IMG/VR virus record: IMGVR_UViG_3300024313_000004 | Span: 1-64,000 of that record | Direction: 5' to 3' (one strand) | Source: a virus | DNA: 64,000 bases | In this document: piece by piece, positions 1 to 64,000 of the stretch | How the letters are laid out: every line of letters starts with the position of its first letter | How positions within the stretch are numbered: the first letter of the stretch is position 1 | Notes under the pieces: model-generated | Told to the model about the DNA's origin: nothing | What the model saw: only the letters and a program-made list of their open reading frames with translations | The model's database searches: none | Program-made: the position numbers and the translations under genes

Positions 1-638
1 GTAAGTGATATTTCATTTGGTCCTATTCCACAAACTCCACTGCCTTCACCTATTAGAGTTAGTGTACTTCCTAAGTTACCTCTGTAAATACCAATTAATA
101 CCGTATCTGTTCCTGAATATCCCCATATCTTTGCTTTGCTTATGGTTCCTGTTACTTCTGATATTGTTTGATAATAGTATTGTGTTGTGGCTGAAGTAGG
201 TGCTTGGTCGCATATACCAACCGGTTGTGGTGAAAAACAAACACTATTTGAAGAATCACCACTGGATTGTGTGGCCCATCCCGTATTATAATCAATTGAA
301 TCTAACTTTACTAGTATTTGACCGATTGTACCACCACTTGGTAGTCCATATCCGGATGTTCCGTCAATACCATTAACTCCACTTGTACCAGATGTTCCAT
401 TAACTCCACTTGTACCAGATGTTCCACTTGTTGTTACGTTGGAAAAGCTTGCTGCAATAAGATCATTTATCTTAACTGATAATTCATCTAAAACCATTGC
501 ACTCTGTTGATGTAATTCGTATAATGCGTCATAAACCTCACTAATGGAATCTATACCACTTTGTGTATTTGATATAATATTGGCAAATGATTGTGATAAT
601 CCAAAAGAGTCGTATAAACTTCTAAATGTACTACTCAT
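1..638 (-). CDS. Tail-fibre-like protein with collagen-like GTSG repeats (partial, C-terminus beyond window)
   Basis: The reading frame is open from an ATG at 638-636 to the left edge, so at least 212 residues are present and the C-terminus is missing. The first ~75 residues are predicted helical; they are followed by a short glycine-rich tract (GTSGTSGVNGTSGTSGVNG) and then a Ser/Thr/Gly-rich beta-type region. The GTSG tract matches the style of the large fibre protein at 59078-62062, so this is probably a second trimeric fibre or a fibre accessory protein. A TTTTTAATATATAAA box lies just upstream at 655-669. Virion location is inferred from composition only. Confidence 0.7.
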   Translation of the reverse strand, partial: MSSTFRSLYDSFGLSQSFANIISNTQSGIDSISEVYDALYELHQQSAMVLDELSVKINDLIAASFSNVTTSGTSGTSGVNGTSGTSGVNGIDGTSGYGLPSGGTIGQILVKLDSIDYNTGWATQSSGDSSNSVCFSPQPVGICDQAPTSATTQYYYQTISEVTGTISKAKIWGYSGTDTVLIGIYRGNLGSTLTLIGEGSGVCGIGPNEISL

Positions 639-654
639 AAAATTATATTTTTTC

Positions 655-669
655 TTTATATATTAAAAA
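655..669 (-). promoter_or_regulatory. Candidate phage promoter box (TTTAATATATA type)
   Basis: TTTTTAATATATAAA reads toward the fibre gene starting at 638, about 17 nt upstream of its ATG. The same box recurs before many other starts in this window. Promoter function is inferred from recurrence and position. Confidence 0.5.
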
Positions 670-676
670 TATAATG

Positions 677-922
677 TCATAATAATTTATTCAAATTATA
701 TTCTCTTAAAATTATTTTGTACTCTGGTATGGTTATCCATTTTTTATAACCTTTGAATATTTTACATTTACCTTCAATAAATATTACATCTATAAATTTA
801 TCTGCATCGGCATCATACAATTTACCTAAATAAATTATATCGACGGATTCTGATGTGAATCCGTCGATATCTGGTTTAAGAACATGTTGTTCTACTGCCT
901 TAAAATTTATTTTAATATTCAT
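677..922 (-). CDS. Hypothetical protein, 81 aa
   Basis: This is a short, compact ORF of mixed charge with no signal peptide or membrane segment. I do not recognise a family. Its start codon abuts the stop of the lipoprotein gene (both at 922), so the two are probably translated from one message. Predicted beta-rich content (IIYLGKLYDADADKF, VIFIEGKCKIF) suggests a small folded domain. No function is assigned. Confidence 0.55.
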   Translation of the reverse strand: MNIKINFKAVEQHVLKPDIDGFTSESVDIIYLGKLYDADADKFIDVIFIEGKCKIFKGYKKWITIPEYKIILREYNLNKLL

Positions 923-1422
923 TATTTTGTTCGGTCGATAACTACATAAATAGTATCGATGACTTTCCCTGTGACTTTACAACCACATTCGGTATTGGTA
1001 TTAGTTTTATTCTCTTTATTATTCTCTTTATTATTGAATATACTTCCTACTGGATTTCTGTCTAATATATCTACTGATGTTACAAAATGTGCTGTTTCAC
1101 CTCTATTATTAAACCAGTTTTTACCAAATGTTTCATGATAAACAATCTTTACTTTCCAACCATATGTTGCTGCACTATCTAAGATTGCTACGATATTTGG
1201 ATCTTCATTATCAGCATCTACAGAGAAATCGAAAGGTACTGCAGAAGATGAGTTCATTCCTGTCTGTGTTAGATTTAAATGACCTTCATGTGTTTTGAAT
1301 ATTAGACCTGTTTTTGAGAATTGTGTTACTAAACCAATTCTTTCACCATTTGAATAGTTTTCTGTACAAGATGTGATGAACAAGGTTACTACTAAACCTA
1401 AAAGTAATTTTAATTTTCTCAT
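922..1422 (-). CDS. Phage-encoded lipoprotein
   Basis: The 166-residue product starts with a textbook type II signal peptide: MRKLK, a hydrophobic core, then a lipobox ending at ITSC (Cys at about residue 19). Lipidation at this Cys and export to the host envelope are therefore likely. The mature part is beta-rich and ends in an Asn/Lys/Thr linker followed by a Cys pair (ECGC) and a short strand. It shares its stop/start junction with the 81-aa gene downstream. Phage lipoproteins can act in superinfection exclusion or lysis control, but nothing here distinguishes these roles. Confidence 0.65.
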   Translation of the reverse strand: MRKLKLLLGLVVTLFITSCTENYSNGERIGLVTQFSKTGLIFKTHEGHLNLTQTGMNSSSAVPFDFSVDADNEDPNIVAILDSAATYGWKVKIVYHETFGKNWFNNRGETAHFVTSVDILDRNPVGSIFNNKENNKENKTNTNTECGCKVTGKVIDTIYVVIDRTK

Positions 1423-1460
1423 TTTAATTTAATTATTTATTATTAGTTATTACAAATATA

Positions 1461-1580
1461 CTAAAAATTTGGATCATCTTTGTCTAAAACTTCATAAATA
1501 TTTCTTTTAATCCATTCTTTTGGAATATAACTTACTAAAATAGTTAGGATACCAATTACTAATATTGAAAATATAAACAT
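1461..1580 (-). CDS. Small membrane protein, 39 aa
   Basis: The ATG overlaps the stop of the upstream 180-aa gene by one base (TAATG), which suggests translational coupling. The product is a hydrophobic helix of about 19 residues (FIFSILVIGILTILVSYI) followed by a short charged tail ending DKDDPNF. A single-pass membrane peptide is predicted. It may be a lysis or envelope-interacting peptide, but there is no direct evidence. Confidence 0.5.
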   Translation of the reverse strand: MFIFSILVIGILTILVSYIPKEWIKRNIYEVLDKDDPNF

Positions 1581-2122
1581 TATTTCTTTTTTTTATTTTT
1601 TAAAGATTCTTTTGCTTTCTTAAAATTATTGATTTTTATTTGTTCTGTTTCTATTCTTCCTTCACCTCTTTTATAGTAAGTCTTTGGAATAGAAACGAAG
1701 TTATGACATCTTAAAATTGTTTGATACCACTCAACAGTATCACTCACTTCAAGTAATAGATAATTTTTAACACCTGTTGCCATGGTAGAGAATTCTTTCT
1801 TATTTAAGCCTATTATCTTTAAATTATCCATAATGTATCTTTTATTAGATGTATCTTCTGCAATTTCCTCTAACTTAACTTTGAATTTTGAGATTGCTTC
1901 TTCGTATTTATCGGTTTCTCCCAATAATGTTTTCAATTGATCATCACGTTCTCTTTTGGTTATTGTATTTTTTCTTATTTCACCTGCATTACCTGATTCA
2001 ATTAGTTCATAGATGAATACTTCTCTTGTATCATCTTCTCTTACATTGGATAAGAAGGCTTTCTCGGTTTTGAACCATTTTCCACTGCCATATCTACCTT
2101 TTACATTCCAAATTTTACTCAT
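1580..2122 (-). CDS. Hypothetical protein, 180 aa
   Basis: The protein is soluble and charged. The N-terminal ~40 residues (WNVKGRYGSGKWFKTEKAFL) look like a small beta domain; the middle is helical with coiled-coil tendency, and the C-terminus is lysine-rich, ending in KNKKKK. It overlaps both neighbours by one base (TAATG junctions), so genes 2445-1461 form a tight leftward operon. No family is recognised. Confidence 0.6.
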   Translation of the reverse strand: MSKIWNVKGRYGSGKWFKTEKAFLSNVREDDTREVFIYELIESGNAGEIRKNTITKRERDDQLKTLLGETDKYEEAISKFKVKLEEIAEDTSNKRYIMDNLKIIGLNKKEFSTMATGVKNYLLLEVSDTVEWYQTILRCHNFVSIPKTYYKRGEGRIETEQIKINNFKKAKESLKNKKKK

Positions 2123-2445
2123 TATACTGATTTTATTGTATCAAATTTTTCTAAAAGATTTTCTCCTGTTATACTTTCAATTGGCTTTGCATCACTAACT
2201 ACTTGTGAGGTTACATCATTAACTTCGTATGTTATTCCATGTTTTTTTAAAACTTCTTTCATTTTTTCAATGTTAATATCATTACAGATAATGTAAGAAG
2301 TGATTATATCTTCTTTAACAACATCAACACCTAAATCTAAATCTAAATCTAAAATTTGTTGTCTATCTTCATCATTTAAACTTTGTATAAATTCTGTGTT
2401 CTTTTGTACAGTTAGGTTTGTACATACTTCAAAAATCTTTTTCAT
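2122..2445 (-). CDS. Hypothetical protein, 107 aa
   Basis: This is the first gene of the leftward operon at 2445-1461. It encodes an acidic 107-residue protein with a two-domain-like pattern (MKKIFEVCTNLTVQKNTEF, then an acidic DLDLDLGVDVV stretch and a KHGITYEVNDV segment). No transmembrane segment, signal or recognised motif is visible. Confidence 0.6.
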   Translation of the reverse strand: MKKIFEVCTNLTVQKNTEFIQSLNDEDRQQILDLDLDLGVDVVKEDIITSYIICNDINIEKMKEVLKKHGITYEVNDVTSQVVSDAKPIESITGENLLEKFDTIKSV

Positions 2446-2503
2446 AACTTTGTTTTTTATTATTATATAATTTTTATTGAAAAAGTTATTTAATATATAC
2501 TAT

Positions 2504-2788
2504 ATGAAATATCTAAAAGAGTTTAAGATTTTTGAGATGAATTATTCTTCTATTGATGAATATCAGAGTGAGGTATTTGGATTTTTGAAAAAATATAACT
2601 TGTTTCCACAACAGATTAGATATTTATTAGACCAATATTCTGGTGAAATAGAAGAGTGGTATAATGCAGGAAAATATTCAAAAGATTTTGCGGATAAAAT
2701 TGCAGATGATTTGAAATTAAGTACTGGAGGTATACTTCAATACAAAACTGCTGGTGGGAACCAGTGGCAAAATATATATTATAAATGA
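2504..2788 (+). CDS. Leader-bearing protein, 94 aa (putative head-packaged protein)
   Basis: An upstream in-frame ATG exists at 2477. I chose 2504 because the protein then begins MKYLKEFKIFE, matching the leader found on about 20 other proteins here, and because a TTTAATATATAC box lies just before it. The rest is a small mostly helical domain with a glycine-containing C-terminal hairpin. Its stop overlaps the next start (ATGA). The leader suggests packaging into the head followed by cleavage near Glu11; this is inference from the T4 internal-protein precedent. Confidence 0.6.
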   Translation: MKYLKEFKIFEMNYSSIDEYQSEVFGFLKKYNLFPQQIRYLLDQYSGEIEEWYNAGKYSKDFADKIADDLKLSTGGILQYKTAGGNQWQNIYYK

Positions 2789-3084
2789 TGAAATATTTAA
2801 AGAAATTTGATAAGTTTTTTGAAGATGGTGATGGTGGTGGTGCTGTTGGTGGTGGTGTTGCAACCGCTAATGCTTCTAATACTGCAGGAATGGGTGCGGT
2901 TGTTTCTGCACAACCTGGTGCTTTTGCCGGAACAACTGGAACAACCGGATCTGGTGATGTAGGTTTTGTTTTAGGATCTAAACCTAAAAAGAAAAGAAAG
3001 AAAGGTAACCCTAGTCAGGTAAGTGATCTTAGAGATTTGAAAGAGGTTGATACTAAAGATGTTGATACGGTAAATATAAAATGA
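2788..3084 (+). CDS. Leader-bearing Gly/Ala-rich protein with basic patch, 98 aa
   Basis: Two consecutive ATGs (2785, 2788) are available; the second gives the canonical leader MKYLKKFDKFFED. It is followed by a Gly/Ala/Thr-rich low-complexity segment and a strongly basic patch (KPKKKRKKG) suited to DNA binding. The short acidic C-terminus ends VDTVNIK. Small size, leader and basic patch are what one expects of an internal head protein. It overlaps the preceding gene by one base and is followed by a convergent AT-rich hairpin. Confidence 0.6.
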   Translation: MKYLKKFDKFFEDGDGGGAVGGGVATANASNTAGMGAVVSAQPGAFAGTTGTTGSGDVGFVLGSKPKKKRKKGNPSQVSDLRDLKEVDTKDVDTVNIK

Positions 3085-3119
3085 TTATAAAAATAAGATA
3101 AAATCCTATTTTTATAATC
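3083..3119. terminator. AT-rich bidirectional hairpin between convergent genes
   Basis: GATTATAAAAATA (3083-3095) pairs with TATTTTTATAATC (3107-3119). It lies exactly between the converging genes ending at 3084 and 3112 and overlaps both gene ends. The stem is AT-rich, so termination is plausible but less certain than at the GC-containing hairpins elsewhere. Confidence 0.4.
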
Positions 3120-3726
3120 CTTTACTTTTATTATCTAGAAATTCTTTTTCTTCTTTTGATAGAGATTCATAACCATTTTTAGAAATTTTATCTAATAATG
3201 AATCTATTGTAAAATTATTATCAATAATTTCTTCGGTATTTTTGTTTTGATTATCACTGTTTTCCTTAACTATCTCTATTTCAACAATATTTTTATCTAG
3301 TGCAGGTATTGAGTTTAATACTTCTTTATTGTTGGTATATTCTGATTCTACCATCATTTTAACTTTAGTTACTTCAGCAACAATGTCTTTTATTTTCAGA
3401 GGAATAGAACCTTTTGGTAGCCTATCCGTCATTGTAAAATGCTTTAACTTCATACTTATATTCACTCTTACTTTTGAGAGTTCTAATTCAAGTCTTTCTG
3501 GATATAATAAGTTTATATTTGATTCTAATGATTTTAAATATTCTTCTTCATTATTCTTACTTTTTGGTACAAAAAAACCATAGGAATAGTAGAATTCAAC
3601 ATCATCTTTATTGAAATCACTCTCATTAAGTTTAAGTTTTCTCATTTTCTTGATCCAATCTTTAATAATAGGAAACTCATTTATTACTTCTTTTCTATCT
3701 ACATCTATAACGAACATATCATTCAT
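3112..3726 (-). CDS. Hypothetical protein with C-terminal ILDKI-type helical module, 204 aa
   Basis: The protein is soluble and helical. The N-terminal ~120 residues are of unknown type and an Asn-rich linker follows (NSDNQNKN). The last ~35 residues contain LLDKISKNGYESLSKEEKE followed by FLDNKS. This short module also occurs in the proteins at 39523, 56033 and 63208. It resembles, from memory, the C-terminal helical extension of Bacteroidota rhomboid-family proteins (DUF6576-like). It probably forms a two-helix interaction element. No catalytic motif is seen. Confidence 0.6.
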   Translation of the reverse strand: MNDMFVIDVDRKEVINEFPIIKDWIKKMRKLKLNESDFNKDDVEFYYSYGFFVPKSKNNEEEYLKSLESNINLLYPERLELELSKVRVNISMKLKHFTMTDRLPKGSIPLKIKDIVAEVTKVKMMVESEYTNNKEVLNSIPALDKNIVEIEIVKENSDNQNKNTEEIIDNNFTIDSLLDKISKNGYESLSKEEKEFLDNKSKGL

Positions 3727-3740
3727 GTTAAATTTTATAT

Positions 3741-3971
3741 TTACTTTTTAATTCTAAATTTCTTCTTAATATCATCTTCTGTATATCCTATTGATAACAT
3801 CCAGAGTGATGTTAAAAATATTAAAAATAATATACTAATTGTTAGCAAGATTGGTATCCAAATAGGTGATATAATCCACCACCAAGACCAATCAATAATA
3901 TTTTTAACTTTAAATATTAAAAGTATTATTGTTATTGATAAACTTTGTAATGCTATTAGACTTTTTATCAT
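3741..3971 (-). CDS. Small two-pass membrane protein, 76 aa
   Basis: Two or three hydrophobic segments are visible: roughly residues 4-20 (SLIALQSLSITIILLIF), 27-45 (WSWWWIISPIWIPILL) and a following hydrophobic stretch. The basic cytoplasmic tail ends DIKKKFRIKK. It is an inner-membrane protein; size and topology would suit a holin or envelope-modifying peptide, but position and sequence do not decide. Confidence 0.5.
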   Translation of the reverse strand: MIKSLIALQSLSITIILLIFKVKNIIDWSWWWIISPIWIPILLTISILFLIFLTSLWMLSIGYTEDDIKKKFRIKK

Positions 3972-4014
3972 AGTATGATATTTATACTTATTTTTAGATT
4001 TTTGTTTTAAAAAA

Positions 4015-4530
4015 TTATTTAAATTCTATTGCTATCATTTTAATCTTTTCTGGAATTCTTCCTTCTGATATGTCTTCCTTTTCTATCTGTAATCTTTTGT
4101 ATCCACCCGAGGAGTTGTCTCCTATGTAGTATGCTAAGTTGAAAATATATCCGAGTTCTTCCGTCATGTATGATACGTATGCCTGCACGTCTGCTTCTAT
4201 GCTTTTCCAGTCGAAGCTGTTGTTGTCGAAGCTGTATTCTACTGTGGATCCTGTGAATATCCTCACTAACATCGACTTAAAAAATTGAATCTGCATACCC
4301 ATGTCTCTTATTGGAAGAAGGAGTTCCATTGTATCATCTTCAAATGATTCGATAGATTCTTTTACCAATCTATATTTTAAAAGTGGTTTTCCATTTACGG
4401 TTATATCACCTTTTGAATTCTTTCCTATTTTTTTAACAAGAGTTTTTTTATTTTTAAATCTACCACCAAGAATTGTATCACCAACCTTAATAGGTATTTT
4501 TATGTCTTCGAATTTTTTAATATATTTCAT
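4015..4530 (-). CDS. Leader-bearing protein with KVGDTILGGRFKNKK domain, 171 aa
   Basis: It begins with the leader MKYIKKFED. Next comes a ~45-residue beta-barrel-like domain (KVGDTILGGRFKNKK...DITVNGKPLLKYR) that I associate with many phage head/internal proteins that also carry capsid-targeting leaders. The C-terminal ~100 residues are a separate alpha/beta domain. Within 4130-4265 the codons are noticeably richer in G/C (for example CAGTCGAAGCTG on the plus strand) than in neighbours. The gene overlaps the start of the muramidase-like gene by four bases (ATGA), so it is read from the same message. Confidence 0.6.
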   Translation of the reverse strand: MKYIKKFEDIKIPIKVGDTILGGRFKNKKTLVKKIGKNSKGDITVNGKPLLKYRLVKESIESFEDDTMELLLPIRDMGMQIQFFKSMLVRIFTGSTVEYSFDNNSFDWKSIEADVQAYVSYMTEELGYIFNLAYYIGDNSSGGYKRLQIEKEDISEGRIPEKIKMIAIEFK

Positions 4531-5660
4531 GTTATATCTAAATCTTTTTTATTATCGATGAATGTTATTGCATCTAATCTATTTTTCCATCCATCTATAT
4601 ACTTCTTTTTACCTAATTGGTATTTCTCCCATCTCTTATTTTTTATTGTATTGAAAAGTTTTTCTATTTTCTTTTCTGGTAATTCGTTTACATAATCTAT
4701 TAGAACATCATGGAAATCGTTCCATGTATTTATATTAGTTGTATCAATTTTAATATCATTAAGAGACTTTTTTAATATATCAAATGTTGCTCTAGGTCCT
4801 TGATTTACACAACCATCATATAGTACATTTGCCAAAGATTGACTTTTAAAGTTTTCTAATTTTTGTTTTTCCCAGTAATCTTTTTTATAGATTTTAAGTG
4901 CTAACTTATATGTTAGGTTCTCCATATCACTTTTTGTTGGTTTACCTAAATCATTACTTTGGTAATATTGAACTAATGTTGGTGCTGCAATTCCAAATTT
5001 AGTTCCTAATAATTCACCTACACCTATTTCATTTCCGGTCCAATTTCCTTTATCGTCTCTATCATCGGTATATACGCCTTCTATTCTATGTACACCATTT
5101 TGTGCAATTTCAAAAGAAGATACTTCTGGTTTTGGGTTTTCTATTTCTACTTTAATCTCTCTTAAAATTGGATCATTCTTAACCGATAAATCTGTTATAA
5201 GATTTGTTATTGGGATGATTGACATAAATAAGTATATAGATTTCTTAATGATTGATTTTCTAATTTCACTTGGTATAGATTTTAACTCTGAAATAAATTT
5301 ATCAAAGTACATCTTAACTTTTTTAGTTAGATTTTCTTTTGGTGTGTTATCAACTAATTTTTTTAGAAATTTTTCTATTTTATCAAGTGGTATTAAATCT
5401 AAATCTTTAATACTTTTAATTTTGTTTTTTATAAAACCAGTATAGTCCTTTAACTTCTTTTCTTCCATATCAAATTCAACGGTATCACCTACTTCAAATT
5501 CATTTTTATCTTTGATATTAAACTTTTTATTTTTTGGTTCTATATCCCATTCGAAAGTATTTGACCCTGTTTGGTTCTCAACAATTCTAAATATTTCCTC
5601 GATTATAGAATTGAATTCTTTTTCGAAAATATAATCATTATATCTATCAATTTTTCTCAT
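4527..5660 (-). CDS. GH108-type muramidase with leader peptide and membrane segment, 377 aa
   Basis: The C-terminal half matches the glycoside hydrolase 108 (ZliS-type lysozyme) pattern: HRIEGVYTDDRDDKGNWTGN with the expected catalytic Glu, then TKFGIAAPTL, IYKKDYWEKQKLENF and LANVLYDGCVNQGPRATF. The N-terminus carries the MRKIDRYNDYIFE leader, followed by a helical region and a hydrophobic helix near residues 142-160 (SIYLFMSIIPITNLITDL). A muramidase with a packaging-type leader would be a virion enzyme acting on peptidoglycan at entry; location is inferred. The promoter-like box at 5665-5677 sits directly upstream. Confidence 0.7.
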   Translation of the reverse strand: MRKIDRYNDYIFEKEFNSIIEEIFRIVENQTGSNTFEWDIEPKNKKFNIKDKNEFEVGDTVEFDMEEKKLKDYTGFIKNKIKSIKDLDLIPLDKIEKFLKKLVDNTPKENLTKKVKMYFDKFISELKSIPSEIRKSIIKKSIYLFMSIIPITNLITDLSVKNDPILREIKVEIENPKPEVSSFEIAQNGVHRIEGVYTDDRDDKGNWTGNEIGVGELLGTKFGIAAPTLVQYYQSNDLGKPTKSDMENLTYKLALKIYKKDYWEKQKLENFKSQSLANVLYDGCVNQGPRATFDILKKSLNDIKIDTTNINTWNDFHDVLIDYVNELPEKKIEKLFNTIKNKRWEKYQLGKKKYIDGWKNRLDAITFIDNKKDLDIT

Positions 5661-5664
5661 AATG

Positions 5665-5677
5665 TATATATTAAAAA
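5665..5677 (-). promoter_or_regulatory. Candidate phage promoter box
   Basis: TTTTTAATATATA lies 5 nt upstream of the muramidase ATG at 5660. The very short distance is shared with several other copies, so some of these may act on nearly leaderless transcripts or be part of the 5' untranslated region. Confidence 0.45.
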
Positions 5678-5705
5678 CATTTTGTTAAAAGCTCATATAA
5701 GATAT

Positions 5706-6068
5706 ATGGATAAGATATATACGGTTACTATAAATTTTGAATATTCTTTTAATACAATTGGATTTTTCACAGATTTAAAATTGGCTGAAGAAATTAAAGT
5801 TAAATGGGAAGGTTTCTTCGAATTTTATAATGAAAAGTTATTTAATTTTAATAGACATGATGGTGACTTTGAAAGTGATGAGGACGAGGATGAATATTAT
5901 CGTTTACAAATTATTTATGAGGAGATAACTACTTATCTTGATGTAAAAATAGAAGAGTTCCCTTTAAATACTGATATTTTTGTTAAACAGACGAGTAAAC
6001 GTTCTAAAGGAATGAAAGAACTTATTAAACAATTTGAAAGGGATTATAAAATTGATAAGTTAATCTAA
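5706..6068 (+). CDS. Hypothetical acidic protein, 120 aa
   Basis: The start is placed at ATG 5706 (MDKIYTVTINFEYSF), because a longer in-frame extension would run into the divergent muramidase promoter region. The product contains a WEGFFEFYNEKLFNF helix, a very acidic stretch (ESDEDEDEYYR) and a lysine-rich C-terminus. No family is recognised. Its end overlaps the convergent LETM1-like gene by 9 bases. Confidence 0.55.
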   Translation: MDKIYTVTINFEYSFNTIGFFTDLKLAEEIKVKWEGFFEFYNEKLFNFNRHDGDFESDEDEDEYYRLQIIYEEITTYLDVKIEEFPLNTDIFVKQTSKRSKGMKELIKQFERDYKIDKLI

Positions 6069-6422
6069 TTTCTTCTTAAAACTAGATGGTAAGATTTTAT
6101 TTTCTTGTTTGAATACTTTTAGTAAAATAAAAACAAGAGTTCCACCGGGTAGTAATGTAATTGATGTTAAACCCAATACTCTAAGTATATCTACTGATTG
6201 TTCTTTTATTAGTTTAATCTCATCCTCAGTAAGTCTTCTTTTATTACCTTCTATATCAGTCAGAAGTCCTTTTGCTGCCTTGTTTAATAAATCATAAACA
6301 ACACGAGTTTCTTTCCCTTCACTTTTTAGTGCGGTAGTAAAGTCATTGTATTTCGATTTCATCTTATCAACAAATCTTGTTATGTCTCCCATATACTCTT
6401 CTATAGATTTAATATACCCCAC
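6060..6422 (-). CDS. LETM1-like membrane protein, 120 aa
   Basis: The C-terminal ~55 residues (ILRVLGLTSITLLPGGTLVF, ILLKVFKQENKILPSSFKKK) resemble the core of LETM1-type domains: a hydrophobic segment rich in Pro/Gly followed by a lLPSsF motif. LETM1-like proteins occur in Bacteroidota. The N-terminus (MGYIKSIEEYMGD) is only weakly like the common leader. One membrane segment is predicted around residues 83-103. The match is by eye and rests on a short motif; a role in ion homeostasis or membrane modulation during infection would be speculation. Confidence 0.45.
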   Translation of the reverse strand: MGYIKSIEEYMGDITRFVDKMKSKYNDFTTALKSEGKETRVVYDLLNKAAKGLLTDIEGNKRRLTEDEIKLIKEQSVDILRVLGLTSITLLPGGTLVFILLKVFKQENKILPSSFKKKLD

Positions 6423-6510
6423 TTTTTCTTAAACAAATTTACATAAAAAATATATATTAAATACGAATAATGTAATTTATTTTTTATATATTTGTATAAA
6501 ATTTATTATA

Positions 6511-7272
6511 ATGAAAATGAGAATATTATATCTTGGTGATATACATGGAAACTTTAATCTTATACATCAATATGTTAAGCAGTATGGCATCAAAGATGCT
6601 CATATAATTCAAGTGGGTGACTTTGGTGTAGGTTTTTCTATTTTAGATAAAGAAAGACGTATGCTTGCTATGTATCATGATTTATTGGTTAAGAACAATG
6701 TTATTGTTTGGGCCATTCGTGGTAATCATGATTTTAAACCTTATTTTGATGAAGATCCATTTGGATTTAGTAATATTCGATTATTACCGGATTATACTGT
6801 ACTTGAACTTGAGGGTAATAAAATACTTTGTGTTGGTGGTGCAATTTCTGTTGATCGAGAATATAGATATACAGGTGCTCAACGTCGTGGTGATTTTGAA
6901 GTTAAGAGTGGTCAAAGTTGGTGGAAAGATGAAGTCTTTGTTTTAGAACCAGATAAATTAGTTGATTTGAGAGACATCAATATTGTTGTTACACATACTT
7001 GTCCAAGTTATTGTCCACCTGATAATACATTTGGATTTGGTCCATTTGTTGATGGTATTATTCGTGACACTGGTGATATTAAGTTAAAAACTGACTTAAT
7101 GGTTGAGCGACATGAGATGAGTGAGTTGTTTCATCTTTTAAAGTTGAATGGTAATAATGTTGATAAACATTACTATGGACATTTTCATAATAGTGAAGTT
7201 CAAAAATATGATGGTGTTACTCACCGAATGTTGGGAGTGGGTGAATTATGGGAGGAAAGAGATGAGATATAA
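6511..7272 (+). CDS. Calcineurin-like metallophosphoesterase, 253 aa
   Basis: The full set of metallophosphoesterase motifs is present: GDIHGNF near the N-terminus, GDFG, GNHD, a central histidine in THTCPSYC and a C-terminal GHFHNS. These bind two metals and hydrolyse phosphoester bonds. Length and motif spacing fit a single-domain enzyme. The substrate is unknown (protein phosphate, nucleotide or RNA 2',3'-cyclic ends are options). The next small gene overlaps its 3' end by 11 bases. Confidence 0.85.
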   Translation: MKMRILYLGDIHGNFNLIHQYVKQYGIKDAHIIQVGDFGVGFSILDKERRMLAMYHDLLVKNNVIVWAIRGNHDFKPYFDEDPFGFSNIRLLPDYTVLELEGNKILCVGGAISVDREYRYTGAQRRGDFEVKSGQSWWKDEVFVLEPDKLVDLRDINIVVTHTCPSYCPPDNTFGFGPFVDGIIRDTGDIKLKTDLMVERHEMSELFHLLKLNGNNVDKHYYGHFHNSEVQKYDGVTHRMLGVGELWEERDEI

Positions 7273-7456
7273 AACCGTAATTTATATAAAATGGAAATTG
7301 ACAGGTCGTTTTGAGCTTTTCATAAATCTGGGTAAACTCTATAAGAGATATGATGAAGTATCTTTAGGTGTTAGTAGACATACTCTTAATAAGAAGGATC
7401 TCTTTAGTGGTTATCATAATGATACAATAGAGATATTTAAAACTATTGTAAACTAA
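7262..7456 (+). CDS. Hypothetical protein, 64 aa
   Basis: The ATG at 7262 overlaps the metallophosphoesterase stop, giving a 64-residue basic protein (MRYKTVIYIKWKLTGRFELF...). The reading frame extends further upstream but only inside the phosphoesterase gene. It is followed directly by a strong terminator, so it closes this operon. No family is recognised. Confidence 0.55.
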   Translation: MRYKTVIYIKWKLTGRFELFINLGKLYKRYDEVSLGVSRHTLNKKDLFSGYHNDTIEIFKTIVN

Positions 7457-7488
7457 AAAAACCCATTAGTTAACTAATGGGTTTTTTT
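7455..7488. terminator. Bidirectional intrinsic terminator
   Basis: The perfect palindrome ACCCATTAGTTAACTAATGG plus GT (7461-7482) is flanked by A6 and T7 runs and lies between converging genes. It should terminate both the phosphoesterase operon and the SlyD-like gene. Confidence 0.8.
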
Positions 7489-7501
7489 AATTTTTGATAT
7501 T

Positions 7502-7918
7502 TTATTGAATACTTACAACTTCAATATCAAATTTTAAGTCTTGTCCTGCTAAAGGATGGTTACCGTCGATTATAACTACATCTTCTTTTACCTCTTTAAC
7601 AATGACTTGTACAACACCACCATCACCACCATCTGCTTGTAGTAATTGTCCAACTTCTACTTCACCTGGCATTTTATCTACCGGTACTTCCACCACTAAA
7701 TCTTCTCTTATTGGTCCGTAAGCCTGATCAGGTACAACAGTAACTGACACCTTTTCGCCGATATTTTTACCCATAAGTGCGGTCTCAAATCCTGGAATTA
7801 TTTGACCAGAGCCTATTTGGAATTGTAATGGATCTTTTCCTTCTGAAGTATCAAAAACTTCACCATCAATGAATCTACCTGTGTAATGTACTTCTACTGT
7901 ACTTCCTTCTGTTATCAT
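7502..7918 (-). CDS. SlyD-type FKBP peptidyl-prolyl cis-trans isomerase, 138 aa
   Basis: The protein follows the SlyD/FKBP pattern: VEVHYTGRFIDGEVFDTSEG, QIGSGQIIPGFETALMG, GEKVSVTVVPDQAYG, then an insert-in-flap domain and NHPLAGQDLKFDIEVVSI. Such enzymes accelerate proline isomerisation and act as chaperones. The metal-binding His/Cys tail of E. coli SlyD is absent. The gene is monocistronic between a terminator and an AT-rich gap. A phage copy might assist folding of abundant virion proteins, which is inference. Confidence 0.85.
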   Translation of the reverse strand: MITEGSTVEVHYTGRFIDGEVFDTSEGKDPLQFQIGSGQIIPGFETALMGKNIGEKVSVTVVPDQAYGPIREDLVVEVPVDKMPGEVEVGQLLQADGGDGGVVQVIVKEVKEDVVIIDGNHPLAGQDLKFDIEVVSIQ

Positions 7919-8071
7919 ATTATTTATTATTTATTTTTATTTATATAATTTAATAAATAAAAAGTTTTATTATATGTATTTTAATATGATTTTACATTAT
8001 CAAAAAAAGACATTTTCAATGCTAAATTATCATTAAATTTAAACTTTACCTTTACTTTATATAAAAGTAAT

Positions 8072-8404
8072 ATGGTTAGTAAAACGAATAATATTCTTCA
8101 GATAGATAATATTACTAATGTTATGAAAGATGAAGGTGAATTTTACAACCACATAATCGTCTCTATGCATACTTACAACACATTGTGTATGTCAAATTAT
8201 TTCAATTCATACTTCGGTCTCGAAGAGATAGAAGGTATAACAGAAGTAGGTTCTATTTTTGGATACAAAGTTTTTCTTGATATGTATATGAGACCAGATG
8301 AGATAATTCTTTATTATGATATTGCCTTTTCAAGAAAATACAAGATAGACCTTATATTAGAAGGAAAAGAAATCATAAAAGAAAAAAGAGTCAAGATATC
8401 TTGA
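8072..8404 (+). CDS. Hypothetical protein, 110 aa
   Basis: This is a soluble alpha/beta protein (NHIIVSMHTYNTLCMSNYF, VGSIFGYKVFLDMYMRPDEI) resembling small phage proteins with a host-interaction or capsid-related fold, but I do not recognise it. The 3' end (coding ...KRVKIS-stop) is embedded in the terminator hairpin that follows, so coding and termination signals overlap. Confidence 0.6.
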   Translation: MVSKTNNILQIDNITNVMKDEGEFYNHIIVSMHTYNTLCMSNYFNSYFGLEEIEGITEVGSIFGYKVFLDMYMRPDEIILYYDIAFSRKYKIDLILEGKEIIKEKRVKIS

Positions 8405-8412
8405 CTCTTTTT
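8383..8412. terminator. Bidirectional terminator overlapping a gene end
   Basis: A 30-nt perfect inverted repeat with A5 and T5 ends is centred on GATATC. It contains the stop codon (8402-8404) of the rightward gene and ends just before the leftward DHH gene stop at 8414. Confidence 0.8.
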
Positions 8413-8413
8413 C

Positions 8414-10063
8414 TTATTTTTTAAGACTTTTAAATTTTTCAAATTTTGCAATTATCTTTTGATTCTCATGATCAATTTTTATATTATTTGGTTCCATTGC
8501 TTTTATCACACCTGCCTCTACAAACTCATCTCTTGTTACATCTTTAGTAATGCCTTCTTTGTCTGTTATTTGGTAATCGAAATTTTCATTTGATGTTGTT
8601 GGATTTCCATATTTGTCAAGCTTAGTAACATTTTCTGCATCAATAACTTTATTATCCATTTCAGGTTCTTTACCTTTAAATTCTGATGCATCACCCCATT
8701 TTTGGTTTAAAGTAAACTTAACACCTGATAAATCATTAAATATTTTATTTTTAAACATATCGATGAATCTTAGTCCTTGGTATGCACCAACATCACAAGT
8801 TCCAAATATGTTTGATATTGATCCAATTCCACCATGACCACCAGATACTGTAATCTCATCTTGTCCGATTGTGGTATCGGGATCATGATATCCTAAGTGT
8901 TGTTTAAAGTTTGTGAGTAATGATGTCATATATGTCCCTAAATCATCGATTGGTTTACCATTTTTATATAATGGTAGATTTTCCGTTTGTGCCATTTTTT
9001 TATAAGCACATACTTGTAAAGTTCCACCATATTGAAGTAATATGAATTTAGGTTCAGAATCTATTCTACCTTCTTTAAAATCTCTTTCAACGATAGTTCT
9101 TGCTCTTAATGCATTTGCCCAAGTTCCTGTTGGTACAAATACTAAGTCTCCTAATTTTAAATATCCATCAAGTCTTAATTTGTTACCTACCCAGAATTTT
9201 TTAACAAATTCTTGTTGTGAGTTTATTGTTTGTTTAGTAATATTATTACCTCTTGTTCTTTTTTGCATTGTATTCAATCTCCACTCAGAATCTTCGATAA
9301 AATCTTTCTTCTTTCCTGCATTTGGTATGAATTTACCAAAACCTGTTCTATTTACATTATGTTCTGGGTATATTTTCTTCATTGCATTGAATATTGCATA
9401 AATAGAAGCATCTTTACAATTTGCAATAACTGCAACTAGAGTTTTAACATCAGATCTTTTTAGGAATTGATTAAATGCTGCCCCGAATTCTAATCTCTTT
9501 TTATCTGACTTTTTAATTTCTGATAAATCAAAATCCAATAATCTCTGCCAATCAACACCATAGTCTTGATATTTTGCGGCATCAATCATATCTATAACCG
9601 AAACAACCAACTCATCTTGTGGAAGTCCTAATACTATACAAAGTGCTTCATATGCAGAAGATGTTGCCAATTTTTTAACAGGTGAGTCTTTGTATTTTTC
9701 CAAGTCTTCTGCACTGAAAAGTCCGTGATGGTCTAAGTAGTAGTCTACTAGTTCATCTCTTTCATCACCTGGCATGTTAGCAAAGTCAAGAACGATATTG
9801 ATAAGTTTTGGATCAAGAGTAGTGTATTTCCATCCTTCTGAATAGTTTACAACACCATATTTAACGATTTCGAATCCGTGATCCAATAACCATTTTTTCA
9901 TCTCAATCGCACATACAATTCCATCCATGTCGTCGTGTGTGTAGAGTGCAACTTTCTTACCATCTTTCCCTTTTTTAATCCAATATTCTTCTTTAGTAGG
10001 TGGTGTTCTTAGAGCAGCCTCCTCATTTATTGAATTCCAATTATTAAATTTTTTAATTCTCAT
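8414..10063 (-). CDS. DHH-family phosphoesterase with leader peptide, 549 aa
   Basis: The DHH motifs are clear: LYTHDDMDGIVCAIEM (motif I, DxDG), DFANMPGDE (motif II) and YYLDHHG (the DHH motif proper). A C-terminal GGHGGIGSISNIFG stretch resembles the DHHA1 glycine/histidine motif. DHH/DHHA1 enzymes are metal-dependent phosphodiesterases acting on short oligonucleotides or cyclic dinucleotides, or exonucleases like RecJ. It begins with the leader MRIKKFNNWNSINEEAA, with a plausible cleavage point after the Glu pair. If packaged, it would be injected with the DNA; that is inference. Confidence 0.75.
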   Translation of the reverse strand: MRIKKFNNWNSINEEAALRTPPTKEEYWIKKGKDGKKVALYTHDDMDGIVCAIEMKKWLLDHGFEIVKYGVVNYSEGWKYTTLDPKLINIVLDFANMPGDERDELVDYYLDHHGLFSAEDLEKYKDSPVKKLATSSAYEALCIVLGLPQDELVVSVIDMIDAAKYQDYGVDWQRLLDFDLSEIKKSDKKRLEFGAAFNQFLKRSDVKTLVAVIANCKDASIYAIFNAMKKIYPEHNVNRTGFGKFIPNAGKKKDFIEDSEWRLNTMQKRTRGNNITKQTINSQQEFVKKFWVGNKLRLDGYLKLGDLVFVPTGTWANALRARTIVERDFKEGRIDSEPKFILLQYGGTLQVCAYKKMAQTENLPLYKNGKPIDDLGTYMTSLLTNFKQHLGYHDPDTTIGQDEITVSGGHGGIGSISNIFGTCDVGAYQGLRFIDMFKNKIFNDLSGVKFTLNQKWGDASEFKGKEPEMDNKVIDAENVTKLDKYGNPTTSNENFDYQITDKEGITKDVTRDEFVEAGVIKAMEPNNIKIDHENQKIIAKFEKFKSLKK

Positions 10064-10083
10064 TATAATGAATTATTTTTTAG

Positions 10084-10094
10084 TATATATTAAA
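10084..10094 (-). promoter_or_regulatory. Candidate phage promoter box
   Basis: TTTAATATATA reads toward the DHH gene (ATG at 10063) and overlaps the stop of the upstream 313-aa gene at 10090-10092. Confidence 0.45.
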
Positions 10095-11031
10095 TTTTTT
10101 TGATTATTATTCGTATATAATCATTACTAAAATCTTTGTATGTTTGTTCAATCTTCCAATCATAGTCTTCTAATCGATTATTCGCCACTTCAATCACTTC
10201 TTTGAACCTTTCATCCTCTGTCATTTTAGTCAGTAATGATTGTATCATGTTTCTGTCTGCTTGTGTTTTTCCATATTCCGGAACGGATATAGCATCTGAC
10301 TTAACTCTTACCTCTATGTATGGAAAGTGTTGAAATTGCATCACTTTATTCGACATTGGAACGTTGGACATAAGGTCTCCTTGACCAAGCATACTTTTAA
10401 ACTCTACGAATACTCTTAGCTTTTCTGGAAATATGTCAAGGTCTTGTAGGTCGTAGAACATCTCTTTAACATCTTCTGGATATAGTCCATAATGTTTCAT
10501 CGCGGTCTCATCATCTACTGATTCGTTTATATCTTCATCTTCATCTTCATCTTCGAAATATACATAGTCGTCAGGCTGTCTTTCTACTATTATGGAAACA
10601 CAATTTTTAACAATTTTACCACCTACTTTAGATTTTATAGCCCCTGCTTCATACCCCCATATATATCCAGTTGTTTGTGTATATTGTTCGTCCTTTACAA
10701 CATGAACATTATAAATTTCTTCAATGTTATTTTTTAGTTTATTATAATATTCAAATAATATATCTTTCATTTCTTCAGATGTATCAAAGTATATTTTTAT
10801 TTTATATATTCCTACACCATCGAAAGATTCGTCTACCTTTGTAGATATGTCATCACTTGTACCTATCATGTAGGTATTAGGTGCGTCAGATGCCATCTTT
10901 TCCGTTACGAAGTATTTTGCCTTTATTCCTTCATCTGATAAAATGTAATCTAATGATGAAATATCTTCTAATAAGTCTTTTATATTTACACCATTCGAAT
11001 TAAAGTCTTCGTATAATTTCAAATATTTCAT
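10090..11031 (-). CDS. Leader-bearing hypothetical protein, 313 aa
   Basis: It begins with the leader MKYLKLYEDFN. The remainder is alpha/beta with no recognised motif; a very acidic run (YFEDEDEDEDINES, about residues 155-170) separates two halves. In the second half (10250-10480) G/C-containing synonymous codons are commoner than in flanking genes. Its ATG overlaps the stop of the amidoligase-like gene by four bases (ATGA), so the two are probably co-translated. It is a candidate head-packaged protein by its leader. Confidence 0.6.
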   Translation of the reverse strand: MKYLKLYEDFNSNGVNIKDLLEDISSLDYILSDEGIKAKYFVTEKMASDAPNTYMIGTSDDISTKVDESFDGVGIYKIKIYFDTSEEMKDILFEYYNKLKNNIEEIYNVHVVKDEQYTQTTGYIWGYEAGAIKSKVGGKIVKNCVSIIVERQPDDYVYFEDEDEDEDINESVDDETAMKHYGLYPEDVKEMFYDLQDLDIFPEKLRVFVEFKSMLGQGDLMSNVPMSNKVMQFQHFPYIEVRVKSDAISVPEYGKTQADRNMIQSLLTKMTEDERFKEVIEVANNRLEDYDWKIEQTYKDFSNDYIRIIIKKI

Positions 11032-12422
11032 TTTTTACCTCCTAATTTTCCGAATCCTGTTATGATTCCTTTATCTTTACCTTTTTGTGGTTCCTCATTA
11101 AACTTAGTATCAAAGAAGTTTGTATTATCATTTACAATTTTAACTTCTGAATCCATAGTTGCATATGGACCAAGTTCACCTGATCTAAAAACACCACCAA
11201 ACATATCACCATTAAGATAACCTTCCATGAAGTAACAATTCGTAAGTCCTGAGTTATCTACTCTACAATTAAGAACTTTAGTATTATTTACATCACAATG
11301 TGTTAGAGATGATTTACTTACTTGTGAGTTTGTAATTTCTGTACCTAAGAAGTTACAAGTTTCGAATATACCTTCAATTGTACAATTTATGAAATCGTAA
11401 TTTCTTAGTGTTACATTACTTTTAATTGTAGTATCAACTATTTCCATAGTTTGTGATGATGTCACATAGTTTATTATACACTCTTTTAGATCATTGGTAC
11501 CATCTATTAGTGTGTAAAGTTTATCATATATTTTGCCATAATAGGCATTTATAGTATCATAATCACTAATTTGATCAATTTGTAATTGTATTGTTGGGAA
11601 ATCTATAATGAAGTTATCATACTTAGAAAAGTTTTTAAATGATTTGATATTATCTTCTAAATATTTTTCAAGTTTTTCAATATCTTCGGAATTGAAATTC
11701 TTATCTATTGAATCAAATACATTTATAATAAATCGATCCATGAAATAAATCAATTGTCCAATATTTTTTTCATAATCTTTACCACCAATATACCTAAATT
11801 CGATTCTTTGGTGTTCTTTATCATTGTTTATGTTAATAAAATTAATACCATAGTATTTATCATTTGGTACTCTTAAATTGTTTTTAACAACTTCAATTGG
11901 TATATTAAAAAAATCATATTCTTTATAAGGTATTATTTTTTTAATAGTTTTTGCATAAACATTATTTTTTCTAGATGGGAAGACTCTGTATATTTCTTCT
12001 TCATCGGTATTTAATATAAGTTTTAATATATTCAAGTCATTTAGATCCTTTTGATTATTATTGAATGATAAGTTAAAATGTATAGAACACTTATCATTTG
12101 TATAACCATAGGTTTGTATGAATTTTATTATCTTAACTAGGTAATATTTAGCATCATAATAATCAAGTGGTCCGGTAACTAGTTCGACCATATTTGAACC
12201 ACCAGAAAGGTCAGGTTCTATTTTAAAGTTATTTGAATCTGGTGTGAAATCTGAGTGGTATTGTCTGAATCCCCATACTTTAACTGGTGTCAATTCAACA
12301 TTTAAAATATCAAGTGTTTTGTAGAAAGATAGGTCTTTCATATAAAACTCAAACTCAAGACCAATCTTGGCATGTTTAAGTTTATTTGATTGATTTAAAA
12401 ATTTATCAGAGTATTTCTTCAT
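11028..12422 (-). CDS. Amidoligase-like protein fused to pentapeptide-like repeats, 464 aa
   Basis: The N-terminal ~300 residues have the order of elements seen in putative amidoligases of the glutamine-synthetase/carboxylate-amine-ligase fold: KIGLEFEFYM, then SDFTPDSNNFKIEPDLSGG, MVELVTGPLDYYDAK, and KCSIHFNLSF. These enzymes join amino groups to carboxylates. From about residue 315 to 420 there are degenerate pentapeptide-like repeats (NVTLRNYDFINCTIEGIFE, then TCNFLGTEITNSQVSKSSLT), expected to form a beta-helix. The substrate is unknown. The start follows a TTTTTAATATATA box at 12427-12439. Confidence 0.55.
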   Translation of the reverse strand: MKKYSDKFLNQSNKLKHAKIGLEFEFYMKDLSFYKTLDILNVELTPVKVWGFRQYHSDFTPDSNNFKIEPDLSGGSNMVELVTGPLDYYDAKYYLVKIIKFIQTYGYTNDKCSIHFNLSFNNNQKDLNDLNILKLILNTDEEEIYRVFPSRKNNVYAKTIKKIIPYKEYDFFNIPIEVVKNNLRVPNDKYYGINFININNDKEHQRIEFRYIGGKDYEKNIGQLIYFMDRFIINVFDSIDKNFNSEDIEKLEKYLEDNIKSFKNFSKYDNFIIDFPTIQLQIDQISDYDTINAYYGKIYDKLYTLIDGTNDLKECIINYVTSSQTMEIVDTTIKSNVTLRNYDFINCTIEGIFETCNFLGTEITNSQVSKSSLTHCDVNNTKVLNCRVDNSGLTNCYFMEGYLNGDMFGGVFRSGELGPYATMDSEVKIVNDNTNFFDTKFNEEPQKGKDKGIITGFGKLGGKK

Positions 12423-12426
12423 AGAT

Positions 12427-12439
12427 TATATATTAAAAA
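12427..12439 (-). promoter_or_regulatory. Candidate phage promoter box
   Basis: TTTTTAATATATA ends 5 nt upstream of the amidoligase-like ATG at 12422. Confidence 0.45.
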
Positions 12440-12558
12440 TATATTCTCATTAATTAATTTAGGAGAGATAAATTCTTTTATATATACTTTTAATTATTCG
12501 AAAGGTATAGTTTTTAACCTTGTTAAAAAATTCCGATCCAAAAACTAAATTTAAAAAT

Positions 12559-12948
12559 ATGAATTTTTTCTGTGTTTATGTAAAGACTCGTAAAAAGATG
12601 GATAAGTACATAAAAGTAAACAAGATTAAAAATAAGTACATAATAGACATCAAAAAAATAATTGAAGAAGAAGAGTTATCGGATGTTGAAGATAAGATCT
12701 ATTTGAAGATTGTTATTTTTAATAAAATACAACAGGCTATTGAGAAAAATAAGGATATTTATTATATACCTGATTTTGATAATGAGTTTTCTATTGAAAA
12801 ATTATTAAATCTTAAAAAAATATTGGGAGATAATGACTTTAATGTCTTGGTATTTTATAATGAATTTAGAAAAAATCCTGAAATTATAGATGATGTCTTT
12901 TCAAATCTTTCGAAATTTTCAAATTCGCAAATTATTCGTGACTATTAA
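12559..12948 (+). CDS. Hypothetical protein, 129 aa
   Basis: The frame is open from 12520, but the first bases offer only a TTG. ATGs are at 12559 (MNFFCVYVKTRKKMDKYIKV) and 12598 (MDKYIKV), and the start is uncertain. The product is Lys/Asp-rich with an alternating strand-helix pattern (IYYIPDFDNEF, NVLVFYNEFRKNPEI) and could be a small nucleotide-binding-like domain. No family is assigned. It precedes the tail module and has its own upstream region. Confidence 0.5.
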   Translation: MNFFCVYVKTRKKMDKYIKVNKIKNKYIIDIKKIIEEEELSDVEDKIYLKIVIFNKIQQAIEKNKDIYYIPDFDNEFSIEKLLNLKKILGDNDFNVLVFYNEFRKNPEIIDDVFSNLSKFSNSQIIRDY

Positions 12949-12960
12949 AAGGGATTCGTT

Positions 12961-12976
12961 TTATTAATATATAAAT
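12961..12976 (+). promoter_or_regulatory. Candidate phage promoter box before the tail module
   Basis: TTATTAATATATAAAT lies about 17 nt upstream of the first large structural gene (12993) and would drive the rightward block 12993-17378. Confidence 0.45.
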
Positions 12977-12992
12977 AAAATAAAATTAATAG

Positions 12993-14873
12993 ATGGCAAT
13001 TTTAGGAGGTTCCCCACTTGGTCTTATTGGTCTTAGAAGTACTGCAAATGCAGGTACTGGTAGGTCTACATTTAATGGTGGTGTAAGTAGGAATGTCGAT
13101 GTCTATGAATATAATAGATCAAGAGCAGGTAGTTTATTTACGGGTCAGAGAAGATTAAGGGCATGGCCAAATATAAATGGTAAAATGACTCCTGGAGATG
13201 AAAAAAATAACGTATTACCAGAAGACGATACTACAGGAACTGCCGATGTTATATACAAAGGTAATAGTATAGTAGATGGTTATACATCACCATTTGATGG
13301 TGATGATTGGAAAAAGGGTATTAAAAATCATACCGGTCAGAATGTTCTACACAATAATGATGTTTATGACACAAGTGTTTTAAACATAATAGAAAAGTTG
13401 GCACCAACCAAAGGTGCATTAAAACCATCGGATTTTGCATATTTAAAAAATGTTGGAGTTTATCCAAATAATAGATTAATGATTTGTCGAAGATTTATGA
13501 CACCCTCTGCTGATAATATAATGGTTAATAATATTAGTAAAGATGGTAAGGCTAAAGATATACCATCTTTGGCAACTATGATTTCATGGATACCTCAGAA
13601 TGATGATTTTATAAGTATAACATTTGGAGAGACATGGGAAGAGGCAAAAGCTGATTTTACAAGTATACTTAATAGTTTAGGAGAAGACTTTGGTAAGACA
13701 AATGTTGGTGGTATAGCCGGTGCTGCCGCGGGTGCGATACCATTACCAGGATTTACTGAAATATTCCAAAGACAATTTTTAGCTAGTTTAGGTTTATTGG
13801 AGAATGATGCTGCCAATTCAATACCATCAGGTAATCCAAATCTTATAAAAGAGGCCAAGGTTAGAAAAACTATTGGGTATGGTGATGCTGGTTCTGGTTT
13901 AATAGCAAAGGTTTCCATAAAAATGATTTGTGAATATGAACTTAAATTCATATCAGGTATTGACCCTACAATTGTTTGGATGGATATATTAGGTACTATA
14001 GTTAGATTTGGTACTTCAGACTCATCAAACTATGGTTTAGGTCAAAAAGTTGCAGCAAAGATTTCCAAATGGAGTAGAGATCCTAATACCTTATTAACTG
14101 ATGTAATTAATTCTGTTCAAAATATTCTTGGTTCGGTTAAGAAGGAGATGGAAGAAGGTTTTGCAAAGATTAAAGAGGATACTGTGGCGAAGCTTACTAA
14201 AGATAAAAATACCAAAGATCCTACATTAGATGAAAATGGTAACCCAATCCCACCAACTAAGGATGATATTTATAAGAAAGGGAAGGAGGCGGCTGAGGCT
14301 GCAGAAAGAGCTTCTATTAATTTATTAGATACTCTTTTGGATGGAGTTAAAAAATCTATTAATGGTTCTGTTATGAAATATAGAGTTCAAGTTATGGGTA
14401 TAGTTTCGGCATTAACAGGTAATCCATCTACACCATGGCATATAACGGTTGGTAATCCACTTAGACCGGTTTTTTGTTCTGGTGATATGTTGGTATCGGA
14501 TACAACTTTGAAGTTAGGACCTATATTAGCGTTTAACGATTTACCATCTAATATTACGGTAGAGTTTACGGTTAGTAATGCTAGATCTTGGGGGATGCAA
14601 GAAATAATGGCAAAATTTAATTCAGGGTATCTTAGAAGTGTTGATATACAAAAAACATTTTTTGAAACTAATGGTAAATTTGATAAGAAAACTGGTAAAT
14701 TTCAAGCAGATAGACCGGGTGTTCTTCCAGGTTCAATTAATAGTACATATACAACAGAAAGTGTGACTGGTGCAACGGTAAGTACTACTGGTGTTGATAA
14801 TGGGTCCACTCCAATAGATGTAGTAAATACTACGACACAAACTAAACAAGAGGGTGGTGATAAACCAGTATAA
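12993..14873 (+). CDS. Virion structural protein, probably baseplate/tail, 626 aa
   Basis: The start (MAILGGSPLGLIGLRSTANA) and general make-up resemble the 909-aa protein at 20390-23119, another large baseplate-type gene. A membrane-like Gly/Ala/Pro segment occurs near residue 240 (GGIAGAAAGAIPLPGF), and a helical region near 430-450 (KKGKEAAEAAERASINLLD). The C-terminus is Thr/Gly-rich. Position at the head of a block with LysM-like and peptidase-bearing baseplate genes suggests a baseplate or tail-tube-proximal role. The exact T4 counterpart is not identified. Confidence 0.55.
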   Translation: MAILGGSPLGLIGLRSTANAGTGRSTFNGGVSRNVDVYEYNRSRAGSLFTGQRRLRAWPNINGKMTPGDEKNNVLPEDDTTGTADVIYKGNSIVDGYTSPFDGDDWKKGIKNHTGQNVLHNNDVYDTSVLNIIEKLAPTKGALKPSDFAYLKNVGVYPNNRLMICRRFMTPSADNIMVNNISKDGKAKDIPSLATMISWIPQNDDFISITFGETWEEAKADFTSILNSLGEDFGKTNVGGIAGAAAGAIPLPGFTEIFQRQFLASLGLLENDAANSIPSGNPNLIKEAKVRKTIGYGDAGSGLIAKVSIKMICEYELKFISGIDPTIVWMDILGTIVRFGTSDSSNYGLGQKVAAKISKWSRDPNTLLTDVINSVQNILGSVKKEMEEGFAKIKEDTVAKLTKDKNTKDPTLDENGNPIPPTKDDIYKKGKEAAEAAERASINLLDTLLDGVKKSINGSVMKYRVQVMGIVSALTGNPSTPWHITVGNPLRPVFCSGDMLVSDTTLKLGPILAFNDLPSNITVEFTVSNARSWGMQEIMAKFNSGYLRSVDIQKTFFETNGKFDKKTGKFQADRPGVLPGSINSTYTTESVTGATVSTTGVDNGSTPIDVVNTTTQTKQEGGDKPV

Positions 14874-14888
14874 AAATAAATATTTAAA

Positions 14889-15380
14889 ATGAATATAGTA
14901 TCAATAGATGAAACAAGGTTTATTAATAATAGAGTTATTAATGGATGGGATATATCAGCACCTTCTTTTATAAATGGTGGTGATGTTACTACATTGAATA
15001 TTTATGAAGTTCAAAAGGGTGAGGATATGAGAATAGATTTAGTTATGACCTCAATATACGATGATCCATATAGTCTTAAAGATTTGGATATTATTTTATA
15101 TATAAATGATATAGATAATCCTTTAAATATTAGAGAGGGTATGTTAATATATTATCCAGAACGTGAAAATTTACTAAATTATAGATACTATGAAAATGAT
15201 GATGATACGGTTAGTAAGTCTGTTCAATCACAATTAGGTGTTTTAAATAAAACAACTAGGAAAGATGAGAATAGGAAAAAATTCTTAGATGCTAATTATT
15301 CTTTACCACCAACCGTTATGAAGGAAAGTAAATCAGCGGTTACTATATCGGGTGGTAATATATTCGTAGGAGGTCTTTAA
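14889..15380 (+). CDS. Baseplate wedge-like protein with LysM-like domain (gp53-like), 163 aa
   Basis: The segment from about residue 35 to 90 (IYEVQKGEDMRIDLVMTSIY, DLDIILYINDIDNPLNIREG, MLIYYP) has the LysM pattern: an opening strand, an 'x-GDT-like' turn, two helices, then an I/P-rich closing strand. T4 gp53, a wedge component, carries a similar domain. The neighbours are baseplate genes and intergenic gaps are only 15 nt. A structural baseplate role is therefore likely. Confidence 0.5.
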   Translation: MNIVSIDETRFINNRVINGWDISAPSFINGGDVTTLNIYEVQKGEDMRIDLVMTSIYDDPYSLKDLDIILYINDIDNPLNIREGMLIYYPERENLLNYRYYENDDDTVSKSVQSQLGVLNKTTRKDENRKKFLDANYSLPPTVMKESKSAVTISGGNIFVGGL

Positions 15381-15395
15381 AAATTATTTTTTATA

Positions 15396-17378
15396 ATGGG
15401 TGATATTTTAAGAGAGGTTAGAGTTAGAGAATCGGTATATCAGGATCGTGATATTAAAGTGATTATTGAGAAATCGGGCTTTCTTAATAAGAAAAGAACC
15501 GTATATGCAATTCCATGGGGTAAAGTTGAAAAATCATGGTCTACTTGGGTGCCTATTGAGTTTGATGTAAACGACCTTACAGAGGACAACAATTTTGGTG
15601 ACTATTCTAAATTCTACGCAGAATATATAAAAGAAAGAGATCAACCTATAAATATATTTGGTGGTTATACTTTAGATTTTCATCAAAGGAATAATTTGGA
15701 GTTTTCATCAGAATGGAATACCGACCTGGATATAATAAAACTTTATATTCTTATAAATACTGAAAAGTATAAATCAGATGTTTATCAATGGAACTTAATA
15801 GAAGATCCCATAAAAGGTGATAAGGGTGGAATTGCACCATATTATAGAAGCTTTGGTGTTGAACCATATTATCTAAATAATGGTGTTGAGATTAAAATAG
15901 AATGGGGAGGTAATATAGGTGAGATGTGGAGTGATGATAGAGGTCGAGAACTAGATGTTCCGAACCCAAAGTTTTATAATGGTGTTAAAGAAATGTCTAA
16001 GGGTGATAAAAGAGTTTTTGGAATTTATCTAAATGATGATGTGGTCGATCCTAACCTTGATAATAAGTTTATATACTATAAATATGGTCTTATTTATACT
16101 AATAAAGATGGTAAGTCTATAAGTTCTTTTGCACCATCAAGAAATGATCCTGGTGTATCAAGGGCTTCTTTAGATGGTTATGAAAATTATGGTAGTCAGA
16201 TAGATGATGAATATATAATTAGTCAGATAATAAGAGAATGGAAAAGTAATGTAGAGGGTGGTTATGATGAACTCGATTTGGTTAGAAATGAAATTGGTTC
16301 ACCTGTTATTTATTTAGGTGATGCTGTAGATTATAAAAAAATAGAATATAAAAGTCCATTTGGTATTGATGTTGTGGAAAATAACATATCACCAACTTCT
16401 TCGGTTGTTGATCCAGTAACAATAGAACCACCGATTAAAGCTAGTTTTAAACCGACTTTCTTTGGTATAGAAGATGGGATTCAAATTTTGGCAAAAAATG
16501 ATTTACCTAGCTTTACGGTTTTTGTAGGTGATCCTGATAAAGATTGGACAAATGTAGGTGTAGGTGATTTACCACAAGGTGGTGAAAATTTTGATAATGT
16601 AGATGGTTCGGAATTATGGGATGAAGATAATGAATACCTTGAGAGTGATACTATAGCAGAGGAAGAGGCACCACCGGAAATACGTGAGTATGTACCACCC
16701 TCAATTTTTATATCTGATGATGAAAATATAGATCCGGCTAGTACCAACGCATCATCTGTTTGGGTTCCTGGTCCTAAAGTAGGAAATATTGTTGAATTAC
16801 CATCAGATTACTCACACAACAAAACACAAGGTTATAATATATTAAATGGTCAATGGATTGGAGATTTAATTGCATCTGCAAAAAGTCATATAAACCACCC
16901 AACTTGGGATATACCTGGTACTGAAAAGGGAAGTCTTGGATGTGCATCCGCGGTTTCTATTATATTTTATAGAGCATTTGGTGTACATATGAAGACCGGT
17001 AAACCGTTGAAAACTGATAAGCCTGGTGATATAAGTAACTTTGGTAGTAAAGGAACTTACCAATTAGCTGAGTGGTTCAAGGGTAATAGTATTTATCAAC
17101 AAATATCTTGGAGAGATGCAAAGCCAGGTGATATAATAAATACTTCTAGAAACTTCTCAACTGGTAAAGCAGGTCATATAGGTATAGTTATAGATGAGAA
17201 ACATAGAAATGGGTCTTGGATTATAATTTCAAATAGTTCTAAGGGATTTGCCGGTGGTGGTGGTGGTGCTATACTTAAAAATTATTCAATAAAGGCATGG
17301 GAGAAGGTTGCAACTAGGAATCCAAGTGAAACTTTCGCATATAGATATGTTGGTCCAGTGGAGTCTCCTGTTGTTTAA
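15396..17378 (+). CDS. Baseplate protein with C-terminal CHAP/NlpC-type peptidase, 660 aa
   Basis: Residues 1-330 are a beta-rich structural region. Residues ~330-470 are an acidic/proline-containing linker. Residues ~475-655 look like a cysteine peptidase of the CHAP/NlpC-P60 type: a Cys in GSLGCASAVSIIFYRA (about residue 513), DAKPGDIINTSRN, a His in KAGHIGIVIDEKH (about 592) and an Asn-containing SNSSKG. Such domains cut peptide cross-links in peptidoglycan, so this protein probably aids cell-wall penetration from the baseplate. Its stop overlaps the stop of the convergent OmpA-domain gene by four bases. Confidence 0.65.
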   Translation: MGDILREVRVRESVYQDRDIKVIIEKSGFLNKKRTVYAIPWGKVEKSWSTWVPIEFDVNDLTEDNNFGDYSKFYAEYIKERDQPINIFGGYTLDFHQRNNLEFSSEWNTDLDIIKLYILINTEKYKSDVYQWNLIEDPIKGDKGGIAPYYRSFGVEPYYLNNGVEIKIEWGGNIGEMWSDDRGRELDVPNPKFYNGVKEMSKGDKRVFGIYLNDDVVDPNLDNKFIYYKYGLIYTNKDGKSISSFAPSRNDPGVSRASLDGYENYGSQIDDEYIISQIIREWKSNVEGGYDELDLVRNEIGSPVIYLGDAVDYKKIEYKSPFGIDVVENNISPTSSVVDPVTIEPPIKASFKPTFFGIEDGIQILAKNDLPSFTVFVGDPDKDWTNVGVGDLPQGGENFDNVDGSELWDEDNEYLESDTIAEEEAPPEIREYVPPSIFISDDENIDPASTNASSVWVPGPKVGNIVELPSDYSHNKTQGYNILNGQWIGDLIASAKSHINHPTWDIPGTEKGSLGCASAVSIIFYRAFGVHMKTGKPLKTDKPGDISNFGSKGTYQLAEWFKGNSIYQQISWRDAKPGDIINTSRNFSTGKAGHIGIVIDEKHRNGSWIIISNSSKGFAGGGGGAILKNYSIKAWEKVATRNPSETFAYRYVGPVESPVV

Positions 17379-18859
17379 TCACCAGTTATAGTGCTTTTAT
17401 CAGGTTTTATTATTGTAAGTACAACTCTTCTATTCATCTGTCTTCCTTCTTCACTTGAATTATCTGAAATTGGTTTACTTTCACCGAATCCTTCGGCTGA
17501 TATCATACCGTCGACAACTCCTTTATCTACTAAATAATTCTTAACTGATGTTGCTCTACTTTTGGATAAGTCTAAGTTACTTACTATAGAACCAACTGAA
17601 TCTGTATGACCTTCTATATTTAATTTCCATGATTTTTCCTTTTTAAGAAGTTCTGCTAACTTATTTAAACTTTCAAAACTTCCCGGTCTTATATCTGCCT
17701 TATTTGTATCAAAATTAAGATTTTTGAATGCAGTTACTACTACCTCCTCTGCCTCTACATCTGGTGTAGATGGTGTGCCTACTATTTTATCTTCTACTGC
17801 AAGTGTAGTTGGTTTTATTGATTCTTCTGGTACTGCTTTATTTGTTTGTACATTTTTTTGTGCAGCATCCCAATCACTTCTTGTTGATAATGTGTATGAT
17901 AGTTTATTTCCATATTTTTCTTTATGTTTCTCACATAGTGAGAAAAAATCATTTAACTCATCTGCTGTGGAGAAGACTTGTGAACCATTTTCTGACCAGT
18001 TTCCAACTTTCTTACCACCAGGGTAACCTAAATGAATATTTATATCGAAGTTGCCAGTACCATCATCATTTACCTTTAATGGTGATGTTAGATTACTAGG
18101 TAAAAATTCGGGTCTATCGTAATCTTTATCTAACCAAATCATTTGTTTAGAATCTTTATTTGTTATTAATGCGGGTGCACCACCATATTTAGATATTTCA
18201 TATACATCTAAATATTGTGATGGTACTAATATTTTAATTCCTTTTATTTTATTCTCTTCTATGGGTGCAGTACTTGTTTTCTCACTTTTATTTTTACTGG
18301 TATTTGATATTAAAACTCCTGCACCAATAGTACCTGCGACTACTCCTGTTCCTACTAATACCTTTTTGCCTAAATTTTTATCAAAGTTAAAACTATTTTC
18401 TGGAGTATTTAAAGTTTCGGTATTTGAATTTACTTCTGTTATGTTTGAATTTACTTCTTCTATAATTTTATTTGGCTCTATTGATTTCTCAACTATATTA
18501 GATTCCACTACTAATGGTTCATCTACGCTAAAGTCTATATTTAGTCCAAACTTTTCAAAAAAAGTCTGTGTTATTATGGCCAACATCTCGTTTATAAGTA
18601 TCTTTGGTGGTGAGAATAATGATGGTTCACCATTTAATATTAATGTACCATCGTTATCTAAAACAGTTTTATTAGTCTGTGGATTTATAAAGGGTATGGT
18701 AATACCATATACATACCCAACTGCAGATTTTTCAGTGAATCCACTTTCTAAAAGTACTTCATTAACTACTATTTTACCGGATAGATTCTTTTCGAATTCA
18801 TTTTGAGTACTGTTAAAGTAATTTGGGTTTGTTATATATAGTTTATATTCAGTTTCCAT
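17375..18859 (-). CDS. Baseplate protein: degenerate L,D-transpeptidase-like domain plus OmpA peptidoglycan-binding domain, 494 aa
   Basis: Residues ~1-105 share a layout with the 240-aa protein at 23150 (IPFINPQTNKTV versus INPFINPITNNEV). A hydrophobic Gly/Val segment lies near 165-185. Residues ~215-335 align by eye with the whole 199-aa protein at 51565 (FDINIHLGYPGG, VGNWSENGSQVF, FFSLCEKHKEKYGNKLSYTL), but the expected catalytic SEGC is SENGS, so the enzyme is probably inactive. Residues ~375-490 are a good OmpA C-terminal domain (LNFDTNKADIRPGS, IEGHTDSVGS, NLDLSKSRATSVKNYL, RQMNRRVVLTI) that binds peptidoglycan. A wall-anchoring role in the baseplate is likely. Confidence 0.7.
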   Translation of the reverse strand: METEYKLYITNPNYFNSTQNEFEKNLSGKIVVNEVLLESGFTEKSAVGYVYGITIPFINPQTNKTVLDNDGTLILNGEPSLFSPPKILINEMLAIITQTFFEKFGLNIDFSVDEPLVVESNIVEKSIEPNKIIEEVNSNITEVNSNTETLNTPENSFNFDKNLGKKVLVGTGVVAGTIGAGVLISNTSKNKSEKTSTAPIEENKIKGIKILVPSQYLDVYEISKYGGAPALITNKDSKQMIWLDKDYDRPEFLPSNLTSPLKVNDDGTGNFDINIHLGYPGGKKVGNWSENGSQVFSTADELNDFFSLCEKHKEKYGNKLSYTLSTRSDWDAAQKNVQTNKAVPEESIKPTTLAVEDKIVGTPSTPDVEAEEVVVTAFKNLNFDTNKADIRPGSFESLNKLAELLKKEKSWKLNIEGHTDSVGSIVSNLDLSKSRATSVKNYLVDKGVVDGMISAEGFGESKPISDNSSEEGRQMNRRVVLTIIKPDKSTITGD

Positions 18860-18874
18860 TATTTTATATTTTAT

Positions 18875-20350
18875 TTAAAGTGTGTTACTTGATGTCGGAC
18901 TTATCATTTCTAAAGTAATTGATGTTGATTTTATACTATCTGTACTTGATGTTGATCCGATTATGGTTGATGATTTACTTTTTGGATTATCTAGATTTTC
19001 ATCTTCTGGTGTGGTGATAGGACCTTTATGGAATTCTTTGAGTGTTATTTTACTACCCATTTTATCCTTCCAATATCGTTTTGTTTTACCACTAAAGTCT
19101 TTATCTTTTATCCAACCTTTAGTTACTTCAAACTCTACACCAGGTACGGTAGAGAAAACATATTGTTTTAATTGCCACTCATCTTTATCATCTTTATAGA
19201 ATGCATATAGTTTATCCACAAATTCATCGGTGTATTTATCACCAGGTGATATACATTGATTTCTTATCGATACTATGTTCAGTTCATATGGTCTTGTGAA
19301 TATTTTATATTTTTTCATTCTTAACATCTCCAACAATACATCTATATCCGGATGTTGATTAGTAGAAGGTGTATTATTGCCATTTTCATCAGTATTTTTT
19401 TCGGGTATTAAATCCACTGGGGTTACTGGTTCTGTTGAGTTTTTAGGAGGTTTTTCAAATGTTTTATTACTATTACCATCAATTGGGTTAAATTTGACAG
19501 GTTCTATTGTAGTTAAATTATTATCATCAACGGTAGATTCCCAAGTATCGCCTTTTTGTCCTTCAGATACTGATCCCTTTTCGGCACCACCATCGGTTCT
19601 TTCTTGTTTAGTAACACTATCGTTATCAACGATATAGACATTTTTAGATAATATCTTAGGATCTTTTAATGTAAAATAAAGTTGAATTTGTGCCATAAGT
19701 GCTGGTGTTGCAACGGTTGGTGCTAAAAGATTACCTAAAAATGCCCCACCTTTATCACCCATTAAGATTTTTAAAAACTCATCAAACCAATTTACAAAAT
19801 TATCACCTAATATGGCTCTCTGTGTTGAGTTCGGTGATCCTATATTTACTTTACCAAAATTATCTTTAAGATTTACATTTATACTAGATTCTTTTATGTT
19901 TATATTATTAAACTTGTGATCAATTTTCAACCCCTCTACATCATTTACATATATTTGTGTTTTGTGGTCATATATAAGTGCTTTCATTGAAAGGTAATCA
20001 GACTCTGGTAGTTGTTCAATCTTTTTCTCTAAATTGATATTATAGTGATCTGATGATATATATTCTGGTGTATTTTTATTACCATCTTCAAATATTACGG
20101 TTAAAACTTTTCCTTTATCGGGGAGATTAAATGTGTTACCATTTAAGTCTTTCCAAGGAGTTGCCCAAGGTAAATCATCAACAGAAATTTCATATGTACC
20201 ATCTTTTTTCTTTTCATCAAAAACATCTAATACACGTATCTTACATCTACCTAATCTTTTAGGATCATTATTATCTTCAACCGTACCTATATAAGTTTTG
20301 TGTGCACTTGTACCATCTAACTTATTTTCAACCCATTTTTTAGAACTCAT
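18875..20350 (-). CDS. gp5-like baseplate spike/hub protein with OB-fold, 491 aa
   Basis: Residues ~15-110 have the phage-spike OB-fold signature: YIGTVEDNNDPKRLGRCKIR, DLPWATPWKDLNG, DKGKVLTVIFEDGNKNTPEY. This corresponds to the N-terminal domain of T4 gp5 and the VgrG/gpV family. A Ser/Thr/Pro/Asn linker (~230-320) follows, then a domain with YELNIVSIRNQCISPGDKY and VFSTVPGVEFEV that I have seen in lysin-like phage proteins. It sits immediately after the OmpA-domain gene in the leftward tail operon. Confidence 0.65.
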   Translation of the reverse strand: MSSKKWVENKLDGTSAHKTYIGTVEDNNDPKRLGRCKIRVLDVFDEKKKDGTYEISVDDLPWATPWKDLNGNTFNLPDKGKVLTVIFEDGNKNTPEYISSDHYNINLEKKIEQLPESDYLSMKALIYDHKTQIYVNDVEGLKIDHKFNNINIKESSINVNLKDNFGKVNIGSPNSTQRAILGDNFVNWFDEFLKILMGDKGGAFLGNLLAPTVATPALMAQIQLYFTLKDPKILSKNVYIVDNDSVTKQERTDGGAEKGSVSEGQKGDTWESTVDDNNLTTIEPVKFNPIDGNSNKTFEKPPKNSTEPVTPVDLIPEKNTDENGNNTPSTNQHPDIDVLLEMLRMKKYKIFTRPYELNIVSIRNQCISPGDKYTDEFVDKLYAFYKDDKDEWQLKQYVFSTVPGVEFEVTKGWIKDKDFSGKTKRYWKDKMGSKITLKEFHKGPITTPEDENLDNPKSKSSTIIGSTSSTDSIKSTSITLEMISPTSSNTL

Positions 20351-20354
20351 AGAT

Positions 20355-20365
20355 TATATATTATA
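20355..20365 (-). promoter_or_regulatory. Candidate phage promoter box (variant)
   Basis: TATAATATATA lies 5 nt before the gp5-like ATG at 20350; it is a close variant of the common TTTAATATATA box. Confidence 0.35.
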
Positions 20366-20389
20366 TTCCATGATTCTCATGGGATATTT

Positions 20390-23119
20390 TTAAGCACCGA
20401 ATTTTTCATTATTAACAGGGAAACTCCAAATTGTTCCGGTCTGAACTATTTGATTAAGTGTGTCACTTCCGATATTTAATGGTGCTGGATATTTAGCGGC
20501 ACCTGCTGGAAATTGAATCTTTGAATAATCTTTTGTACCAACCGGGAATTTATTATTAAGTGGTACTGAATAATTATCTATCATTAATGCGGCTTTACTA
20601 TTACCATCTGAATATATATTACCCTTTGGTTGCATAAACGAAAGTGACAAAACACCGAAACCACCACCATATTTTACATTTTCGGTAGTAAGCGGAAATT
20701 TAAATGATGTAGTTGAATTGTATATCTTATTAATCGATTGACCGGACCATTTAGTACTAAACTTGGTGTTATCAAAAAATGGCATTTTAGGTCCTTTTGA
20801 TTTCATTGCCGCAATTAGTTTACTTTCTGCATCATATGTGGAGAAACTTTTTGTTATGTTGTTAAGTGTTGCACCTACATTTGGTTGTTTAAATGGTACG
20901 TTTAATTGTGTTCCAGGTAATAATGAATCCATTCCACTAATAACACCTGATAATTCTTCACCAACAAAATTAAATAAGTCATTTCTAACATCAAAGAATA
21001 TACCAAGACTATTTGGGCTATATGGTTTAGGATAAACATTATTTGGTCCCTTTTGTAGACCACCTAATCCTAATAAATTCCTTGCTTTATTTAAAGTATT
21101 CTCAAGTAGTTTGGCTCTTATATTTATCTGACCATTTACCTCATTGAAAACAAAGTTTGCACTATTTTTGGCTAGATTTGTGGCAATTTTTTTAGAGTTT
21201 TCTTTAAACTTATCTAAACCATCCTTTGCTTTCTTTCTTCTTTCTTCTCTCTTATCTCCGAGTGCTTCTTCATCTCCTTCAACTTCAGAATTTGATGTAT
21301 TACCATTTGGTGTTGTTGATGGTATTTCATCACTTGAGGCACCGTTTGGTAGTACGGATTCCTCTCCATCGGTATCTAATGGATTTATATTAAATGCATC
21401 CATTATTATTGCTTTTGTTACTCCATTTTCTCTAAGTGTGTTTGTACTTATGGTATAAAATCTTGGAGTAGATTTATCATCTATTATAAATTGACCATCC
21501 TTAAATGCACTATCTCTCATATTTTTATTACCAATCTTCCAAATCGCACCATTATTATACCCAACATATTGACCAAACTTTTCGAGATTCTTTTCACCGG
21601 ATGGTCTTGAAACACCTGGTACCCATTTCTCAAATTTTGTTGCGGCATACTTATAGTCAAAACTAACTTCATAAGTATCTTGTGTTTTCATAGTACCCAT
21701 ATCTACTGAATCATCATGTGGCATTTTATCAAAGAAGAATTGACATTCTCTTAATTGATAAATGTATCTCGAAACATTATCTTTAACCACTTCTAAATCT
21801 CCGGTATTTGTTGATTTTCTAACTCTGTTAAAATTTCTACACTCTGAAATTATTATATCACAATTAAATCTTAGTAAGTTTTCCGGTATAATATTTTTAC
21901 CATTTGGTTTTGACCAATATAACAACTTATATAGATGTGCAAGTGTACCCATAGTTGCTGAAACATCTTCTAAGAATGTTAGTTTTATAACGTCTTTACC
22001 ATATTCGGTTAGATATTTCTTTTTATCTGAAGTATTTGACTCTGATAGGTTTGCAAGCCCGTCAATCTTTTGTAAGTAATATCCTAGATATGCTTTCTTA
22101 CCAGGTCTATATAAATTAGACGGAGAATCGGAATTGGCGTTGGTATATAAAAGTCCTTCTGTATTGGATGCCATCTTTTGACCATCTCTCTGATTATTTA
22201 TTAAGACGTTATCTGCCGAGTATGTTTTATTATTTAAGTTTAAATTACCTTTTGTTCTAAATAATTTTATAAATTGTCTTTTAAAGTCATCTATTACTAT
22301 CGCTCTTGATGCGATCTCACTAACATAAGAAAATTGGTCTATAAAGTCTTCTACTGATCCATTAAGAAGTGGTGAACTATATGTATCAAAAATTATTTCA
22401 AATCCATACATAACTGGATCATTATTTTCAAATGGTGTTCCTGGGTATGTTCCCAATCTAAAACTATCACCAGATCCATCCCATGACTCTCGACTATTTT
22501 TACCGGATTTTAAATTTGTATATCCATCTAAATGAAGACCATGTCTAAAGTAATCTGTTCTTTGGTCGTTAAATCTAAGGTAGAAATCTCTTGCACTATA
22601 TGGTTCGTTCTCGACTGGCGAAGTTGTTTCATCAATTCTTTGATTTGTATCTAGTGATACAAAACTTTTTGTAAAATCATTATACCAATCACTTTCTATA
22701 TGTGAATTTAAAAGATGTCCAATCCAAGCATTTCCTTCATTCCAACTATATTCATTTATTTTGTTAGATTTACCTAAATTCGTATCAATTATTTGTTGAC
22801 TTAAATATGATGGTGGTAAAAAACCAGGTTCATATCTCTTAGTACCACCGTTTGCAGTATTTACGGAAAGAGGTTTTAGTATTATTGAAGGGCTCCAGTC
22901 TGTTGGTTTATTTGTGTTTGCACCACCATCTGGTTTTACCAGACCACTTAAAAAATTTGAATTATTTTGTAGTAGATTGTTTTTATAGCCCGGTGCAAAA
23001 CTACCATCTGTTCTAAAAGTGCCACCTTTTACTAGGTCAATTAGTTTTCCTGAAACATTTGGATTATCAAATGTTCCAATAGAACCACCACCAAACTTAA
23101 CATCTTTAAAAAATCCCAT
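20390..23119 (-). CDS. Large baseplate/tail structural protein, 909 aa
   Basis: The N-terminus is Gly-rich (MGFFKDVKFGGGSIGTFDN), followed by a long beta-rich region with many Asn/Asp/Tyr and strand-turn patterns typical of phage baseplate proteins. A charged helical segment occurs near residues 620-665 (GDKREERRKKAKDGLDKFKE). The C-terminus is again Gly/Pro-rich. No enzymatic motif is seen. Its size and place between the gp5-like and hub-like genes suggest a major baseplate component. Confidence 0.55.
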   Translation of the reverse strand: MGFFKDVKFGGGSIGTFDNPNVSGKLIDLVKGGTFRTDGSFAPGYKNNLLQNNSNFLSGLVKPDGGANTNKPTDWSPSIILKPLSVNTANGGTKRYEPGFLPPSYLSQQIIDTNLGKSNKINEYSWNEGNAWIGHLLNSHIESDWYNDFTKSFVSLDTNQRIDETTSPVENEPYSARDFYLRFNDQRTDYFRHGLHLDGYTNLKSGKNSRESWDGSGDSFRLGTYPGTPFENNDPVMYGFEIIFDTYSSPLLNGSVEDFIDQFSYVSEIASRAIVIDDFKRQFIKLFRTKGNLNLNNKTYSADNVLINNQRDGQKMASNTEGLLYTNANSDSPSNLYRPGKKAYLGYYLQKIDGLANLSESNTSDKKKYLTEYGKDVIKLTFLEDVSATMGTLAHLYKLLYWSKPNGKNIIPENLLRFNCDIIISECRNFNRVRKSTNTGDLEVVKDNVSRYIYQLRECQFFFDKMPHDDSVDMGTMKTQDTYEVSFDYKYAATKFEKWVPGVSRPSGEKNLEKFGQYVGYNNGAIWKIGNKNMRDSAFKDGQFIIDDKSTPRFYTISTNTLRENGVTKAIIMDAFNINPLDTDGEESVLPNGASSDEIPSTTPNGNTSNSEVEGDEEALGDKREERRKKAKDGLDKFKENSKKIATNLAKNSANFVFNEVNGQINIRAKLLENTLNKARNLLGLGGLQKGPNNVYPKPYSPNSLGIFFDVRNDLFNFVGEELSGVISGMDSLLPGTQLNVPFKQPNVGATLNNITKSFSTYDAESKLIAAMKSKGPKMPFFDNTKFSTKWSGQSINKIYNSTTSFKFPLTTENVKYGGGFGVLSLSFMQPKGNIYSDGNSKAALMIDNYSVPLNNKFPVGTKDYSKIQFPAGAAKYPAPLNIGSDTLNQIVQTGTIWSFPVNNEKFGA

Positions 23120-23123
23120 AATC

Positions 23124-23135
23124 TATATATTAAAA
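23124..23135 (-). promoter_or_regulatory. Candidate phage promoter box
   Basis: TTTTAATATATA lies 5 nt upstream of the 909-aa gene start at 23119. Confidence 0.45.
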
Positions 23136-23149
23136 TTAAACTATCCTTA

Positions 23150-23872
23150 TTAAAGATTAGAAAATGATTCTGTGTATTCACTATCTAACCCTTCTATAGA
23201 TTCTTCTATCTCCTCTTTGATGATACCTTTACCTATTATTTCCAATGTCCCAAATTCTATGCTTCCTTTAAAAGTTAGTTCATCCTCAACATTGAAAGTA
23301 ATATCACCATAAATTATAGGTTCTGTAATATTATTTATAACTGTGCTAGAAGTTCCGGGTGTTGAAGATATCTCTGTGATTTTTTTAAAATCATCATTAT
23401 TTTGTGAGTTAGTTATTGATGAAGTTGAACCGATTGGTGTATCTTCCGACTTTATTAAAGTATTACTTAGTATAATATCCACACCAAATAAATCTTTATA
23501 TTTCTTTTGTATTACCTCTGAGACACCCATTACTAAATATTTTGAATATATTATTGGTTCGGTTGTTAAATCCCATCCAAAATCATCTTCAAAAGATGCC
23601 TCAATTTTCGTTTCATTAACTTCATTATTTGTTATTGGGTTAATAAATGGATTTATTAAACCTGTCAATTCTGCATTAACTTTCCAATAACCATTATTAA
23701 CTATTTGTGTTGTATTATTTCCTGAAGAATCTTGTATATAATCAGATTCTTTATATCTAATCATCGGATATACTTTACCAACTATATCTAAATATCCGCC
23801 AGATATTGTCGTTTGCCAATTCCCGGTAGAGTCTTTATATTTTTTAATTTTTAATTCCCAATAATCATTCAT
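23150..23872 (-). CDS. Baseplate-associated protein, 240 aa
   Basis: The first ~130 residues (beta-rich, with INPFINPITNNEV and YLVMGVSEVIQKKYKDLFGV) have the same element order as the N-terminus of the OmpA-domain protein at 17375, so the two share a module. The rest is a Ser/Thr linker and an acidic beta-rich end. It lies 8 bp after the hub-like gene. It is probably structural; no enzymatic motif is seen. Confidence 0.5.
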   Translation of the reverse strand: MNDYWELKIKKYKDSTGNWQTTISGGYLDIVGKVYPMIRYKESDYIQDSSGNNTTQIVNNGYWKVNAELTGLINPFINPITNNEVNETKIEASFEDDFGWDLTTEPIIYSKYLVMGVSEVIQKKYKDLFGVDIILSNTLIKSEDTPIGSTSSITNSQNNDDFKKITEISSTPGTSSTVINNITEPIIYGDITFNVEDELTFKGSIEFGTLEIIGKGIIKEEIEESIEGLDSEYTESFSNL

Positions 23873-23880
23873 TTTTAATT

Positions 23881-26292
23881 TTATTGATTTTCATTTACTA
23901 TAATTATAGATGATTGTGTAACACCTGAAATGCTATCAGGGTTTGTTGTTGTTTGTTTTAAAACATAATCTATATCTCTTAACTCTCCAACAACATCTAT
24001 TCCATTATCTGAAATATTTTTTATAGTAATAACATACTTTTTACCGTTTAAATCTTTTACTGTATAAGTTTCTCCAACTTTATAGACACCATTTGGTTTA
24101 TTTGTTATTGTTTCTGATGCAGTTCCTAATATTGGATTTTCATTTTTTTCATCTTTCGTTTCGGGTTTCGTTTGTGGTTTACTAGTATCATTTTTAATCT
24201 CTTCTGGATTCTTACCCATCTCTTTTCTGGTAAGTTTAACTTCCTGTGATAACTTACCATTTGAATAATCAAATACAATATCCATTATTAACCATTCACC
24301 TGAATATCGCCATTCTATAATCTCATTGGATCCTAATGTTGCGGCCTCCTTAACAATAATTACATCTATTTTTTGATATTTATAAATATTATAATTTGTA
24401 TTTGGTAATTTTATATCCATTTGATTCTTCATCATATTATCTAGGTTTATCCTATTCTGAGTAACTGCATAATTGTAATTTTTATGAACATTATCAGTAT
24501 CTATTTTTCCTGCATATTTGGTTACAAAATTATTATCAAATGATTCTTGATCATCGGCAATACCTTTTAATATTATACTTTCTAATCCATCTGATGTCGT
24601 TGAATCCACATCGAAGACTAAAAACATTTTCTTGGACTTATCATAATATTTTGTTCTAGTTCTGTAACCCTGTTGCATACTTATCTTGGTAGAGTCATTT
24701 TTTTGACCGGTTTTTATAAAATAAAATGAACTTGTTTGTAAACCACGTTCTGATGTTAATTTCATTTTTGATATCTTATCAGTATCTTTAGTACTTGGGT
24801 TATCAAAATTACCAGTATCTATTCCAACATCATCTGATATGTTTCTTTTCATTTCTTTTTCTATATCAACATAGTTAAAACAATAGTAAAAATCAATATA
24901 GCCTGCCATAAAGGATTCATCTGATATATATGAATGTTCTATTATATCTCCGATAAATTTATAAGGTCTATCTCCAATATTTCTCCATGGCATTTCATCA
25001 TCTGTGTTTTCTATATTTGAATTGAAACCAATTTTTAAATCTTTACAAATTTTCCTTATAGCTTCAAAGGAAGTACCTCTATAAACTTTATAACTCATTC
25101 TATATAAGTTTGATATATCAATAGTACCGGTCATTGTATATAAGTTATTTTGTAGTTTTTTATGATCCTCTACTTTAAATTTTAAATGTATTGGTTTCAA
25201 ATTATTAGAAGCAGATTTTATGAATATTTCAAATTTTGTATCATCTTTTGGTGGATTTTGTGAAATAACATTATTACTATCTCTGAAAATTATCTTAACT
25301 TTTGGTATTATACCTTCATGATATAATCTCAATTGTTGTATATCTCTATCATTTATTACTGAACCATTATAGTTTAAAAGTGGTAAATTACCAATTGTTT
25401 CTGCAACTTGAATAGAATCACCTTTTGATGAATTCTGTGTCGAGAATTTCATAGGTGGTAATTCTATTTTAGGTGGATCTATTTGTGCTATTATAGGTCT
25501 TTCTCCTGTTATATTTGATTCTTCAGTACCTTTTGAATCTTGTGGTATAACATCTGGTTCTGGCAAAACTTTTATATTTATATCTCTTGGTTCTATCTCT
25601 GGTGAAGTGGATGATATAGTAATCACATAATCACCTTCTTGATCAAATTGTATTCCATTAAAGTCGGCTCTACCATTTATTATATCAACATCAGTAAGTC
25701 CTATAATAACACCTGGTCCACTTTTGACTTTTAATGTGAACTTACCTGTTATAGATTTTGGATCTATTATAGATTTTGGTTCGGATGGTTTGCCATTATC
25801 TACCGCAACTTCATTTTCTTTAACAGATTCATCTAAAATAATTGAATTCGGATCTATTACTGTTTTATTTTTTTCTTTTAGACTTATTGGTGCAATATTA
25901 GTATTCCAAGGGTCTTGTGTTATTGACCATGGTCCATCCTTAATACCTGCTTCTCTTGAAAGTGAGTTGATTATTATGGTATTTTGCATTTCTTTATTTG
26001 AAAGAAATTGCTCCATTTCGGATTTACTTTTAGATAAATTTAATGATCTATTTATTTTAAAATATAAACCATTACTATATTTCTTATAAGTTTCTCCATC
26101 TGTCTCATAGTTATTTGTATATAGAGATATCAACCGTACGGTCTTTTTATCAATTTTTACAATCCAAAATATAGCTTGTGTTTCTGAACTCCATTTTGAG
26201 TTTGGACTATCAATTCTTACACTACGTATTAGTTCCCATCCAGTATCTCCGAATTGTATATTAAAATATTCTTCAGGTGTTAAATTAGTCAT
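23881..26292 (-). CDS. Baseplate hub protein (gp27/gpD-like) with Ig-like insertion, 803 aa
   Basis: The central-to-C-terminal region (~330-720) reads like a tail hub of the T4 gp27/P2 gpD class: a QLRLYHEGIIPKVKIIFRDS strand region, then VYRGTSFEAIRKICKDL, a Tyr/Phe-rich FYYCFNYVDIE and a late VKLTRKEMG. Residues ~185-250 form a bacterial Ig-like beta-sandwich (GKFTLKVKSGPGV, EGDYVITISST). A promoter box sits at 26318-26329. It heads the leftward tail operon 26292-17375. Confidence 0.6.
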   Translation of the reverse strand: MTNLTPEEYFNIQFGDTGWELIRSVRIDSPNSKWSSETQAIFWIVKIDKKTVRLISLYTNNYETDGETYKKYSNGLYFKINRSLNLSKSKSEMEQFLSNKEMQNTIIINSLSREAGIKDGPWSITQDPWNTNIAPISLKEKNKTVIDPNSIILDESVKENEVAVDNGKPSEPKSIIDPKSITGKFTLKVKSGPGVIIGLTDVDIINGRADFNGIQFDQEGDYVITISSTSPEIEPRDINIKVLPEPDVIPQDSKGTEESNITGERPIIAQIDPPKIELPPMKFSTQNSSKGDSIQVAETIGNLPLLNYNGSVINDRDIQQLRLYHEGIIPKVKIIFRDSNNVISQNPPKDDTKFEIFIKSASNNLKPIHLKFKVEDHKKLQNNLYTMTGTIDISNLYRMSYKVYRGTSFEAIRKICKDLKIGFNSNIENTDDEMPWRNIGDRPYKFIGDIIEHSYISDESFMAGYIDFYYCFNYVDIEKEMKRNISDDVGIDTGNFDNPSTKDTDKISKMKLTSERGLQTSSFYFIKTGQKNDSTKISMQQGYRTRTKYYDKSKKMFLVFDVDSTTSDGLESIILKGIADDQESFDNNFVTKYAGKIDTDNVHKNYNYAVTQNRINLDNMMKNQMDIKLPNTNYNIYKYQKIDVIIVKEAATLGSNEIIEWRYSGEWLIMDIVFDYSNGKLSQEVKLTRKEMGKNPEEIKNDTSKPQTKPETKDEKNENPILGTASETITNKPNGVYKVGETYTVKDLNGKKYVITIKNISDNGIDVVGELRDIDYVLKQTTTNPDSISGVTQSSIIIVNENQ

Positions 26293-26317
26293 ATTATAGA
26301 TTATAAAGTCTTTGGTT

Positions 26318-26329
26318 TATATATTAAAA
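26318..26329 (-). promoter_or_regulatory. Candidate phage promoter box for the leftward tail operon
   Basis: TTTTAATATATA lies about 25 nt upstream of the hub gene start at 26292, at a spacing more usual for a -10 element. Confidence 0.5.
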
Positions 26330-26352
26330 TGTAATAGACCCGAGAAAATATA

Positions 26353-26688
26353 TTATAGATTTATTTTAAGAATTTTATATGGGTATTTTCTTTTTATATA
26401 AAATTGCTCACGTTCTTTATAGTGTTTATATAAGGTATTATTCATATCATTTGGATCAAAAATATCTACCAAGTCAAATATATTTACTTTATCTTTATCG
26501 GAGTGTAATCTCAAACCACGTCCTATTGATTGTATAATAATTTGTTCGGATTTAAAAGAATCTGCAAATATAATATTGAATATGGCATTTATAGATACAC
26601 CTGTCGATAATGTCCCATATGAAGCTACTAAAACTTTAGTAGTTCCTTCTTCTCTAATTTCTTTTCTTTTATCTACTATTCTAGCCAT
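26353..26688 (-). CDS. uvsW: UvsW-like helicase, C-terminal fragment, 111 aa
   Basis: This piece carries the last conserved motifs of an SF2 helicase: VLVASYGTLSTGVSI (motif V) and QSIGRGLRL (motif VI), followed by DLVDIFD and a basic tail, as in T4 UvsW. The N-terminal piece is at 28059-29528, 1.4 kb upstream on the same strand. The fragment has its own ATG (MARIVDKRKEIREEGTTK). Its opening residues KRKEIREE resemble the KKQMEITKE that ends the helicase part of the other piece, so the break lies in the same place. Whether the two pieces reassemble is unknown. Confidence 0.75.
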   Translation of the reverse strand: MARIVDKRKEIREEGTTKVLVASYGTLSTGVSINAIFNIIFADSFKSEQIIIQSIGRGLRLHSDKDKVNIFDLVDIFDPNDMNNTLYKHYKEREQFYIKRKYPYKILKINL

Positions 26689-26876
26689 TTTTTATAGTTT
26701 TTATTTTACAATTTAGTAGTATTAAATTGTTTTCATTTGGATCATTCTCTGATATTCTGTTATCAGTATCTCTATATTTTCTTATAAGGTATGTACTAAT
26801 ATTCTCTTTCGGATTTTCTCATAGTTTCCATTATAATTTCATCACCGTTAGGTTCTAAATCTATTACTTTCCACAT
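26681..26876 (-). pseudogene. Frameshifted small ORF relic inside the split helicase gene
   Basis: From ATG 26876 a 26-codon ORF (MWKVIDLEPNGDEII...) stops at 26796. A second frame continues as ENISTYLIRKYRDTDNRISE to a stop at 26681, overlapping the helicase C-terminal start. Joining them needs one frameshift at an AGAGAAT run. It looks like decayed coding DNA, perhaps of mobile-element origin; no family is recognised. Confidence 0.35.
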
Positions 26877-26885
26877 ATCTTTTAT

Positions 26886-27110
26886 TTATTTTTTATAAAT
26901 GGCTTTTATACTACCTCCTTCTAAATTAAAAACTTCTAATATTGAATATGTTGATATTACATAAGTATTTATAACACCATTAAAGGTATTTATTGTTGAT
27001 TGAGTCTCTTGAACTCCTTCAATTGATATGAATAACATATCATTTTCTTCTAATAAAGTACCTACATTACCAAGTACTTCTAATTCGGTTCTAACTGTTT
27101 CTATATTCAT
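26886..27110 (-). CDS. Small cassette protein, 74 aa (paralogue of 62686-62904)
   Basis: The sequence pattern (VGTLLEENDMLFISIEGVQE, then a helix-strand end GGSIKAIYKK) parallels the 72-aa protein at 62686 (VVDLIGENNTLSYILVMSDV ... VDGIYKAQYDK). In both places the gene directly follows a WENRDGS-type protein. It is probably a chaperone or small partner of that virion protein; the family is not recognised. Confidence 0.55.
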   Translation of the reverse strand: MNIETVRTELEVLGNVGTLLEENDMLFISIEGVQETQSTINTFNGVINTYVISTYSILEVFNLEGGSIKAIYKK

Positions 27111-27111
27111 A

Positions 27112-27744
27112 TTATTCGTAATTTAATTTCATTATCGGTCTTCCTGTATCCAATGAGCAACCACCACTTGGATAAGTCGTATCAGTTCTTTTATATGCAA
27201 CTGATCCCGTTTTGTTTTCAATATCAAATCTTGGTCCACCAAAGTCATAACTACCATCTCTATTTTCCCACCAAATAACTATATTATCTGTTCCATTCCA
27301 AGTAAAATTAGTTCCGAAACTATAGTCTATCCAAGTATTTAATTCAGCACTTGTGTATGTTTTAGAAAATGAGAATTTAACATTTGTTGTATCTGTTAAA
27401 GTTTCTGAACTCATATCTACTGTTGGTAAAGCACCAGTCCAATTTGCTTTAGAACCGATATGTGCCATATAAATACGATTAGTAAACATTGTAAAAGATG
27501 GATCTGACATATCACCAAAATAAAGTTCTAATGATGTGAAATCAACTGACCCACCAATTGATGATAATTCAGATGCTTCAATTATCCACGCAGAAAATGA
27601 ATAGTCATACGCAAATGCAAATGGTGCTAATCCTAATGAACCACCACCTGGTGTTCCTGGTGTCCCTAATTGTATTGTTCCTGGTGGAATCGGACCACCA
27701 CTTAGTAATTGTCCGATCATTCCTGGTAATATACTATTCATCAT
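27112..27744 (-). CDS. Putative virion adhesin/fibre-tip protein, 210 aa (paralogue of 62059-62669)
   Basis: The N-terminus MMNSILPGMIGQLLSGG matches [15 protein letters not shown] at 62059. A Gly/Pro-rich tract (GTPGTPGGGSLG) follows, then a beta-rich domain with the shared signature NGTDNIVIWWENRDGSYDFG (NGVDNLMVVWENRDGS in the paralogue). The C-terminus has a Cys in GGCSLDTGRP. The paralogue lies directly behind the main tail fibre, so a receptor-contact or fibre-tip role is inferred. It starts at a TAATGATG junction with the upstream small gene. Confidence 0.55.
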   Translation of the reverse strand: MMNSILPGMIGQLLSGGPIPPGTIQLGTPGTPGGGSLGLAPFAFAYDYSFSAWIIEASELSSIGGSVDFTSLELYFGDMSDPSFTMFTNRIYMAHIGSKANWTGALPTVDMSSETLTDTTNVKFSFSKTYTSAELNTWIDYSFGTNFTWNGTDNIVIWWENRDGSYDFGGPRFDIENKTGSVAYKRTDTTYPSGGCSLDTGRPIMKLNYE

Positions 27745-27968
27745 TATGCGAAAACTATTTTTTTAACGGGAAAGTACCATTGACTTCGGATATATTTTTC
27801 CAAAAAAATATTAGCTCTTCTTCTTTGTTCTTCTGATGATATTGTCTTCATGTTATTATACTTTTTCTTTCTACATTTTTCGTATTTATCCTTATCATTT
27901 TTAAGATTTATCCAACCTTTCTTAGCGGCATTTGATACTTCCTCGGAGTTTTTATAATAACTCATCAT
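27744..27968 (-). CDS. Basic protein, possible homing-endonuclease fragment, 74 aa
   Basis: The product (MMSYYKNSEEVSNAAKKGWI, then a Lys/Arg-rich helix and SSEEQRRRANIFLEKYIRS) has the helical, basic look of DNA-binding tails of phage homing endonucleases. Upstream, in the same frame, coding continues (NIRAYQRPLNW) to near an ATG at 28020-28018 that is out of frame by one base at AGAGAATTT. An originally longer gene starting at 28020 is therefore likely. The family call is weak. Confidence 0.4.
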   Translation of the reverse strand: MMSYYKNSEEVSNAAKKGWINLKNDKDKYEKCRKKKYNNMKTISSEEQRRRANIFLEKYIRSQWYFPVKKIVFA

Positions 27969-28024
27969 CCAATTTAAAGGTCTTTGATATGCTCTAATAT
28001 TTATAGATAAATTCTCTCATAATT

Positions 28025-28035
28025 TATATATTAAA
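28025..28035 (-). promoter_or_regulatory. Candidate phage promoter box inside the helicase interruption
   Basis: TTTAATATATA reads into the inserted cassette (28020-26886), so the insertion would be transcribed independently of the helicase fragment upstream. Confidence 0.45.
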
Positions 28036-28058
28036 TTTACACTTACTCTGTTGTAAAG

Positions 28059-29528
28059 TCATTTATATTTTTTTATAAAGTCATCATCGATATCGTCATC
28101 AGGTGTTATATCACAAGCTTTCTTATATGTACCGTCTGATAATAATATTTCAAAGTTAGATTTAAACTCAATTTCATAGTCACCAAAATTAAGTATAGTA
28201 TATTCAACCTTCTCTTTGGTTATTTCCATCTGTTTCTTTATTTCTTCCCTTTTTCTACCCTTTACTTCACCATCTATATAAAAGAATTCTTTATCTGGTA
28301 TTTCATTTTTAAGTTTATCAAAAATTCTTTGACCATTTTCTATTGTGTGAAAAAGTAATAAGGTATTATTTGTACACTTCTGTACAATGTTTCTTATAAA
28401 ATCTAACCTCTTATCCGATTGGTGTATAAATCTTTTCTCAAAATCGAATGCTGCTTTACCATCTCCACTTTTTCTAACAAGTTTTAATCTATCGTTAAAT
28501 TCACTGTGGTTATGATTCATTAAAACAACTCTAATATCCATCGGAGTAATTATACCCTTTTTCTTTAACTCATCTGCACTCACTTCTGTTATTTTTGGAC
28601 CTAAAACAGATTGTATTGTTAGTATTTCACAAGTATCTTCTAATGGAAATGTACCAGAAACACCAAATCTACAGTAAGCATTCCCAAAAGTATATTCTAA
28701 TATTTTAGTAATAGTTTTTGCTTTTGCACCATGTGCCTCATCTGTCGCGATTGTGTGAAATTGCTCGAAGAAATCTTTAGGCCATTTTTCGAGTGATTGA
28801 TATGTACCAATATAGATATTTGGATTTTCGGTACCTGAGAACTTTCTAGGTCTATCTGACATTACTTCTTCGACTCTTGTTATACAAGGTATGTGACCTG
28901 ATGATAATTCTGTTGTATTTTTTTCTTTCATTTCTAAAAGATTATTTATACCATAATTATATTCTATAATATTATCATAGAATTGTGTTACAAGTGTTAT
29001 AGATGGAACAATGATAAGTATCTTAGCATCTGGTTCTATATTTAGAAATGTATAGAACATTACTATGGATATAATAAGTGATTTACCACCTGATGTTGCA
29101 ACTTCTGCCATACAATATCTATTCTTTAGTATTTTATATGCCGCTTCTACTTGGTGATCATATGGCATAAATGGTACCCATTCTCCTTCTTTATTTTTAA
29201 CTTTATGTGTTTTGAAAAAATCTTTACAGAAGTCTTTTACTTTCTCTAAAGTAACATCTCTGTTTATCGGGAAATCTAATTTATTTTCTAATATAAAAGG
29301 CATTTCAATTTCTTTACAACCTCTCATTGCCTCTTTCCATAGACCTAGATTTATTCTACCATTCTTAAAGAATGTAATGTTTCCATCCCATGCACCAACT
29401 TTAACTGCTGGGTGATATCTCCAACCTTTTACCTTTCGTGTAAGCCAAAGTTGCATTTGGTGATATTCGATTCTTGTTGCATCCGATACTACTATTTCTT
29501 CTGTCTCTTTATCATATCTAAATTTCAT
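28059..29528 (-). CDS. uvsW: UvsW-like DNA helicase, N-terminal fragment with Hint-like tail, 489 aa
   Basis: The order of elements is: a UvsW-type N-terminal domain (LWLTRKVKGWRYHPAVKVGA), Walker A in ATSGGKSLIISI, Walker B in IATDEAHGAKA, motif III in FGVSGTFPLE, and a helicase-2 start LLLFHTIENGQRIF with YIDGEVKGRKREEIKKQMEI. UvsW-type helicases unwind branched and R-loop DNA at replication and recombination. After ITKE (about residue 434) the helicase sequence stops and a tail reads FEILLSDGTYKKACDITPDD, which resembles the Hint fold of inteins. Motifs V and VI are on the separate fragment at 26353. Confidence 0.8.
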   Translation of the reverse strand: MKFRYDKETEEIVVSDATRIEYHQMQLWLTRKVKGWRYHPAVKVGAWDGNITFFKNGRINLGLWKEAMRGCKEIEMPFILENKLDFPINRDVTLEKVKDFCKDFFKTHKVKNKEGEWVPFMPYDHQVEAAYKILKNRYCMAEVATSGGKSLIISIVMFYTFLNIEPDAKILIIVPSITLVTQFYDNIIEYNYGINNLLEMKEKNTTELSSGHIPCITRVEEVMSDRPRKFSGTENPNIYIGTYQSLEKWPKDFFEQFHTIATDEAHGAKAKTITKILEYTFGNAYCRFGVSGTFPLEDTCEILTIQSVLGPKITEVSADELKKKGIITPMDIRVVLMNHNHSEFNDRLKLVRKSGDGKAAFDFEKRFIHQSDKRLDFIRNIVQKCTNNTLLLFHTIENGQRIFDKLKNEIPDKEFFYIDGEVKGRKREEIKKQMEITKEKVEYTILNFGDYEIEFKSNFEILLSDGTYKKACDITPDDDIDDDFIKKYK

Positions 29529-29640
29529 CTATAAAAGTGAATATTTTTATTTCATGTTATATATTATAAATTGGTTATAGTTTAATAATTAAGGGGAGTT
29601 ATGATATATTATATATACAAAAAATAAAAAAATCATAATT

Positions 29641-30033
29641 ATGAAAAAGTTAATATCATTCTTTAAAAGAATTTTTTCAAAAAAGGAAAAAATTTCAAAT
29701 GTTAAAGGAAAAGTTTCAAATGTTGTTGAAGATGTTAAAGAAATTGTAAAAGAGGTTAAAGAAATTGTAAAAGAAGAACCTACTGACCAAATTGAGAAAA
29801 GATTCGTAGAAGTTGCGGATGATAAAAAAGTAACGGCAAAGGAAATTAAAGAAAAAGTTAAAAAGCCTGCTGCTAAAAAGCCTGCGGCTAAAAAACCTGC
29901 TGCTAAAAAGCCTGCGGCTAAAAAACCTGCTGCTAAAAAGCCTGCTAAAAAGGTAGATTCTGAAACTACAGAGGTAAAAAAGAAGCCCGCAAGAAGAAAA
30001 CCAGCTACTAAGAAACCAAAAAATGATGAATAA
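29641..30033 (+). CDS. Lysine-rich histone H1-like protein with KKPAA repeats, 130 aa
   Basis: The first ~80 residues form a charged helix (KEIVKEVKEIVKEEPTDQIE). From residue ~75 a repeat K-K-P-A-A occurs about six times, with nearly identical 15- and 30-nt DNA units, followed by KKPARRKPATKKPKNDE. The composition is that of bacterial H1-like proteins that bind DNA non-specifically. Probable roles are DNA condensation in the head or on replicating DNA. An A-rich leader and a terminator at 30052 make this a single-gene unit. Confidence 0.7.
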   Translation: MKKLISFFKRIFSKKEKISNVKGKVSNVVEDVKEIVKEVKEIVKEEPTDQIEKRFVEVADDKKVTAKEIKEKVKKPAAKKPAAKKPAAKKPAAKKPAAKKPAKKVDSETTEVKKKPARRKPATKKPKNDE

Positions 30034-30051
30034 TCATTCTTCTAAAAAATT

Positions 30052-30082
30052 AAAGCCGATCAAATTTTTGATCGGCTTTTTT
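30052..30082 (+). terminator. Intrinsic terminator
   Basis: AAAGCCGATCAAA pairs with TTTGATCGGCTTT, followed by a T run, just after the H1-like gene. Confidence 0.8.
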
Positions 30083-30094
30083 GATGTTAGTATT

Positions 30095-30748
30095 TTAGAA
30101 AGGAAGGTCGTTCTTTTCTAAGTGTGTTTCTGGGTTGTAAATGTGTAAAGAGATTCTATCAATCTTATTGGGACTTTCTATACCATTTAGTTCAAACCAA
30201 GAATCTATGTTTGTTTTTACTCCTTTGTAAAGAGTTTTTGGTAGCTTACGGTCTCTTGAAAACCCATCAGGAGATATTGCATCAATCATAAAGTAAAAAT
30301 CCGTATTATCAATCATTTCAAGCTTTGAGAAAGCATCCTTTATATCTTCTTTGACTTCTTCGATGCTTTTATGTCTGAGTCTTTTCATCTTTATAATAAA
30401 CTCTCCTTTATCGTCATTTGAATCCTCATTCACTACATCCGTGTTGTCTATCAAATCTCTTATACAATCCTTTATCTCATCCTCATCAGAGTTTATTCGA
30501 AACATCTTGAAGAAGTCTTCGAATGAATCCTCGTTTTTAACATTTTGCTGCCAATGTATCATGGAATCCGTGTTCATACAAGAAATTAGATTTTTTAATT
30601 TCTTTCTAGTGTTAGAAGTGTATTTCTCGGATTGTAAAAGCTCTATAAGAGGTTTTACCTTTTCCCAATCTTCTGTAGATACCGTAGCATGTGGCATAAA
30701 ATCTTTATCTACATTAGATTCTGTTATTAACTTTGAGAACTTTTTCAT
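30095..30748 (-). CDS. Leader-bearing hypothetical protein, 217 aa
   Basis: An ATG exists at 30754 (MFMKKF), but the second at 30748 gives the standard leader MKKFSKLITES, and the promoter-like box at 30753-30764 overlaps the first ATG. The body is helical and acidic (INSDEDEIKDCIRDLIDNTD) with a C-terminal beta segment (DRISLHIYNPETHLE). No catalytic motif is visible. It is a candidate head-packaged protein. Confidence 0.55.
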   Translation of the reverse strand: MKKFSKLITESNVDKDFMPHATVSTEDWEKVKPLIELLQSEKYTSNTRKKLKNLISCMNTDSMIHWQQNVKNEDSFEDFFKMFRINSDEDEIKDCIRDLIDNTDVVNEDSNDDKGEFIIKMKRLRHKSIEEVKEDIKDAFSKLEMIDNTDFYFMIDAISPDGFSRDRKLPKTLYKGVKTNIDSWFELNGIESPNKIDRISLHIYNPETHLEKNDLPF

Positions 30749-30752
30749 AAAC

Positions 30753-30764
30753 ATATATATTAAA
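30753..30764 (-). promoter_or_regulatory. Candidate phage promoter box
   Basis: ATTTAATATATA overlaps the first of two possible start codons of the 217-aa gene, supporting use of the second (30748). Confidence 0.4.
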
Positions 30765-30765
30765 T

Positions 30766-30795
30766 AAAAAAGCCTCGTTTTATCGAGGCTTTTTT
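30766..30795 (-). terminator. Intrinsic terminator with stop codon in its loop
   Basis: AAAAAAGCCTCG (30766-30777) pairs with CGAGGCTTTTTT (30784-30795). The stop of the leftward 150-aa gene (30780-30782) lies in the loop. Confidence 0.75.
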
Positions 30796-31232
30796 ATTAT
30801 GTTTAGAACATCGTCTATCTTTTTGTTTCTTTCTTCTCTTGTTCTTCTCTGTTCATCGAACACATTGGCGGACCTGAAACTTATAGACCCGTCGTTTGCC
30901 TTTAGTATGTCGTAGAAGTAAGTTATACTCGATTCGATAGATTCGGATCTCAGTATGTAGCCGATACATGTTTGTAAATCTTGAAACTTCAATGTTTGTG
31001 TCGCCACCGATTTTTTAATTAGCTTGTTGTTTACTACTTCACTAAATTCAAAAATCGGTGCGTCTGATATGTGGTCTATTCTTTCATGTACTTGTTCAAA
31101 GAAGTCTTCCAATTCTTGATCCGTAAGAGTACCTGAGTCCAAATATAACTTTTTTCTCAAAGAATTTTTAGACTTTACGTCTTTTATCAGTTCTTTAATC
31201 TTATCATCTTTTGATAGTTGTGTAAGATCCAT
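30780..31232 (-). CDS. Hypothetical protein, 150 aa
   Basis: This is a soluble, mostly helical protein (TLTDQELEDFFEQVHERIDH; C-terminal RRTREERNKKIDDVLNII). It lies 5 bp downstream of the ClpP-like gene on the same strand and is terminated by a hairpin whose loop holds its stop codon. Synonymous codon choice is richer in G/C than in the neighbours. It may be an adaptor or partner of the ClpP-like protease by position only. Confidence 0.55.
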   Translation of the reverse strand: MDLTQLSKDDKIKELIKDVKSKNSLRKKLYLDSGTLTDQELEDFFEQVHERIDHISDAPIFEFSEVVNNKLIKKSVATQTLKFQDLQTCIGYILRSESIESSITYFYDILKANDGSISFRSANVFDEQRRTREERNKKIDDVLNIIKKPR

Positions 31233-31237
31233 TCATG

Positions 31238-31912
31238 TTACTTTCTTTTTTGTATGATTTCGTCAATCATTCCATATTTCTTAGCTTCCGTGGCAGTCAT
31301 CCAATAATCTCTATCACCATCTTTATGAACTTTATCATATACTTGGCCGGTAGTATCAGAGATTATTTCATAAAGTTCCTTTTTCAAAGAGTTTATTTCT
31401 TTTGATTCTATTTCTATATCAACTGCTTGTGAATACCCAAGATAACCAAGTGGTTGATGGATCATGGTCCTACTTCTTTTAAGAGCTTTTCTTTTACCTT
31501 TTGTTCCTGAACAAAGTATTACAGCAGCCATAGAAGCAGCAAGTCCTGTATTTACGGTGATGATGTCTGGCTTAACAAAATCCATAACATCTAATAACCC
31601 TAATCCAGAATAAACCGAACCTCCTCCCGAGTCGATGTATATTTTGATATCTTTGTCACTTTCCATTTCAAGATAAAGAAGTTGTGCCTTTATTATATTA
31701 CACACATAGTCATCTACGTCTGTAGATAAGAATATGATTCTATCTTCTAATAACTTAGAGAAGATGTCTACGGACATCCCATTACTTTCTAATAGATATG
31801 GAGTATTATTATTTTGAGTCCTTGATACTTTTTTAAAGTAGTCATCAAACACAGAGCTAGATATGTTATTATCTCTCATATGTGACTTCAATATTCGGGT
31901 ATTTCTATCCAT
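31238..31912 (-). CDS. clpP: ClpP-like serine protease, 224 aa
   Basis: All ClpP hallmarks are present: DRIIFLSTDV, IKIYIDSGGGSVYSGLGLLD, the catalytic Ser in GLAASMAAVILCSG, the catalytic His in RTMIHQP and the Asp in DRDYWMTATEAKKYGMID. ClpP forms a barrel that degrades proteins; phage copies can also serve in capsid maturation. An unusual N-terminal extension of ~50 residues precedes the ClpP core. No Clp ATPase gene is visible in this window, so it may work with host ClpX/ClpA or act without an unfoldase. Confidence 0.85.
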   Translation of the reverse strand: MDRNTRILKSHMRDNNISSSVFDDYFKKVSRTQNNNTPYLLESNGMSVDIFSKLLEDRIIFLSTDVDDYVCNIIKAQLLYLEMESDKDIKIYIDSGGGSVYSGLGLLDVMDFVKPDIITVNTGLAASMAAVILCSGTKGKRKALKRSRTMIHQPLGYLGYSQAVDIEIESKEINSLKKELYEIISDTTGQVYDKVHKDGDRDYWMTATEAKKYGMIDEIIQKRK

Positions 31913-31952
31913 TTATTTGGTTTTCTTTTTTTATAAAAAAACGGATTGAAAG

Positions 31953-31989
31953 TTTAATATATAATGTAGTTATAAATTTAATATATACA
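31953..31989 (+). promoter_or_regulatory. Two tandem copies of the candidate promoter box
   Basis: TTTAATATATAA (31953-31964) and TTTAATATATACA (31977-31989) lie 24 nt apart upstream of the acidic-protein gene at 32009. The duplication suggests strong expression. Confidence 0.5.
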
Positions 31990-32008
31990 AAAAAAAGAAT
32001 AAATATAT

Positions 32009-32284
32009 ATGAAAACTAAAGTAGAAATAAACGGATACGAGATTGAGATCGAAGAGAAAGATGGTCTTATTTCAGTAACAGCAACCTTTGATGACGAAGT
32101 AGTTGAAGAATTCCAAATTGAAACGGAAGAAGGTGAAGAAGGTCAAGAGGAAGTTCAAGGATTTGATGAATTCGGTCAAGACGAGGAAGAAGATTTTGGT
32201 CAAGACGAGGATGAAGAGTTAGAAGATGAAGAGTTAGATAGTAAATTAGAGTCTTTCCAATCTTTCATCAACAAGAAAAAATAA
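32009..32284 (+). CDS. Very acidic small protein, 91 aa (scaffold/core-like)
   Basis: The first ~35 residues are a beta-hairpin-like domain (VEINGYEIEIEEKDGLISVT). The rest is extremely Glu/Asp/Gln-rich (EEGEEGQEEVQGFDEFGQDE). The C-terminus, LESFQSFINKKK, resembles the leader motif found at N-termini elsewhere. Small acidic proteins of this kind occur in T4-type prohead cores (gp67). Two promoter boxes upstream imply high expression. The assignment as a core protein is inference. Confidence 0.5.
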   Translation: MKTKVEINGYEIEIEEKDGLISVTATFDDEVVEEFQIETEEGEEGQEEVQGFDEFGQDEEEDFGQDEDEELEDEELDSKLESFQSFINKKK

Positions 32285-32297
32285 TATAATTATTATG

Positions 32298-33341
32298 ATG
32301 ATTAAAAAGTTTAATCAATATATTAAAGAAGATAATACAGGGGATAGACATCTCCTGTATTATGCTTTTGACTGGGATGATAATATTTTAAATATGACTA
32401 CGGTTATTCACATGGAACACTTAATTGATGGTGAATGGTTACCTGAGGATGTATCAACTTCTAAATTTGCAGAAGTTAGATCTGATAAAGATAACTGGAG
32501 AATTTTAGGTAATGATCCTGAACAAGCATTCTCTGAGTTTAGAGATAATGGACCAAGAGGTCAAGTTGCATTTTTAGAAGATGTTAAAGATTCTATTTCA
32601 AATAAGAAATTTGGACCGGCTTGGAATGATTTTATTGAGTGTTTAGTAAATGGTTCTCTTTTTTCAATAATAACTGCTAGAGGACATGAATCTGAGGCAA
32701 TGAGAACTGGTATTGAGTGGATATTAGATAATGTTTTATCTGAAGAAAGGATTTATGAGATGTATAATAACTTAATGAAGTTTGCTTATCTATTTAAACA
32801 TAATAAAGAATTTGATAGAATACTTAAAGAACAACCATCTAAAAATGAATTATTTAAAGTTTATTTAGATAATTGTGATTTTGTTGGTGTTTCTGCACCA
32901 TCAAGAGGTGGATCACCATCAAATCCTGAAAAGGCAAAAGAAGATGCACTTTTAATTTTTATTGACCGTGTAGATAAATTTGCATCATCAATAGGATATA
33001 AGGCTAAAGTTGGATTCTCTGATGATGATTTAGGTAATGTTAAACATATTGAAGATTTAACTGATAATATTCATCATGAACAATTTCCAAATCTATTATC
33101 ATTTGTAGTTAAGGGTACAAAAGATCCAGAAAACATAACAAAGAAAGTGAGAACTTTTGATGAATTTAAAGAGAGTCAGGATCCAATGGCGTCTAGTACG
33201 ATATCTATGCAAACTCCAAATGCAGCAATGTCTGGAGAATTAGATAGTAAAGATCCATATATTAAAGGAATGATTACACAATCTAAAAATTTAGCAAAAA
33301 CATCTAGAAAAATATTTGGTAAGAATAAAAAAAAAGATTAG
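32298..33341 (+). CDS. Leader-bearing HAD-like protein, 347 aa
   Basis: The second of two ATGs (32295, 32298) gives the leader MIKKFNQYIKE. The catalytic HAD-type motif AFDWDDNILNMTT (DxD) follows at about residues 23-35, then a motif II-like SIITARGHESEAM and an acidic motif VGFSDDDLGNVKHI. HAD enzymes are phosphatases or phosphotransferases. Near the C-terminus VRTFDEFKESQDP repeats the leader style. It ends in a basic KNKKKD tail. This is a putative head-packaged phosphatase; the substrate is unknown. Confidence 0.65.
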   Translation: MIKKFNQYIKEDNTGDRHLLYYAFDWDDNILNMTTVIHMEHLIDGEWLPEDVSTSKFAEVRSDKDNWRILGNDPEQAFSEFRDNGPRGQVAFLEDVKDSISNKKFGPAWNDFIECLVNGSLFSIITARGHESEAMRTGIEWILDNVLSEERIYEMYNNLMKFAYLFKHNKEFDRILKEQPSKNELFKVYLDNCDFVGVSAPSRGGSPSNPEKAKEDALLIFIDRVDKFASSIGYKAKVGFSDDDLGNVKHIEDLTDNIHHEQFPNLLSFVVKGTKDPENITKKVRTFDEFKESQDPMASSTISMQTPNAAMSGELDSKDPYIKGMITQSKNLAKTSRKIFGKNKKKD

Positions 33342-33361
33342 GTAATAGAAATATTACAAAG

Positions 33362-33393
33362 AAAAATCCACCTAAAAAATAGGTGGATTTTTT
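33362..33393 (+). terminator. Intrinsic terminator
   Basis: AAAAATCCACCT and AGGTGGATTTTT form a stem with an A-rich loop and a T run, directly after the HAD-like gene. Confidence 0.8.
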
Positions 33394-33406
33394 TATATAT
33401 AGAAAT

Positions 33407-35245
33407 ATGAGACTAAACAAATACTCCGAATTTATATTAGAAAATAGTAATACTATGATGATATTCTACTCTACTGAGTTTAGGAATATACTAACTAAAA
33501 TTGCATTAAATGATAGTAAAATTTCACCTACACAAACAATTGCTAGAATACTTCTAAGTATTGAAAATAAAGATGATATACAAGATACTTATACTTTGAT
33601 AGATAAAACCGATAAGAATGATATGATTTCATATGTTCAGACAAGTAGATTCTATAGAGAATTTCCAGAAGAAAATCTAAAGAAGTCTGGAGAAACATTT
33701 GTAAAGGGTAGTAAGTTCTGGAAAAGTGGAAGAACTCCACAGTATAGTATAGGAAGATGGGTAAGACACGTCTTTAATGATGTTCGTAAAACTCCTATAA
33801 GAGATAAGGATCTTGAAGAATTTGTAAATGATTACAAATCTACATACGATAAAATGTTAAATGTATCTAAGACTTTTGAAATAGTTAAAGGTGAAGACAT
33901 AAGATATTGGTATTTAGTAGATAATTATGATGAAATTAGGGGACAACTTGGGAGTTCATGTATGAGGTATGAGAAATGTCAACCTTATTTTGATATTTAT
34001 GTTCAAAACCCAGATGTTTGTAGTTTACTTATATTAAAAAATGGTGATAAACTAATAGGAAGAGCTTTATTATGGGTTTTAACCGATGGTAAAAAATTTA
34101 TGGATAGAATCTATACTATAGATGATAGTGATAAAAAATTATTTGAATCATATGGTGATGAGAATGGTTTTTTAAGAGATGGTCGACATGAAGTTAAAGT
34201 AAAAGAAGGAAGATATGATTATTATCCTTATATGGATAATTTTACAAATTATGATTATGAAAAAGGAATATTATCTACTAATATGGATGGTTATAAAATT
34301 TTAATACTACAAAATACAGACGGAAGTGCATCGGATAATGAAGATAGAGTTTGGAGTGATTACCATGGCGAATATATAGATGAGGATGATTCTAGATATT
34401 GTGAGGATATCGATGATTATGTTCATTATGAATGTGCGGTATGGTTAGATTACCTTGGTATATATGTATCGGATAACGCAAGTACCGTATATAGTGAGTA
34501 TACTTCAGATTCCTATTATTCTGAGGATACCGTATATTCTGAATGTATGGAAGATAGTTTACCAATAGAGTTTGTTGATTTAATAGAATTTAAAGTGAGT
34601 GATTCTGGAGACACTGATTATTGTACTAAAGAAATGAAAAAATACTATATGGAAATCGATGGTGTTTATTATTCCAAAAAGAGTTATATAAAGGACCCTT
34701 ACACAGGCGAATATAATTTTAGAGATAAAGTTATTGATGGTAATAGGTATGATAAATCATTAGAATCAAAACTTGAGAGTGAATTTGAAGTGGATGATAA
34801 ATATACACTAAGTGATGGTAGTTTTGATTTTGATAAGTATACAAAGGATCTTAAAGATTTACTTATCAAATACAAACCAAGTAAAGATTTTATTGATAAA
34901 CTTACTACTCCTACTAAATCTGGTGAAATATTGGGTGTGTTAAATGTATCATGTCTTTTACCCGGATTATACGCTTGGATAATTAGAAGTCAAAAAAGTG
35001 GGTCTATAAATGTAAATTACCAAACAAGTGGCGCATTGGCTAATTATAAAAATCAACTTTCTGATATTATATCTGATATGCCGGATGATATTTTTGATGT
35101 TGATAAGAATACAATTACTAGTTTTTATGTCGAGTTATTTAATAATAGATGGCAAAGAAGGAATCTCTTCGAGATATATGATAATATTGATATTAGTACT
35201 TTCCCAACAGAAATATACAAAAGAATTTTACTTTTAAATATATGA
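33407..35245 (+). CDS. Leader-bearing protein with repeated acidic aromatic motifs, 612 aa
   Basis: The start is set at ATG 33407 so that the protein begins MRLNKYSEFILEN; the upstream GTG lies inside the terminator. Residues ~180-290 (GQLGSSCMRYEKCQPYFDIY, LIGRALLWVL, FMDRIYTIDD) resemble a domain of large phage/plasmid PcfJ-like proteins. Residues ~310-390 contain short repeats of the type W-S-D-Y-H-G-E-Y-I and V-Y-S-E-Y, several with acidic and aromatic residues plus Cys. No catalytic motif is known. Its stop overlaps the next start. Confidence 0.6.
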   Translation: MRLNKYSEFILENSNTMMIFYSTEFRNILTKIALNDSKISPTQTIARILLSIENKDDIQDTYTLIDKTDKNDMISYVQTSRFYREFPEENLKKSGETFVKGSKFWKSGRTPQYSIGRWVRHVFNDVRKTPIRDKDLEEFVNDYKSTYDKMLNVSKTFEIVKGEDIRYWYLVDNYDEIRGQLGSSCMRYEKCQPYFDIYVQNPDVCSLLILKNGDKLIGRALLWVLTDGKKFMDRIYTIDDSDKKLFESYGDENGFLRDGRHEVKVKEGRYDYYPYMDNFTNYDYEKGILSTNMDGYKILILQNTDGSASDNEDRVWSDYHGEYIDEDDSRYCEDIDDYVHYECAVWLDYLGIYVSDNASTVYSEYTSDSYYSEDTVYSECMEDSLPIEFVDLIEFKVSDSGDTDYCTKEMKKYYMEIDGVYYSKKSYIKDPYTGEYNFRDKVIDGNRYDKSLESKLESEFEVDDKYTLSDGSFDFDKYTKDLKDLLIKYKPSKDFIDKLTTPTKSGEILGVLNVSCLLPGLYAWIIRSQKSGSINVNYQTSGALANYKNQLSDIISDMPDDIFDVDKNTITSFYVELFNNRWQRRNLFEIYDNIDISTFPTEIYKRILLLNI

Positions 35246-35787
35246 ATAATATAAAGACATATGAAGGATTCTTAGATTTCTTCAAAAAGAAACCAAAGAG
35301 TACAGAGCCAGTTTATATGGATGATATAAAAGATTGTGGATATGATATTTTACATGATTCTAAAAATAGAATAGATGCATACATGGATAGAAGACCTGGC
35401 GGGATAAAACATGATTATGATGATATTTTTGGTATCAAGAGAGGAATGGATTCAACACACGATTATGAGGATCTTATGAATGATACTTTGGGACTACCAC
35501 CAAACGTAAGGGATAATAAGATGATTATAGAATTTCGATATTATTTATCAGGTGATAAAGGTATTTCAAAAAATGAAATGTCGGAAATACTTAAAGAATT
35601 TGTTGATAAACTACAGATATTAAATAGTACTGTAAGTTTTTACCTTTCATGGGGTTATGATGAAGGGTATATAGATAATAAAGAATATAAGAATATCGAC
35701 AAGATGATGGATGTTATATACAAAAAGGATAAAACTCCATTGATAGCTATGAAAATAACTGCACCTTCTGATATAATCGTTGATTAA
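35242..35787 (+). CDS. Leader-bearing hypothetical protein, 181 aa
   Basis: It begins MNNIKTYEGFLDFFKKKPK, a variant of the common leader followed by a basic stretch. The body is mixed alpha/beta with Tyr/Asp-rich turns (HDYDDIFGIKRGMDSTHDYE). It overlaps the preceding gene by four bases (ATGA), indicating co-translation. No family is recognised. Confidence 0.55.
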   Translation: MNNIKTYEGFLDFFKKKPKSTEPVYMDDIKDCGYDILHDSKNRIDAYMDRRPGGIKHDYDDIFGIKRGMDSTHDYEDLMNDTLGLPPNVRDNKMIIEFRYYLSGDKGISKNEMSEILKEFVDKLQILNSTVSFYLSWGYDEGYIDNKEYKNIDKMMDVIYKKDKTPLIAMKITAPSDIIVD

Positions 35788-35827
35788 ATTTTATAAACTT
35801 AGAATGTGATTTTTTATATCATGTTAT

Positions 35828-37018
35828 ATGGATAAGGAATACATAAAGGATTTAGTTCAAAAGATACTCAATAAAGAGTTTGCGAATAAAAACAAAAGAA
35901 AAATAGTTGATTACGTTGATAGATTCAACGTGGCATGTCCTTATTGTGGTGATTCTAAAAACGAATATAAGAAAAGAGGTAACCTTTATTTAAATCGATT
36001 GATGTATGTTTGTTTCAATTGTGATAAGAGGACAAACCTTGATAGGATGTGTAGGGATTTCAACGAAATGGTTGATCCAGATAAGAAACTTGAGATGATT
36101 GAGCATCTTAATAGTGTAATGACATATTCTGATTATGAGACCAATATGTCCGATGCTAAGTTTGAAAATCTTATCGAATTAAGCGAGTTAGAGAGAGTTT
36201 TCTCTGCAAACCTTACTCAGATATCAGATTTCAAACCTATTCAAACCAACGGCGGTATATACAAGTATTTAATAGGTCGTGGAATACCCGAAGAATATCA
36301 TAAAAATATCTATCAAGCAAAATTCTGGAAAAATGAAGATGAAAGTGAATGGATAATTGTTATGTTAAATCGAAGAGATAATAAAGTATTGGGTATGCAA
36401 GTTCGTAACCTAAAAGAAGGAAAACGAAGAATGTTTAAAATTTATAACTATGAAAATCTTTTAGAGTGGATAAATATTGGTAAAGAAGAACCAATCGATA
36501 TTGATATGAATGAGATGGTTATTTATAATAAACTATCATATTATTTTAATATTTTAAATGTTGACTTAGGCAGAACTATAACTATTTTTGAAGGTTATTT
36601 AGATTCTCTTTTTTACCCAAACTCAATAGGATTAGTAGGTGTAAATACTGACTATAGAGTTATTGAAAATAATGGTTTAGATATACAGTATTTTTTCGAT
36701 AATGATGATGCAGGGTTTAATAAAACTGAGGAGAAAATGAAAAGTGGGTACCCTGTTTTTTTATGGAGAAAACTTTTTGAAGATATAGTTGAAAAAAAGA
36801 AGTCACCTGACCCAATGTTACTTTTACATAGAATAAGTAAAGTAAAGGATATAAATAGACTTGCAACATTGGTACCAAATCCATTTAAAACATTAAGGTT
36901 AGATGATTTTTTTAGTAAAGATGTTTTAGACTTAAAATGGATACCAAAAAGGAAGAAATATTCTAAGAAAGAAGATACTGATTATAATCGAAAGTTCAAC
37001 AATATTAAGTATTTATAA
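35828..37018 (+). CDS. DnaG/gp61-type DNA primase, 396 aa
   Basis: The N-terminus has a zinc-ribbon (ACPYCGDSKN ... YVCFNCDKRTNLDRMC, CPxC...CxxC). The C-terminal half has a Toprim-like core: TIFEGYLDSLF (catalytic Glu), LVGVNTDYR and the metal-binding FFDNDDAGF. This combination is that of a phage primase such as T4 gp61, which lays RNA primers on the lagging strand. The C-terminus is basic. The gene lies in a leader-protein cluster rather than beside the polymerase. Confidence 0.8.
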   Translation: MDKEYIKDLVQKILNKEFANKNKRKIVDYVDRFNVACPYCGDSKNEYKKRGNLYLNRLMYVCFNCDKRTNLDRMCRDFNEMVDPDKKLEMIEHLNSVMTYSDYETNMSDAKFENLIELSELERVFSANLTQISDFKPIQTNGGIYKYLIGRGIPEEYHKNIYQAKFWKNEDESEWIIVMLNRRDNKVLGMQVRNLKEGKRRMFKIYNYENLLEWINIGKEEPIDIDMNEMVIYNKLSYYFNILNVDLGRTITIFEGYLDSLFYPNSIGLVGVNTDYRVIENNGLDIQYFFDNDDAGFNKTEEKMKSGYPVFLWRKLFEDIVEKKKSPDPMLLLHRISKVKDINRLATLVPNPFKTLRLDDFFSKDVLDLKWIPKRKKYSKKEDTDYNRKFNNIKYL

Positions 37019-37030
37019 ATTTCTTTTCTG

Positions 37031-37046
37031 TTTTTAATATATAAAA
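37031..37046 (+). promoter_or_regulatory. Candidate phage promoter box
   Basis: TTTTTAATATATAAAA lies 14 nt upstream of the membrane-protein gene at 37060. Confidence 0.5.
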
Positions 37047-37059
37047 GAAAATATTAAAA

Positions 37060-37365
37060 ATGGAAAAGAAAGTTGAGGTACCTAAAACTGATAAAAAGAA
37101 GTTCTTTTTTGGTTGGAATAATTGTAAATGGTTATTTACAGAGTTATTAAATGTTTATTCTAATAAAAAATCATATTTCTCGAAGAAGAGAGTAGAATCA
37201 GGTATAGCATTTATTATCGCACAATGGGGAATGGTTTTTTTCTTATTAGAAAAACATGTAGATTTATCGATGGGTGAATTCTTATTATGGGCAGCAGCTG
37301 AATTTGCAGTATCTGGTTATATTATAAATAAGATACAAAAAGAGAAAAATAATTTAGAGGAATGA
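37060..37365 (+). CDS. Small membrane protein, 101 aa
   Basis: A basic N-terminus (VPKTDKKKFFFGWNNCKWLF) is followed by two hydrophobic segments: GIAFIIAQWGMVFFLLEK and GEFLLWAAAEFAVSGYIINK. The tail is charged. Two transmembrane helices and size near 100 residues are holin-like, but the endolysin gene is 17 kb away. It overlaps the next gene by four bases. Confidence 0.55.
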   Translation: MEKKVEVPKTDKKKFFFGWNNCKWLFTELLNVYSNKKSYFSKKRVESGIAFIIAQWGMVFFLLEKHVDLSMGEFLLWAAAEFAVSGYIINKIQKEKNNLEE

Positions 37366-38276
37366 AATACGGAGTAATCTATATAAAAATATGTCCTAAA
37401 GAAGGAACTCCCGGAGATTGGATAAAGTATTGCCAGATATTATCTGCGACTCCTAAATCGTTTCAGTTAAACGCGAAAGTGATTGCTGATGATATAAACT
37501 CTAGATATTCGGATGATATAGTAATACCTATGGACATAGATGTACATCCTGGATGTACGACAACACCTGAAAGTGTTAAAGAGATTGCGGAAGATATGTA
37601 TAATCAATTTTGTGAGTTAGTAGAAAGACAGGGCATTCCAAATTCTGTAAGATGTGTTTATTCGGTTGGTGAACTTAGAAATGTTAATGTTGATTCTACA
37701 CATCATCTAGGTAATGATAAAATTATGGTGAAATTAGGAAGATTTTTAGATGAATCTGACGAACCGGGTATATTTGAGGTAGATGGAACAGATAGGATAT
37801 TGGAATCTATCGAAGAGATGGAAGAAGATTCTGAAGATATAATGCAGGAGCTTAAAGACGAAGGATTCAAGATCAGCTTTGAAAGAGACACGTCTATTTT
37901 AGGAGTCAAAGATACATTCTTTTCAGTGTTGATTGAGCGACCATATTTTTCTCCTGCGAGAGAGATACCTGGATTACCTTCACCTCCAGGAGGATTATAT
38001 TCTGGCGACATCTTTGCCTGGAAAGAAGTTAAGGGTGCTGTAATAAGGCTGAACGATTGGTATTATTCACATTCCGGTAGAGACTATACTCCTGGAATAA
38101 ACGGTGAGATAAGCAACAAACTTACTAATATGGGAATAAAGGTAGAGACAAAGTCTCCTTTTAGGATGTTTAGCGGAGGAACAGAATTTGGAATAGGATG
38201 GAGCTCTCCAGAGGATTTCGACAGCTTAGGTGATACCATAACTTTCACTAGACTCACTATAGCGATGATGTTATAA
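37362..38276 (+). CDS. Hypothetical protein, 304 aa, with distinct codon use
   Basis: The protein is soluble alpha/beta with DIDVHPGCTTTPESVKEIAE, an acidic helix (ESIEEMEEDSEDIMQELKDE) and a Gly/Pro loop (GLPSPPGGLYSGD). Many codons end in G/C (for example GACGAAGGATTCAAGATCAG), unlike the A/T-ending style around it, suggesting later acquisition or strong expression. No family is recognised. It begins at an ATGA junction with the membrane protein. Confidence 0.55.
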   Translation: MKYGVIYIKICPKEGTPGDWIKYCQILSATPKSFQLNAKVIADDINSRYSDDIVIPMDIDVHPGCTTTPESVKEIAEDMYNQFCELVERQGIPNSVRCVYSVGELRNVNVDSTHHLGNDKIMVKLGRFLDESDEPGIFEVDGTDRILESIEEMEEDSEDIMQELKDEGFKISFERDTSILGVKDTFFSVLIERPYFSPAREIPGLPSPPGGLYSGDIFAWKEVKGAVIRLNDWYYSHSGRDYTPGINGEISNKLTNMGIKVETKSPFRMFSGGTEFGIGWSSPEDFDSLGDTITFTRLTIAMML

Positions 38277-38310
38277 AATATAATATATAAAAAAAAATAA
38301 TATATAAAAA

Positions 38311-38697
38311 ATGAAAAATATTAAGAAATTTGAAAACTTCCAAGAGTCGGATCAAAAAAATATATTTGTATTTAATACAAACAAAGAGTTAAGAGGATTT
38401 GCAGAATGGAATACGCCGGAAGAAACCTTAGAAAGTTTCAAATCTGATCTTTATTTTTTGGGACATGAAGAATATGAGGGTATCTTCGTAGAAGCTAAAG
38501 TTTCGGACAATGATATTATCATATCATTGGATTCTGATTATGGTTGGAGTAATAAAGAGTTAGAAGACTACATTAGTAAGAGAGAGAAAGATTTAGAGAA
38601 GTTCTTTAGAAATGTTCTAACTGAAATTTTAAACGATGATTATATTAAATTATATTCTATTGATGGTGAAAAAATAGATATTAAAAATGTAAAATAA
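38311..38697 (+). CDS. Leader-bearing hypothetical protein, 128 aa
   Basis: It begins MKNIKKFENFQESDQ, a clear leader, with possible cleavage after FQES. The remainder is an acidic alpha/beta domain with a long helix (NKELEDYISKREKDLEKFF). It is preceded by an AATATATAAA stretch and followed by a strong terminator. It is a candidate head-packaged protein. Confidence 0.6.
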   Translation: MKNIKKFENFQESDQKNIFVFNTNKELRGFAEWNTPEETLESFKSDLYFLGHEEYEGIFVEAKVSDNDIIISLDSDYGWSNKELEDYISKREKDLEKFFRNVLTEILNDDYIKLYSIDGEKIDIKNVK

Positions 38698-38716
38698 TTC
38701 TACATTTAATAAAACT

Positions 38717-38747
38717 AAAAAAACCACTCATTTTTGAGTGGTTTTTT
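38717..38747. terminator. Bidirectional intrinsic terminator
   Basis: AAAACCACTCA and TGAGTGGTTTT form a stem with A and T flanks between converging genes. Confidence 0.75.
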
Positions 38748-38761
38748 ATATTTAATTTTTA

Positions 38762-39352
38762 TTAAAACTTTCTTTTGAATGTTCTGTTTTTGTAACTTTT
38801 AGATTCGCCAATTTTTTCAATATCTACTGCTTGTGCTTTAAGTGCTTGTGCTTCAGGATCTAAGCCAGTTTCAGTTTTATCTGGACCTTGTTCGAATTCA
38901 CCTTGAGCTTGAGCTCTTCTTTGTGCTTGAGCTTGAGCTCTTCTTTCTTTTTTACCTTGAGCTTCTTTTTGTGCCTCTGGGTTATTAAGGTAAGCAACAA
39001 CTTTTTCGATATCATCTGTTTTCAAATCAATATCATCAACTCTAAATTTACCAGTTTCTGATGGTTGATCAATTTTATGACCTTCGTAGTTGATTACATT
39101 TCCTGATACCGAAGTACCTAGTAATTCTGCCAATCCTGCTAATCCACCTTCTACTGCATCTAATTCATCACCATATGCTAATGGATTATCCTTTACACCT
39201 GGTTCTTCTGTAGGAATAACAGATGGCCTAGATGGTCTCGGTGTTGACGGAGTTTCTGTTGGTGCTGGAATTGTTTCAGGAGTAACACTTGGTCTTGAAG
39301 GAGTAGGTGCGTTCTCATTTGTTTTTACAAATTGATTATATTTTTTAATCAT
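38762..39352 (-). CDS. Leader-bearing Pro/Thr-rich and Ala/Gln-rich protein, 196 aa
   Basis: The leader MIKKYNQFVKTNE is followed by a Pro/Thr/Ser-rich region (residues ~15-52), a short folded part (LGTSVSGNVINYEGHKID) and an Ala/Gln/Arg-rich helix (RRAQAQAQRRAQAQGEFEQ). The C-terminus is basic (KNRTFKRKF). The low complexity and leader suggest a head-internal or scaffold-like protein. A promoter box at 39375-39386 precedes it. Confidence 0.6.
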   Translation of the reverse strand: MIKKYNQFVKTNENAPTPSRPSVTPETIPAPTETPSTPRPSRPSVIPTEEPGVKDNPLAYGDELDAVEGGLAGLAELLGTSVSGNVINYEGHKIDQPSETGKFRVDDIDLKTDDIEKVVAYLNNPEAQKEAQGKKERRAQAQAQRRAQAQGEFEQGPDKTETGLDPEAQALKAQAVDIEKIGESKSYKNRTFKRKF

Positions 39353-39374
39353 CTTTTTAGACTTATTTTTTTAG

Positions 39375-39386
39375 TATATATTAAAA
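39375..39386 (-). promoter_or_regulatory. Candidate phage promoter box
   Basis: TTTTAATATATA is located about 22 nt upstream of the ATG at 39352. Confidence 0.45.
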
Positions 39387-39522
39387 TATTTTTTCCTTTT
39401 TTACTCTTCTTCACTTGCTTTTGAATGTCGCCAATTATCTTTGACTCTATTTTAGTGTTTCTACTTCTTGTACTATTTTCCCAATTGACTACCCATGAAG
39501 GACTCGAATTTTATTGTCTTCA

Positions 39523-40023
39523 TTATTCTTCGTTTTTATTTTCTAACTCACTGACTACATAGTCAATAAAGCTATCTAGTTCATATTCGTATCCTTCACA
39601 AAAGTCAAAAATGTCAAATTCATCTAAATTAAAAACACTTATAAAATCAGGTATTGTCATTTTAGTATTTGTATTATATATTATCTTACCTTCTAATCTA
39701 CCACTAATACTTTTACCACCCTTTAATATTAAATCGGGACAGTTTAAAATTCCAAAGTAATGTTTTTCATTATTATGGTATTCTATATGGTCAAATTCGA
39801 ATTTGAATAATCCTGAATCATCTTCAAAGAATCGTTCGCTTTCTATTTTATTTAATTCTTGGTGTACGTTTTCTTCACCGCCATATTTGTGTGCATCTAA
39901 GAAATCTTTTTCTAAATTGGAAAGTGACTTAATACCATGTTTTGATATTTTATCTAAAATATCATCGACTCTTTGTGCGGTTGTATATCCTTCGTATCTC
40001 ATCAAGTGTTTCATAATTTTCAT
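39523..40023 (-). CDS. Leader-like N-terminus plus ILDKI-type module, 166 aa
   Basis: The frame opens further upstream, but ATG 40023 (MKIMKHLMRYEGYTTAQ) follows an AATATATAAA box and gives a leader-like start. Residues ~20-48 contain VDDILDKISKHGIKSLSNLE followed by KDFLDAHKYG, the same helical module as in the proteins at 3112, 56033 and 63208, but here near the N-terminus. The C-terminal half is an alpha/beta domain rich in Asp/Glu/Phe. Function is unknown. Confidence 0.55.
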   Translation of the reverse strand: MKIMKHLMRYEGYTTAQRVDDILDKISKHGIKSLSNLEKDFLDAHKYGGEENVHQELNKIESERFFEDDSGLFKFEFDHIEYHNNEKHYFGILNCPDLILKGGKSISGRLEGKIIYNTNTKMTIPDFISVFNLDEFDIFDFCEGYEYELDSFIDYVVSELENKNEE

Positions 40024-40055
40024 TGGTTTATATATTATTTTTGAGAAACTTTTTT

Positions 40056-40397
40056 TTATAAAATCGTCGTTTTCCAATTGTTTTGATAATCCGTCTCTAT
40101 AATCTTTTTCTTTACTGCCTCATAAACTGGTATAAGATTACCTGAGGTTTGATATATAGCAATATTATTTTTTTGATATTTTTCTGAATTGAAATCTTCT
40201 GGATCTTTATTATAAAGTATAGAGTCTATTTTATTTTCTCGATCACGAGTCTTTATAACATCAACATAACTATCTATAAAGAATATTATAAAACCATCTT
40301 CTACTTTGTGATTTTTAATCATATCAAAATCTATTCCTTCATAGAAATAAGTGGTTACATCATTTATTTCTATCTTTTCAATCAAAGTCAAATCCAT
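40056..40397 (-). CDS. Hypothetical protein, 113 aa
   Basis: A slightly longer start (40409) exists; 40397 gives MDLTLIEKIEIND with a shorter overlap into the upstream gene. The protein is alpha/beta (GFIIFFIDSYVDVIKTRD) and has no recognised motif. It is read from the same message as the gene ending at 40378. Confidence 0.5.
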   Translation of the reverse strand: MDLTLIEKIEINDVTTYFYEGIDFDMIKNHKVEDGFIIFFIDSYVDVIKTRDRENKIDSILYNKDPEDFNSEKYQKNNIAIYQTSGNLIPVYEAVKKKIIETDYQNNWKTTIL

Positions 40398-40617
40398 CAA
40401 ATAAATCATCTATTTTTTTATCTCTAAAAGAACCTTTTTGTTTACCTTCAAATTCTTCATCTTTTTCGAATTTATTTTTAAATTCTTCAAATGCTGTTCT
40501 TGATATTTTAGAAAGTGCCATAGCACCGGTTGATATTTTACCTTCATTTAATTTGTCTGTTAGATAACTTACAAACATTGGATATAGTTTTTCATTTTTC
40601 ATAGAATATATATCCAA
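40378..40617 (-). CDS. Hypothetical protein, 79 aa
   Basis: This is a short helical protein (SYLTDKLNEGKISTGAMALS) with a charged C-terminus ending DDLFDGFDFD. It is the first gene of a leftward pair starting near a TATATATT-rich promoter region. No family is recognised. Confidence 0.5.
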   Translation of the reverse strand: MDIYSMKNEKLYPMFVSYLTDKLNEGKISTGAMALSKISRTAFEEFKNKFEKDEEFEGKQKGSFRDKKIDDLFDGFDFD

Positions 40618-40655
40618 TAAGTACTTTCCGAAAATAATTTATTTATATATACACT

Positions 40656-41387
40656 ATGATAAAAGATTTAAGTTTAGGACCAGTTTTCACAAGTAAGTAT
40701 GGTGATGTGAATTCAATAAATTGGTTGAATGGAATCATCAAAAAGTATATTGCAGAGGTTTATAGACCTTTTGGATATTATTATGGATGTCCTAATAAAG
40801 ACATTGATGTGGATGGTAGAAAAATAAATACAGAATATATTGCGAAGATGGTGAATAATTATACCGTTTTCAAAGGTATAATAGAGAAAGTTGGTATAAC
40901 GACTGAGGAAGAATTTTATGATTATATGACTAATAATTTATTTGATGTGTATAACTACAAAGGTCTTTACTTTGATGAAAAGACTTTACCAATTCTTATA
41001 GCAACCACCAGAAGAGGTAATAAAGGTGAACAAGATTCTTTAATTTTCTTTAAAAATGAATTACTTAAAAAGGGTATTCAATGTGTAATGATATCACCTA
41101 CACCAGAAGAAGATTTATCAGGTATAGATGGTAAATTCATTTGGAATGGTAAAGAATTGACTATACAAGTAAAGCCTTATGATAATATTATGGAGAATGA
41201 TGGTTTAGTGAGTGCGTACTCTCAAGGGTCGTTATCACTTAAAATAGTAGGATCTAGTAAAAATGTAGATTATTTAGTATTATATAAACTAGAAAAAAAT
41301 AGCTTTATTATTGTTCGTTCAAGTAATACTACTGTACAAGGTAATCTATTTAAATTCCCAAAAGATAAGATAATTTCAATGAAATAA
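40656..41387 (+). CDS. PD-(D/E)XK-like nuclease domain protein, 243 aa
   Basis: The C-terminal half carries a restriction-endonuclease-fold pattern: RRGNKGEQDSLIFFKNELLK, then GIDGKFIWNGKELTIQVKP, where Asp and Q-x-K would be the active-site residues. The N-terminal ~110 residues are helical and of unknown type. It may cut or repair DNA. The call rests on a single motif set and is tentative. It ends in a terminator. Confidence 0.5.
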   Translation: MIKDLSLGPVFTSKYGDVNSINWLNGIIKKYIAEVYRPFGYYYGCPNKDIDVDGRKINTEYIAKMVNNYTVFKGIIEKVGITTEEEFYDYMTNNLFDVYNYKGLYFDEKTLPILIATTRRGNKGEQDSLIFFKNELLKKGIQCVMISPTPEEDLSGIDGKFIWNGKELTIQVKPYDNIMENDGLVSAYSQGSLSLKIVGSSKNVDYLVLYKLEKNSFIIVRSSNTTVQGNLFKFPKDKIISMK

Positions 41388-41416
41388 AAAAGTCACTCAT
41401 TCTGAGTGACTTTTTT
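41386..41416 (+). terminator. Intrinsic terminator
   Basis: AAAAAAGTCACTCA and TGAGTGACTTTTTT pair across a 3-nt loop. The stop of the nuclease-like gene overlaps its first bases. Confidence 0.8.
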
Positions 41417-41430
41417 ATATTTTCTAAAGT

Positions 41431-42798
41431 TTATATACCTCCAAAGCCATTGAATATATCCATTACGACTGACAATCTCTCAGTTATTTCTGGCATTCCC
41501 AACGGTTCGATAATCTTATTTATCGGTGCCAAAATACACTTAGCGAATTGAATATCATAATTTATTTCAGGTGCAATCTCAATAGGATAAGAACCTCTGA
41601 TATATGCAAATATATCACCGTTATGTGTATCTTTACAATAATAATATTTTATCTTTGTTCCTGATTTTATAAACTCATATTTTGTTTGTAATAGTTTATT
41701 TTGATTTAATAAGTAATTATGATAAGCACTTGCCTTAACTGCAAAGTGTGCTCCATTTACAAACTTTAATGGTAATGATTTATCGTCAATTACTTTAGCA
41801 TCATAGTTCGAACAAGAAGATTGCATCGCGATATCGTCGATATCTGCTAACTCAAATTCTTTACGTAATGCTTTTATGAGTTTAAGTAAATCTTTGATGT
41901 TGAATGTATTTGAATTCTCAAATAAATATTTAACAATATTGATAATTTTCTCCCTAGCGAAAAGTGGTGTTGATGATCTAACAAGTTCCACTCCTTTTGG
42001 GTATAAGTATGATAATCTTTCATAAGGTATACCATCTTCAAAAGAAACATGTTGTATGTATTTCTTCTTAGCCAGAGATATAATAGATTCTGATATTCTT
42101 TCTAACTCAAAATCTTCTTTATTATCTACTCCAAATCCTGCAGCATAATCTTCTAAACACTGTTTGAAATATCCACCATATCTGTAATGGTCCATTCCGT
42201 GTATATAGTCTACTTCTCTTGACCAGTTCCATTTTACATCACAGGTAAGAGAACCACTTGAAACTAAGTTCATAAAATCTCTATCTTTTATGAATAAACC
42301 ATCTACAATTACCATTTCATAGTCCATTGTTAAAAGCTTTTCAAAGTCATTATAGTTTTCTGCACCACCAAGATAATTTGGATTATCAGTATTGATTTTT
42401 TTTGGTGATAAAACGATAAATTTCTTATCAATCTCACTTAATGATTTTGGATTTAGAAATAAATTCTCCCATTCTGAATGTTCTATTGCAGGTAGGAATG
42501 ATACAAATAAAGAATCGGTATCTGCATATATTGATACTGCTTCATTATTATTTATCTGTGTAACATTTCTAATACAAAGATTTTTATGGAATTCTTCATC
42601 TAAATGCCATTGATTATACCAATAATCTTCATTTACCATATCCATAGTTTTTGTTAAATCCCTTCCTTGTGCTGTAATTGTGCCTGCAACATGATTATTA
42701 TATAATATGAAGTAGGCTGTCGCGAATGCTCCGTAAGAGCCGTTCAGTACTAATTTTAGTCTTTTTGCCCCCAGTAAAAAATACCGGGGGCTAAACAA
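41431..42798 (-). CDS. Family B DNA polymerase, C-terminal part (split), ~440 aa
   Basis: Motif B is KLVLNGSYGAFATAYF (K-x3-N-x2-YG; canonical NSxYG has Ser where this has Gly), followed by a motif C-like YADTDSLFVSFLP with the catalytic Asp pair region. The C-terminal thumb region follows (LYPKGVELVRSSTPLFARE). Motif A and the 3'-5' exonuclease are absent and are not found in this window. The frame opens only at a TTG (42798). The residues before KLVLN are not polymerase-like and correspond to the inserted 40-nt element. The upstream continuation is the 35-codon ORF at 42791-42898. Confidence 0.8.
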   Translation of the reverse strand: MFSPRYFLLGAKRLKLVLNGSYGAFATAYFILYNNHVAGTITAQGRDLTKTMDMVNEDYWYNQWHLDEEFHKNLCIRNVTQINNNEAVSIYADTDSLFVSFLPAIEHSEWENLFLNPKSLSEIDKKFIVLSPKKINTDNPNYLGGAENYNDFEKLLTMDYEMVIVDGLFIKDRDFMNLVSSGSLTCDVKWNWSREVDYIHGMDHYRYGGYFKQCLEDYAAGFGVDNKEDFELERISESIISLAKKKYIQHVSFEDGIPYERLSYLYPKGVELVRSSTPLFAREKIINIVKYLFENSNTFNIKDLLKLIKALRKEFELADIDDIAMQSSCSNYDAKVIDDKSLPLKFVNGAHFAVKASAYHNYLLNQNKLLQTKYEFIKSGTKIKYYYCKDTHNGDIFAYIRGSYPIEIAPEINYDIQFAKCILAPINKIIEPLGMPEITERLSVVMDIFNGFGGI

Positions 42799-42853
42799 GA
42801 GCGAGCTGAAGTGCGTTGTAGTATTCCGCTTCCTTCTTTAGCTCGCTCGCTTG
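42757..42853 (-). other. Putative recoding element (translational-bypass-like) within the polymerase gene
   Basis: In the mRNA sense, the arms CAAGCGAGCGAGCU (42853-42840) and AGCUCGCUCUUG (42807-42796) pair over 12 bp with a 2-nt bulge. Next come codons CUU GUU and a UAG (42793-42791). A second hairpin follows, GCCCCCGGUA/UACUGGGGGC with a U5 loop (42791-42767). Excising 40 nt (42796-42757) joins LQLAL directly to KLVLNGSYG. The takeoff and landing codons would be CUU and CUA. Mechanism is inferred. Confidence 0.5.
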
Positions 42854-42898
42854 TTTTTTTAAAGACTCGATTTTTGATATTTTATCTTCTCGTGTCAT
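42791..42898 (-). CDS. 35-codon ORF encoding the polymerase segment just before motif B
   Basis: From ATG 42898 the ORF reads MTREDKISKIESLKKQ, ASELKKEAEYYNALQLALV, then UAG. The residues NALQLAL are what precedes motif B in family B polymerases (AQINR before KLLINSLYG in RB69, with Gln at -8 from Asn). It starts the C-terminal polymerase half after a split that removed motif A. G/C-ending codons (GCG, CTC, TAC, AAC) are used unusually often, apparently to make the RNA stem. No promoter box is obvious, but the upstream is AT-rich. Confidence 0.6.
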   Translation of the reverse strand: MTREDKISKIESLKKQASELKKEAEYYNALQLALV

Positions 42899-42978
42899 AT
42901 AATTTATATACTTTTTATTAAATAAGTTCTAAATGGAACTTATACTATTTGATATATATTTAAAATAGTATTATTTAT

Positions 42979-44082
42979 ATGGTAAAGGAGAAAGAAGTTT
43001 TAATTAAAATAAACATTAGAAATAGAGTTCATTTTGAAAGATTGGGGTATTCTATTGATGATGAGATATATGTTTCGGTTGTTGATTTGTTACCTGGTTC
43101 TAAATTTAAAGTCACTGCAATTTGTAAAATTTGTGAATCAGAAAATATACTACCATATAGTAAATATCTGGTAAATAAAAACAGAAATGGTAAAAATTAC
43201 TATTCTTGCTTTCGTTGTAAAACACATGTTAAGGAAAAAACTTGTATGGAAAGATATGGTGTAAAATCATATTCAATGACTAATGAATTTAGGGTATCAG
43301 AAAGTATAAAATGGAGAGGTATTAAAAAGGGTGGAGATAAAGGTGAAAAAACAATGTTGGAAAGGTATGGTGTAACATCATATTTTAAAACCGATAAGAG
43401 TAAAGAATATAATAGTAAATGGATGTCATCTGATGAGTTTAAAGAGAAGTCTAAGAGGACGATGTTGGAAAGATATGGAGTAGATCACTATTCAAAATCA
43501 AGTAAATTCAAAGAGTATATATCCTTAAATAAGGATCATATAGTTAATAAAATTAAAGAAACGTTTATTAATAAATATGGTGTGGATAACGCATTTAAAT
43601 TAGGAAGTTATAAAAAGAAAATGTTAGATTGTAGAGATAGTATTGAATGTAGTAAAAGGGAAACTTGTATGGAAAGGTATGGTGTGGATAATGTATCAAA
43701 AGTGGATATTATTAAAGAAAAGAGGAAAAAAACATTATTAGGTAATGGTCAAATTGTACCGGATGATAAAATAACCTCCTGGGAACTTTATAAAAAAAAT
43801 GTTAGAAATATGACTAAACGGAATAAAAAAATACTATATGAAGTATGGAACGGATTTGACTATTATGATAATGAATTTATTAAAGGTTATCTATCTCATA
43901 CACATACACACCGGTTTTATCCGACGATTGATCATAAAACTTCGGTATATTTTGGGTTTATAAATAAAATAGATCCAAATATAATTGGATCTATTGAAAA
44001 TTTATGCATAACCAAAAGGTTCATAAATTCAACTAAATCTAAAATGTGTGAAGAAGAGTTTTTAAAAATATTAAAGTCTTAA
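42979..44082 (+). CDS. Homing-endonuclease-like protein with zinc ribbon, ERYGV repeats and HNH-like end, 367 aa
   Basis: A zinc-ribbon (CKICESE ... CFRCKTH) is followed by five repeats of the form T-x-x-x-R/K-Y-G-V (CMERYGVKSY, MLERYGVTSY, MLERYGVDHY, FINKYGVDNA, CMERYGVDNV), as in DNA-recognition regions of phage homing nucleases. The C-terminus has an HNH-like arrangement (FYPTIDHKTSVYFGFINKI, IGSIENLCITKRFINSTKSK). It lies between the two halves of a replication-gene neighbourhood, facing the polymerase fragment and ending 1 bp from the clamp stop. It is probably responsible for splitting the polymerase gene. Confidence 0.7.
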   Translation: MVKEKEVLIKINIRNRVHFERLGYSIDDEIYVSVVDLLPGSKFKVTAICKICESENILPYSKYLVNKNRNGKNYYSCFRCKTHVKEKTCMERYGVKSYSMTNEFRVSESIKWRGIKKGGDKGEKTMLERYGVTSYFKTDKSKEYNSKWMSSDEFKEKSKRTMLERYGVDHYSKSSKFKEYISLNKDHIVNKIKETFINKYGVDNAFKLGSYKKKMLDCRDSIECSKRETCMERYGVDNVSKVDIIKEKRKKTLLGNGQIVPDDKITSWELYKKNVRNMTKRNKKILYEVWNGFDYYDNEFIKGYLSHTHTHRFYPTIDHKTSVYFGFINKIDPNIIGSIENLCITKRFINSTKSKMCEEEFLKILKS

Positions 44083-44083
44083 A

Positions 44084-44872
44084 TCACTCATCTTCTTCTT
44101 CAAAGTCTTGTTCAAAGCTCAACATTAAATTTGAGTCTTCATGTTTTACTAACATAAAGTTATCAAATATATGAAATTTAACATCACCGGAATCATTTAC
44201 ACATGATAGAAATTTCTTATTAAGTATTAGATTAGAATTTCTTTCATCATCTATTTTATCTATCTCAAGTTCCCATGCCGATGTTTCTGATACAACAACT
44301 TTACCGGAACTTACACCAATTTGTAATATCTTATCACCATTTATATTAGATAGTTTTTTTATATCTGTGAAATCATCTTTACTTATATTGAATGACCATC
44401 TACTATTTTTAATATTAAGACCTTGGTTTAGTTTACTTAAACTCATGTCTTTTATTTCATAATGTTCACCACCAATCCAATTGACTTTTAGTTTACCACC
44501 AACGATTTGTAATGCTCTTGCATCCATTATATCTTCATCATCTTGTGATTCTTTATGTGTTATTTCAATAGTGACTTTCTCATTATCTTTTAAAAAATTT
44601 AAATTTTTAACAAATTTCTTTGCATTTAGGATAATAATATCTATACCATATTCTAAGTCTTCTTTTATTTCAAATAGATCGTTAGTTTTTATAATGTAAT
44701 TTTTAAATGCTAGAATTGTTGCTTTCCCTAGAATAGAATACATCATAATATTCTCACTATCTATCTTAATTTTAATATTATCAGATATCTTAGTAAGGTC
44801 TTCTAACTTAGATATAAACTCTGAAAATTTTTCTGATTTTATTCTAAATTTATCTTTTCCTGATTTTGCCAT
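44084..44872 (-). CDS. DNA polymerase sliding clamp (gp45-like), 262 aa
   Basis: Two repeats with clamp topology are visible: FSEFISKLEDLTKISDNIKI, KIDSENIMMYSILGKATILA, then a second domain with INGDKILQIGVSSGKVVVSE and the C-terminal FHIFDNFMLVKHEDSNLMLS typical of T4 gp45-like clamps. It keeps polymerase on DNA and may also activate late transcription. It is on the same strand as the polymerase fragment but separated from it by the opposite-facing endonuclease gene. Confidence 0.7.
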   Translation of the reverse strand: MAKSGKDKFRIKSEKFSEFISKLEDLTKISDNIKIKIDSENIMMYSILGKATILAFKNYIIKTNDLFEIKEDLEYGIDIIILNAKKFVKNLNFLKDNEKVTIEITHKESQDDEDIMDARALQIVGGKLKVNWIGGEHYEIKDMSLSKLNQGLNIKNSRWSFNISKDDFTDIKKLSNINGDKILQIGVSSGKVVVSETSAWELEIDKIDDERNSNLILNKKFLSCVNDSGDVKFHIFDNFMLVKHEDSNLMLSFEQDFEEEDE

Positions 44873-44927
44873 AAGTAAATTTTATTTCTACACATGATAT
44901 AAAGAAAGTCAAATTTTGTTTATTTTT

Positions 44928-44940
44928 TTTAATATATAAC
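44928..44940 (+). promoter_or_regulatory. Candidate phage promoter box
   Basis: TTTAATATATAAC sits only 3 nt before the ATG at 44943, ahead of a four-gene run of leader-bearing proteins. Confidence 0.45.
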
Positions 44941-44942
44941 TT

Positions 44943-45461
44943 ATGATTAAAAAATATAACCAATTTATAAGAGAGTTTATTGAAACAACTGGCTTTGTTG
45001 ATACCAAGATGCAAGAATTAAAGGATCTAATAGATGGTGTGTCCGATGGGGAGAACATTATATATGAGTGGGAGAATAAAGAGGATCATCAATTATTAGT
45101 AAACTTTACAACTGGTGAACTTTCACTTAGATATGAATTTGATATAGATGATTTAAATGTAACTAAGATTGCAGGTGACACCGTGGACTTCAAAACTGAT
45201 GTAGAATCTATAGAAGAAGGATTGGATCTAATAGAGAAAGATATTCAGTCTATATTAGGTATTGATGAAAAAGGTAAAATACCAAAGAAGTATCTTACTA
45301 GAAAACCAAAGGCTATGAAAAAGGAAATTGAGAAATTCAAAGGTAAGAAAGAATATAAAAAGGATTGGGAAGCAGACTACGACAAAAGAAGTGGTAAAAG
45401 GATAAAGACTAAAAAGTCGAGTTCGACTAAGGCGTACCAAAAAATGTTTGGCAAAAAATAA
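44943..45461 (+). CDS. Leader-bearing protein with basic C-terminus, 172 aa
   Basis: The leader MIKKYNQFIREFIETTG is followed by an acidic domain (~residues 20-105) and a strongly basic tail (LTRKPKAMKKEIEKFKGKKE; KRSGKRIKTKKSSST). The layout (leader, acidic, DNA-binding-like tail) suits an internal head protein. It heads a tight run of four small leader-bearing genes. Confidence 0.6.
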   Translation: MIKKYNQFIREFIETTGFVDTKMQELKDLIDGVSDGENIIYEWENKEDHQLLVNFTTGELSLRYEFDIDDLNVTKIAGDTVDFKTDVESIEEGLDLIEKDIQSILGIDEKGKIPKKYLTRKPKAMKKEIEKFKGKKEYKKDWEADYDKRSGKRIKTKKSSSTKAYQKMFGKK

Positions 45462-45469
45462 ATGATCAT

Positions 45470-45739
45470 ATGAAATATATTAAAAAATATAACGAATTGA
45501 TAAAAGAAAATACTAATCAATCAGAAATTAAAGAATTAGATTCTAATATATTAGATATCTATAATAAAATTTATAAAGAACAATTACTTAAATGTATTAA
45601 ACATTCTATAAAATATAATTTAGGTAGAAATTATAATGAAAAACATGATGCGATTGGTCTAACATATTATAAAATAAAAGAGCTTTATTCTGATAATAAA
45701 GAATTGGTTGAATATGCATATAAAAGGTTTTTAAAATAA
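45470..45739 (+). CDS. Leader-bearing small protein, 89 aa
   Basis: The leader MKYIKKYNELIKENTN is followed by helices with basic patches (YKEQLLKCIKHSIKYNLGRN). The gap to the preceding gene is 8 bp. No family is recognised; it is probably packaged like its neighbours. Confidence 0.55.
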   Translation: MKYIKKYNELIKENTNQSEIKELDSNILDIYNKIYKEQLLKCIKHSIKYNLGRNYNEKHDAIGLTYYKIKELYSDNKELVEYAYKRFLK

Positions 45740-45750
45740 ATCATTGTAAT

Positions 45751-46119
45751 ATGAAAAATATATTAACATTCGAATCATTTTCAGAAGAAGTTGATTATGA
45801 AAAATACTTCTATTTAGTAGAAGATATACTTATACTTGAAGAGGTCACTGCGGGTTCAATTGATAATCCCGATTCAAAAGCTGGTAAAATGATTAAAAAC
45901 AAATCAAAACAGAGTGGGATTCCGGTTGGAATTCTTAAAAAGGTTTATAAAAAAGGCCAAGCTGCCTGGAATTCTGGTCATCGTCCAGGGACACCACAAC
46001 AAGCCTGGGCAACTGGTCGTGTAAATAGTTTTATTACTGGGTCTGGTGGTGCAAGAAAAGCTGATGCTGATTTATGGAAAAAGGCAAAGGCAGCTAAAGC
46101 AAAAAAGAAAAAGAAATAG
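45751..46119 (+). CDS. Leader-bearing DUF5824-like protein, 122 aa
   Basis: The leader MKNILTFESFSEE is followed by a domain I associate with DUF5824 of large phages: SGIPVGILKKVYKKGQAAWN, SGHRPGTPQQAWATGRVNSF, ITGSGGARKADADLWKKA. The lysine-rich tail ends KKKKK. Such domains recur in virion-associated proteins of T4-like and jumbo phages, supporting the packaged-protein reading of the leader. Confidence 0.65.
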   Translation: MKNILTFESFSEEVDYEKYFYLVEDILILEEVTAGSIDNPDSKAGKMIKNKSKQSGIPVGILKKVYKKGQAAWNSGHRPGTPQQAWATGRVNSFITGSGGARKADADLWKKAKAAKAKKKKK

Positions 46120-46121
46120 AT

Positions 46122-46445
46122 ATGAAATATTTAAAATTATATGAAAACTTTGATAACTTAAAAAAGGAAGTTATTGATTTTATAGAGAAAAACTATGATG
46201 AGGTGAAAACTGCAGAAATGTTCGATGATGAAATTTTTAGTAGTAACTGGGTAGATAATGATTGGGATGAAGATGGTGAATATGAATCAGAATATGATTG
46301 GTATGTTGATCATGGAAGAGGTGAAGTAGAGTATGCGGTTATCGAGACCATCAAGGCTGACATTATTAGTAAAATACCTGGTTCTGAAAAATTAGATTTA
46401 CATGATATTATTGTGGATCTTAGAGATTTATTAAATACATATTGA
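46122..46445 (+). CDS. Leader-bearing acidic protein, 107 aa
   Basis: The leader MKYLKLYENFDN precedes a helix and an Asp/Glu/Trp/Tyr-rich stretch (NWVDNDWDEDGEYESEYDWY). It is the last gene of the four-gene leader cluster, 2 bp from its neighbour, and a terminator follows. Function is unknown. Confidence 0.55.
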   Translation: MKYLKLYENFDNLKKEVIDFIEKNYDEVKTAEMFDDEIFSSNWVDNDWDEDGEYESEYDWYVDHGRGEVEYAVIETIKADIISKIPGSEKLDLHDIIVDLRDLLNTY

Positions 46446-46451
46446 AATATG

Positions 46452-46477
46452 AAAAGCCACTCAAATGAGTGGCTTTT
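46452..46477. terminator. Bidirectional intrinsic terminator
   Basis: AAAAGCCACTCA pairs with TGAGTGGCTTTT between the leader cluster and the convergent M42 gene. Confidence 0.75.
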
Positions 46478-46480
46478 TCT

Positions 46481-47551
46481 TTATACGTTATATTTAAAGT
46501 TATGATTCTCTTCTATATTAAGAAGTGTTTGATAAATCAACTTAATAACATTCTTAACATCTTCTTTATGTACGGTCTCCACCGTAGTATGCATGTAACG
46601 AAGTGGTAATGAAATCAATACAGAAGGAACTCCACCATTTGAATATGCGAATGCGTCTGTATCTGTTCCTGTGGATGTTGAACTGGCTGCTAACTGGAAA
46701 GGAATTTTATTTTTATCTGCAACATCCAGTACTAATTTTCTTAGTTTGTTATGAACAGCTGGTGCTCTTGTGATAACACCACCATTACCTGCAATAAATT
46801 CACCTTCTTTACTTGGAGTATAACAAGGTGATGATGTTTCATGACAAACATCTGTAATTATCGCTACATTTGGTTTAATTGTTTGTGTAATCATTTGTGC
46901 ACCTCTTAGTCCAATTTCTTCTTGAACAGAATTTACTATATAAAGTTTGAATGGTAATTCTTTACCTTTCTCTTTTAGCTTTCTGGCAACTTCTGCAATC
47001 ATGAATCCACCGATTCTATTATCTAGTGCTCTTCCTGTGTAGTAATCAGTTCCAAGTTTCATAAATTGATCTTTGAAAGTAATTACGGTACCAATATTGA
47101 TACCCATTTGTATAACTTCTTCCTTACTTGATGCACCAACATCAATAAAGATAGAATCTAAATCCGCTTCTTTCTTTCTATAAGAAATATGAATTGCTGG
47201 GTGTCCAAAGATACCATCTACTGGACCTTTATCACCCCAAAGTGTAACTCTCATAGATGGTGCGATTGTCGCATCTGATCCACCATTTCTAATTACTTTG
47301 ATATAACCTTTTGAGTCAATGTGGTTTACCATCCAACTGATTTCATCGCAATGTGCTTCAATTACTACTTTAAAGTCTGAGTCCATATTACCCATAACAC
47401 CATATGCGGTTCCATAGTTATCTAGTTCTACTTTATCAACATATTTAGAGATGTGATCCATCCACATTTTCTGACCACCCAATTCGTATTCGAATCCAGT
47501 TGGTGCATTACTATTTAGGTACTTTTCTAAAAATTTTTCGTCTATTTTCAT
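46481..47551 (-). CDS. M42-family metallo-aminopeptidase, 356 aa
   Basis: M42 motifs are present: IEAHCDEISWMV (metal His), DYYTGRALDNRIGGF (bridging Asp), SVQEEIGLRGAQ (catalytic Glu pair), ITDVCHETS and the final YMHTTVETVH (metal His). The usual PDZ-like insert is also present (APSMRVTLWGD ... HISYRKKEAD). These enzymes remove N-terminal residues from peptides, in large tetrahedral assemblies. A phage copy is unusual. Possible roles are trimming peptides released by the phage ClpP or scavenging amino acids. Confidence 0.85.
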   Translation of the reverse strand: MKIDEKFLEKYLNSNAPTGFEYELGGQKMWMDHISKYVDKVELDNYGTAYGVMGNMDSDFKVVIEAHCDEISWMVNHIDSKGYIKVIRNGGSDATIAPSMRVTLWGDKGPVDGIFGHPAIHISYRKKEADLDSIFIDVGASSKEEVIQMGINIGTVITFKDQFMKLGTDYYTGRALDNRIGGFMIAEVARKLKEKGKELPFKLYIVNSVQEEIGLRGAQMITQTIKPNVAIITDVCHETSSPCYTPSKEGEFIAGNGGVITRAPAVHNKLRKLVLDVADKNKIPFQLAASSTSTGTDTDAFAYSNGGVPSVLISLPLRYMHTTVETVHKEDVKNVIKLIYQTLLNIEENHNFKYNV

Positions 47552-47654
47552 TTATTTAAGTTTAAGTTTACTTTATTTTATATGTATTTTTTTAATTTTG
47601 TTTACTGAACAAATAGTATTGTATAATATATAAACAGAGTAAACTTAAATTATA

Positions 47655-48026
47655 ATGAAATTTAGATTAAAAGAAGATTGGTATATTTATAACTTTTTTG
47701 ATAAAGTAAAAATCTATGATAAGGGAGAAGTATTTTTACCTGACGATGATGGTAGATATATGATGAAGGATTTTGATGGTAAAGAAATGTTCCTAAGGTT
47801 TGATGATATGTTAAGTGTTAAAGGTATTGGTGAAGATGGTTTACCTGGAGAACCAATATTTGAGGTAATTGATGAACAAGAGATTGAGTTACTTGTTGAG
47901 GAAGTTCCTGAGGATAAAGATAATGAGATAAAGAACTGGCGAATACAGTTGGATGTTAAAACATCTTTGAAAAATCTTAAAAAGATAGAAATTTTTATTA
48001 AAGAAAATATTAAAGAAATGTTATGA
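47655..48026 (+). CDS. Hypothetical protein, 123 aa
   Basis: This is an acidic protein with a beta-rich N-terminus (RLKEDWYIYNFFDKVKIYDK) and a helical C-terminus (KTSLKNLKKIEIFIKENIKE). It is joined to the aminotransferase gene by an ATGA overlap and may be functionally linked to it. No family is recognised. Confidence 0.55.
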   Translation: MKFRLKEDWYIYNFFDKVKIYDKGEVFLPDDDGRYMMKDFDGKEMFLRFDDMLSVKGIGEDGLPGEPIFEVIDEQEIELLVEEVPEDKDNEIKNWRIQLDVKTSLKNLKKIEIFIKENIKEML

Positions 48027-49108
48027 ATATAAATACTGCGAATGTGAGTTATTCTTCCATAGTACAAATAGGGGAAAATATAACCAAAATTGAAAAAGAA
48101 ACTGGTGAAAAATATCTAAAACTACACCGAGGTGTAATGGATGTTACTACATTAGATATTGATTCTTTAAAATTGGATCTTAATCTAAATAATACAAAGA
48201 CTCAACAATATAGTGGTAATGATGGTAGTTTAGAATTGATTGATACTATAAAAGAAGAGTTTGGTTTAGAAGGTCATGTCGTTATGACACCTGGTGGAAT
48301 GGCAGGTTTAGATTTGATTATAAACTCTTTAGGTGACCAAACTATCTGGATCCCTAACTATCATTGGGGTTCTTGGAATAAGATACTTACAACACATGGA
48401 AAGGATATTAAAACATTTGATGATCTTAACATTGATGATTTCATGCCTAAAGATGGTGTGGTTATGCTTTGTTATCCATCAAACCCTACTGGTTATTGTC
48501 CAGATTCTGAGATTATTAAAAGTTTCCTTATAAGAGCTAGAGAAGCGGGTGTTACGGTTATATTAGATTTACCATATTACTATCTTTTTAATGATGTAAA
48601 TGATGGTTTATCTGATTTCTTTTTTGATAATGTTATTTTAGTATCTTCTTTTTCTAAATCTATTGGTCTTTCAGGATATCGAGTTGGATTTATATCAACT
48701 AAAAATGAAGAATTGTATCAGACACTTAGAATAAGGTCATTATATAAATATAATTCAATTTCAAATTTACCACAATTTATAATAAATGAACTTCTTAAAG
48801 AAAAGACTGCTATAACTGAATATAGAAAGAAGACTGTTGATAGTATCAAAAAAAATATAATGGTTCTTGAGATGCACGGACTTCTATTTGATGAATATCC
48901 AGTATTACCAACTGGTCCATTTGCGGTTGTAAATGTTTCATATGATGAATTATTGAAATATAAAATATCTAGTGTACCTTTAAGTAAGTTTACTTTGAAT
49001 AAACAACTGAAACATGAAAATTGTAGTAGGATATCGGTGGCGGTTGATCATAAAGTGTTCTGGGAGTATTTTGAGAAAATGTTTGTAAATGAAAAAACCA
49101 CTTTTTAA
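48023..49108 (+). CDS. PLP-dependent aminotransferase (class I/II fold), 361 aa
   Basis: The PLP fold signatures are in order: VVMTPGGMAGLDLIINSLG (cofactor-phosphate loop), MLCYPSNPTGYCPDSEI (PLP-contacting Asn), VILDLPYYYLF (Asp to the pyridine N), and SSFSKSIGLSGYRVGF with the lysine that forms the Schiff base. A substrate-binding Arg is likely in NCSRISVAVD. The product is a complete enzyme. It may modify a nucleotide or sugar, or make a metabolite; the substrate is unknown. Phage copies are uncommon. Confidence 0.85.
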   Translation: MNINTANVSYSSIVQIGENITKIEKETGEKYLKLHRGVMDVTTLDIDSLKLDLNLNNTKTQQYSGNDGSLELIDTIKEEFGLEGHVVMTPGGMAGLDLIINSLGDQTIWIPNYHWGSWNKILTTHGKDIKTFDDLNIDDFMPKDGVVMLCYPSNPTGYCPDSEIIKSFLIRAREAGVTVILDLPYYYLFNDVNDGLSDFFFDNVILVSSFSKSIGLSGYRVGFISTKNEELYQTLRIRSLYKYNSISNLPQFIINELLKEKTAITEYRKKTVDSIKKNIMVLEMHGLLFDEYPVLPTGPFAVVNVSYDELLKYKISSVPLSKFTLNKQLKHENCSRISVAVDHKVFWEYFEKMFVNEKTTF

Positions 49109-49118
49109 GTGGTTTTTT
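49092..49118 (+). terminator. Intrinsic terminator
   Basis: AAAAAACCACTT pairs with AAGTGGTTTTTT, overlapping the 3' end of the aminotransferase gene. Confidence 0.75.
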
Positions 49119-49131
49119 TTATATATAGTAT

Positions 49132-49278
49132 ATGAAGCATTTAAAATCTTATAAGTTATTTGAAAATTTGGGATCGCTACCAGTTAAGAGATTTCCTACT
49201 GGTCCGGCAATTCATTTTAATTATTTAGAGGGTATACTAAAATCGGCTGGTATCGATATGTATAGAGATTCGAACTGA
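49132..49278 (+). CDS. Short leader-bearing ORF, 48 aa, possibly truncated by the adjacent cassette
   Basis: It begins MKHLKSYKLFENLGSLP, a clear leader, but ends after 48 codons at a TGA. The same frame continues beyond the TGA as WNVYKGITYEGMTSF to a TAA at 49323-49325, which still looks coding. The cassette repeat starts around 49280, so the gene was probably longer before the methylase cassette inserted. Readthrough of the TGA is an alternative. Confidence 0.45.
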   Translation: MKHLKSYKLFENLGSLPVKRFPTGPAIHFNYLEGILKSAGIDMYRDSN

Positions 49279-49279
49279 T

Positions 49280-49352
49280 GGAACGTTTATAAAGGAATAA
49301 CATACGAGGGTATGACATCGTTTTAATGTGCTATACACGTTGTTAGCCACAG
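49280..49352 (+). repeat. Cassette-boundary repeat (integron attC-like), upstream copy
   Basis: The left arm GGAACGTTTATA (49280-49291) is near-complementary to the right arm TATACACGTT (49332-49341), followed by GTTGTTAGCCAC (49339-49350). The same palindromic core appears inverted at 50083-50094 behind the methylase gene. From memory, repeats with a CTAACAACGTGTATA / TATACACGTTGTTAG pair flank gene cassettes in many Bacteroidota genomes. Confidence 0.5.
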
Positions 49353-49388
49353 TAATTTAACAGATAAAATTAAATAGAATTAAATAGA

Positions 49389-50090
49389 ATGAAATACTTA
49401 GGAAGTAAAAATAGAATAGCAAAACACATATTACCATTAATGCTTGAAGGTAGAACCAATGAAACTTGGGTAGAGCCTTTTGTTGGGGGTGCTAATATTA
49501 TTGATAAAGTAAAAGGGAATAGAATAGGTGCAGACAAGAATGATTATTTGATACATCTATTTAAGTCATTACAGAAAGGATACGAGCCACCTAAAGAAGT
49601 TAGTAAAGATTTCTTTTTTGAAGTTAAGGCAAATGAAGATAAGTACCCTAAAGAGTTGTATGCTTATTTAGGTTTTGGATTAACTTTTGGTTGTGAATGG
49701 TGGGGCAGTTTTAGAAGGGATAATACAGGTAAAAGAAAATATGACTTAGAAGCATATAATAATGTGATGAAACAAGACTTAAACGGTATTAATTTTATTT
49801 GTAGTGACTATAAAGATTTAGAGGTACCTAAAAATAGTATAATTTACTGCGACCCACCATACGAAGGTGTTAGAAAATATATCGGATTTAAGGATTTTAA
49901 CCACAATGATTTTTGGGAATGGTGTAGAATTAAGACAAAGGAAGGTCATAAGGTTTTTATTTCTGAATATAATGCTCCAATAGACTTTAAATGTATTTGG
50001 GAGAAAGAAATATCTGCAAGTGCAAATAACTCTATAAAAAACGGACAAGGTAAAAAAGCAACTGAGAAGCTATTTATGTATTGTGGCTAA
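49389..50090 (+). CDS. DNA adenine methyltransferase (D12/Dam class), 233 aa
   Basis: It has KYLGSKNRIAKHILPLM (N-terminal motif X of D12 enzymes), WVEPFVGGANIID (SAM-binding motif I) and SIIYCDPPYEGVRKY (catalytic DPPY). These methylate N6 of adenine. The stop codon TAA lies inside the repeat GTGGCTAACAAC at 50083. No cognate restriction enzyme is visible. It probably protects phage DNA or regulates transcription. Acquisition as a cassette from a Bacteroidota host is likely. Confidence 0.85.
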   Translation: MKYLGSKNRIAKHILPLMLEGRTNETWVEPFVGGANIIDKVKGNRIGADKNDYLIHLFKSLQKGYEPPKEVSKDFFFEVKANEDKYPKELYAYLGFGLTFGCEWWGSFRRDNTGKRKYDLEAYNNVMKQDLNGINFICSDYKDLEVPKNSIIYCDPPYEGVRKYIGFKDFNHNDFWEWCRIKTKEGHKVFISEYNAPIDFKCIWEKEISASANNSIKNGQGKKATEKLFMYCG

Positions 50091-50107
50091 CAACCATATA
50101 TACGTAC
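50083..50107 (+). repeat. Cassette-boundary repeat, downstream copy
   Basis: GTGGCTAACAAC (50083-50094) is the exact reverse complement of GTTGTTAGCCAC at 49339-49350 and contains the methylase stop. It is followed by CATATATACGTAC, which resembles the left arm of the upstream repeat. Confidence 0.55.
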
Positions 50108-50159
50108 TTTAACTAAAAATTAGATTATTATAAAGAAATTTAAAAAAAATAGTAAAATT

Positions 50160-50492
50160 ATGAAAAATTTGAAAAAATTTGAGTCATTTAACCCATATGA
50201 TGATGAACCATTGACAAGAGGTGAAGAGATGTTTGGTAAAAAAACAAGATTAGAAAAACAATTTTCTAAAATAGTTGTGAAAGGATTGATAGATGATGAT
50301 ACTGGATATTGGTCAACATTCAATGCACTTAAAATTGAATTAAAGGATGAATGTGATGAAGTCACATTTAAAGAACTACAAACAAGAGTTGTTGAAGATG
50401 AAAATCCAACAGAAGTTATGAATGATATTTGTTCAAGAATTGAACAAAATTCTGAAATAAAAAGATTATTGAAAAAGTTAAACTCTTTTTAA
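50160..50492 (+). CDS. Leader-bearing hypothetical protein, 110 aa
   Basis: The leader MKNLKKFESFNPYDDE is followed by a helical, charged domain (KKTRLEKQFSKIVVKGLIDD; FKELQTRVVEDENPTEVMND). No motif is recognised. It is terminated by a hairpin and is probably a packaged protein. Confidence 0.55.
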   Translation: MKNLKKFESFNPYDDEPLTRGEEMFGKKTRLEKQFSKIVVKGLIDDDTGYWSTFNALKIELKDECDEVTFKELQTRVVEDENPTEVMNDICSRIEQNSEIKRLLKKLNSF

Positions 50493-50497
50493 GAGAG

Positions 50498-50524
50498 AAC
50501 CACTCATAAAGAGTGGTTTTTTTA
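50498..50524 (+). terminator. Intrinsic terminator
   Basis: AACCACTC and GAGTGGTT pair around an ATAAA loop and are followed by a T run. Confidence 0.7.
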
Positions 50525-50568
50525 TTTGAATCTATTTACGTCTTTTGTTGTTGTCTCTTGTTTACATA

Positions 50569-51072
50569 TTATCTACCTAAATAGTTCATAAGTTCAATCA
50601 TATTCTTTATTGCAAATCCGAAAGATTCAAGGTTTTTAACAGTATCTCGTAAGAATGTTATATAAGATTCTATTAGTTCGATACATCTATCATTTTCTGC
50701 AATATGTGCATCTATTAGAATCGCCTTTTCACCGGTGTTAGTCTTTACTTGAAAACCGATTGCATAGAATACAAACTTATCTTGTCTTAATTTTTTAATT
50801 TTTGTTGTTTCCTTACTCCTTTTATTTAGAAAAAAGTTTATATTTTCATTTATTTGTTGTCTAAATGATAAAGCGGTTGCTTGTGCATCTAATATAACAC
50901 CTGAATTTGATGGATTAGATAAATCAACGGTAAGTGATTTGAATAGTGGCTCTACTTGTTTATTCCATTCTGCACGTTTATCATTGAATAATTCTTCCAA
51001 TCTATCATTGGTTTCTTTAGTCTTTTGTATTCTGTCTAGTTCTTCTTGATTATAAAGATTCATCTTTTTCAT
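50569..51072 (-). CDS. uvsY: UvsY-like recombination mediator, 167 aa
   Basis: The C-terminal ~40 residues (YITFLRDTVKNLESFGFAIK, NMIELMNYLGR) resemble the T4 UvsY C-terminus (a helix with RGFAIKHIQDM). The preceding IKKLRQDKFVFYAIGFQV and a helical N-terminus rich in Glu/Lys fit the family too. UvsY loads the recombinase UvsX onto single-stranded DNA. No recombinase gene is in this window. It overlaps the upstream gene by 23 bp. Confidence 0.5.
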   Translation of the reverse strand: MKKMNLYNQEELDRIQKTKETNDRLEELFNDKRAEWNKQVEPLFKSLTVDLSNPSNSGVILDAQATALSFRQQINENINFFLNKRSKETTKIKKLRQDKFVFYAIGFQVKTNTGEKAILIDAHIAENDRCIELIESYITFLRDTVKNLESFGFAIKNMIELMNYLGR

Positions 51073-51478
51073 CGAATATTTTTTTCATCTTCCATTCTCT
51101 ATGGATATCTTTATTATGACAACTTGATAATGTCTGTTCGACCATCATTTTGAAATTACTTTTTATATTACTATTTATATAATCTTCTATTATACAACAC
51201 CACTTTTCTAAAAGGACTTTATCCTCTATTGTAATGTCAGATATATCTGTATTATCAGATGAGAAAACGATTGCCGAGTTCCTATTATCAAAATGAATGG
51301 ACATTCTTCCTGAGAGAGAACCCCAATGTATATTGTTGTTTGTTTTAGGTTCTTCATCAATATCAAAACTTATCCAGTAATTCTTATAACCATACTTTAG
51401 TTCTTTCTGTATCGTCACACGCTCATCATCTTTATGTTTCATCAAAAACGTAATGAACTCATCTATTTCTTCTCTCAT
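51050..51478 (-). CDS. Hypothetical protein, 142 aa
   Basis: This is a beta-rich protein with polar loops (WISFDIDEEPKTNNNIHWGS; FSSDNTDISDITIEDKVLLE) and a helical end. It overlaps the UvsY-like gene by 23 bp, so they are translated together. No family is recognised. Confidence 0.5.
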   Translation of the reverse strand: MREEIDEFITFLMKHKDDERVTIQKELKYGYKNYWISFDIDEEPKTNNNIHWGSLSGRMSIHFDNRNSAIVFSSDNTDISDITIEDKVLLEKWCCIIEDYINSNIKSNFKMMVEQTLSSCHNKDIHREWKMKKIFDEKDESL

Positions 51479-51534
51479 AGTTCGGATATTTGTTTTTTAC
51501 CTTATTCTATCAAAATATATGATGAATGTTTACA

Positions 51535-51563
51535 AAAAATCCTCTCGATTTGAGAGGATTTTT
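51535..51563 (-). terminator. Intrinsic terminator
   Basis: AAAAATCCTCTC pairs with GAGAGGATTTTT; it follows the end of the leftward gene at 51565. Confidence 0.75.
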
Positions 51564-51564
51564 G

Positions 51565-52164
51565 TTATTTTATGTCTTTTGATTCAATCAGTGTATATGT
51601 GAAAGAATTTCCGTGTAGCTTTGATGCTTTTTTACAAATTTTCATGAACTCATCAAAATCTTTAACTCTTTTAAAAACTGAACAACCTTCTGACCAGTTT
51701 TCAACCCAAGTAGAATCTCTTCCTGCTTTATGAATATTAATACCAAACATACCAGTATTAGTTTTAGTTTCGTCATATACTAAATCTCGGTTAGCATCTC
51801 TATAAACTGTAACTGATTTTAATCTTTGACATAATGCATCATATTTACCTTGATGTTTAGAAATAGTATACGTTCCTCTGTATTGATTAGGTACTAATCT
51901 AGCTACTCCTGCTTTGTTATGAAATTGTTGAACGCCTTTTTTACCTGGATCTGTTGTTGCTGCCCAAATGAAAAACTTCCATTCACCATTTTCTTTGAAT
52001 GATACTGTAAGGTGGTCATCAAAAACATTAGTTACTTTTTCCCCTGTTGATGAGTTTCTTACTCCAACGATATTTACATCGTATCCTTTGTTTGCATCAT
52101 CCGCAAACCATACGTAGCCTTTTGATTTTACGGCTGCTTCGATTTGTTCTCTTGTATAAGACAT
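51565..52164 (-). CDS. L,D-transpeptidase-like protein, 199 aa
   Basis: The C-terminal region carries the L,D-transpeptidase-type active site in FGINIHKAGRDS followed by VENWSEGCSVFKRVKDFDEF, that is, H...S-x-G-C. The rest is beta-rich (YRGTYTISKHQGKYDALCQR). The same domain, without the Cys, is embedded in the baseplate protein at 17375. A likely role is attack or modification of peptidoglycan cross-links during lysis or entry. No signal peptide is visible. Confidence 0.6.
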   Translation of the reverse strand: MSYTREQIEAAVKSKGYVWFADDANKGYDVNIVGVRNSSTGEKVTNVFDDHLTVSFKENGEWKFFIWAATTDPGKKGVQQFHNKAGVARLVPNQYRGTYTISKHQGKYDALCQRLKSVTVYRDANRDLVYDETKTNTGMFGINIHKAGRDSTWVENWSEGCSVFKRVKDFDEFMKICKKASKLHGNSFTYTLIESKDIK

Positions 52165-52186
52165 ACTTTTTTATTTAATTTTTTAA

Positions 52187-52498
52187 TCAATATGGTGGTT
52201 CGCCTTGTTCTGTTGCTATACCATTCCATCTTTTAACGTGATTATCGCCTAATGGTTTTTTAGTTTCTTCGGATCCAGCTAAAAAGTTAAATACTTCTTC
52301 TACATCATCTTTAGATGTGGCGATGTGATCTACAGCCCAGTTGTGTCCGTTCGTAAGCATAGCGTCAACTTCTGCCTCATCCATTTCTAACATCTTATCT
52401 ACCAATCTTTTGATTGTTTTAAGGTTTCCAAAGAACATATAGTTTTGTGTACCACCATCATGATTCTCATTAAATGAACTAAATTTTTTTATACTCAT
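52187..52498 (-). CDS. Leader-bearing protein, 103 aa
   Basis: The leader MSIKKFSSFNENHDGG is followed by a helical domain (KTIKRLVDKMLEMDEAEVDA; NGHNWAVDHIATSKDDVEEV) and a short polar C-terminus. No recognised family. It probably shares a transcript with the L,D-transpeptidase-like gene (22-bp gap). Confidence 0.55.
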   Translation of the reverse strand: MSIKKFSSFNENHDGGTQNYMFFGNLKTIKRLVDKMLEMDEAEVDAMLTNGHNWAVDHIATSKDDVEEVFNFLAGSEETKKPLGDNHVKRWNGIATEQGEPPY

Positions 52499-52515
52499 AT
52501 CTTTTTTTTATTTTT

Positions 52516-53415
52516 TTATATTTTTTTATCAAATAGATAAAGGTCGTATAAGGTGTTTCCCTTTACGTTCTTTATATTTTTAAGAACTTGTCCTGTAACT
52601 GAGTCTAAAACTTTGAAGACTCCTACTTGTGTTCCTTTATCTGATTGAATTTTAACCGTATTTCCTGGTTGTCCTAATGCACCCAGAACTGCAACGTATT
52701 TATTACCATAAACACTTTTAAGGAAAGAAACTCTTAATGTACTTGTATCTTTAATATTATTGATATAAGAATTATCCATAACTTTTGTTAGGTCTAATTG
52801 ACTTTCAGTATCTGTTACAATTATGGTTGCGAATTTTCTATCATCACCTAAGGTAACTTCTTCTCTATTTTGGATTTTGTTTTGATTGACCAGGCTTTGT
52901 TGATTTCTTCTAATCTCACTAAAATCTGCTTTTGCTATAATACCACCACGCATTCCTTTATCATTCATATTATAACCATTTGGGGCTAATCTGTAGAACG
53001 AACCAGTAAAAGTCATAGAAAGTATTCTATCTGTTCTAAAAAGCCTCCATATCTTATTTATGTGTCTTTTTTGTGACACTGACCATCCATTAAGATGCCA
53101 CCCTCTAAGTAAAGTCTTTCCTTTTGAAGACCTTCCTAAAACCATTGGATAAATTACTCTTTCATGGCCGGCAAAGTGACTATCTTCTTCACCTTTATAA
53201 TTAAGTAGGAATATCATTCCATACTTAATTGCCTTTATCATAGTCTGTTCATTGTACTTTATAGGTTCGTTGATAGGTATATTAGCAATATCTTTTACAT
53301 TTTTTAATGAGAATCTAGGTATAAACTCATTATCTTCTATAAGTTCATATCTTTCTTTGATAACAAATTCAACTGGTTTGTTATTATAATATGCTTTTGT
53401 TTGTGCTAGATTCAT
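52516..53415 (-). CDS. WYL-like domain protein, 299 aa
   Basis: Residues ~55-155 look like a WYL-type ligand-sensing beta-barrel: KAIKYGMIFLLNYKGEEDSH, HERVIYPMVLGRSSKGKTLL, RGWHLNGWS and KIWRLFRTDRILSM. The N-terminal ~50 residues are not a clear HTH, so DNA binding is not supported. The C-terminal half has beta-rich repeats (VGVFKVLDSVTGQVLKNIKN). It may sense nucleotides or be structural. Confidence in WYL is moderate. Confidence 0.45.
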   Translation of the reverse strand: MNLAQTKAYYNNKPVEFVIKERYELIEDNEFIPRFSLKNVKDIANIPINEPIKYNEQTMIKAIKYGMIFLLNYKGEEDSHFAGHERVIYPMVLGRSSKGKTLLRGWHLNGWSVSQKRHINKIWRLFRTDRILSMTFTGSFYRLAPNGYNMNDKGMRGGIIAKADFSEIRRNQQSLVNQNKIQNREEVTLGDDRKFATIIVTDTESQLDLTKVMDNSYINNIKDTSTLRVSFLKSVYGNKYVAVLGALGQPGNTVKIQSDKGTQVGVFKVLDSVTGQVLKNIKNVKGNTLYDLYLFDKKI

Positions 53416-53478
53416 AAAATATATATTATTTATTCAGTATATATTATTTTTCGGTAGTGTAAAATAAAAGATATTTAT

Positions 53479-53491
53479 TTTAATATATAAA
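53479..53491 (+). promoter_or_regulatory. Candidate phage promoter box
   Basis: TTTAATATATAAA lies about 20 nt upstream of the 253-aa gene at 53512. Confidence 0.5.
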
Positions 53492-53511
53492 GAACAATAT
53501 AAATTATAATT

Positions 53512-54273
53512 ATGTCAATAAGAAACAGTGATGATGCTAACAGATACTACCAATTATTAAATGAATTAGTAGATGAATATATGGAGAAAGGTAAAATAAG
53601 GCCTTCTAATCTTAGAAGATATCTTGAACCAGGTAGTGAAAGATTCAAAAAGTTTCTAATTAGAAATAAATTAAATGAAATAACTGGAATTGATAGAGTT
53701 CTTTCTGATGTTATAGAGGATAGAGTAAGTATGGAATCTGATGGTGTTCTTACTTTTGAAAGTTTTAAATTCTTTGAATCTGATGAATTTAAAACATCTA
53801 GTTTAAAGCAGTGTATTTATAAGGATTTGGAAAAGGCTGATATAGGAATGGAAAAGGCACTTGCGGATTTTTTTGATACAAATCTTGGATCTATAGATGT
53901 TGTTGATTCTGATAAACATATATTCTATATAGAAGATGTTGAAAATGATGTGGTGTGTTTATCTGAAGAAGATATTGAGTTAATAAAGGAAAATATGTGT
54001 GACTACCTTTGCACAGAACTTAAGAAGAAAGAAATAGAACTTATAGATAATTCTATAGGAAATCTTAGTATAAACTTAGGTGAATTTATAGAAAGTCAAG
54101 ATGGTTATCAAGGGAGTGATAATACTATTTATAATTCATTTAAATCAACAATAATGAAAAAACTTGAAAATGGTGTTCTAGAGGACATAATAGAAAATCT
54201 AATTGGTGATGATTTCAATGGTGATGTAAAAGTAGGTAAGATAAGAAATTACCAGATATTTTATTGGGGTTAG
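53512..54273 (+). CDS. Hypothetical protein with internal leader-like motif, 253 aa
   Basis: The N-terminal ~80 residues form a helical domain (SDDANRYYQLLNELVDEYME; GIDRVLSDVIEDRVSMES). At about residue 82, VLTFESFKFFESDE repeats the leader motif internally. The C-terminal ~160 residues are acidic and helical. No catalytic motif is seen. The internal motif could mark a maturation cleavage site. Confidence 0.5.
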   Translation: MSIRNSDDANRYYQLLNELVDEYMEKGKIRPSNLRRYLEPGSERFKKFLIRNKLNEITGIDRVLSDVIEDRVSMESDGVLTFESFKFFESDEFKTSSLKQCIYKDLEKADIGMEKALADFFDTNLGSIDVVDSDKHIFYIEDVENDVVCLSEEDIELIKENMCDYLCTELKKKEIELIDNSIGNLSINLGEFIESQDGYQGSDNTIYNSFKSTIMKKLENGVLEDIIENLIGDDFNGDVKVGKIRNYQIFYWG

Positions 54274-54361
54274 TAGTAAAAACATGCAACATCATGATAT
54301 ACTAATACTATAATTGAATTTGGTTTTTCTTAATTTGTATATAAAAAATTAAACTGTAAAT

Positions 54362-55168
54362 ATGTTATTAAAAATTGGATCATCTGGAGAAGGTGTTAAA
54401 AAATTACAAAGAGCTTTAGGATTAAAAGATGATGGTGACTTTGGTCCTATGACTGAAAATGCTGTTAAGAAATGGCAATCCGAAAATGGATTAAATGATG
54501 ATGGATTGGTTGGTAAAAAAACTTGGGCCAAATTATTCCCTAGTGAAGTTTATACTCTACCAGATAGTAATTTTAAATTGGAAAAATTGAAAGGTCATAT
54601 ACCTGATTCTGTAATAGTTCAGATACCTGAAGTTGCAGAGAAGTTTAATATTACTAATTCTTTAAGATTAGCACACTTTTTATCACAATGTGGTCACGAA
54701 TCTGGTAATTTTAGAGCGGTTAAAGAGAATTTGAATTATTCTTCTAAAGGGTTACAAGCAATATTCGGGAAATATTTTCCTGGTAATTTAGAAGATTCAT
54801 ATGCAAGACAACCAGAAAAAATAGGTTCTCGTGTTTATGCAAATAGAATGGGTAATGGTAATGAAGCATCAGGTGAGGGATTTAAATTTCGTGGAAGAGG
54901 TTATATTCAATTAACTGGTAAAAATAATTACGATGCATTTAGTAAGTTTATTGGTGAAGATTGTGTTTCTAACCCTGATTTAGTTTCAACTAAATATCCT
55001 TTGGCATCAGCAGCATTCTTTTTCGATAAAAATAATTTATGGTCTACTTGTGATTTAGGTTCAAGTGATGATGTTGTTACTAAAGTAACTAGAAGAGTAA
55101 ACGGAGGAACCAATGGACTTGAGGATCGAATCAAACATTTTAAAGAATTCTTTAATTTATTGAAATAA
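54362..55168 (+). CDS. Endolysin: peptidoglycan-binding domain plus GH19 chitinase-like muralytic domain, 268 aa
   Basis: Residues ~1-60 are a PG_binding_1 domain (GVKKLQRALGLKDDGDFGPM, TENAVKKWQSENGL, GKKTWAKLF). Residues ~85-265 are GH19-type: LAHFLSQCGHESGNFRAVKE with the catalytic Glu, YANRMGNGNEASGEGFKFRG, RGYIQLTGKNNY and VTRRVNGGTNGLEDR. It hydrolyses the glycan of peptidoglycan at lysis. There is no signal peptide, so a holin is needed for export. A terminator follows. Confidence 0.9.
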   Translation: MLLKIGSSGEGVKKLQRALGLKDDGDFGPMTENAVKKWQSENGLNDDGLVGKKTWAKLFPSEVYTLPDSNFKLEKLKGHIPDSVIVQIPEVAEKFNITNSLRLAHFLSQCGHESGNFRAVKENLNYSSKGLQAIFGKYFPGNLEDSYARQPEKIGSRVYANRMGNGNEASGEGFKFRGRGYIQLTGKNNYDAFSKFIGEDCVSNPDLVSTKYPLASAAFFFDKNNLWSTCDLGSSDDVVTKVTRRVNGGTNGLEDRIKHFKEFFNLLK

Positions 55169-55175
55169 ATAAACT

Positions 55176-55203
55176 AAAAAGAGAGCCAAAAAGCTCTCTT
55201 TTT
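55176..55203. terminator. Intrinsic terminator (bidirectional)
   Basis: AAAAAGAGAGC and GCTCTCTTTTT pair across CCAAAA-type loop bases between the endolysin gene and the convergent gene ending at 55204. Confidence 0.75.
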
Positions 55204-55803
55204 TTATGATAATATATCTTCGATTTTAGCATCCCTGATTAGAATCTTTGATAGATTAGTAGAATACTTATCAATTGATTCAAATATATCTTTCTTTGAG
55301 AAGAATCCGTTATATATTGTTTTTAATTCATTTTCATTCTGAATCATAATTTTTAAAAATAAGTTAGGTTGTAATCTGATGATAAATTTTTCAATATCAT
55401 CATCTTCTCTTAACTCTAAGATATAAGATTGTTCCATTTCGGGACCAAGGTTAAATTCTGATGGTAAAAATCCTAAATTTTTAATAAAATTAGTTACTAA
55501 AGAGTATTTCTTATAACGACATTTTAATTTAGTCTCTGTATCATAATATGAAAATCTAGATGGCATTCTATCAAACTCTTTAATTGTTCCTATATGATAT
55601 ACTTCACTTTCTAATATTTCCGATAAGAGAGAATCTCTTTTATCTTCTTTATCGTAAATATTATTTCTTTTTATGTAGTGTGATAGTTTCGTATCGAATA
55701 AAAAGTGTATTTCACCTGTATCTTTGCTTCTTTTCTCACATTCATCAATAAAGTATTGATCTATTTCAGATTTTTCATAAGTAAAGTTTTCTTCTTTATT
55801 CAT
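55204..55803 (-). CDS. Hypothetical protein, 199 aa
   Basis: This is a soluble, charged alpha/beta protein (IDQYFIDECEKRSKDTGEIH; VTNFIKNLGFLPSEFNLGPE) with no recognised family. It is the last gene of a three-gene leftward set with four-base ATGA-type overlaps. Confidence 0.5.
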   Translation of the reverse strand: MNKEENFTYEKSEIDQYFIDECEKRSKDTGEIHFLFDTKLSHYIKRNNIYDKEDKRDSLLSEILESEVYHIGTIKEFDRMPSRFSYYDTETKLKCRYKKYSLVTNFIKNLGFLPSEFNLGPEMEQSYILELREDDDIEKFIIRLQPNLFLKIMIQNENELKTIYNGFFSKKDIFESIDKYSTNLSKILIRDAKIEDILS

Positions 55804-56036
55804 AAAAGTTGGTAATTTTTTTCATGGTCAAATCTTTCTTTTGAAAAATCTAATAATATTTTACATTTTTCAAACTCTTCAATACCCTCAAAATAGAATA
55901 TGATTCTATCAATAAAATCTTTGTCATATGGTTTTAAATTTGAGTCATAGTATTTACCAAGAGATATTCTTTCGAAGGTGTTATTCATTAAATAGCCGTA
56001 ACTATGTATAACAATTTTATCTATCATTTCCATCAT
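55800..56036 (-). CDS. Hypothetical protein, 78 aa
   Basis: This is a small acidic/basic protein (MIDKIVIHSYGYLMNNTFER; FIDRIIFYFEGIEEFEKCKI). It overlaps both neighbours by four bases. No family is recognised. Confidence 0.5.
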   Translation of the reverse strand: MMEMIDKIVIHSYGYLMNNTFERISLGKYYDSNLKPYDKDFIDRIIFYFEGIEEFEKCKILLDFSKERFDHEKNYQLL

Positions 56037-56659
56037 TTATTACTCTGTGTTTTTAAAAAAATTAATTCTTCTTTTGTTAGTTTATCCATACCAACTTTAT
56101 TTATTTTATCTAAAATAATGTCAATATCTAATCTTTTTTCATTTTCTTCAATTATTTCTTCAATATCAGATATTTCCTTTTTATTGAATTTAGTCATATC
56201 TATTTTTGGATATTTATCTTCGAATTCTTTTAATTTTGAATCAAGTTCAACTCTAGAAATTGTTACACCTAGTATATCAACTACATCATTTATTTCACTA
56301 CCAAATTTTTCATGAATCTTATTCATTAGATTATCATTAAAGTCTTTTTCTAATAAATCGGATGTATAGATGCATTTATTATCTTTAAAAATACAAACCA
56401 TTTCTTTGTCCATTAAATAAACAATATTTACCGAGCCGATTATATTTAAATCGGTCTCTAAAATTACGGTTTGATTAACTCTACTTAAAAAAGTTACTCT
56501 AGATTTAGATAGTTTTTTAAGTAAGTCATTAAATTTTTCCTTAGTTTCTTTTAATATTTTTATATCATTTCTATTTTTTTTTAAAATATCGATTTTAATC
56601 TTAAAAATGAAACCTAGTATAAAAAATAAAGTTGGTATAATTATATCTGTAATATTCAT
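56033..56659 (-). CDS. Membrane-anchored protein with C-terminal ILDKI-type module, 208 aa
   Basis: One N-terminal hydrophobic segment (ITDIIIPTLFFILGFIFKI) is followed by a basic helix, a domain with CIFKDNKCIY and a C-terminal ILDKINKVGMDKLTKEELIF ending LKTQSNK. The last part is the module shared with the proteins at 3112, 39523 and 63208. A single-pass membrane protein is predicted. Function is unknown. Confidence 0.55.
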   Translation of the reverse strand: MNITDIIIPTLFFILGFIFKIKIDILKKNRNDIKILKETKEKFNDLLKKLSKSRVTFLSRVNQTVILETDLNIIGSVNIVYLMDKEMVCIFKDNKCIYTSDLLEKDFNDNLMNKIHEKFGSEINDVVDILGVTISRVELDSKLKEFEDKYPKIDMTKFNKKEISDIEEIIEENEKRLDIDIILDKINKVGMDKLTKEELIFLKTQSNK

Positions 56660-56661
56660 AG

Positions 56662-57849
56662 TTATATGTTATATATATTTTTCCTTATTTTGATTAGTAA
56701 ATCATTTAAAAAATTTTCATCCACCTTATCAGGGAGATTAGATTTTTCGAAAATTTCATCAATTTCAAGTATTTCTTTCTCAACTTGATCGATAAGAGTT
56801 TGTAAATCAATCTTACCTTTTCTGATGTCTATAAGTTCTTTTGCATTCTCTCTATATACATTTATGCCTTTACCTTCTCCGATCTCTCTCGCCATATCCA
56901 TCAGTCTTCGAGAATGCATCATATTCTTCCCATCGATTTTTTGACCGTGAGATTTAACATCAACCCATCTTGCATCATTTTTATTATCTAACCAATCTTG
57001 ATAAGATTTGAAATCTTTACAGTGTTCGGAATAACCATCTTTGTTATAAACAATATTACATATTGGTGTTTCACCTTTTGGGATAGAAGATAATCTAAGT
57101 GCATTCGATTCTGCAACGTTAACACCTTCACCGGTTTTAACTAAACCTTTGTAACCAAAACCTAATGTTAGATTAGATTCGGTTCTTAAAATCTTAGCAG
57201 ATTCTCTTAAATTATATGGTACCGACTCACTGAAACAATTATAAGAAATCTTATCAAAATAAACAGCATATAGATCTCTAGCATTTGGAACATTTACAAC
57301 ACCACAAAACTTTTCTTCAAAGCCCTTATCAGAGTTCCATTTTTTCCAAGGAATAGATTTAGATCCATCAATAACATAAACAAAATCAAGTATATCTTTA
57401 CGAGTTATTTTATCTTTCTCCCAGTTTTGTTTTTTGTTTTGACCTTTTGCCTTTTTTATTTGCATTTTCCCATAACCTCCGAAAGATTTTCCACAAACCT
57501 TAGTGATGAATTTATCTCGGTTTTCTAATATAAGATCGAAAATCGGATCTTTATAGATTATACAATCTTCGGGTGTGTTAAGTAGTTCTAGAACGGTTGG
57601 ATTATTAGTACCTAGTAATTGTAAAAATCTTTTAATTTCATAAATAACAATATCATTGCTATCATCATTTATTTGTTCTTTGTAATTGAATCCAAGTATA
57701 TCTTCTTTAGATTGTATGAATACACCTGCATAATCAGTATCGGATGTTTCGATATTAGTACCATATGCATGAGATCCTCTTATTACTAATAATAAGGGTT
57801 TAGCACCTGGTGATTTTTCTTCTATTAATTTTAATAAATCTTCTTTCAT
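56662..57849 (-). CDS. Phage nucleotidyltransferase, 395 aa
   Basis: The N-terminus has the pol-beta-type nucleotidyltransferase signature RGSHAYGTNIETSDTDYAGV, with G-S and two Asp for metal binding. KAKGQNKKQNWEKDKITRKD and a C-terminal helix-rich region (GKIDLQTLIDQVEKEILEID) follow. Such phage enzymes may add nucleotides to RNA or proteins; the substrate is not evident. It is transcribed leftward with a 2-bp gap to the next gene. Confidence 0.7.
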   Translation of the reverse strand: MKEDLLKLIEEKSPGAKPLLLVIRGSHAYGTNIETSDTDYAGVFIQSKEDILGFNYKEQINDDSNDIVIYEIKRFLQLLGTNNPTVLELLNTPEDCIIYKDPIFDLILENRDKFITKVCGKSFGGYGKMQIKKAKGQNKKQNWEKDKITRKDILDFVYVIDGSKSIPWKKWNSDKGFEEKFCGVVNVPNARDLYAVYFDKISYNCFSESVPYNLRESAKILRTESNLTLGFGYKGLVKTGEGVNVAESNALRLSSIPKGETPICNIVYNKDGYSEHCKDFKSYQDWLDNKNDARWVDVKSHGQKIDGKNMMHSRRLMDMAREIGEGKGINVYRENAKELIDIRKGKIDLQTLIDQVEKEILEIDEIFEKSNLPDKVDENFLNDLLIKIRKNIYNI

Positions 57850-57909
57850 ATATTATTTTCTACAAATATACTAAAAAAGTAAGTAAATAAAAATAAAGCA
57901 CCAAGGAAA

Positions 57910-57922
57910 TTTAATATATAAC
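57910..57922 (+). promoter_or_regulatory. Candidate phage promoter box for the tail-fibre operon
   Basis: TTTAATATATAAC is 16 nt upstream of the fibre-base gene at 57939. Confidence 0.5.
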
Positions 57923-57938
57923 AAAAAAGAAGAATTAC

Positions 57939-59060
57939 ATGGCCACACAGAGTTACAATACCGGTAATGATTTATATGATTTATATGGAAATCCAAATGT
58001 TGTTGCAGATTATAGGTTTATAACTGATTTACTGGATAATATTCCGGACAATACCGCGAATTTAATTGATGCGAGTGATGTTAGAGATGCGGTTTGGACT
58101 CTTTGGAGTAGACTTGATGAAGTTATTATTGGTTTATCATCTTCAGGTACATTTTCTGCTAATGTTAACTATGATAGAACTAGATTATCTAGTGCACCGG
58201 CTGTTGGTGGCGTACCAACTGGCTCTACTTTTAGTGGAAGTATACAAGATGTTTTAGATAGAATATTTTATCCATATTCACCACCAACTTGTTCTTTGAG
58301 TGGTGGTGGTACGAGAGAGTTTGGTTCATCAACTTTAGTAACTTTGAATTTTACTCTTAATAAAAATGAAAAACCTATTAATACAGCTTCGATGCAATTA
58401 CTTGGTGGTGTAACACAATTAATAACACCATTACCATCAGTTATAACACAACCTGATACGATACCTGCAACGTTTGGTCCTAGTACTTTATCAACAACTC
58501 CTGCATCAGTAGTTACTTATGCAACACATAGTGCAACACCAACTTCTACAAGTTCGGTGAATACATATACTTTGAATGTTGGAGATGGTACGAGTACTGC
58601 GAGTGGTTCCACTTCGGTTACTTGGATGAATAGAATATATTATGGTACTATAAATCTTAATACATTACCATCAAATCCAAATCCAGATTTGAATATTAGA
58701 CCAGATGGATCTAATTCTGGACAAGTTGCAACCTCAATAGTTCAAATAGATTCTTTTATAACAGATTCTATAATAAGAACAACAACAGTAACAAGTATTA
58801 GACCAATAGTTAATAGACCATTGTCAACTACGAGAGTATTAACACTTACTGATTTTGATGCTGGTGGCAACTATCTATTTTTTGCATGGCCTACGATATT
58901 TGGAACACCTGTATTTAAAATTAATGGATTGACAAATACATCTTTTACAAAGGTTAAAAGTAATTTTGTATTTACAAATAGTTTAGGTTTTTCGGGTGTT
59001 AATTATGATGTTTGGATTAGTAATACTTCTTATGGAACATCAACTATAAATATAAGTTAA
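57939..59060 (+). CDS. Tail-fibre base or structural protein, 373 aa
   Basis: The first ~75 residues are mostly helical (NTANLIDASDVRDAVWTLWS), as in fibre attachment regions. The rest is Thr/Ser/Asn-rich beta-strand sequence with three Ig-like-length repeats. It lies 17 bp before the large fibre gene and shares its transcript. It is probably a short tail fibre or fibre-joining protein. Confidence 0.55.
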   Translation: MATQSYNTGNDLYDLYGNPNVVADYRFITDLLDNIPDNTANLIDASDVRDAVWTLWSRLDEVIIGLSSSGTFSANVNYDRTRLSSAPAVGGVPTGSTFSGSIQDVLDRIFYPYSPPTCSLSGGGTREFGSSTLVTLNFTLNKNEKPINTASMQLLGGVTQLITPLPSVITQPDTIPATFGPSTLSTTPASVVTYATHSATPTSTSSVNTYTLNVGDGTSTASGSTSVTWMNRIYYGTINLNTLPSNPNPDLNIRPDGSNSGQVATSIVQIDSFITDSIIRTTTVTSIRPIVNRPLSTTRVLTLTDFDAGGNYLFFAWPTIFGTPVFKINGLTNTSFTKVKSNFVFTNSLGFSGVNYDVWISNTSYGTSTINIS

Positions 59061-59077
59061 AAATTAAAAAATAGAAT

Positions 59078-62062
59078 ATGGCTCAGAATATAGGAACATT
59101 AGTAGGTTCTGCAATAAGACCGATAGATAGTACAATGCCAATTGCATCAGCATTTGCATTTGAAATAAATGGTGGACACCATCAGGTTGGTACTTTAGTT
59201 GATAGAAATAATATAATGGTTCAGAGAAGGCAATGGGGTATGTTATGTACGGTTTATAATGACTCTGTTAACAATGGAACATATCAACTTAAATATGGTT
59301 ATAGTAGTACAGATTCAATGGATAATAGTAATTGGGTTTTATTTGGTGGTGGATCTGTCGGATCTGGAGTTTCCAATTGGAATGATCCTGTTATATCAAT
59401 TTCCACGACACCACCTACATATCCAGTTGATGGTGATAGATACCTTGTTGGTAAAAGTTCGACGGCTTCTTTAAGTGGTATATTTTCTAGTTTAACTAAT
59501 ACAGGATATGTTGGGAATCTAGTTGGTGGATATATTGCTGAATATAAAGATGCACTTAGTGGTTGGGAAACAACTCTACCTACTAATGGGATGACTATAA
59601 GAGTTAATAATGATGATAATTCATTTTATAGATATGAGGGAACATATTCGACTGGTCAATGGTATAAGGAAAGAGTTAATCAAGTTAGATCATTATTTGC
59701 AACAAGTGTTAATAAAATAGATTATACGGTAAGTACTGGTGACTTCTTCACATATTCAACCGAAGTAGTTTATTTGGTACAATTTGCAACTGCTAATTCA
59801 GGTGGTACTGCGTCTATAAATATCAATAGTTTGGGTACTAAGAATATGAAAAAGCAAACATCTACTGGAATTGTTGATTTGGATGCAAATGATTTAAATA
59901 CTACAGGTTTTTATCAACTCATATATGATGGTACATATTTTCGAGTAAATATTATAGGTGGTTCTAATACCGGTTCATCGTCTTTGAAGTATAAAATTGT
60001 CGAGGATGAAAGGATTGTTGTGCCTGCAAACTCTGAATATCTTTTATATGGTGATCTTGAGGTTAATGGTGTTTTAGATATTAGTTCAACAGGAAAAGTT
60101 GTTATAATAAACGGTGCATTAAATGTTAATGGTGGTACTGTTTCTAATTCTGCGAATGTATCATTAATTACTTTACCTACTTCATTAACAAGTGGGACTT
60201 CGGGAACAAGTGGGACTTCGGGAACAAGTGGGACTTCGGGAACAAGTGGGACTTCGGGAACAAGTGGTATAGCAGGTGATAGATATTTAACATTTACAAA
60301 TTCAAATCTAACAATAACAGATGTATTTGATACGATTTTATCATTTACTATAGAAACCGGATTTGCATATTCTATAAATCAATCTATAATAGTCACTCTA
60401 TCGTTAGGAAATTATATGGAGGCTATAGTAACAAGTTATGACTCTGGAACAGGTGCAATGACCGCAAAGGTTATAAATGGATATGGTAGTGGGAGTGGTA
60501 CAGGACCTTGGATTATAAATCTTGATGGTGCATCTGGTGGAGATGGAACTTCAGGAATTGATGGAACAAGTGGAACCTCGGGAATTGACGGAACTTCTGG
60601 AACAAGTGGAACCTCAGGAATTGATGGAGCTTCTGGAACAAGTGGAACTTCAGGAATTGATGGGGCTTCTGGAACAAGTGGAACCTCAGGAATTGATGGA
60701 GCTTCCGGAACAAGTGGAACTTCAGGAATTGATGGAGCTTCCGGAACAAGTGGAACTTCAGGAATTGACGGAACTTCTGGAACAAGTGGAACTTCTGGAA
60801 CAAGTGGAACCTCAGGAATTGATGGAGCTTCTGGAACAAGTGGAACTTCAGGAATTGATGGAGCTTCCGGAACAAGTGGAACCTCAGGAATTGACGGAAC
60901 TTCTGGGACAAGTGGAACCTCAGGAATTGACGGAACTTCTGGGACAAGTGGAACCTCAGGAACTTCTGGAACAAGTGGAACCTCAGGAATTGACGGAACT
61001 TCTGGGACAAGTGGAACTTCTGGAACAAGTGGAACCTCAGGAATTGACGGAACTTCTGGAACAAGTGGAATAACTTGGAATGGTGGAACGGTATCTAACC
61101 CAGTCTTCTTCACAAACACGGTTAGTTTAAATGGGTCGGTTGTTGGTGATATAGAATACCTCACGGATTATTCATCAACTTATACAAACAGAAGTTTAGT
61201 TGATAAAGAATATGTTGATACAAATATTTTATTCGAAACTGGTGGTGGATTAAACTCAACACAAAGAAAGAGTTTTGGAAATGCATTAGGTGCAAAGTCG
61301 TTCGCGTTGGGTACTGGAAACACAGCATCTGGTGAAAACTCTTCTATTCTTGGAGGACAAAATAATATTGTTAGTGGATTAAATGGTATTATATTAGGTG
61401 GTCAAATAAATAATGTTACAAATCAAGAAGGGTCTATCATTGGTGGTAATAATAACTCAGTTACAGCAAATAGGTCATCTATTTTAGGTGGTCGTGAGAA
61501 TGAGATAACTCAATCTGATGGTGTTATAATTGGTGGTATATTTAATACTGTTAGTGGTGCTAATTCAGTTATTATTGGTGGAACTGGAAGTTTCGTCAAT
61601 GGTATCAACTCTGTAATCATTGGTGGTGTGGGACTTACAAATAGTGTAAATAATACGGTTATGGTTCCAGATTTAAATGTTCAAGGTGGGGCATATGTAA
61701 ATAATAATTTAGATGTTGATGGACAAATATCAGTAGGAACAAGTTATTCGAACGCATTCACATCCAACACATTTAACTTTGACTGTGACCAAGGGATGGT
61801 GCAACATGTAGATGCACAAGGTATGTCAGCGAATGGTACTATCACTTTTAGTAATCAAAAAGAAGGTAGTACATATACATTATTATTCGTACAAGGAAGT
61901 GGTACATATGATGTAGTTTTACCAAGTGGTTATTGGTTAAACGATACAGCACCATTTGACTTTTCAACTGAGTTAGTCGATGATGAGAGAGCAATAATTA
62001 CAGCAACCTATATATTTAATGCTTGGTACTTTGCTGTTAAAAAAGTAACTTATGTTGCATGA
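59078..62062 (+). CDS. Large tail fibre with collagen-like and YadA-head-like repeats, 994 aa
   Basis: Residues ~1-330 are a beta-rich base. Residues ~372-395 are GTSG repeats, and residues ~487-665 are many [10 protein letters not shown] units, a collagen-like triple-helix-type tract. Residues ~730-860 contain repeats of the kind [14 protein letters not shown] and [15 protein letters not shown], typical of YadA-head (left-handed beta-roll) repeats. The C-terminus (~875-994) is a beta domain ending [11 protein letters not shown]. It forms the trimeric receptor-contacting fibre. The DNA repeats could drive length change by recombination. Confidence 0.8.
60188..60267 (+). repeat. Short tandem repeat in the fibre gene
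   Basis: The 18-nt unit ACAAGTGGGACTTCGGGA recurs about four times with almost no change, encoding TSGTSG. It is a likely slippage site. Confidence 0.75.
60541..61071 (+). repeat. Long tandem repeat array in the fibre gene
   Basis: About 530 bp of units based on GGAACTTCTGGAACAAGT and GGAATTGATGGAGCT code for G-[TA]-S-G-T-S-G-I-D-G. Units vary by a few synonymous changes. The array is long enough for homologous recombination with the GTSG tract of the left-edge fibre gene. Confidence 0.75.
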
Positions 62063-62669
62063 TAAATAGTATATTACCTGGAATTATAGGACAATTACAA
62101 TCAACACCTTGGTGTTCTCCAATAGTTGGAACAACTTGGGACACTACCGTAGGGACTTCTAATAATTCATTCTCCCTGCTTATGGTTTATATGATTACTC
62201 ACAGAGTATGATGATTTTTAAACAATCTGAAATAGGTTCTGGAGAAAAGCAAATAAATTCAATATCATTCCAACTTAGTAATTATTCAGGTGGTTATACT
62301 ATGAATACTCAAGTAATAAAATTAGCACACATAACAGATAGTCAATTCGGAACTTCTGTAAAAAGTGATTTGACAGGTATTGGTGGGTTGGCCGACTTAA
62401 CAACGGTAAAAAGTTTTAATTGGTCAACTTCAAATGGTTGGGTTACATTTACTTTTGATGATAATTTTTGCTATAATGGAGTTGACAACTTAATGGTTGT
62501 GTGGGAAAACAGAGATGGTAGTTGGGAAAGTGGCTACGGATGGGCTGAATCTCATACTACAGGAGGAGAGTTTTTATCGTGGTATGTATATCAAGATAAT
62601 ACCTACCCAACTAGTGAATTTGGTACAAGAAGTTCTGCTAGTAGAGCTAATACAAGATTAGGTTATTAA
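62059..62669 (+). pseudogene. Putative virion adhesin with a frameshift (paralogue of 27112-27744)
   Basis: The frame from ATG 62059 ([15 protein letters not shown]) ends at a TGA at 62209-62211. A second frame, open from about 62166, continues as ILPAYGLYDYSQSMMIF to 62669 and contains NGVDNLMVVWENRDGS. Together they align end to end with the intact 210-aa paralogue at 27112. One base insertion, or a -1 ribosomal shift, near 62166-62180 would join them. The gene may be broken, expressed by frameshifting, or hold a sequencing error. Its start overlaps the fibre stop (ATGA). Confidence 0.55.
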
Positions 62670-62685
62670 AAAATAAATAGATAAA

Positions 62686-62904
62686 ATGATAGATTTAGTA
62701 GGTTTAATAAATGATTTATCGACAAACGGTGTTGTTGATTTAATAGGTGAGAATAACACACTTTCTTATATTTTAGTAATGAGTGATGTTACTGAAATAA
62801 CTGTTGTAGAAAATATATTAGAAAGTTATATAATAACAAAATATCCAAATAGAGTTACATCGACATTGGTGGATGGTATCTATAAGGCCCAATATGATAA
62901 ATAA
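62686..62904 (+). CDS. Small cassette protein, 72 aa (paralogue of 26886-27110)
   Basis: It follows the WENRDGS protein as its counterpart does at 27112. The sequence is MIDLVGLINDLSTNGVVDLI, then SDVTEITVVENILESYIIT and a final DGIYKAQYDK. It is probably an accessory or chaperone of the fibre-tip protein. No wider family is recognised. Confidence 0.55.
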   Translation: MIDLVGLINDLSTNGVVDLIGENNTLSYILVMSDVTEITVVENILESYIITKYPNRVTSTLVDGIYKAQYDK

Positions 62905-62954
62905 AGAAGTGTAATATCGATAATGATTATATTAATCAAAAATTCGTACTAATA

Positions 62955-63221
62955 TTATTTTATTATTTTTATTATATTTTCTAATGAAAATCCATCTAAT
63001 GGTTTTCCTCCATTTTTAAGATATTCTCCATAGATGTTATTATAATCATCTATAGTATAAAACTTTGAATCTATATCACAGAATATAACATTTGTGTCAT
63101 GTGACGTGATGGTTTTATTTTGTAATCTAGTTTCACCATAACCAGGTCCTATTGGTCCGATAAGTTCGGTTCCATTTACTTCTTCTTTAATGAAGTCGTT
63201 AAATCTTTTAATTATCATCAT
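62955..63221 (-). CDS. Leader-bearing small protein, 88 aa
   Basis: It begins MMIIKRFNDFIKEEVNG; the second ATG (63218) would give a typical leader start. A Gly/Pro turn (GTELIGPIGPGYGETRLQN) follows, then a beta-rich part with VIFCDIDSKFYTIDDYNN. It overlaps the upstream gene by 14 bp. It is a candidate packaged protein. Confidence 0.55.
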   Translation of the reverse strand: MMIIKRFNDFIKEEVNGTELIGPIGPGYGETRLQNKTITSHDTNVIFCDIDSKFYTIDDYNNIYGEYLKNGGKPLDGFSLENIIKIIK

Positions 63222-63681
63222 CGTTACTAACTTCTATTTTTTCAAAATATTCATCTTGTTCTTGTAATGAATATTCTCTTTTTTTATTATTAAAAATTAT
63301 ATTGTATAAGAATCTATCTTCTAATTCATGTTTTTCATCACCTTTCATGTATATGGTACAAACATCCTCTTCAAATATATTTTCAACTCTTATTATCTCC
63401 AATCCAAATTTGCCATATTTATCATTTAGGTCACATATAACTTTTTTCTTTTCTGAAAGAAGTTCCTTTAACTTTGAAAAGGTTGAGTTCTTTGATAGAT
63501 ACATAAAGTCCTTTGAGTTTTTATCATTAAAATCTTTGGTTTCTTTATATAAATTTAAAAAACCTATTTCCTTATTGGTTAATCCTTTATTATTATCAAC
63601 CTTATCTAATATTCTATTTAACTCAATCTCTTTCATAGATTTGCCAAATATATAATATTTTATGAGTTTTTTAATCTTCAT
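63208..63681 (-). CDS. Hypothetical protein with ILDKI-type module, 157 aa
   Basis: Of the available starts I prefer ATG 63681 (MKIKKLIKYYIFGKS), because a TTATTAATATATA box lies directly upstream of the farther ATG at 63702. Residues ~18-44 contain ELNRILDKVDNNKGLTNKEI followed by GFLNLYKET, a weaker copy of the helical module seen at 3112, 39523 and 56033. The C-terminus is acidic and ends SNDDDN. No motif indicates an enzyme. Confidence 0.5.
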   Translation of the reverse strand: MKIKKLIKYYIFGKSMKEIELNRILDKVDNNKGLTNKEIGFLNLYKETKDFNDKNSKDFMYLSKNSTFSKLKELLSEKKKVICDLNDKYGKFGLEIIRVENIFEEDVCTIYMKGDEKHELEDRFLYNIIFNNKKREYSLQEQDEYFEKIEVSNDDDN

Positions 63682-63766
63682 ACTATCTCTATTTTCTATC
63701 ATATATATTAATAAGTGTAAATGATTTTTTTATATATAGTTTATATACTAAAATTTATAGTAGGAA

Positions 63767-64000
63767 ATGGATCAAAAGTTATTAAATGCATTAAATAATC
63801 TATCAGAGGCACTTCAGGAGATATCGGATGCTCTTAAAAGTAAAGGTGGTAATTCCGCAACTGCTAACGCATTACAAAGTGGTGACTTTATTTCTGAGAT
63901 AAAGGAAATAAGTGTTGGTATAAAACAACTTCAAATTGATAATAAAAAGATATTAAAGAATCAAGAGACTATAATACAACTTTCTAAAAAGGCCGCGGGT
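63767..64000 (+). CDS. Coiled-coil virion-type protein (partial, C-terminus beyond window)
   Basis: From ATG 63767 at least 78 codons are open to the right edge. The sequence is helical with coiled-coil character (DQKLLNALNNLSEALQEISD; SVGIKQLQIDNKKILKNQET) interrupted by a Gly/Ser/Asn/Ala spacer. The style suits the N-terminus of a long structural protein such as a tape measure or a baseplate component, but the remainder is needed to decide. Confidence 0.55.
   Translation, partial: MDQKLLNALNNLSEALQEISDALKSKGGNSATANALQSGDFISEIKEISVGIKQLQIDNKKILKNQETIIQLSKKAAG

Follow-up and report, generated by a model that had tools for sequence, protein, structure and literature searches.

Integrons are known as bacterial devices. 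Chromosomal integrons of the class 1/Vibrio type share with the phage family described below a tyrosine recombinase, an adjoining attI, an attC at the cassette end, crossover at G|TT and stepwise insertion at attI. They differ from it in that phage cassette genes read toward attI, and phage integrases are 267-268 amino acids (aa) long and score below the TIGR02249 cut-off. Integron-type arrays also occur in Flavobacteriaceae, within the Bacteroidota, a phylum listed as integron-bearing (PMC8618304). These arrays have the attC architecture and cassette-end rules of the phage family; their genes, however, are sense and lead away from the integrase, their recombinase is extended at the N-terminus by about 135 aa, and their contents are different.

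Integrons in phages have been reported as fragments or as captured host integrons (Qi et al. 2023, PMC9892861). That study, the only one on phage-encoded integrons found in our search (preprints and many subscription journals were outside it), contains the closest prior work, a CALIN in the Polaribacter phage P12002L. Like the locus described here, the P12002L CALIN consists of attC-flanked DNA-modification genes in a virulent flavobacterial phage, and IntI1 can recombine one of its attC sites with attI1 in E. coli (PMC9892861). It was thus already known that phages can contain integron parts, that phage CALINs include methyltransferases (MTases) and that IntI1 acts on an attC of P12002L. Qi et al. 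saw divergent attC directions in P12002L and proposed mosaicism; they reported no phage-type integrase, attI or consistent inverted polarity (PMC9892861). The host-trained model introduced below places all three P12002L attC sites antisense to their genes.

Here we examine an adenine methylase gene in a 64,000-nt stretch of viral DNA (the window), which forms positions 1 to 64,000 of the 134,595-bp record IMGVR_UViG_3300024313_000004. Very probably, a single integron-type cassette, with the methylase as its gene, was placed in an attI-like site by an IntI-like tyrosine recombinase, and it belongs to a phage-borne integron family of Bacteroidota phages. It also seems likely that Bacteroidota phages own a separate integron class, whose integrase is short and IntI-like, whose attI is conserved and whose cassettes are mirror images with genes reading toward attI; that this class is a working system by which unrelated phages exchange DNA-modification (anti-restriction) genes; and that the window methylase is part of this pool. 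In the literature searched, we found neither a phage-owned integrase/attI family nor the inverted gene polarity nor the cassette turnover in Freya phages described below. If the proposal is true, a phage-owned integron with gain and loss of cassettes would be a dedicated route by which phages trade anti-restriction genes, and would account for part of phage mosaicism.

The methylase cassette and its ends

The initial annotation had singled out two repeats as the marks of an integron-type cassette: GTTGTTAGCCAC at 49339-49350 and GTGGCTAACAAC at 50083-50094 (both given on the plus strand), with the methylase gene between them. The two are indeed exact inverses, and neither 12-mer has a third match in the window, even allowing two mismatches. 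The 9-mer GTGGCTAAC common to both occurs just these two times in the full 134,595-bp record. Read on the minus strand from 49350, the left repeat continues as the 19-mer GTGGCTAACAACGTGTATA. This 19-mer has exact matches in 44 bacterial genome stretches, all from Bacteroidota and nearly all from named Flavobacteriaceae/Flavobacteriales, as well as in four viral contigs, one of which is the same phage as the window. The 12-mer pair alone is weak evidence; the pair exceeds chance because GTGGCTAACAACGTGTATA recurs in Flavobacteriaceae/Bacteroidota genomes.

A covariance model (R1) built from 33 Flavobacteriaceae host attC sites has a sole match in the 134.6-kb record, on the minus strand at 49295-49348 (22.6 bits, E about 0.01); read on the plus strand, the same site scores only 8.4 bits. 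The parts of this attC, all on the minus strand, are R'' (49342-49348), a 3-nt spacer (49339-49341), L'' (49326-49338), L' (49310-49318) and R' (49295-49301). The left repeat corresponds to R'' plus the spacer, viewed from the opposite strand. The right repeat corresponds to the cassette start boundary (minus strand GTTAGCCACAAT) plus 3 nt of target, and the covariance model finds no attC to the right of it. Because the attC lies at the left on the minus strand and the right repeat is a boundary, the cassette spans 49301-50090 (790 bp), with the methylase antisense to it. The limits follow the G|TT rule seen in host arrays and Freya isolates, which puts the start boundary at 50090 and the attC end at 49301 in minus polarity. 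Both cassette ends can be seen directly: GTTAGCCAC and GTGGCTAAC match at 10 positions, and the start boundary is complementary to the cassette's own R'', as in host and phage cassettes. The attC match and the matching ends bear out an integron-type gene cassette.

Judged by its sequence, the attC, which lies at the end of the cassette and whose R and L boxes pair, is recognisable but weak and partly degenerate: its score is low and it folds weakly. It is identical at 37 of 38 nt to the attC of a viral contig (L117), after which the two diverge in the L'-R' spacer. Because of this partial degeneracy, the window copy of the cassette may now be fixed. CALINs are defined by at least two attC sites close together, and the phage record has one. 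Cassette genes are usually, though not by strict requirement, sense to attC polarity, and the window methylase is antisense. An attC-like palindrome had been proposed from the left repeat and the upstream GGAACGTTTATA; its folding is unremarkable (z -1.1 to -1.4), with 20-26 of 200 shuffles folding equally well. We also considered whether the methylase's attC might be the right repeat in truncated form and rejected this, as the spacer asymmetry and the covariance model place the attC at the left, on the minus strand. Nor did a hairpin target formed by joining the flanks reach significance (19 of 200 shuffles equal).

The exact 12-nt inverted repeats at both ends also suggest the terminal inverted repeats of a small transposon-like element. 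We regard this as highly improbable, since the element has no transposase and no target duplication, a full site stands at one end and a mere boundary at the other, and the repeat differs from cassette to cassette in relatives.

The cassette gene (49389-50090, plus strand) encodes a 233-aa D12-class N6-adenine DNA methyltransferase (Pfam PF02086, 64 bits) with FVGG and DPPY motifs. Its TAA stop codon lies inside the right repeat, as had been observed; that position, which had been taken as the expected mark of a captured cassette, is the cassette start boundary and lies outside the gene's own attC. The stretch from the attC to the methylase start (49342-49388, plus strand) is a leader common to other phage cassettes, with identities of 43/47 nt to L058, 29/30 to L047 and 39/43 to L049 (these matches overlap the attC site). 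The methylase and its cassette counterpart in P12002L share 61% identity; methylase relatives in P12002L, L058, L059 and L062 sit in the same antisense cassette arrangement, as does another D12 methylase in L047-L049. Counting relatives and other MTases, the arrangement is directly seen in at least six other viral contigs. Given its family and the content of the phage cassette pool, the methylase may shield phage DNA from host restriction.

Cassettes of Flavobacteriaceae hosts and of phages

Host sites take the form R'' (nnnnAAC), a 3-nt spacer, L'' (GTGTATA...), a variable loop, L' (...CATACAC), 5-6 nt and R' (GTTnnnn). Their arms covary: 77% of cells pair, with a score of 0.231 versus 0.109 when shuffled (0/500), and pairing drops to 23-42% with slid partners. 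Two column pairs are A.C in nearly every row; on the complementary strand these become T.G wobble pairs, which is what folding of the bottom strand would predict. The start of a host cassette matches its own end at the four variable core positions in 84% of cases, against 39% for shuffled partners, and the excess of matches persists to 17 nt. Many Flavobacteriaceae also have a subgroup of long sites that contain AAAACATAGCTATTATAGGC (L006, L015, L021, L024, L029, L038 and L043); those measured are about 195 bp long.

Next to most host arrays examined stands a tyrosine recombinase whose match to the integron-integrase model falls into two pieces. The statement that this type of repeat flanks cassettes in Bacteroidota chromosomes therefore proved sound: the recommended search of Bacteroidota genomes finds the repeat in arrays beside an IntI-like recombinase. 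P0001, the single host recombinase analysed over its whole length, reaches 170 bits (cut-off 265); the insert of roughly 50 residues that IntI4 (2A3V) has is missing from it. Recombinases beside host arrays (L080/L087 and others) have the N-terminal extension of about 135 aa noted above and are without the IntI-specific insert.

Host and phage cassettes differ sharply in gene polarity. Of 52 host cassettes, 51 have their longest ORF in the sense orientation, and the genes read away from the integrase. In a sequence scan, at least 80 viral stretches match TAACAACGTGTATA. Among the matches listed, the ORF touching the site is sense at 44 host loci and antisense at none, whereas at viral loci with both arms it is antisense at 24 and sense at none. 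The distinct phage cassettes from model matches give the same picture, with 47 antisense and 1 sense (p about 3e-26 versus the hosts). This inverted polarity raises the question of what determines, in integrons, which strand is chosen and how genes are expressed. Cassette content differs as well: DNA-modification enzymes (of the D12, N6_N4, MT-A70, C5 and Mom classes) make up 16 of the 21 phage cassette proteins tested (size at least 150 aa), compared with 0 of 20 host cassette products. Within a phage cassette the ends match, and the repeat varies between cassettes. The start/end match extends to about 25 nt, well past the R boxes, in the phage cassettes of L057/L072, L059 and L061.

The initial annotation had viewed the phage as a vehicle for a cassette picked up from a host chromosomal integron. 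The attC type, which is the same as in Flavobacteriaceae chromosomes, speaks for such a capture; the opposite polarities and contents of host and phage cassettes speak against it, and a search of 301 genomes of one family returned a single distant relative of the methylase, whose flanks are without the repeats. We consider it quite unlikely that the window holds a host cassette in transit. Phage cassettes form a pool of their own, in which the genes are inverted and most products serve DNA modification; some of these phages have their own integrase.

Phage integrases, attI and cassette turnover in Freya

Phage arrays L049 and L115 encode a recombinase of 267-268 aa that is 38-40% identical to the host recombinase. 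About 19 viral contigs, the longest of 362 kb, encode this phage integrase. Phage and host integrases separate, the phage ones as a single clade (100/99); with TIGR02249 the phage integrases score 143-153 bits, below the cut-off of 265 for an IntI. The IntI-specific insert is absent from the host homologue; the alignment of the phage protein with that homologue contains 7 gap positions. Directly upstream of nearly all phage integrases lies a conserved site, TAAC-TAYTATATAT, which abuts the first cassette boundary and is the attI. The covariance model finds attC in 14 of the roughly 19 integrase contigs (31 sites), always upstream of the integrase gene and on the other strand. The genes of phage integrons therefore read toward attI.

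The phage integrase family is also carried by the cultured Polaribacter phages Freya_1-10, so that cultured material for phage integrons exists. Records L244, L245 and L247-L256 are Freya isolates. In the seven isolates compared, the arrays just upstream of the integrase measure 465, 1307, 2209, 2681, 4505, 5100 and 5407 nt, and the parts common to isolates are 98.7-100% identical. The array is joined to attI with a 3-nt overlap, AAC (GTT in attC polarity), in Freya_1, 2, 5 and 9. The array of Freya_8 is that of Freya_10 with one internal cassette of 902 bp removed, the overlap being 4 nt. Natural cassette gain and loss are thus seen directly, as stepwise insertion at attI and precise excision. 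Because the gains at attI and the one loss are exact and cut within AAC/GTT, the system works in nature. The host-trained model finds weak sites alone in Freya (28.3 and 23.6 bits), so Freya attC sites are more diverged. The paper describing the isolation of these phages read the integrase as indicating a temperate lifestyle, with no mention of integrons or cassettes (Bartlau et al. 2021, PMC8776804); the cassette turnover apparently went unnoticed there.

The Freya junctions also bear on another explanation of the window repeats, in which they are patches of homology and modules are swapped by homologous recombination at linkers, with no integrase involved for this copy. Such swapping would fit the leader and site common to several phages, the record without an integrase and the fact that phage recombinases are common. 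We nonetheless hold it to be unlikely: the Freya junctions have 3-4 nt in common (AAC/CAAC), which is far too short and always at the core, and the ends, though alike within a cassette, are not the same from one cassette to the next.

In the mechanism that we propose instead, an IntI-like tyrosine recombinase would join the cassette at G|TT into an attI-like site of the phage. Cassettes of the family carry Flavobacteriaceae-type attC sites, with genes antisense to attC polarity and reading toward attI; many family phages encode their own integrase directly beyond attI, and the pool is rich in DNA-modification genes. By analogy with Freya, the window cassette would have entered by the same reaction, its integrase having since been lost or having acted in trans, supplied by the host or by a phage infecting the same cell. 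The window cassette itself is a candidate for mobility.

The right junction and neighbouring genes

At the right junction, the sequence TAACAACCATATATACGTACTTT (50088-50110, plus strand) is attI-like, agreeing with the attI of L233 at 13 of 14 nt, and no integrase follows it. The junction sequence TAACAACCATATATAC resembles phage attI, a match of moderate strength (p about 0.004 given TAAC) that 6 of the 1357 TAAC sites in the record equal in score. On this resemblance, the right junction is probably the remnant of a phage attI. A higher-scoring attI match at 102939 (minus strand) coincides with ORFs of the opposite strand, with no integrase beside it; we took it as chance. Searches with TIGR02249, P0001 and the phage integrase profile found no integrase in the record, which may be incomplete or a fragment. 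As far as this record goes, the window phage carries no complete integron, in which an integrase gene stands beside attI.

Alternatively, the right junction could be a non-classical attG insertion. Cassettes insert at such sites (Loot et al. 2024, as cited in PMC12901181), and the window likewise has a single cassette away from an integrase; the difference is that the window junction resembles phage attI.

If the cassette was inserted here, the empty site in relatives would read GGAATAA|CAACCATATATACG. The suggested search of relatives gave no clean example: L051-L053 lack 49.1-50.5 kb and have a different gene there. Truncation of a leader gene by the cassette had also been suggested and could not be demonstrated, because the 48-aa ORF concerned (49132-49278) ends 22 bp before the boundary and its nearest relatives lack the entire stretch.

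Genes of metabolic appearance lie close to the cassette: a class I/II aminotransferase (48023-49108, plus strand; Pfam) and an ORF that by eye is M42-peptidase-like (46481-47551, minus strand). Farther to the left, two minus-strand ORFs may contain an intein or intron. One is a helicase ORF (28059-29528) that ends in an intein-like stretch, and the other is a DNA polymerase ORF (41431-42798) with the C-terminal part of its family alone (phrog_262, 516-839). The latter is adjoined, in opposite orientation, by a 367-aa ORF with MLERYGV repeats (42979-44082, plus strand).
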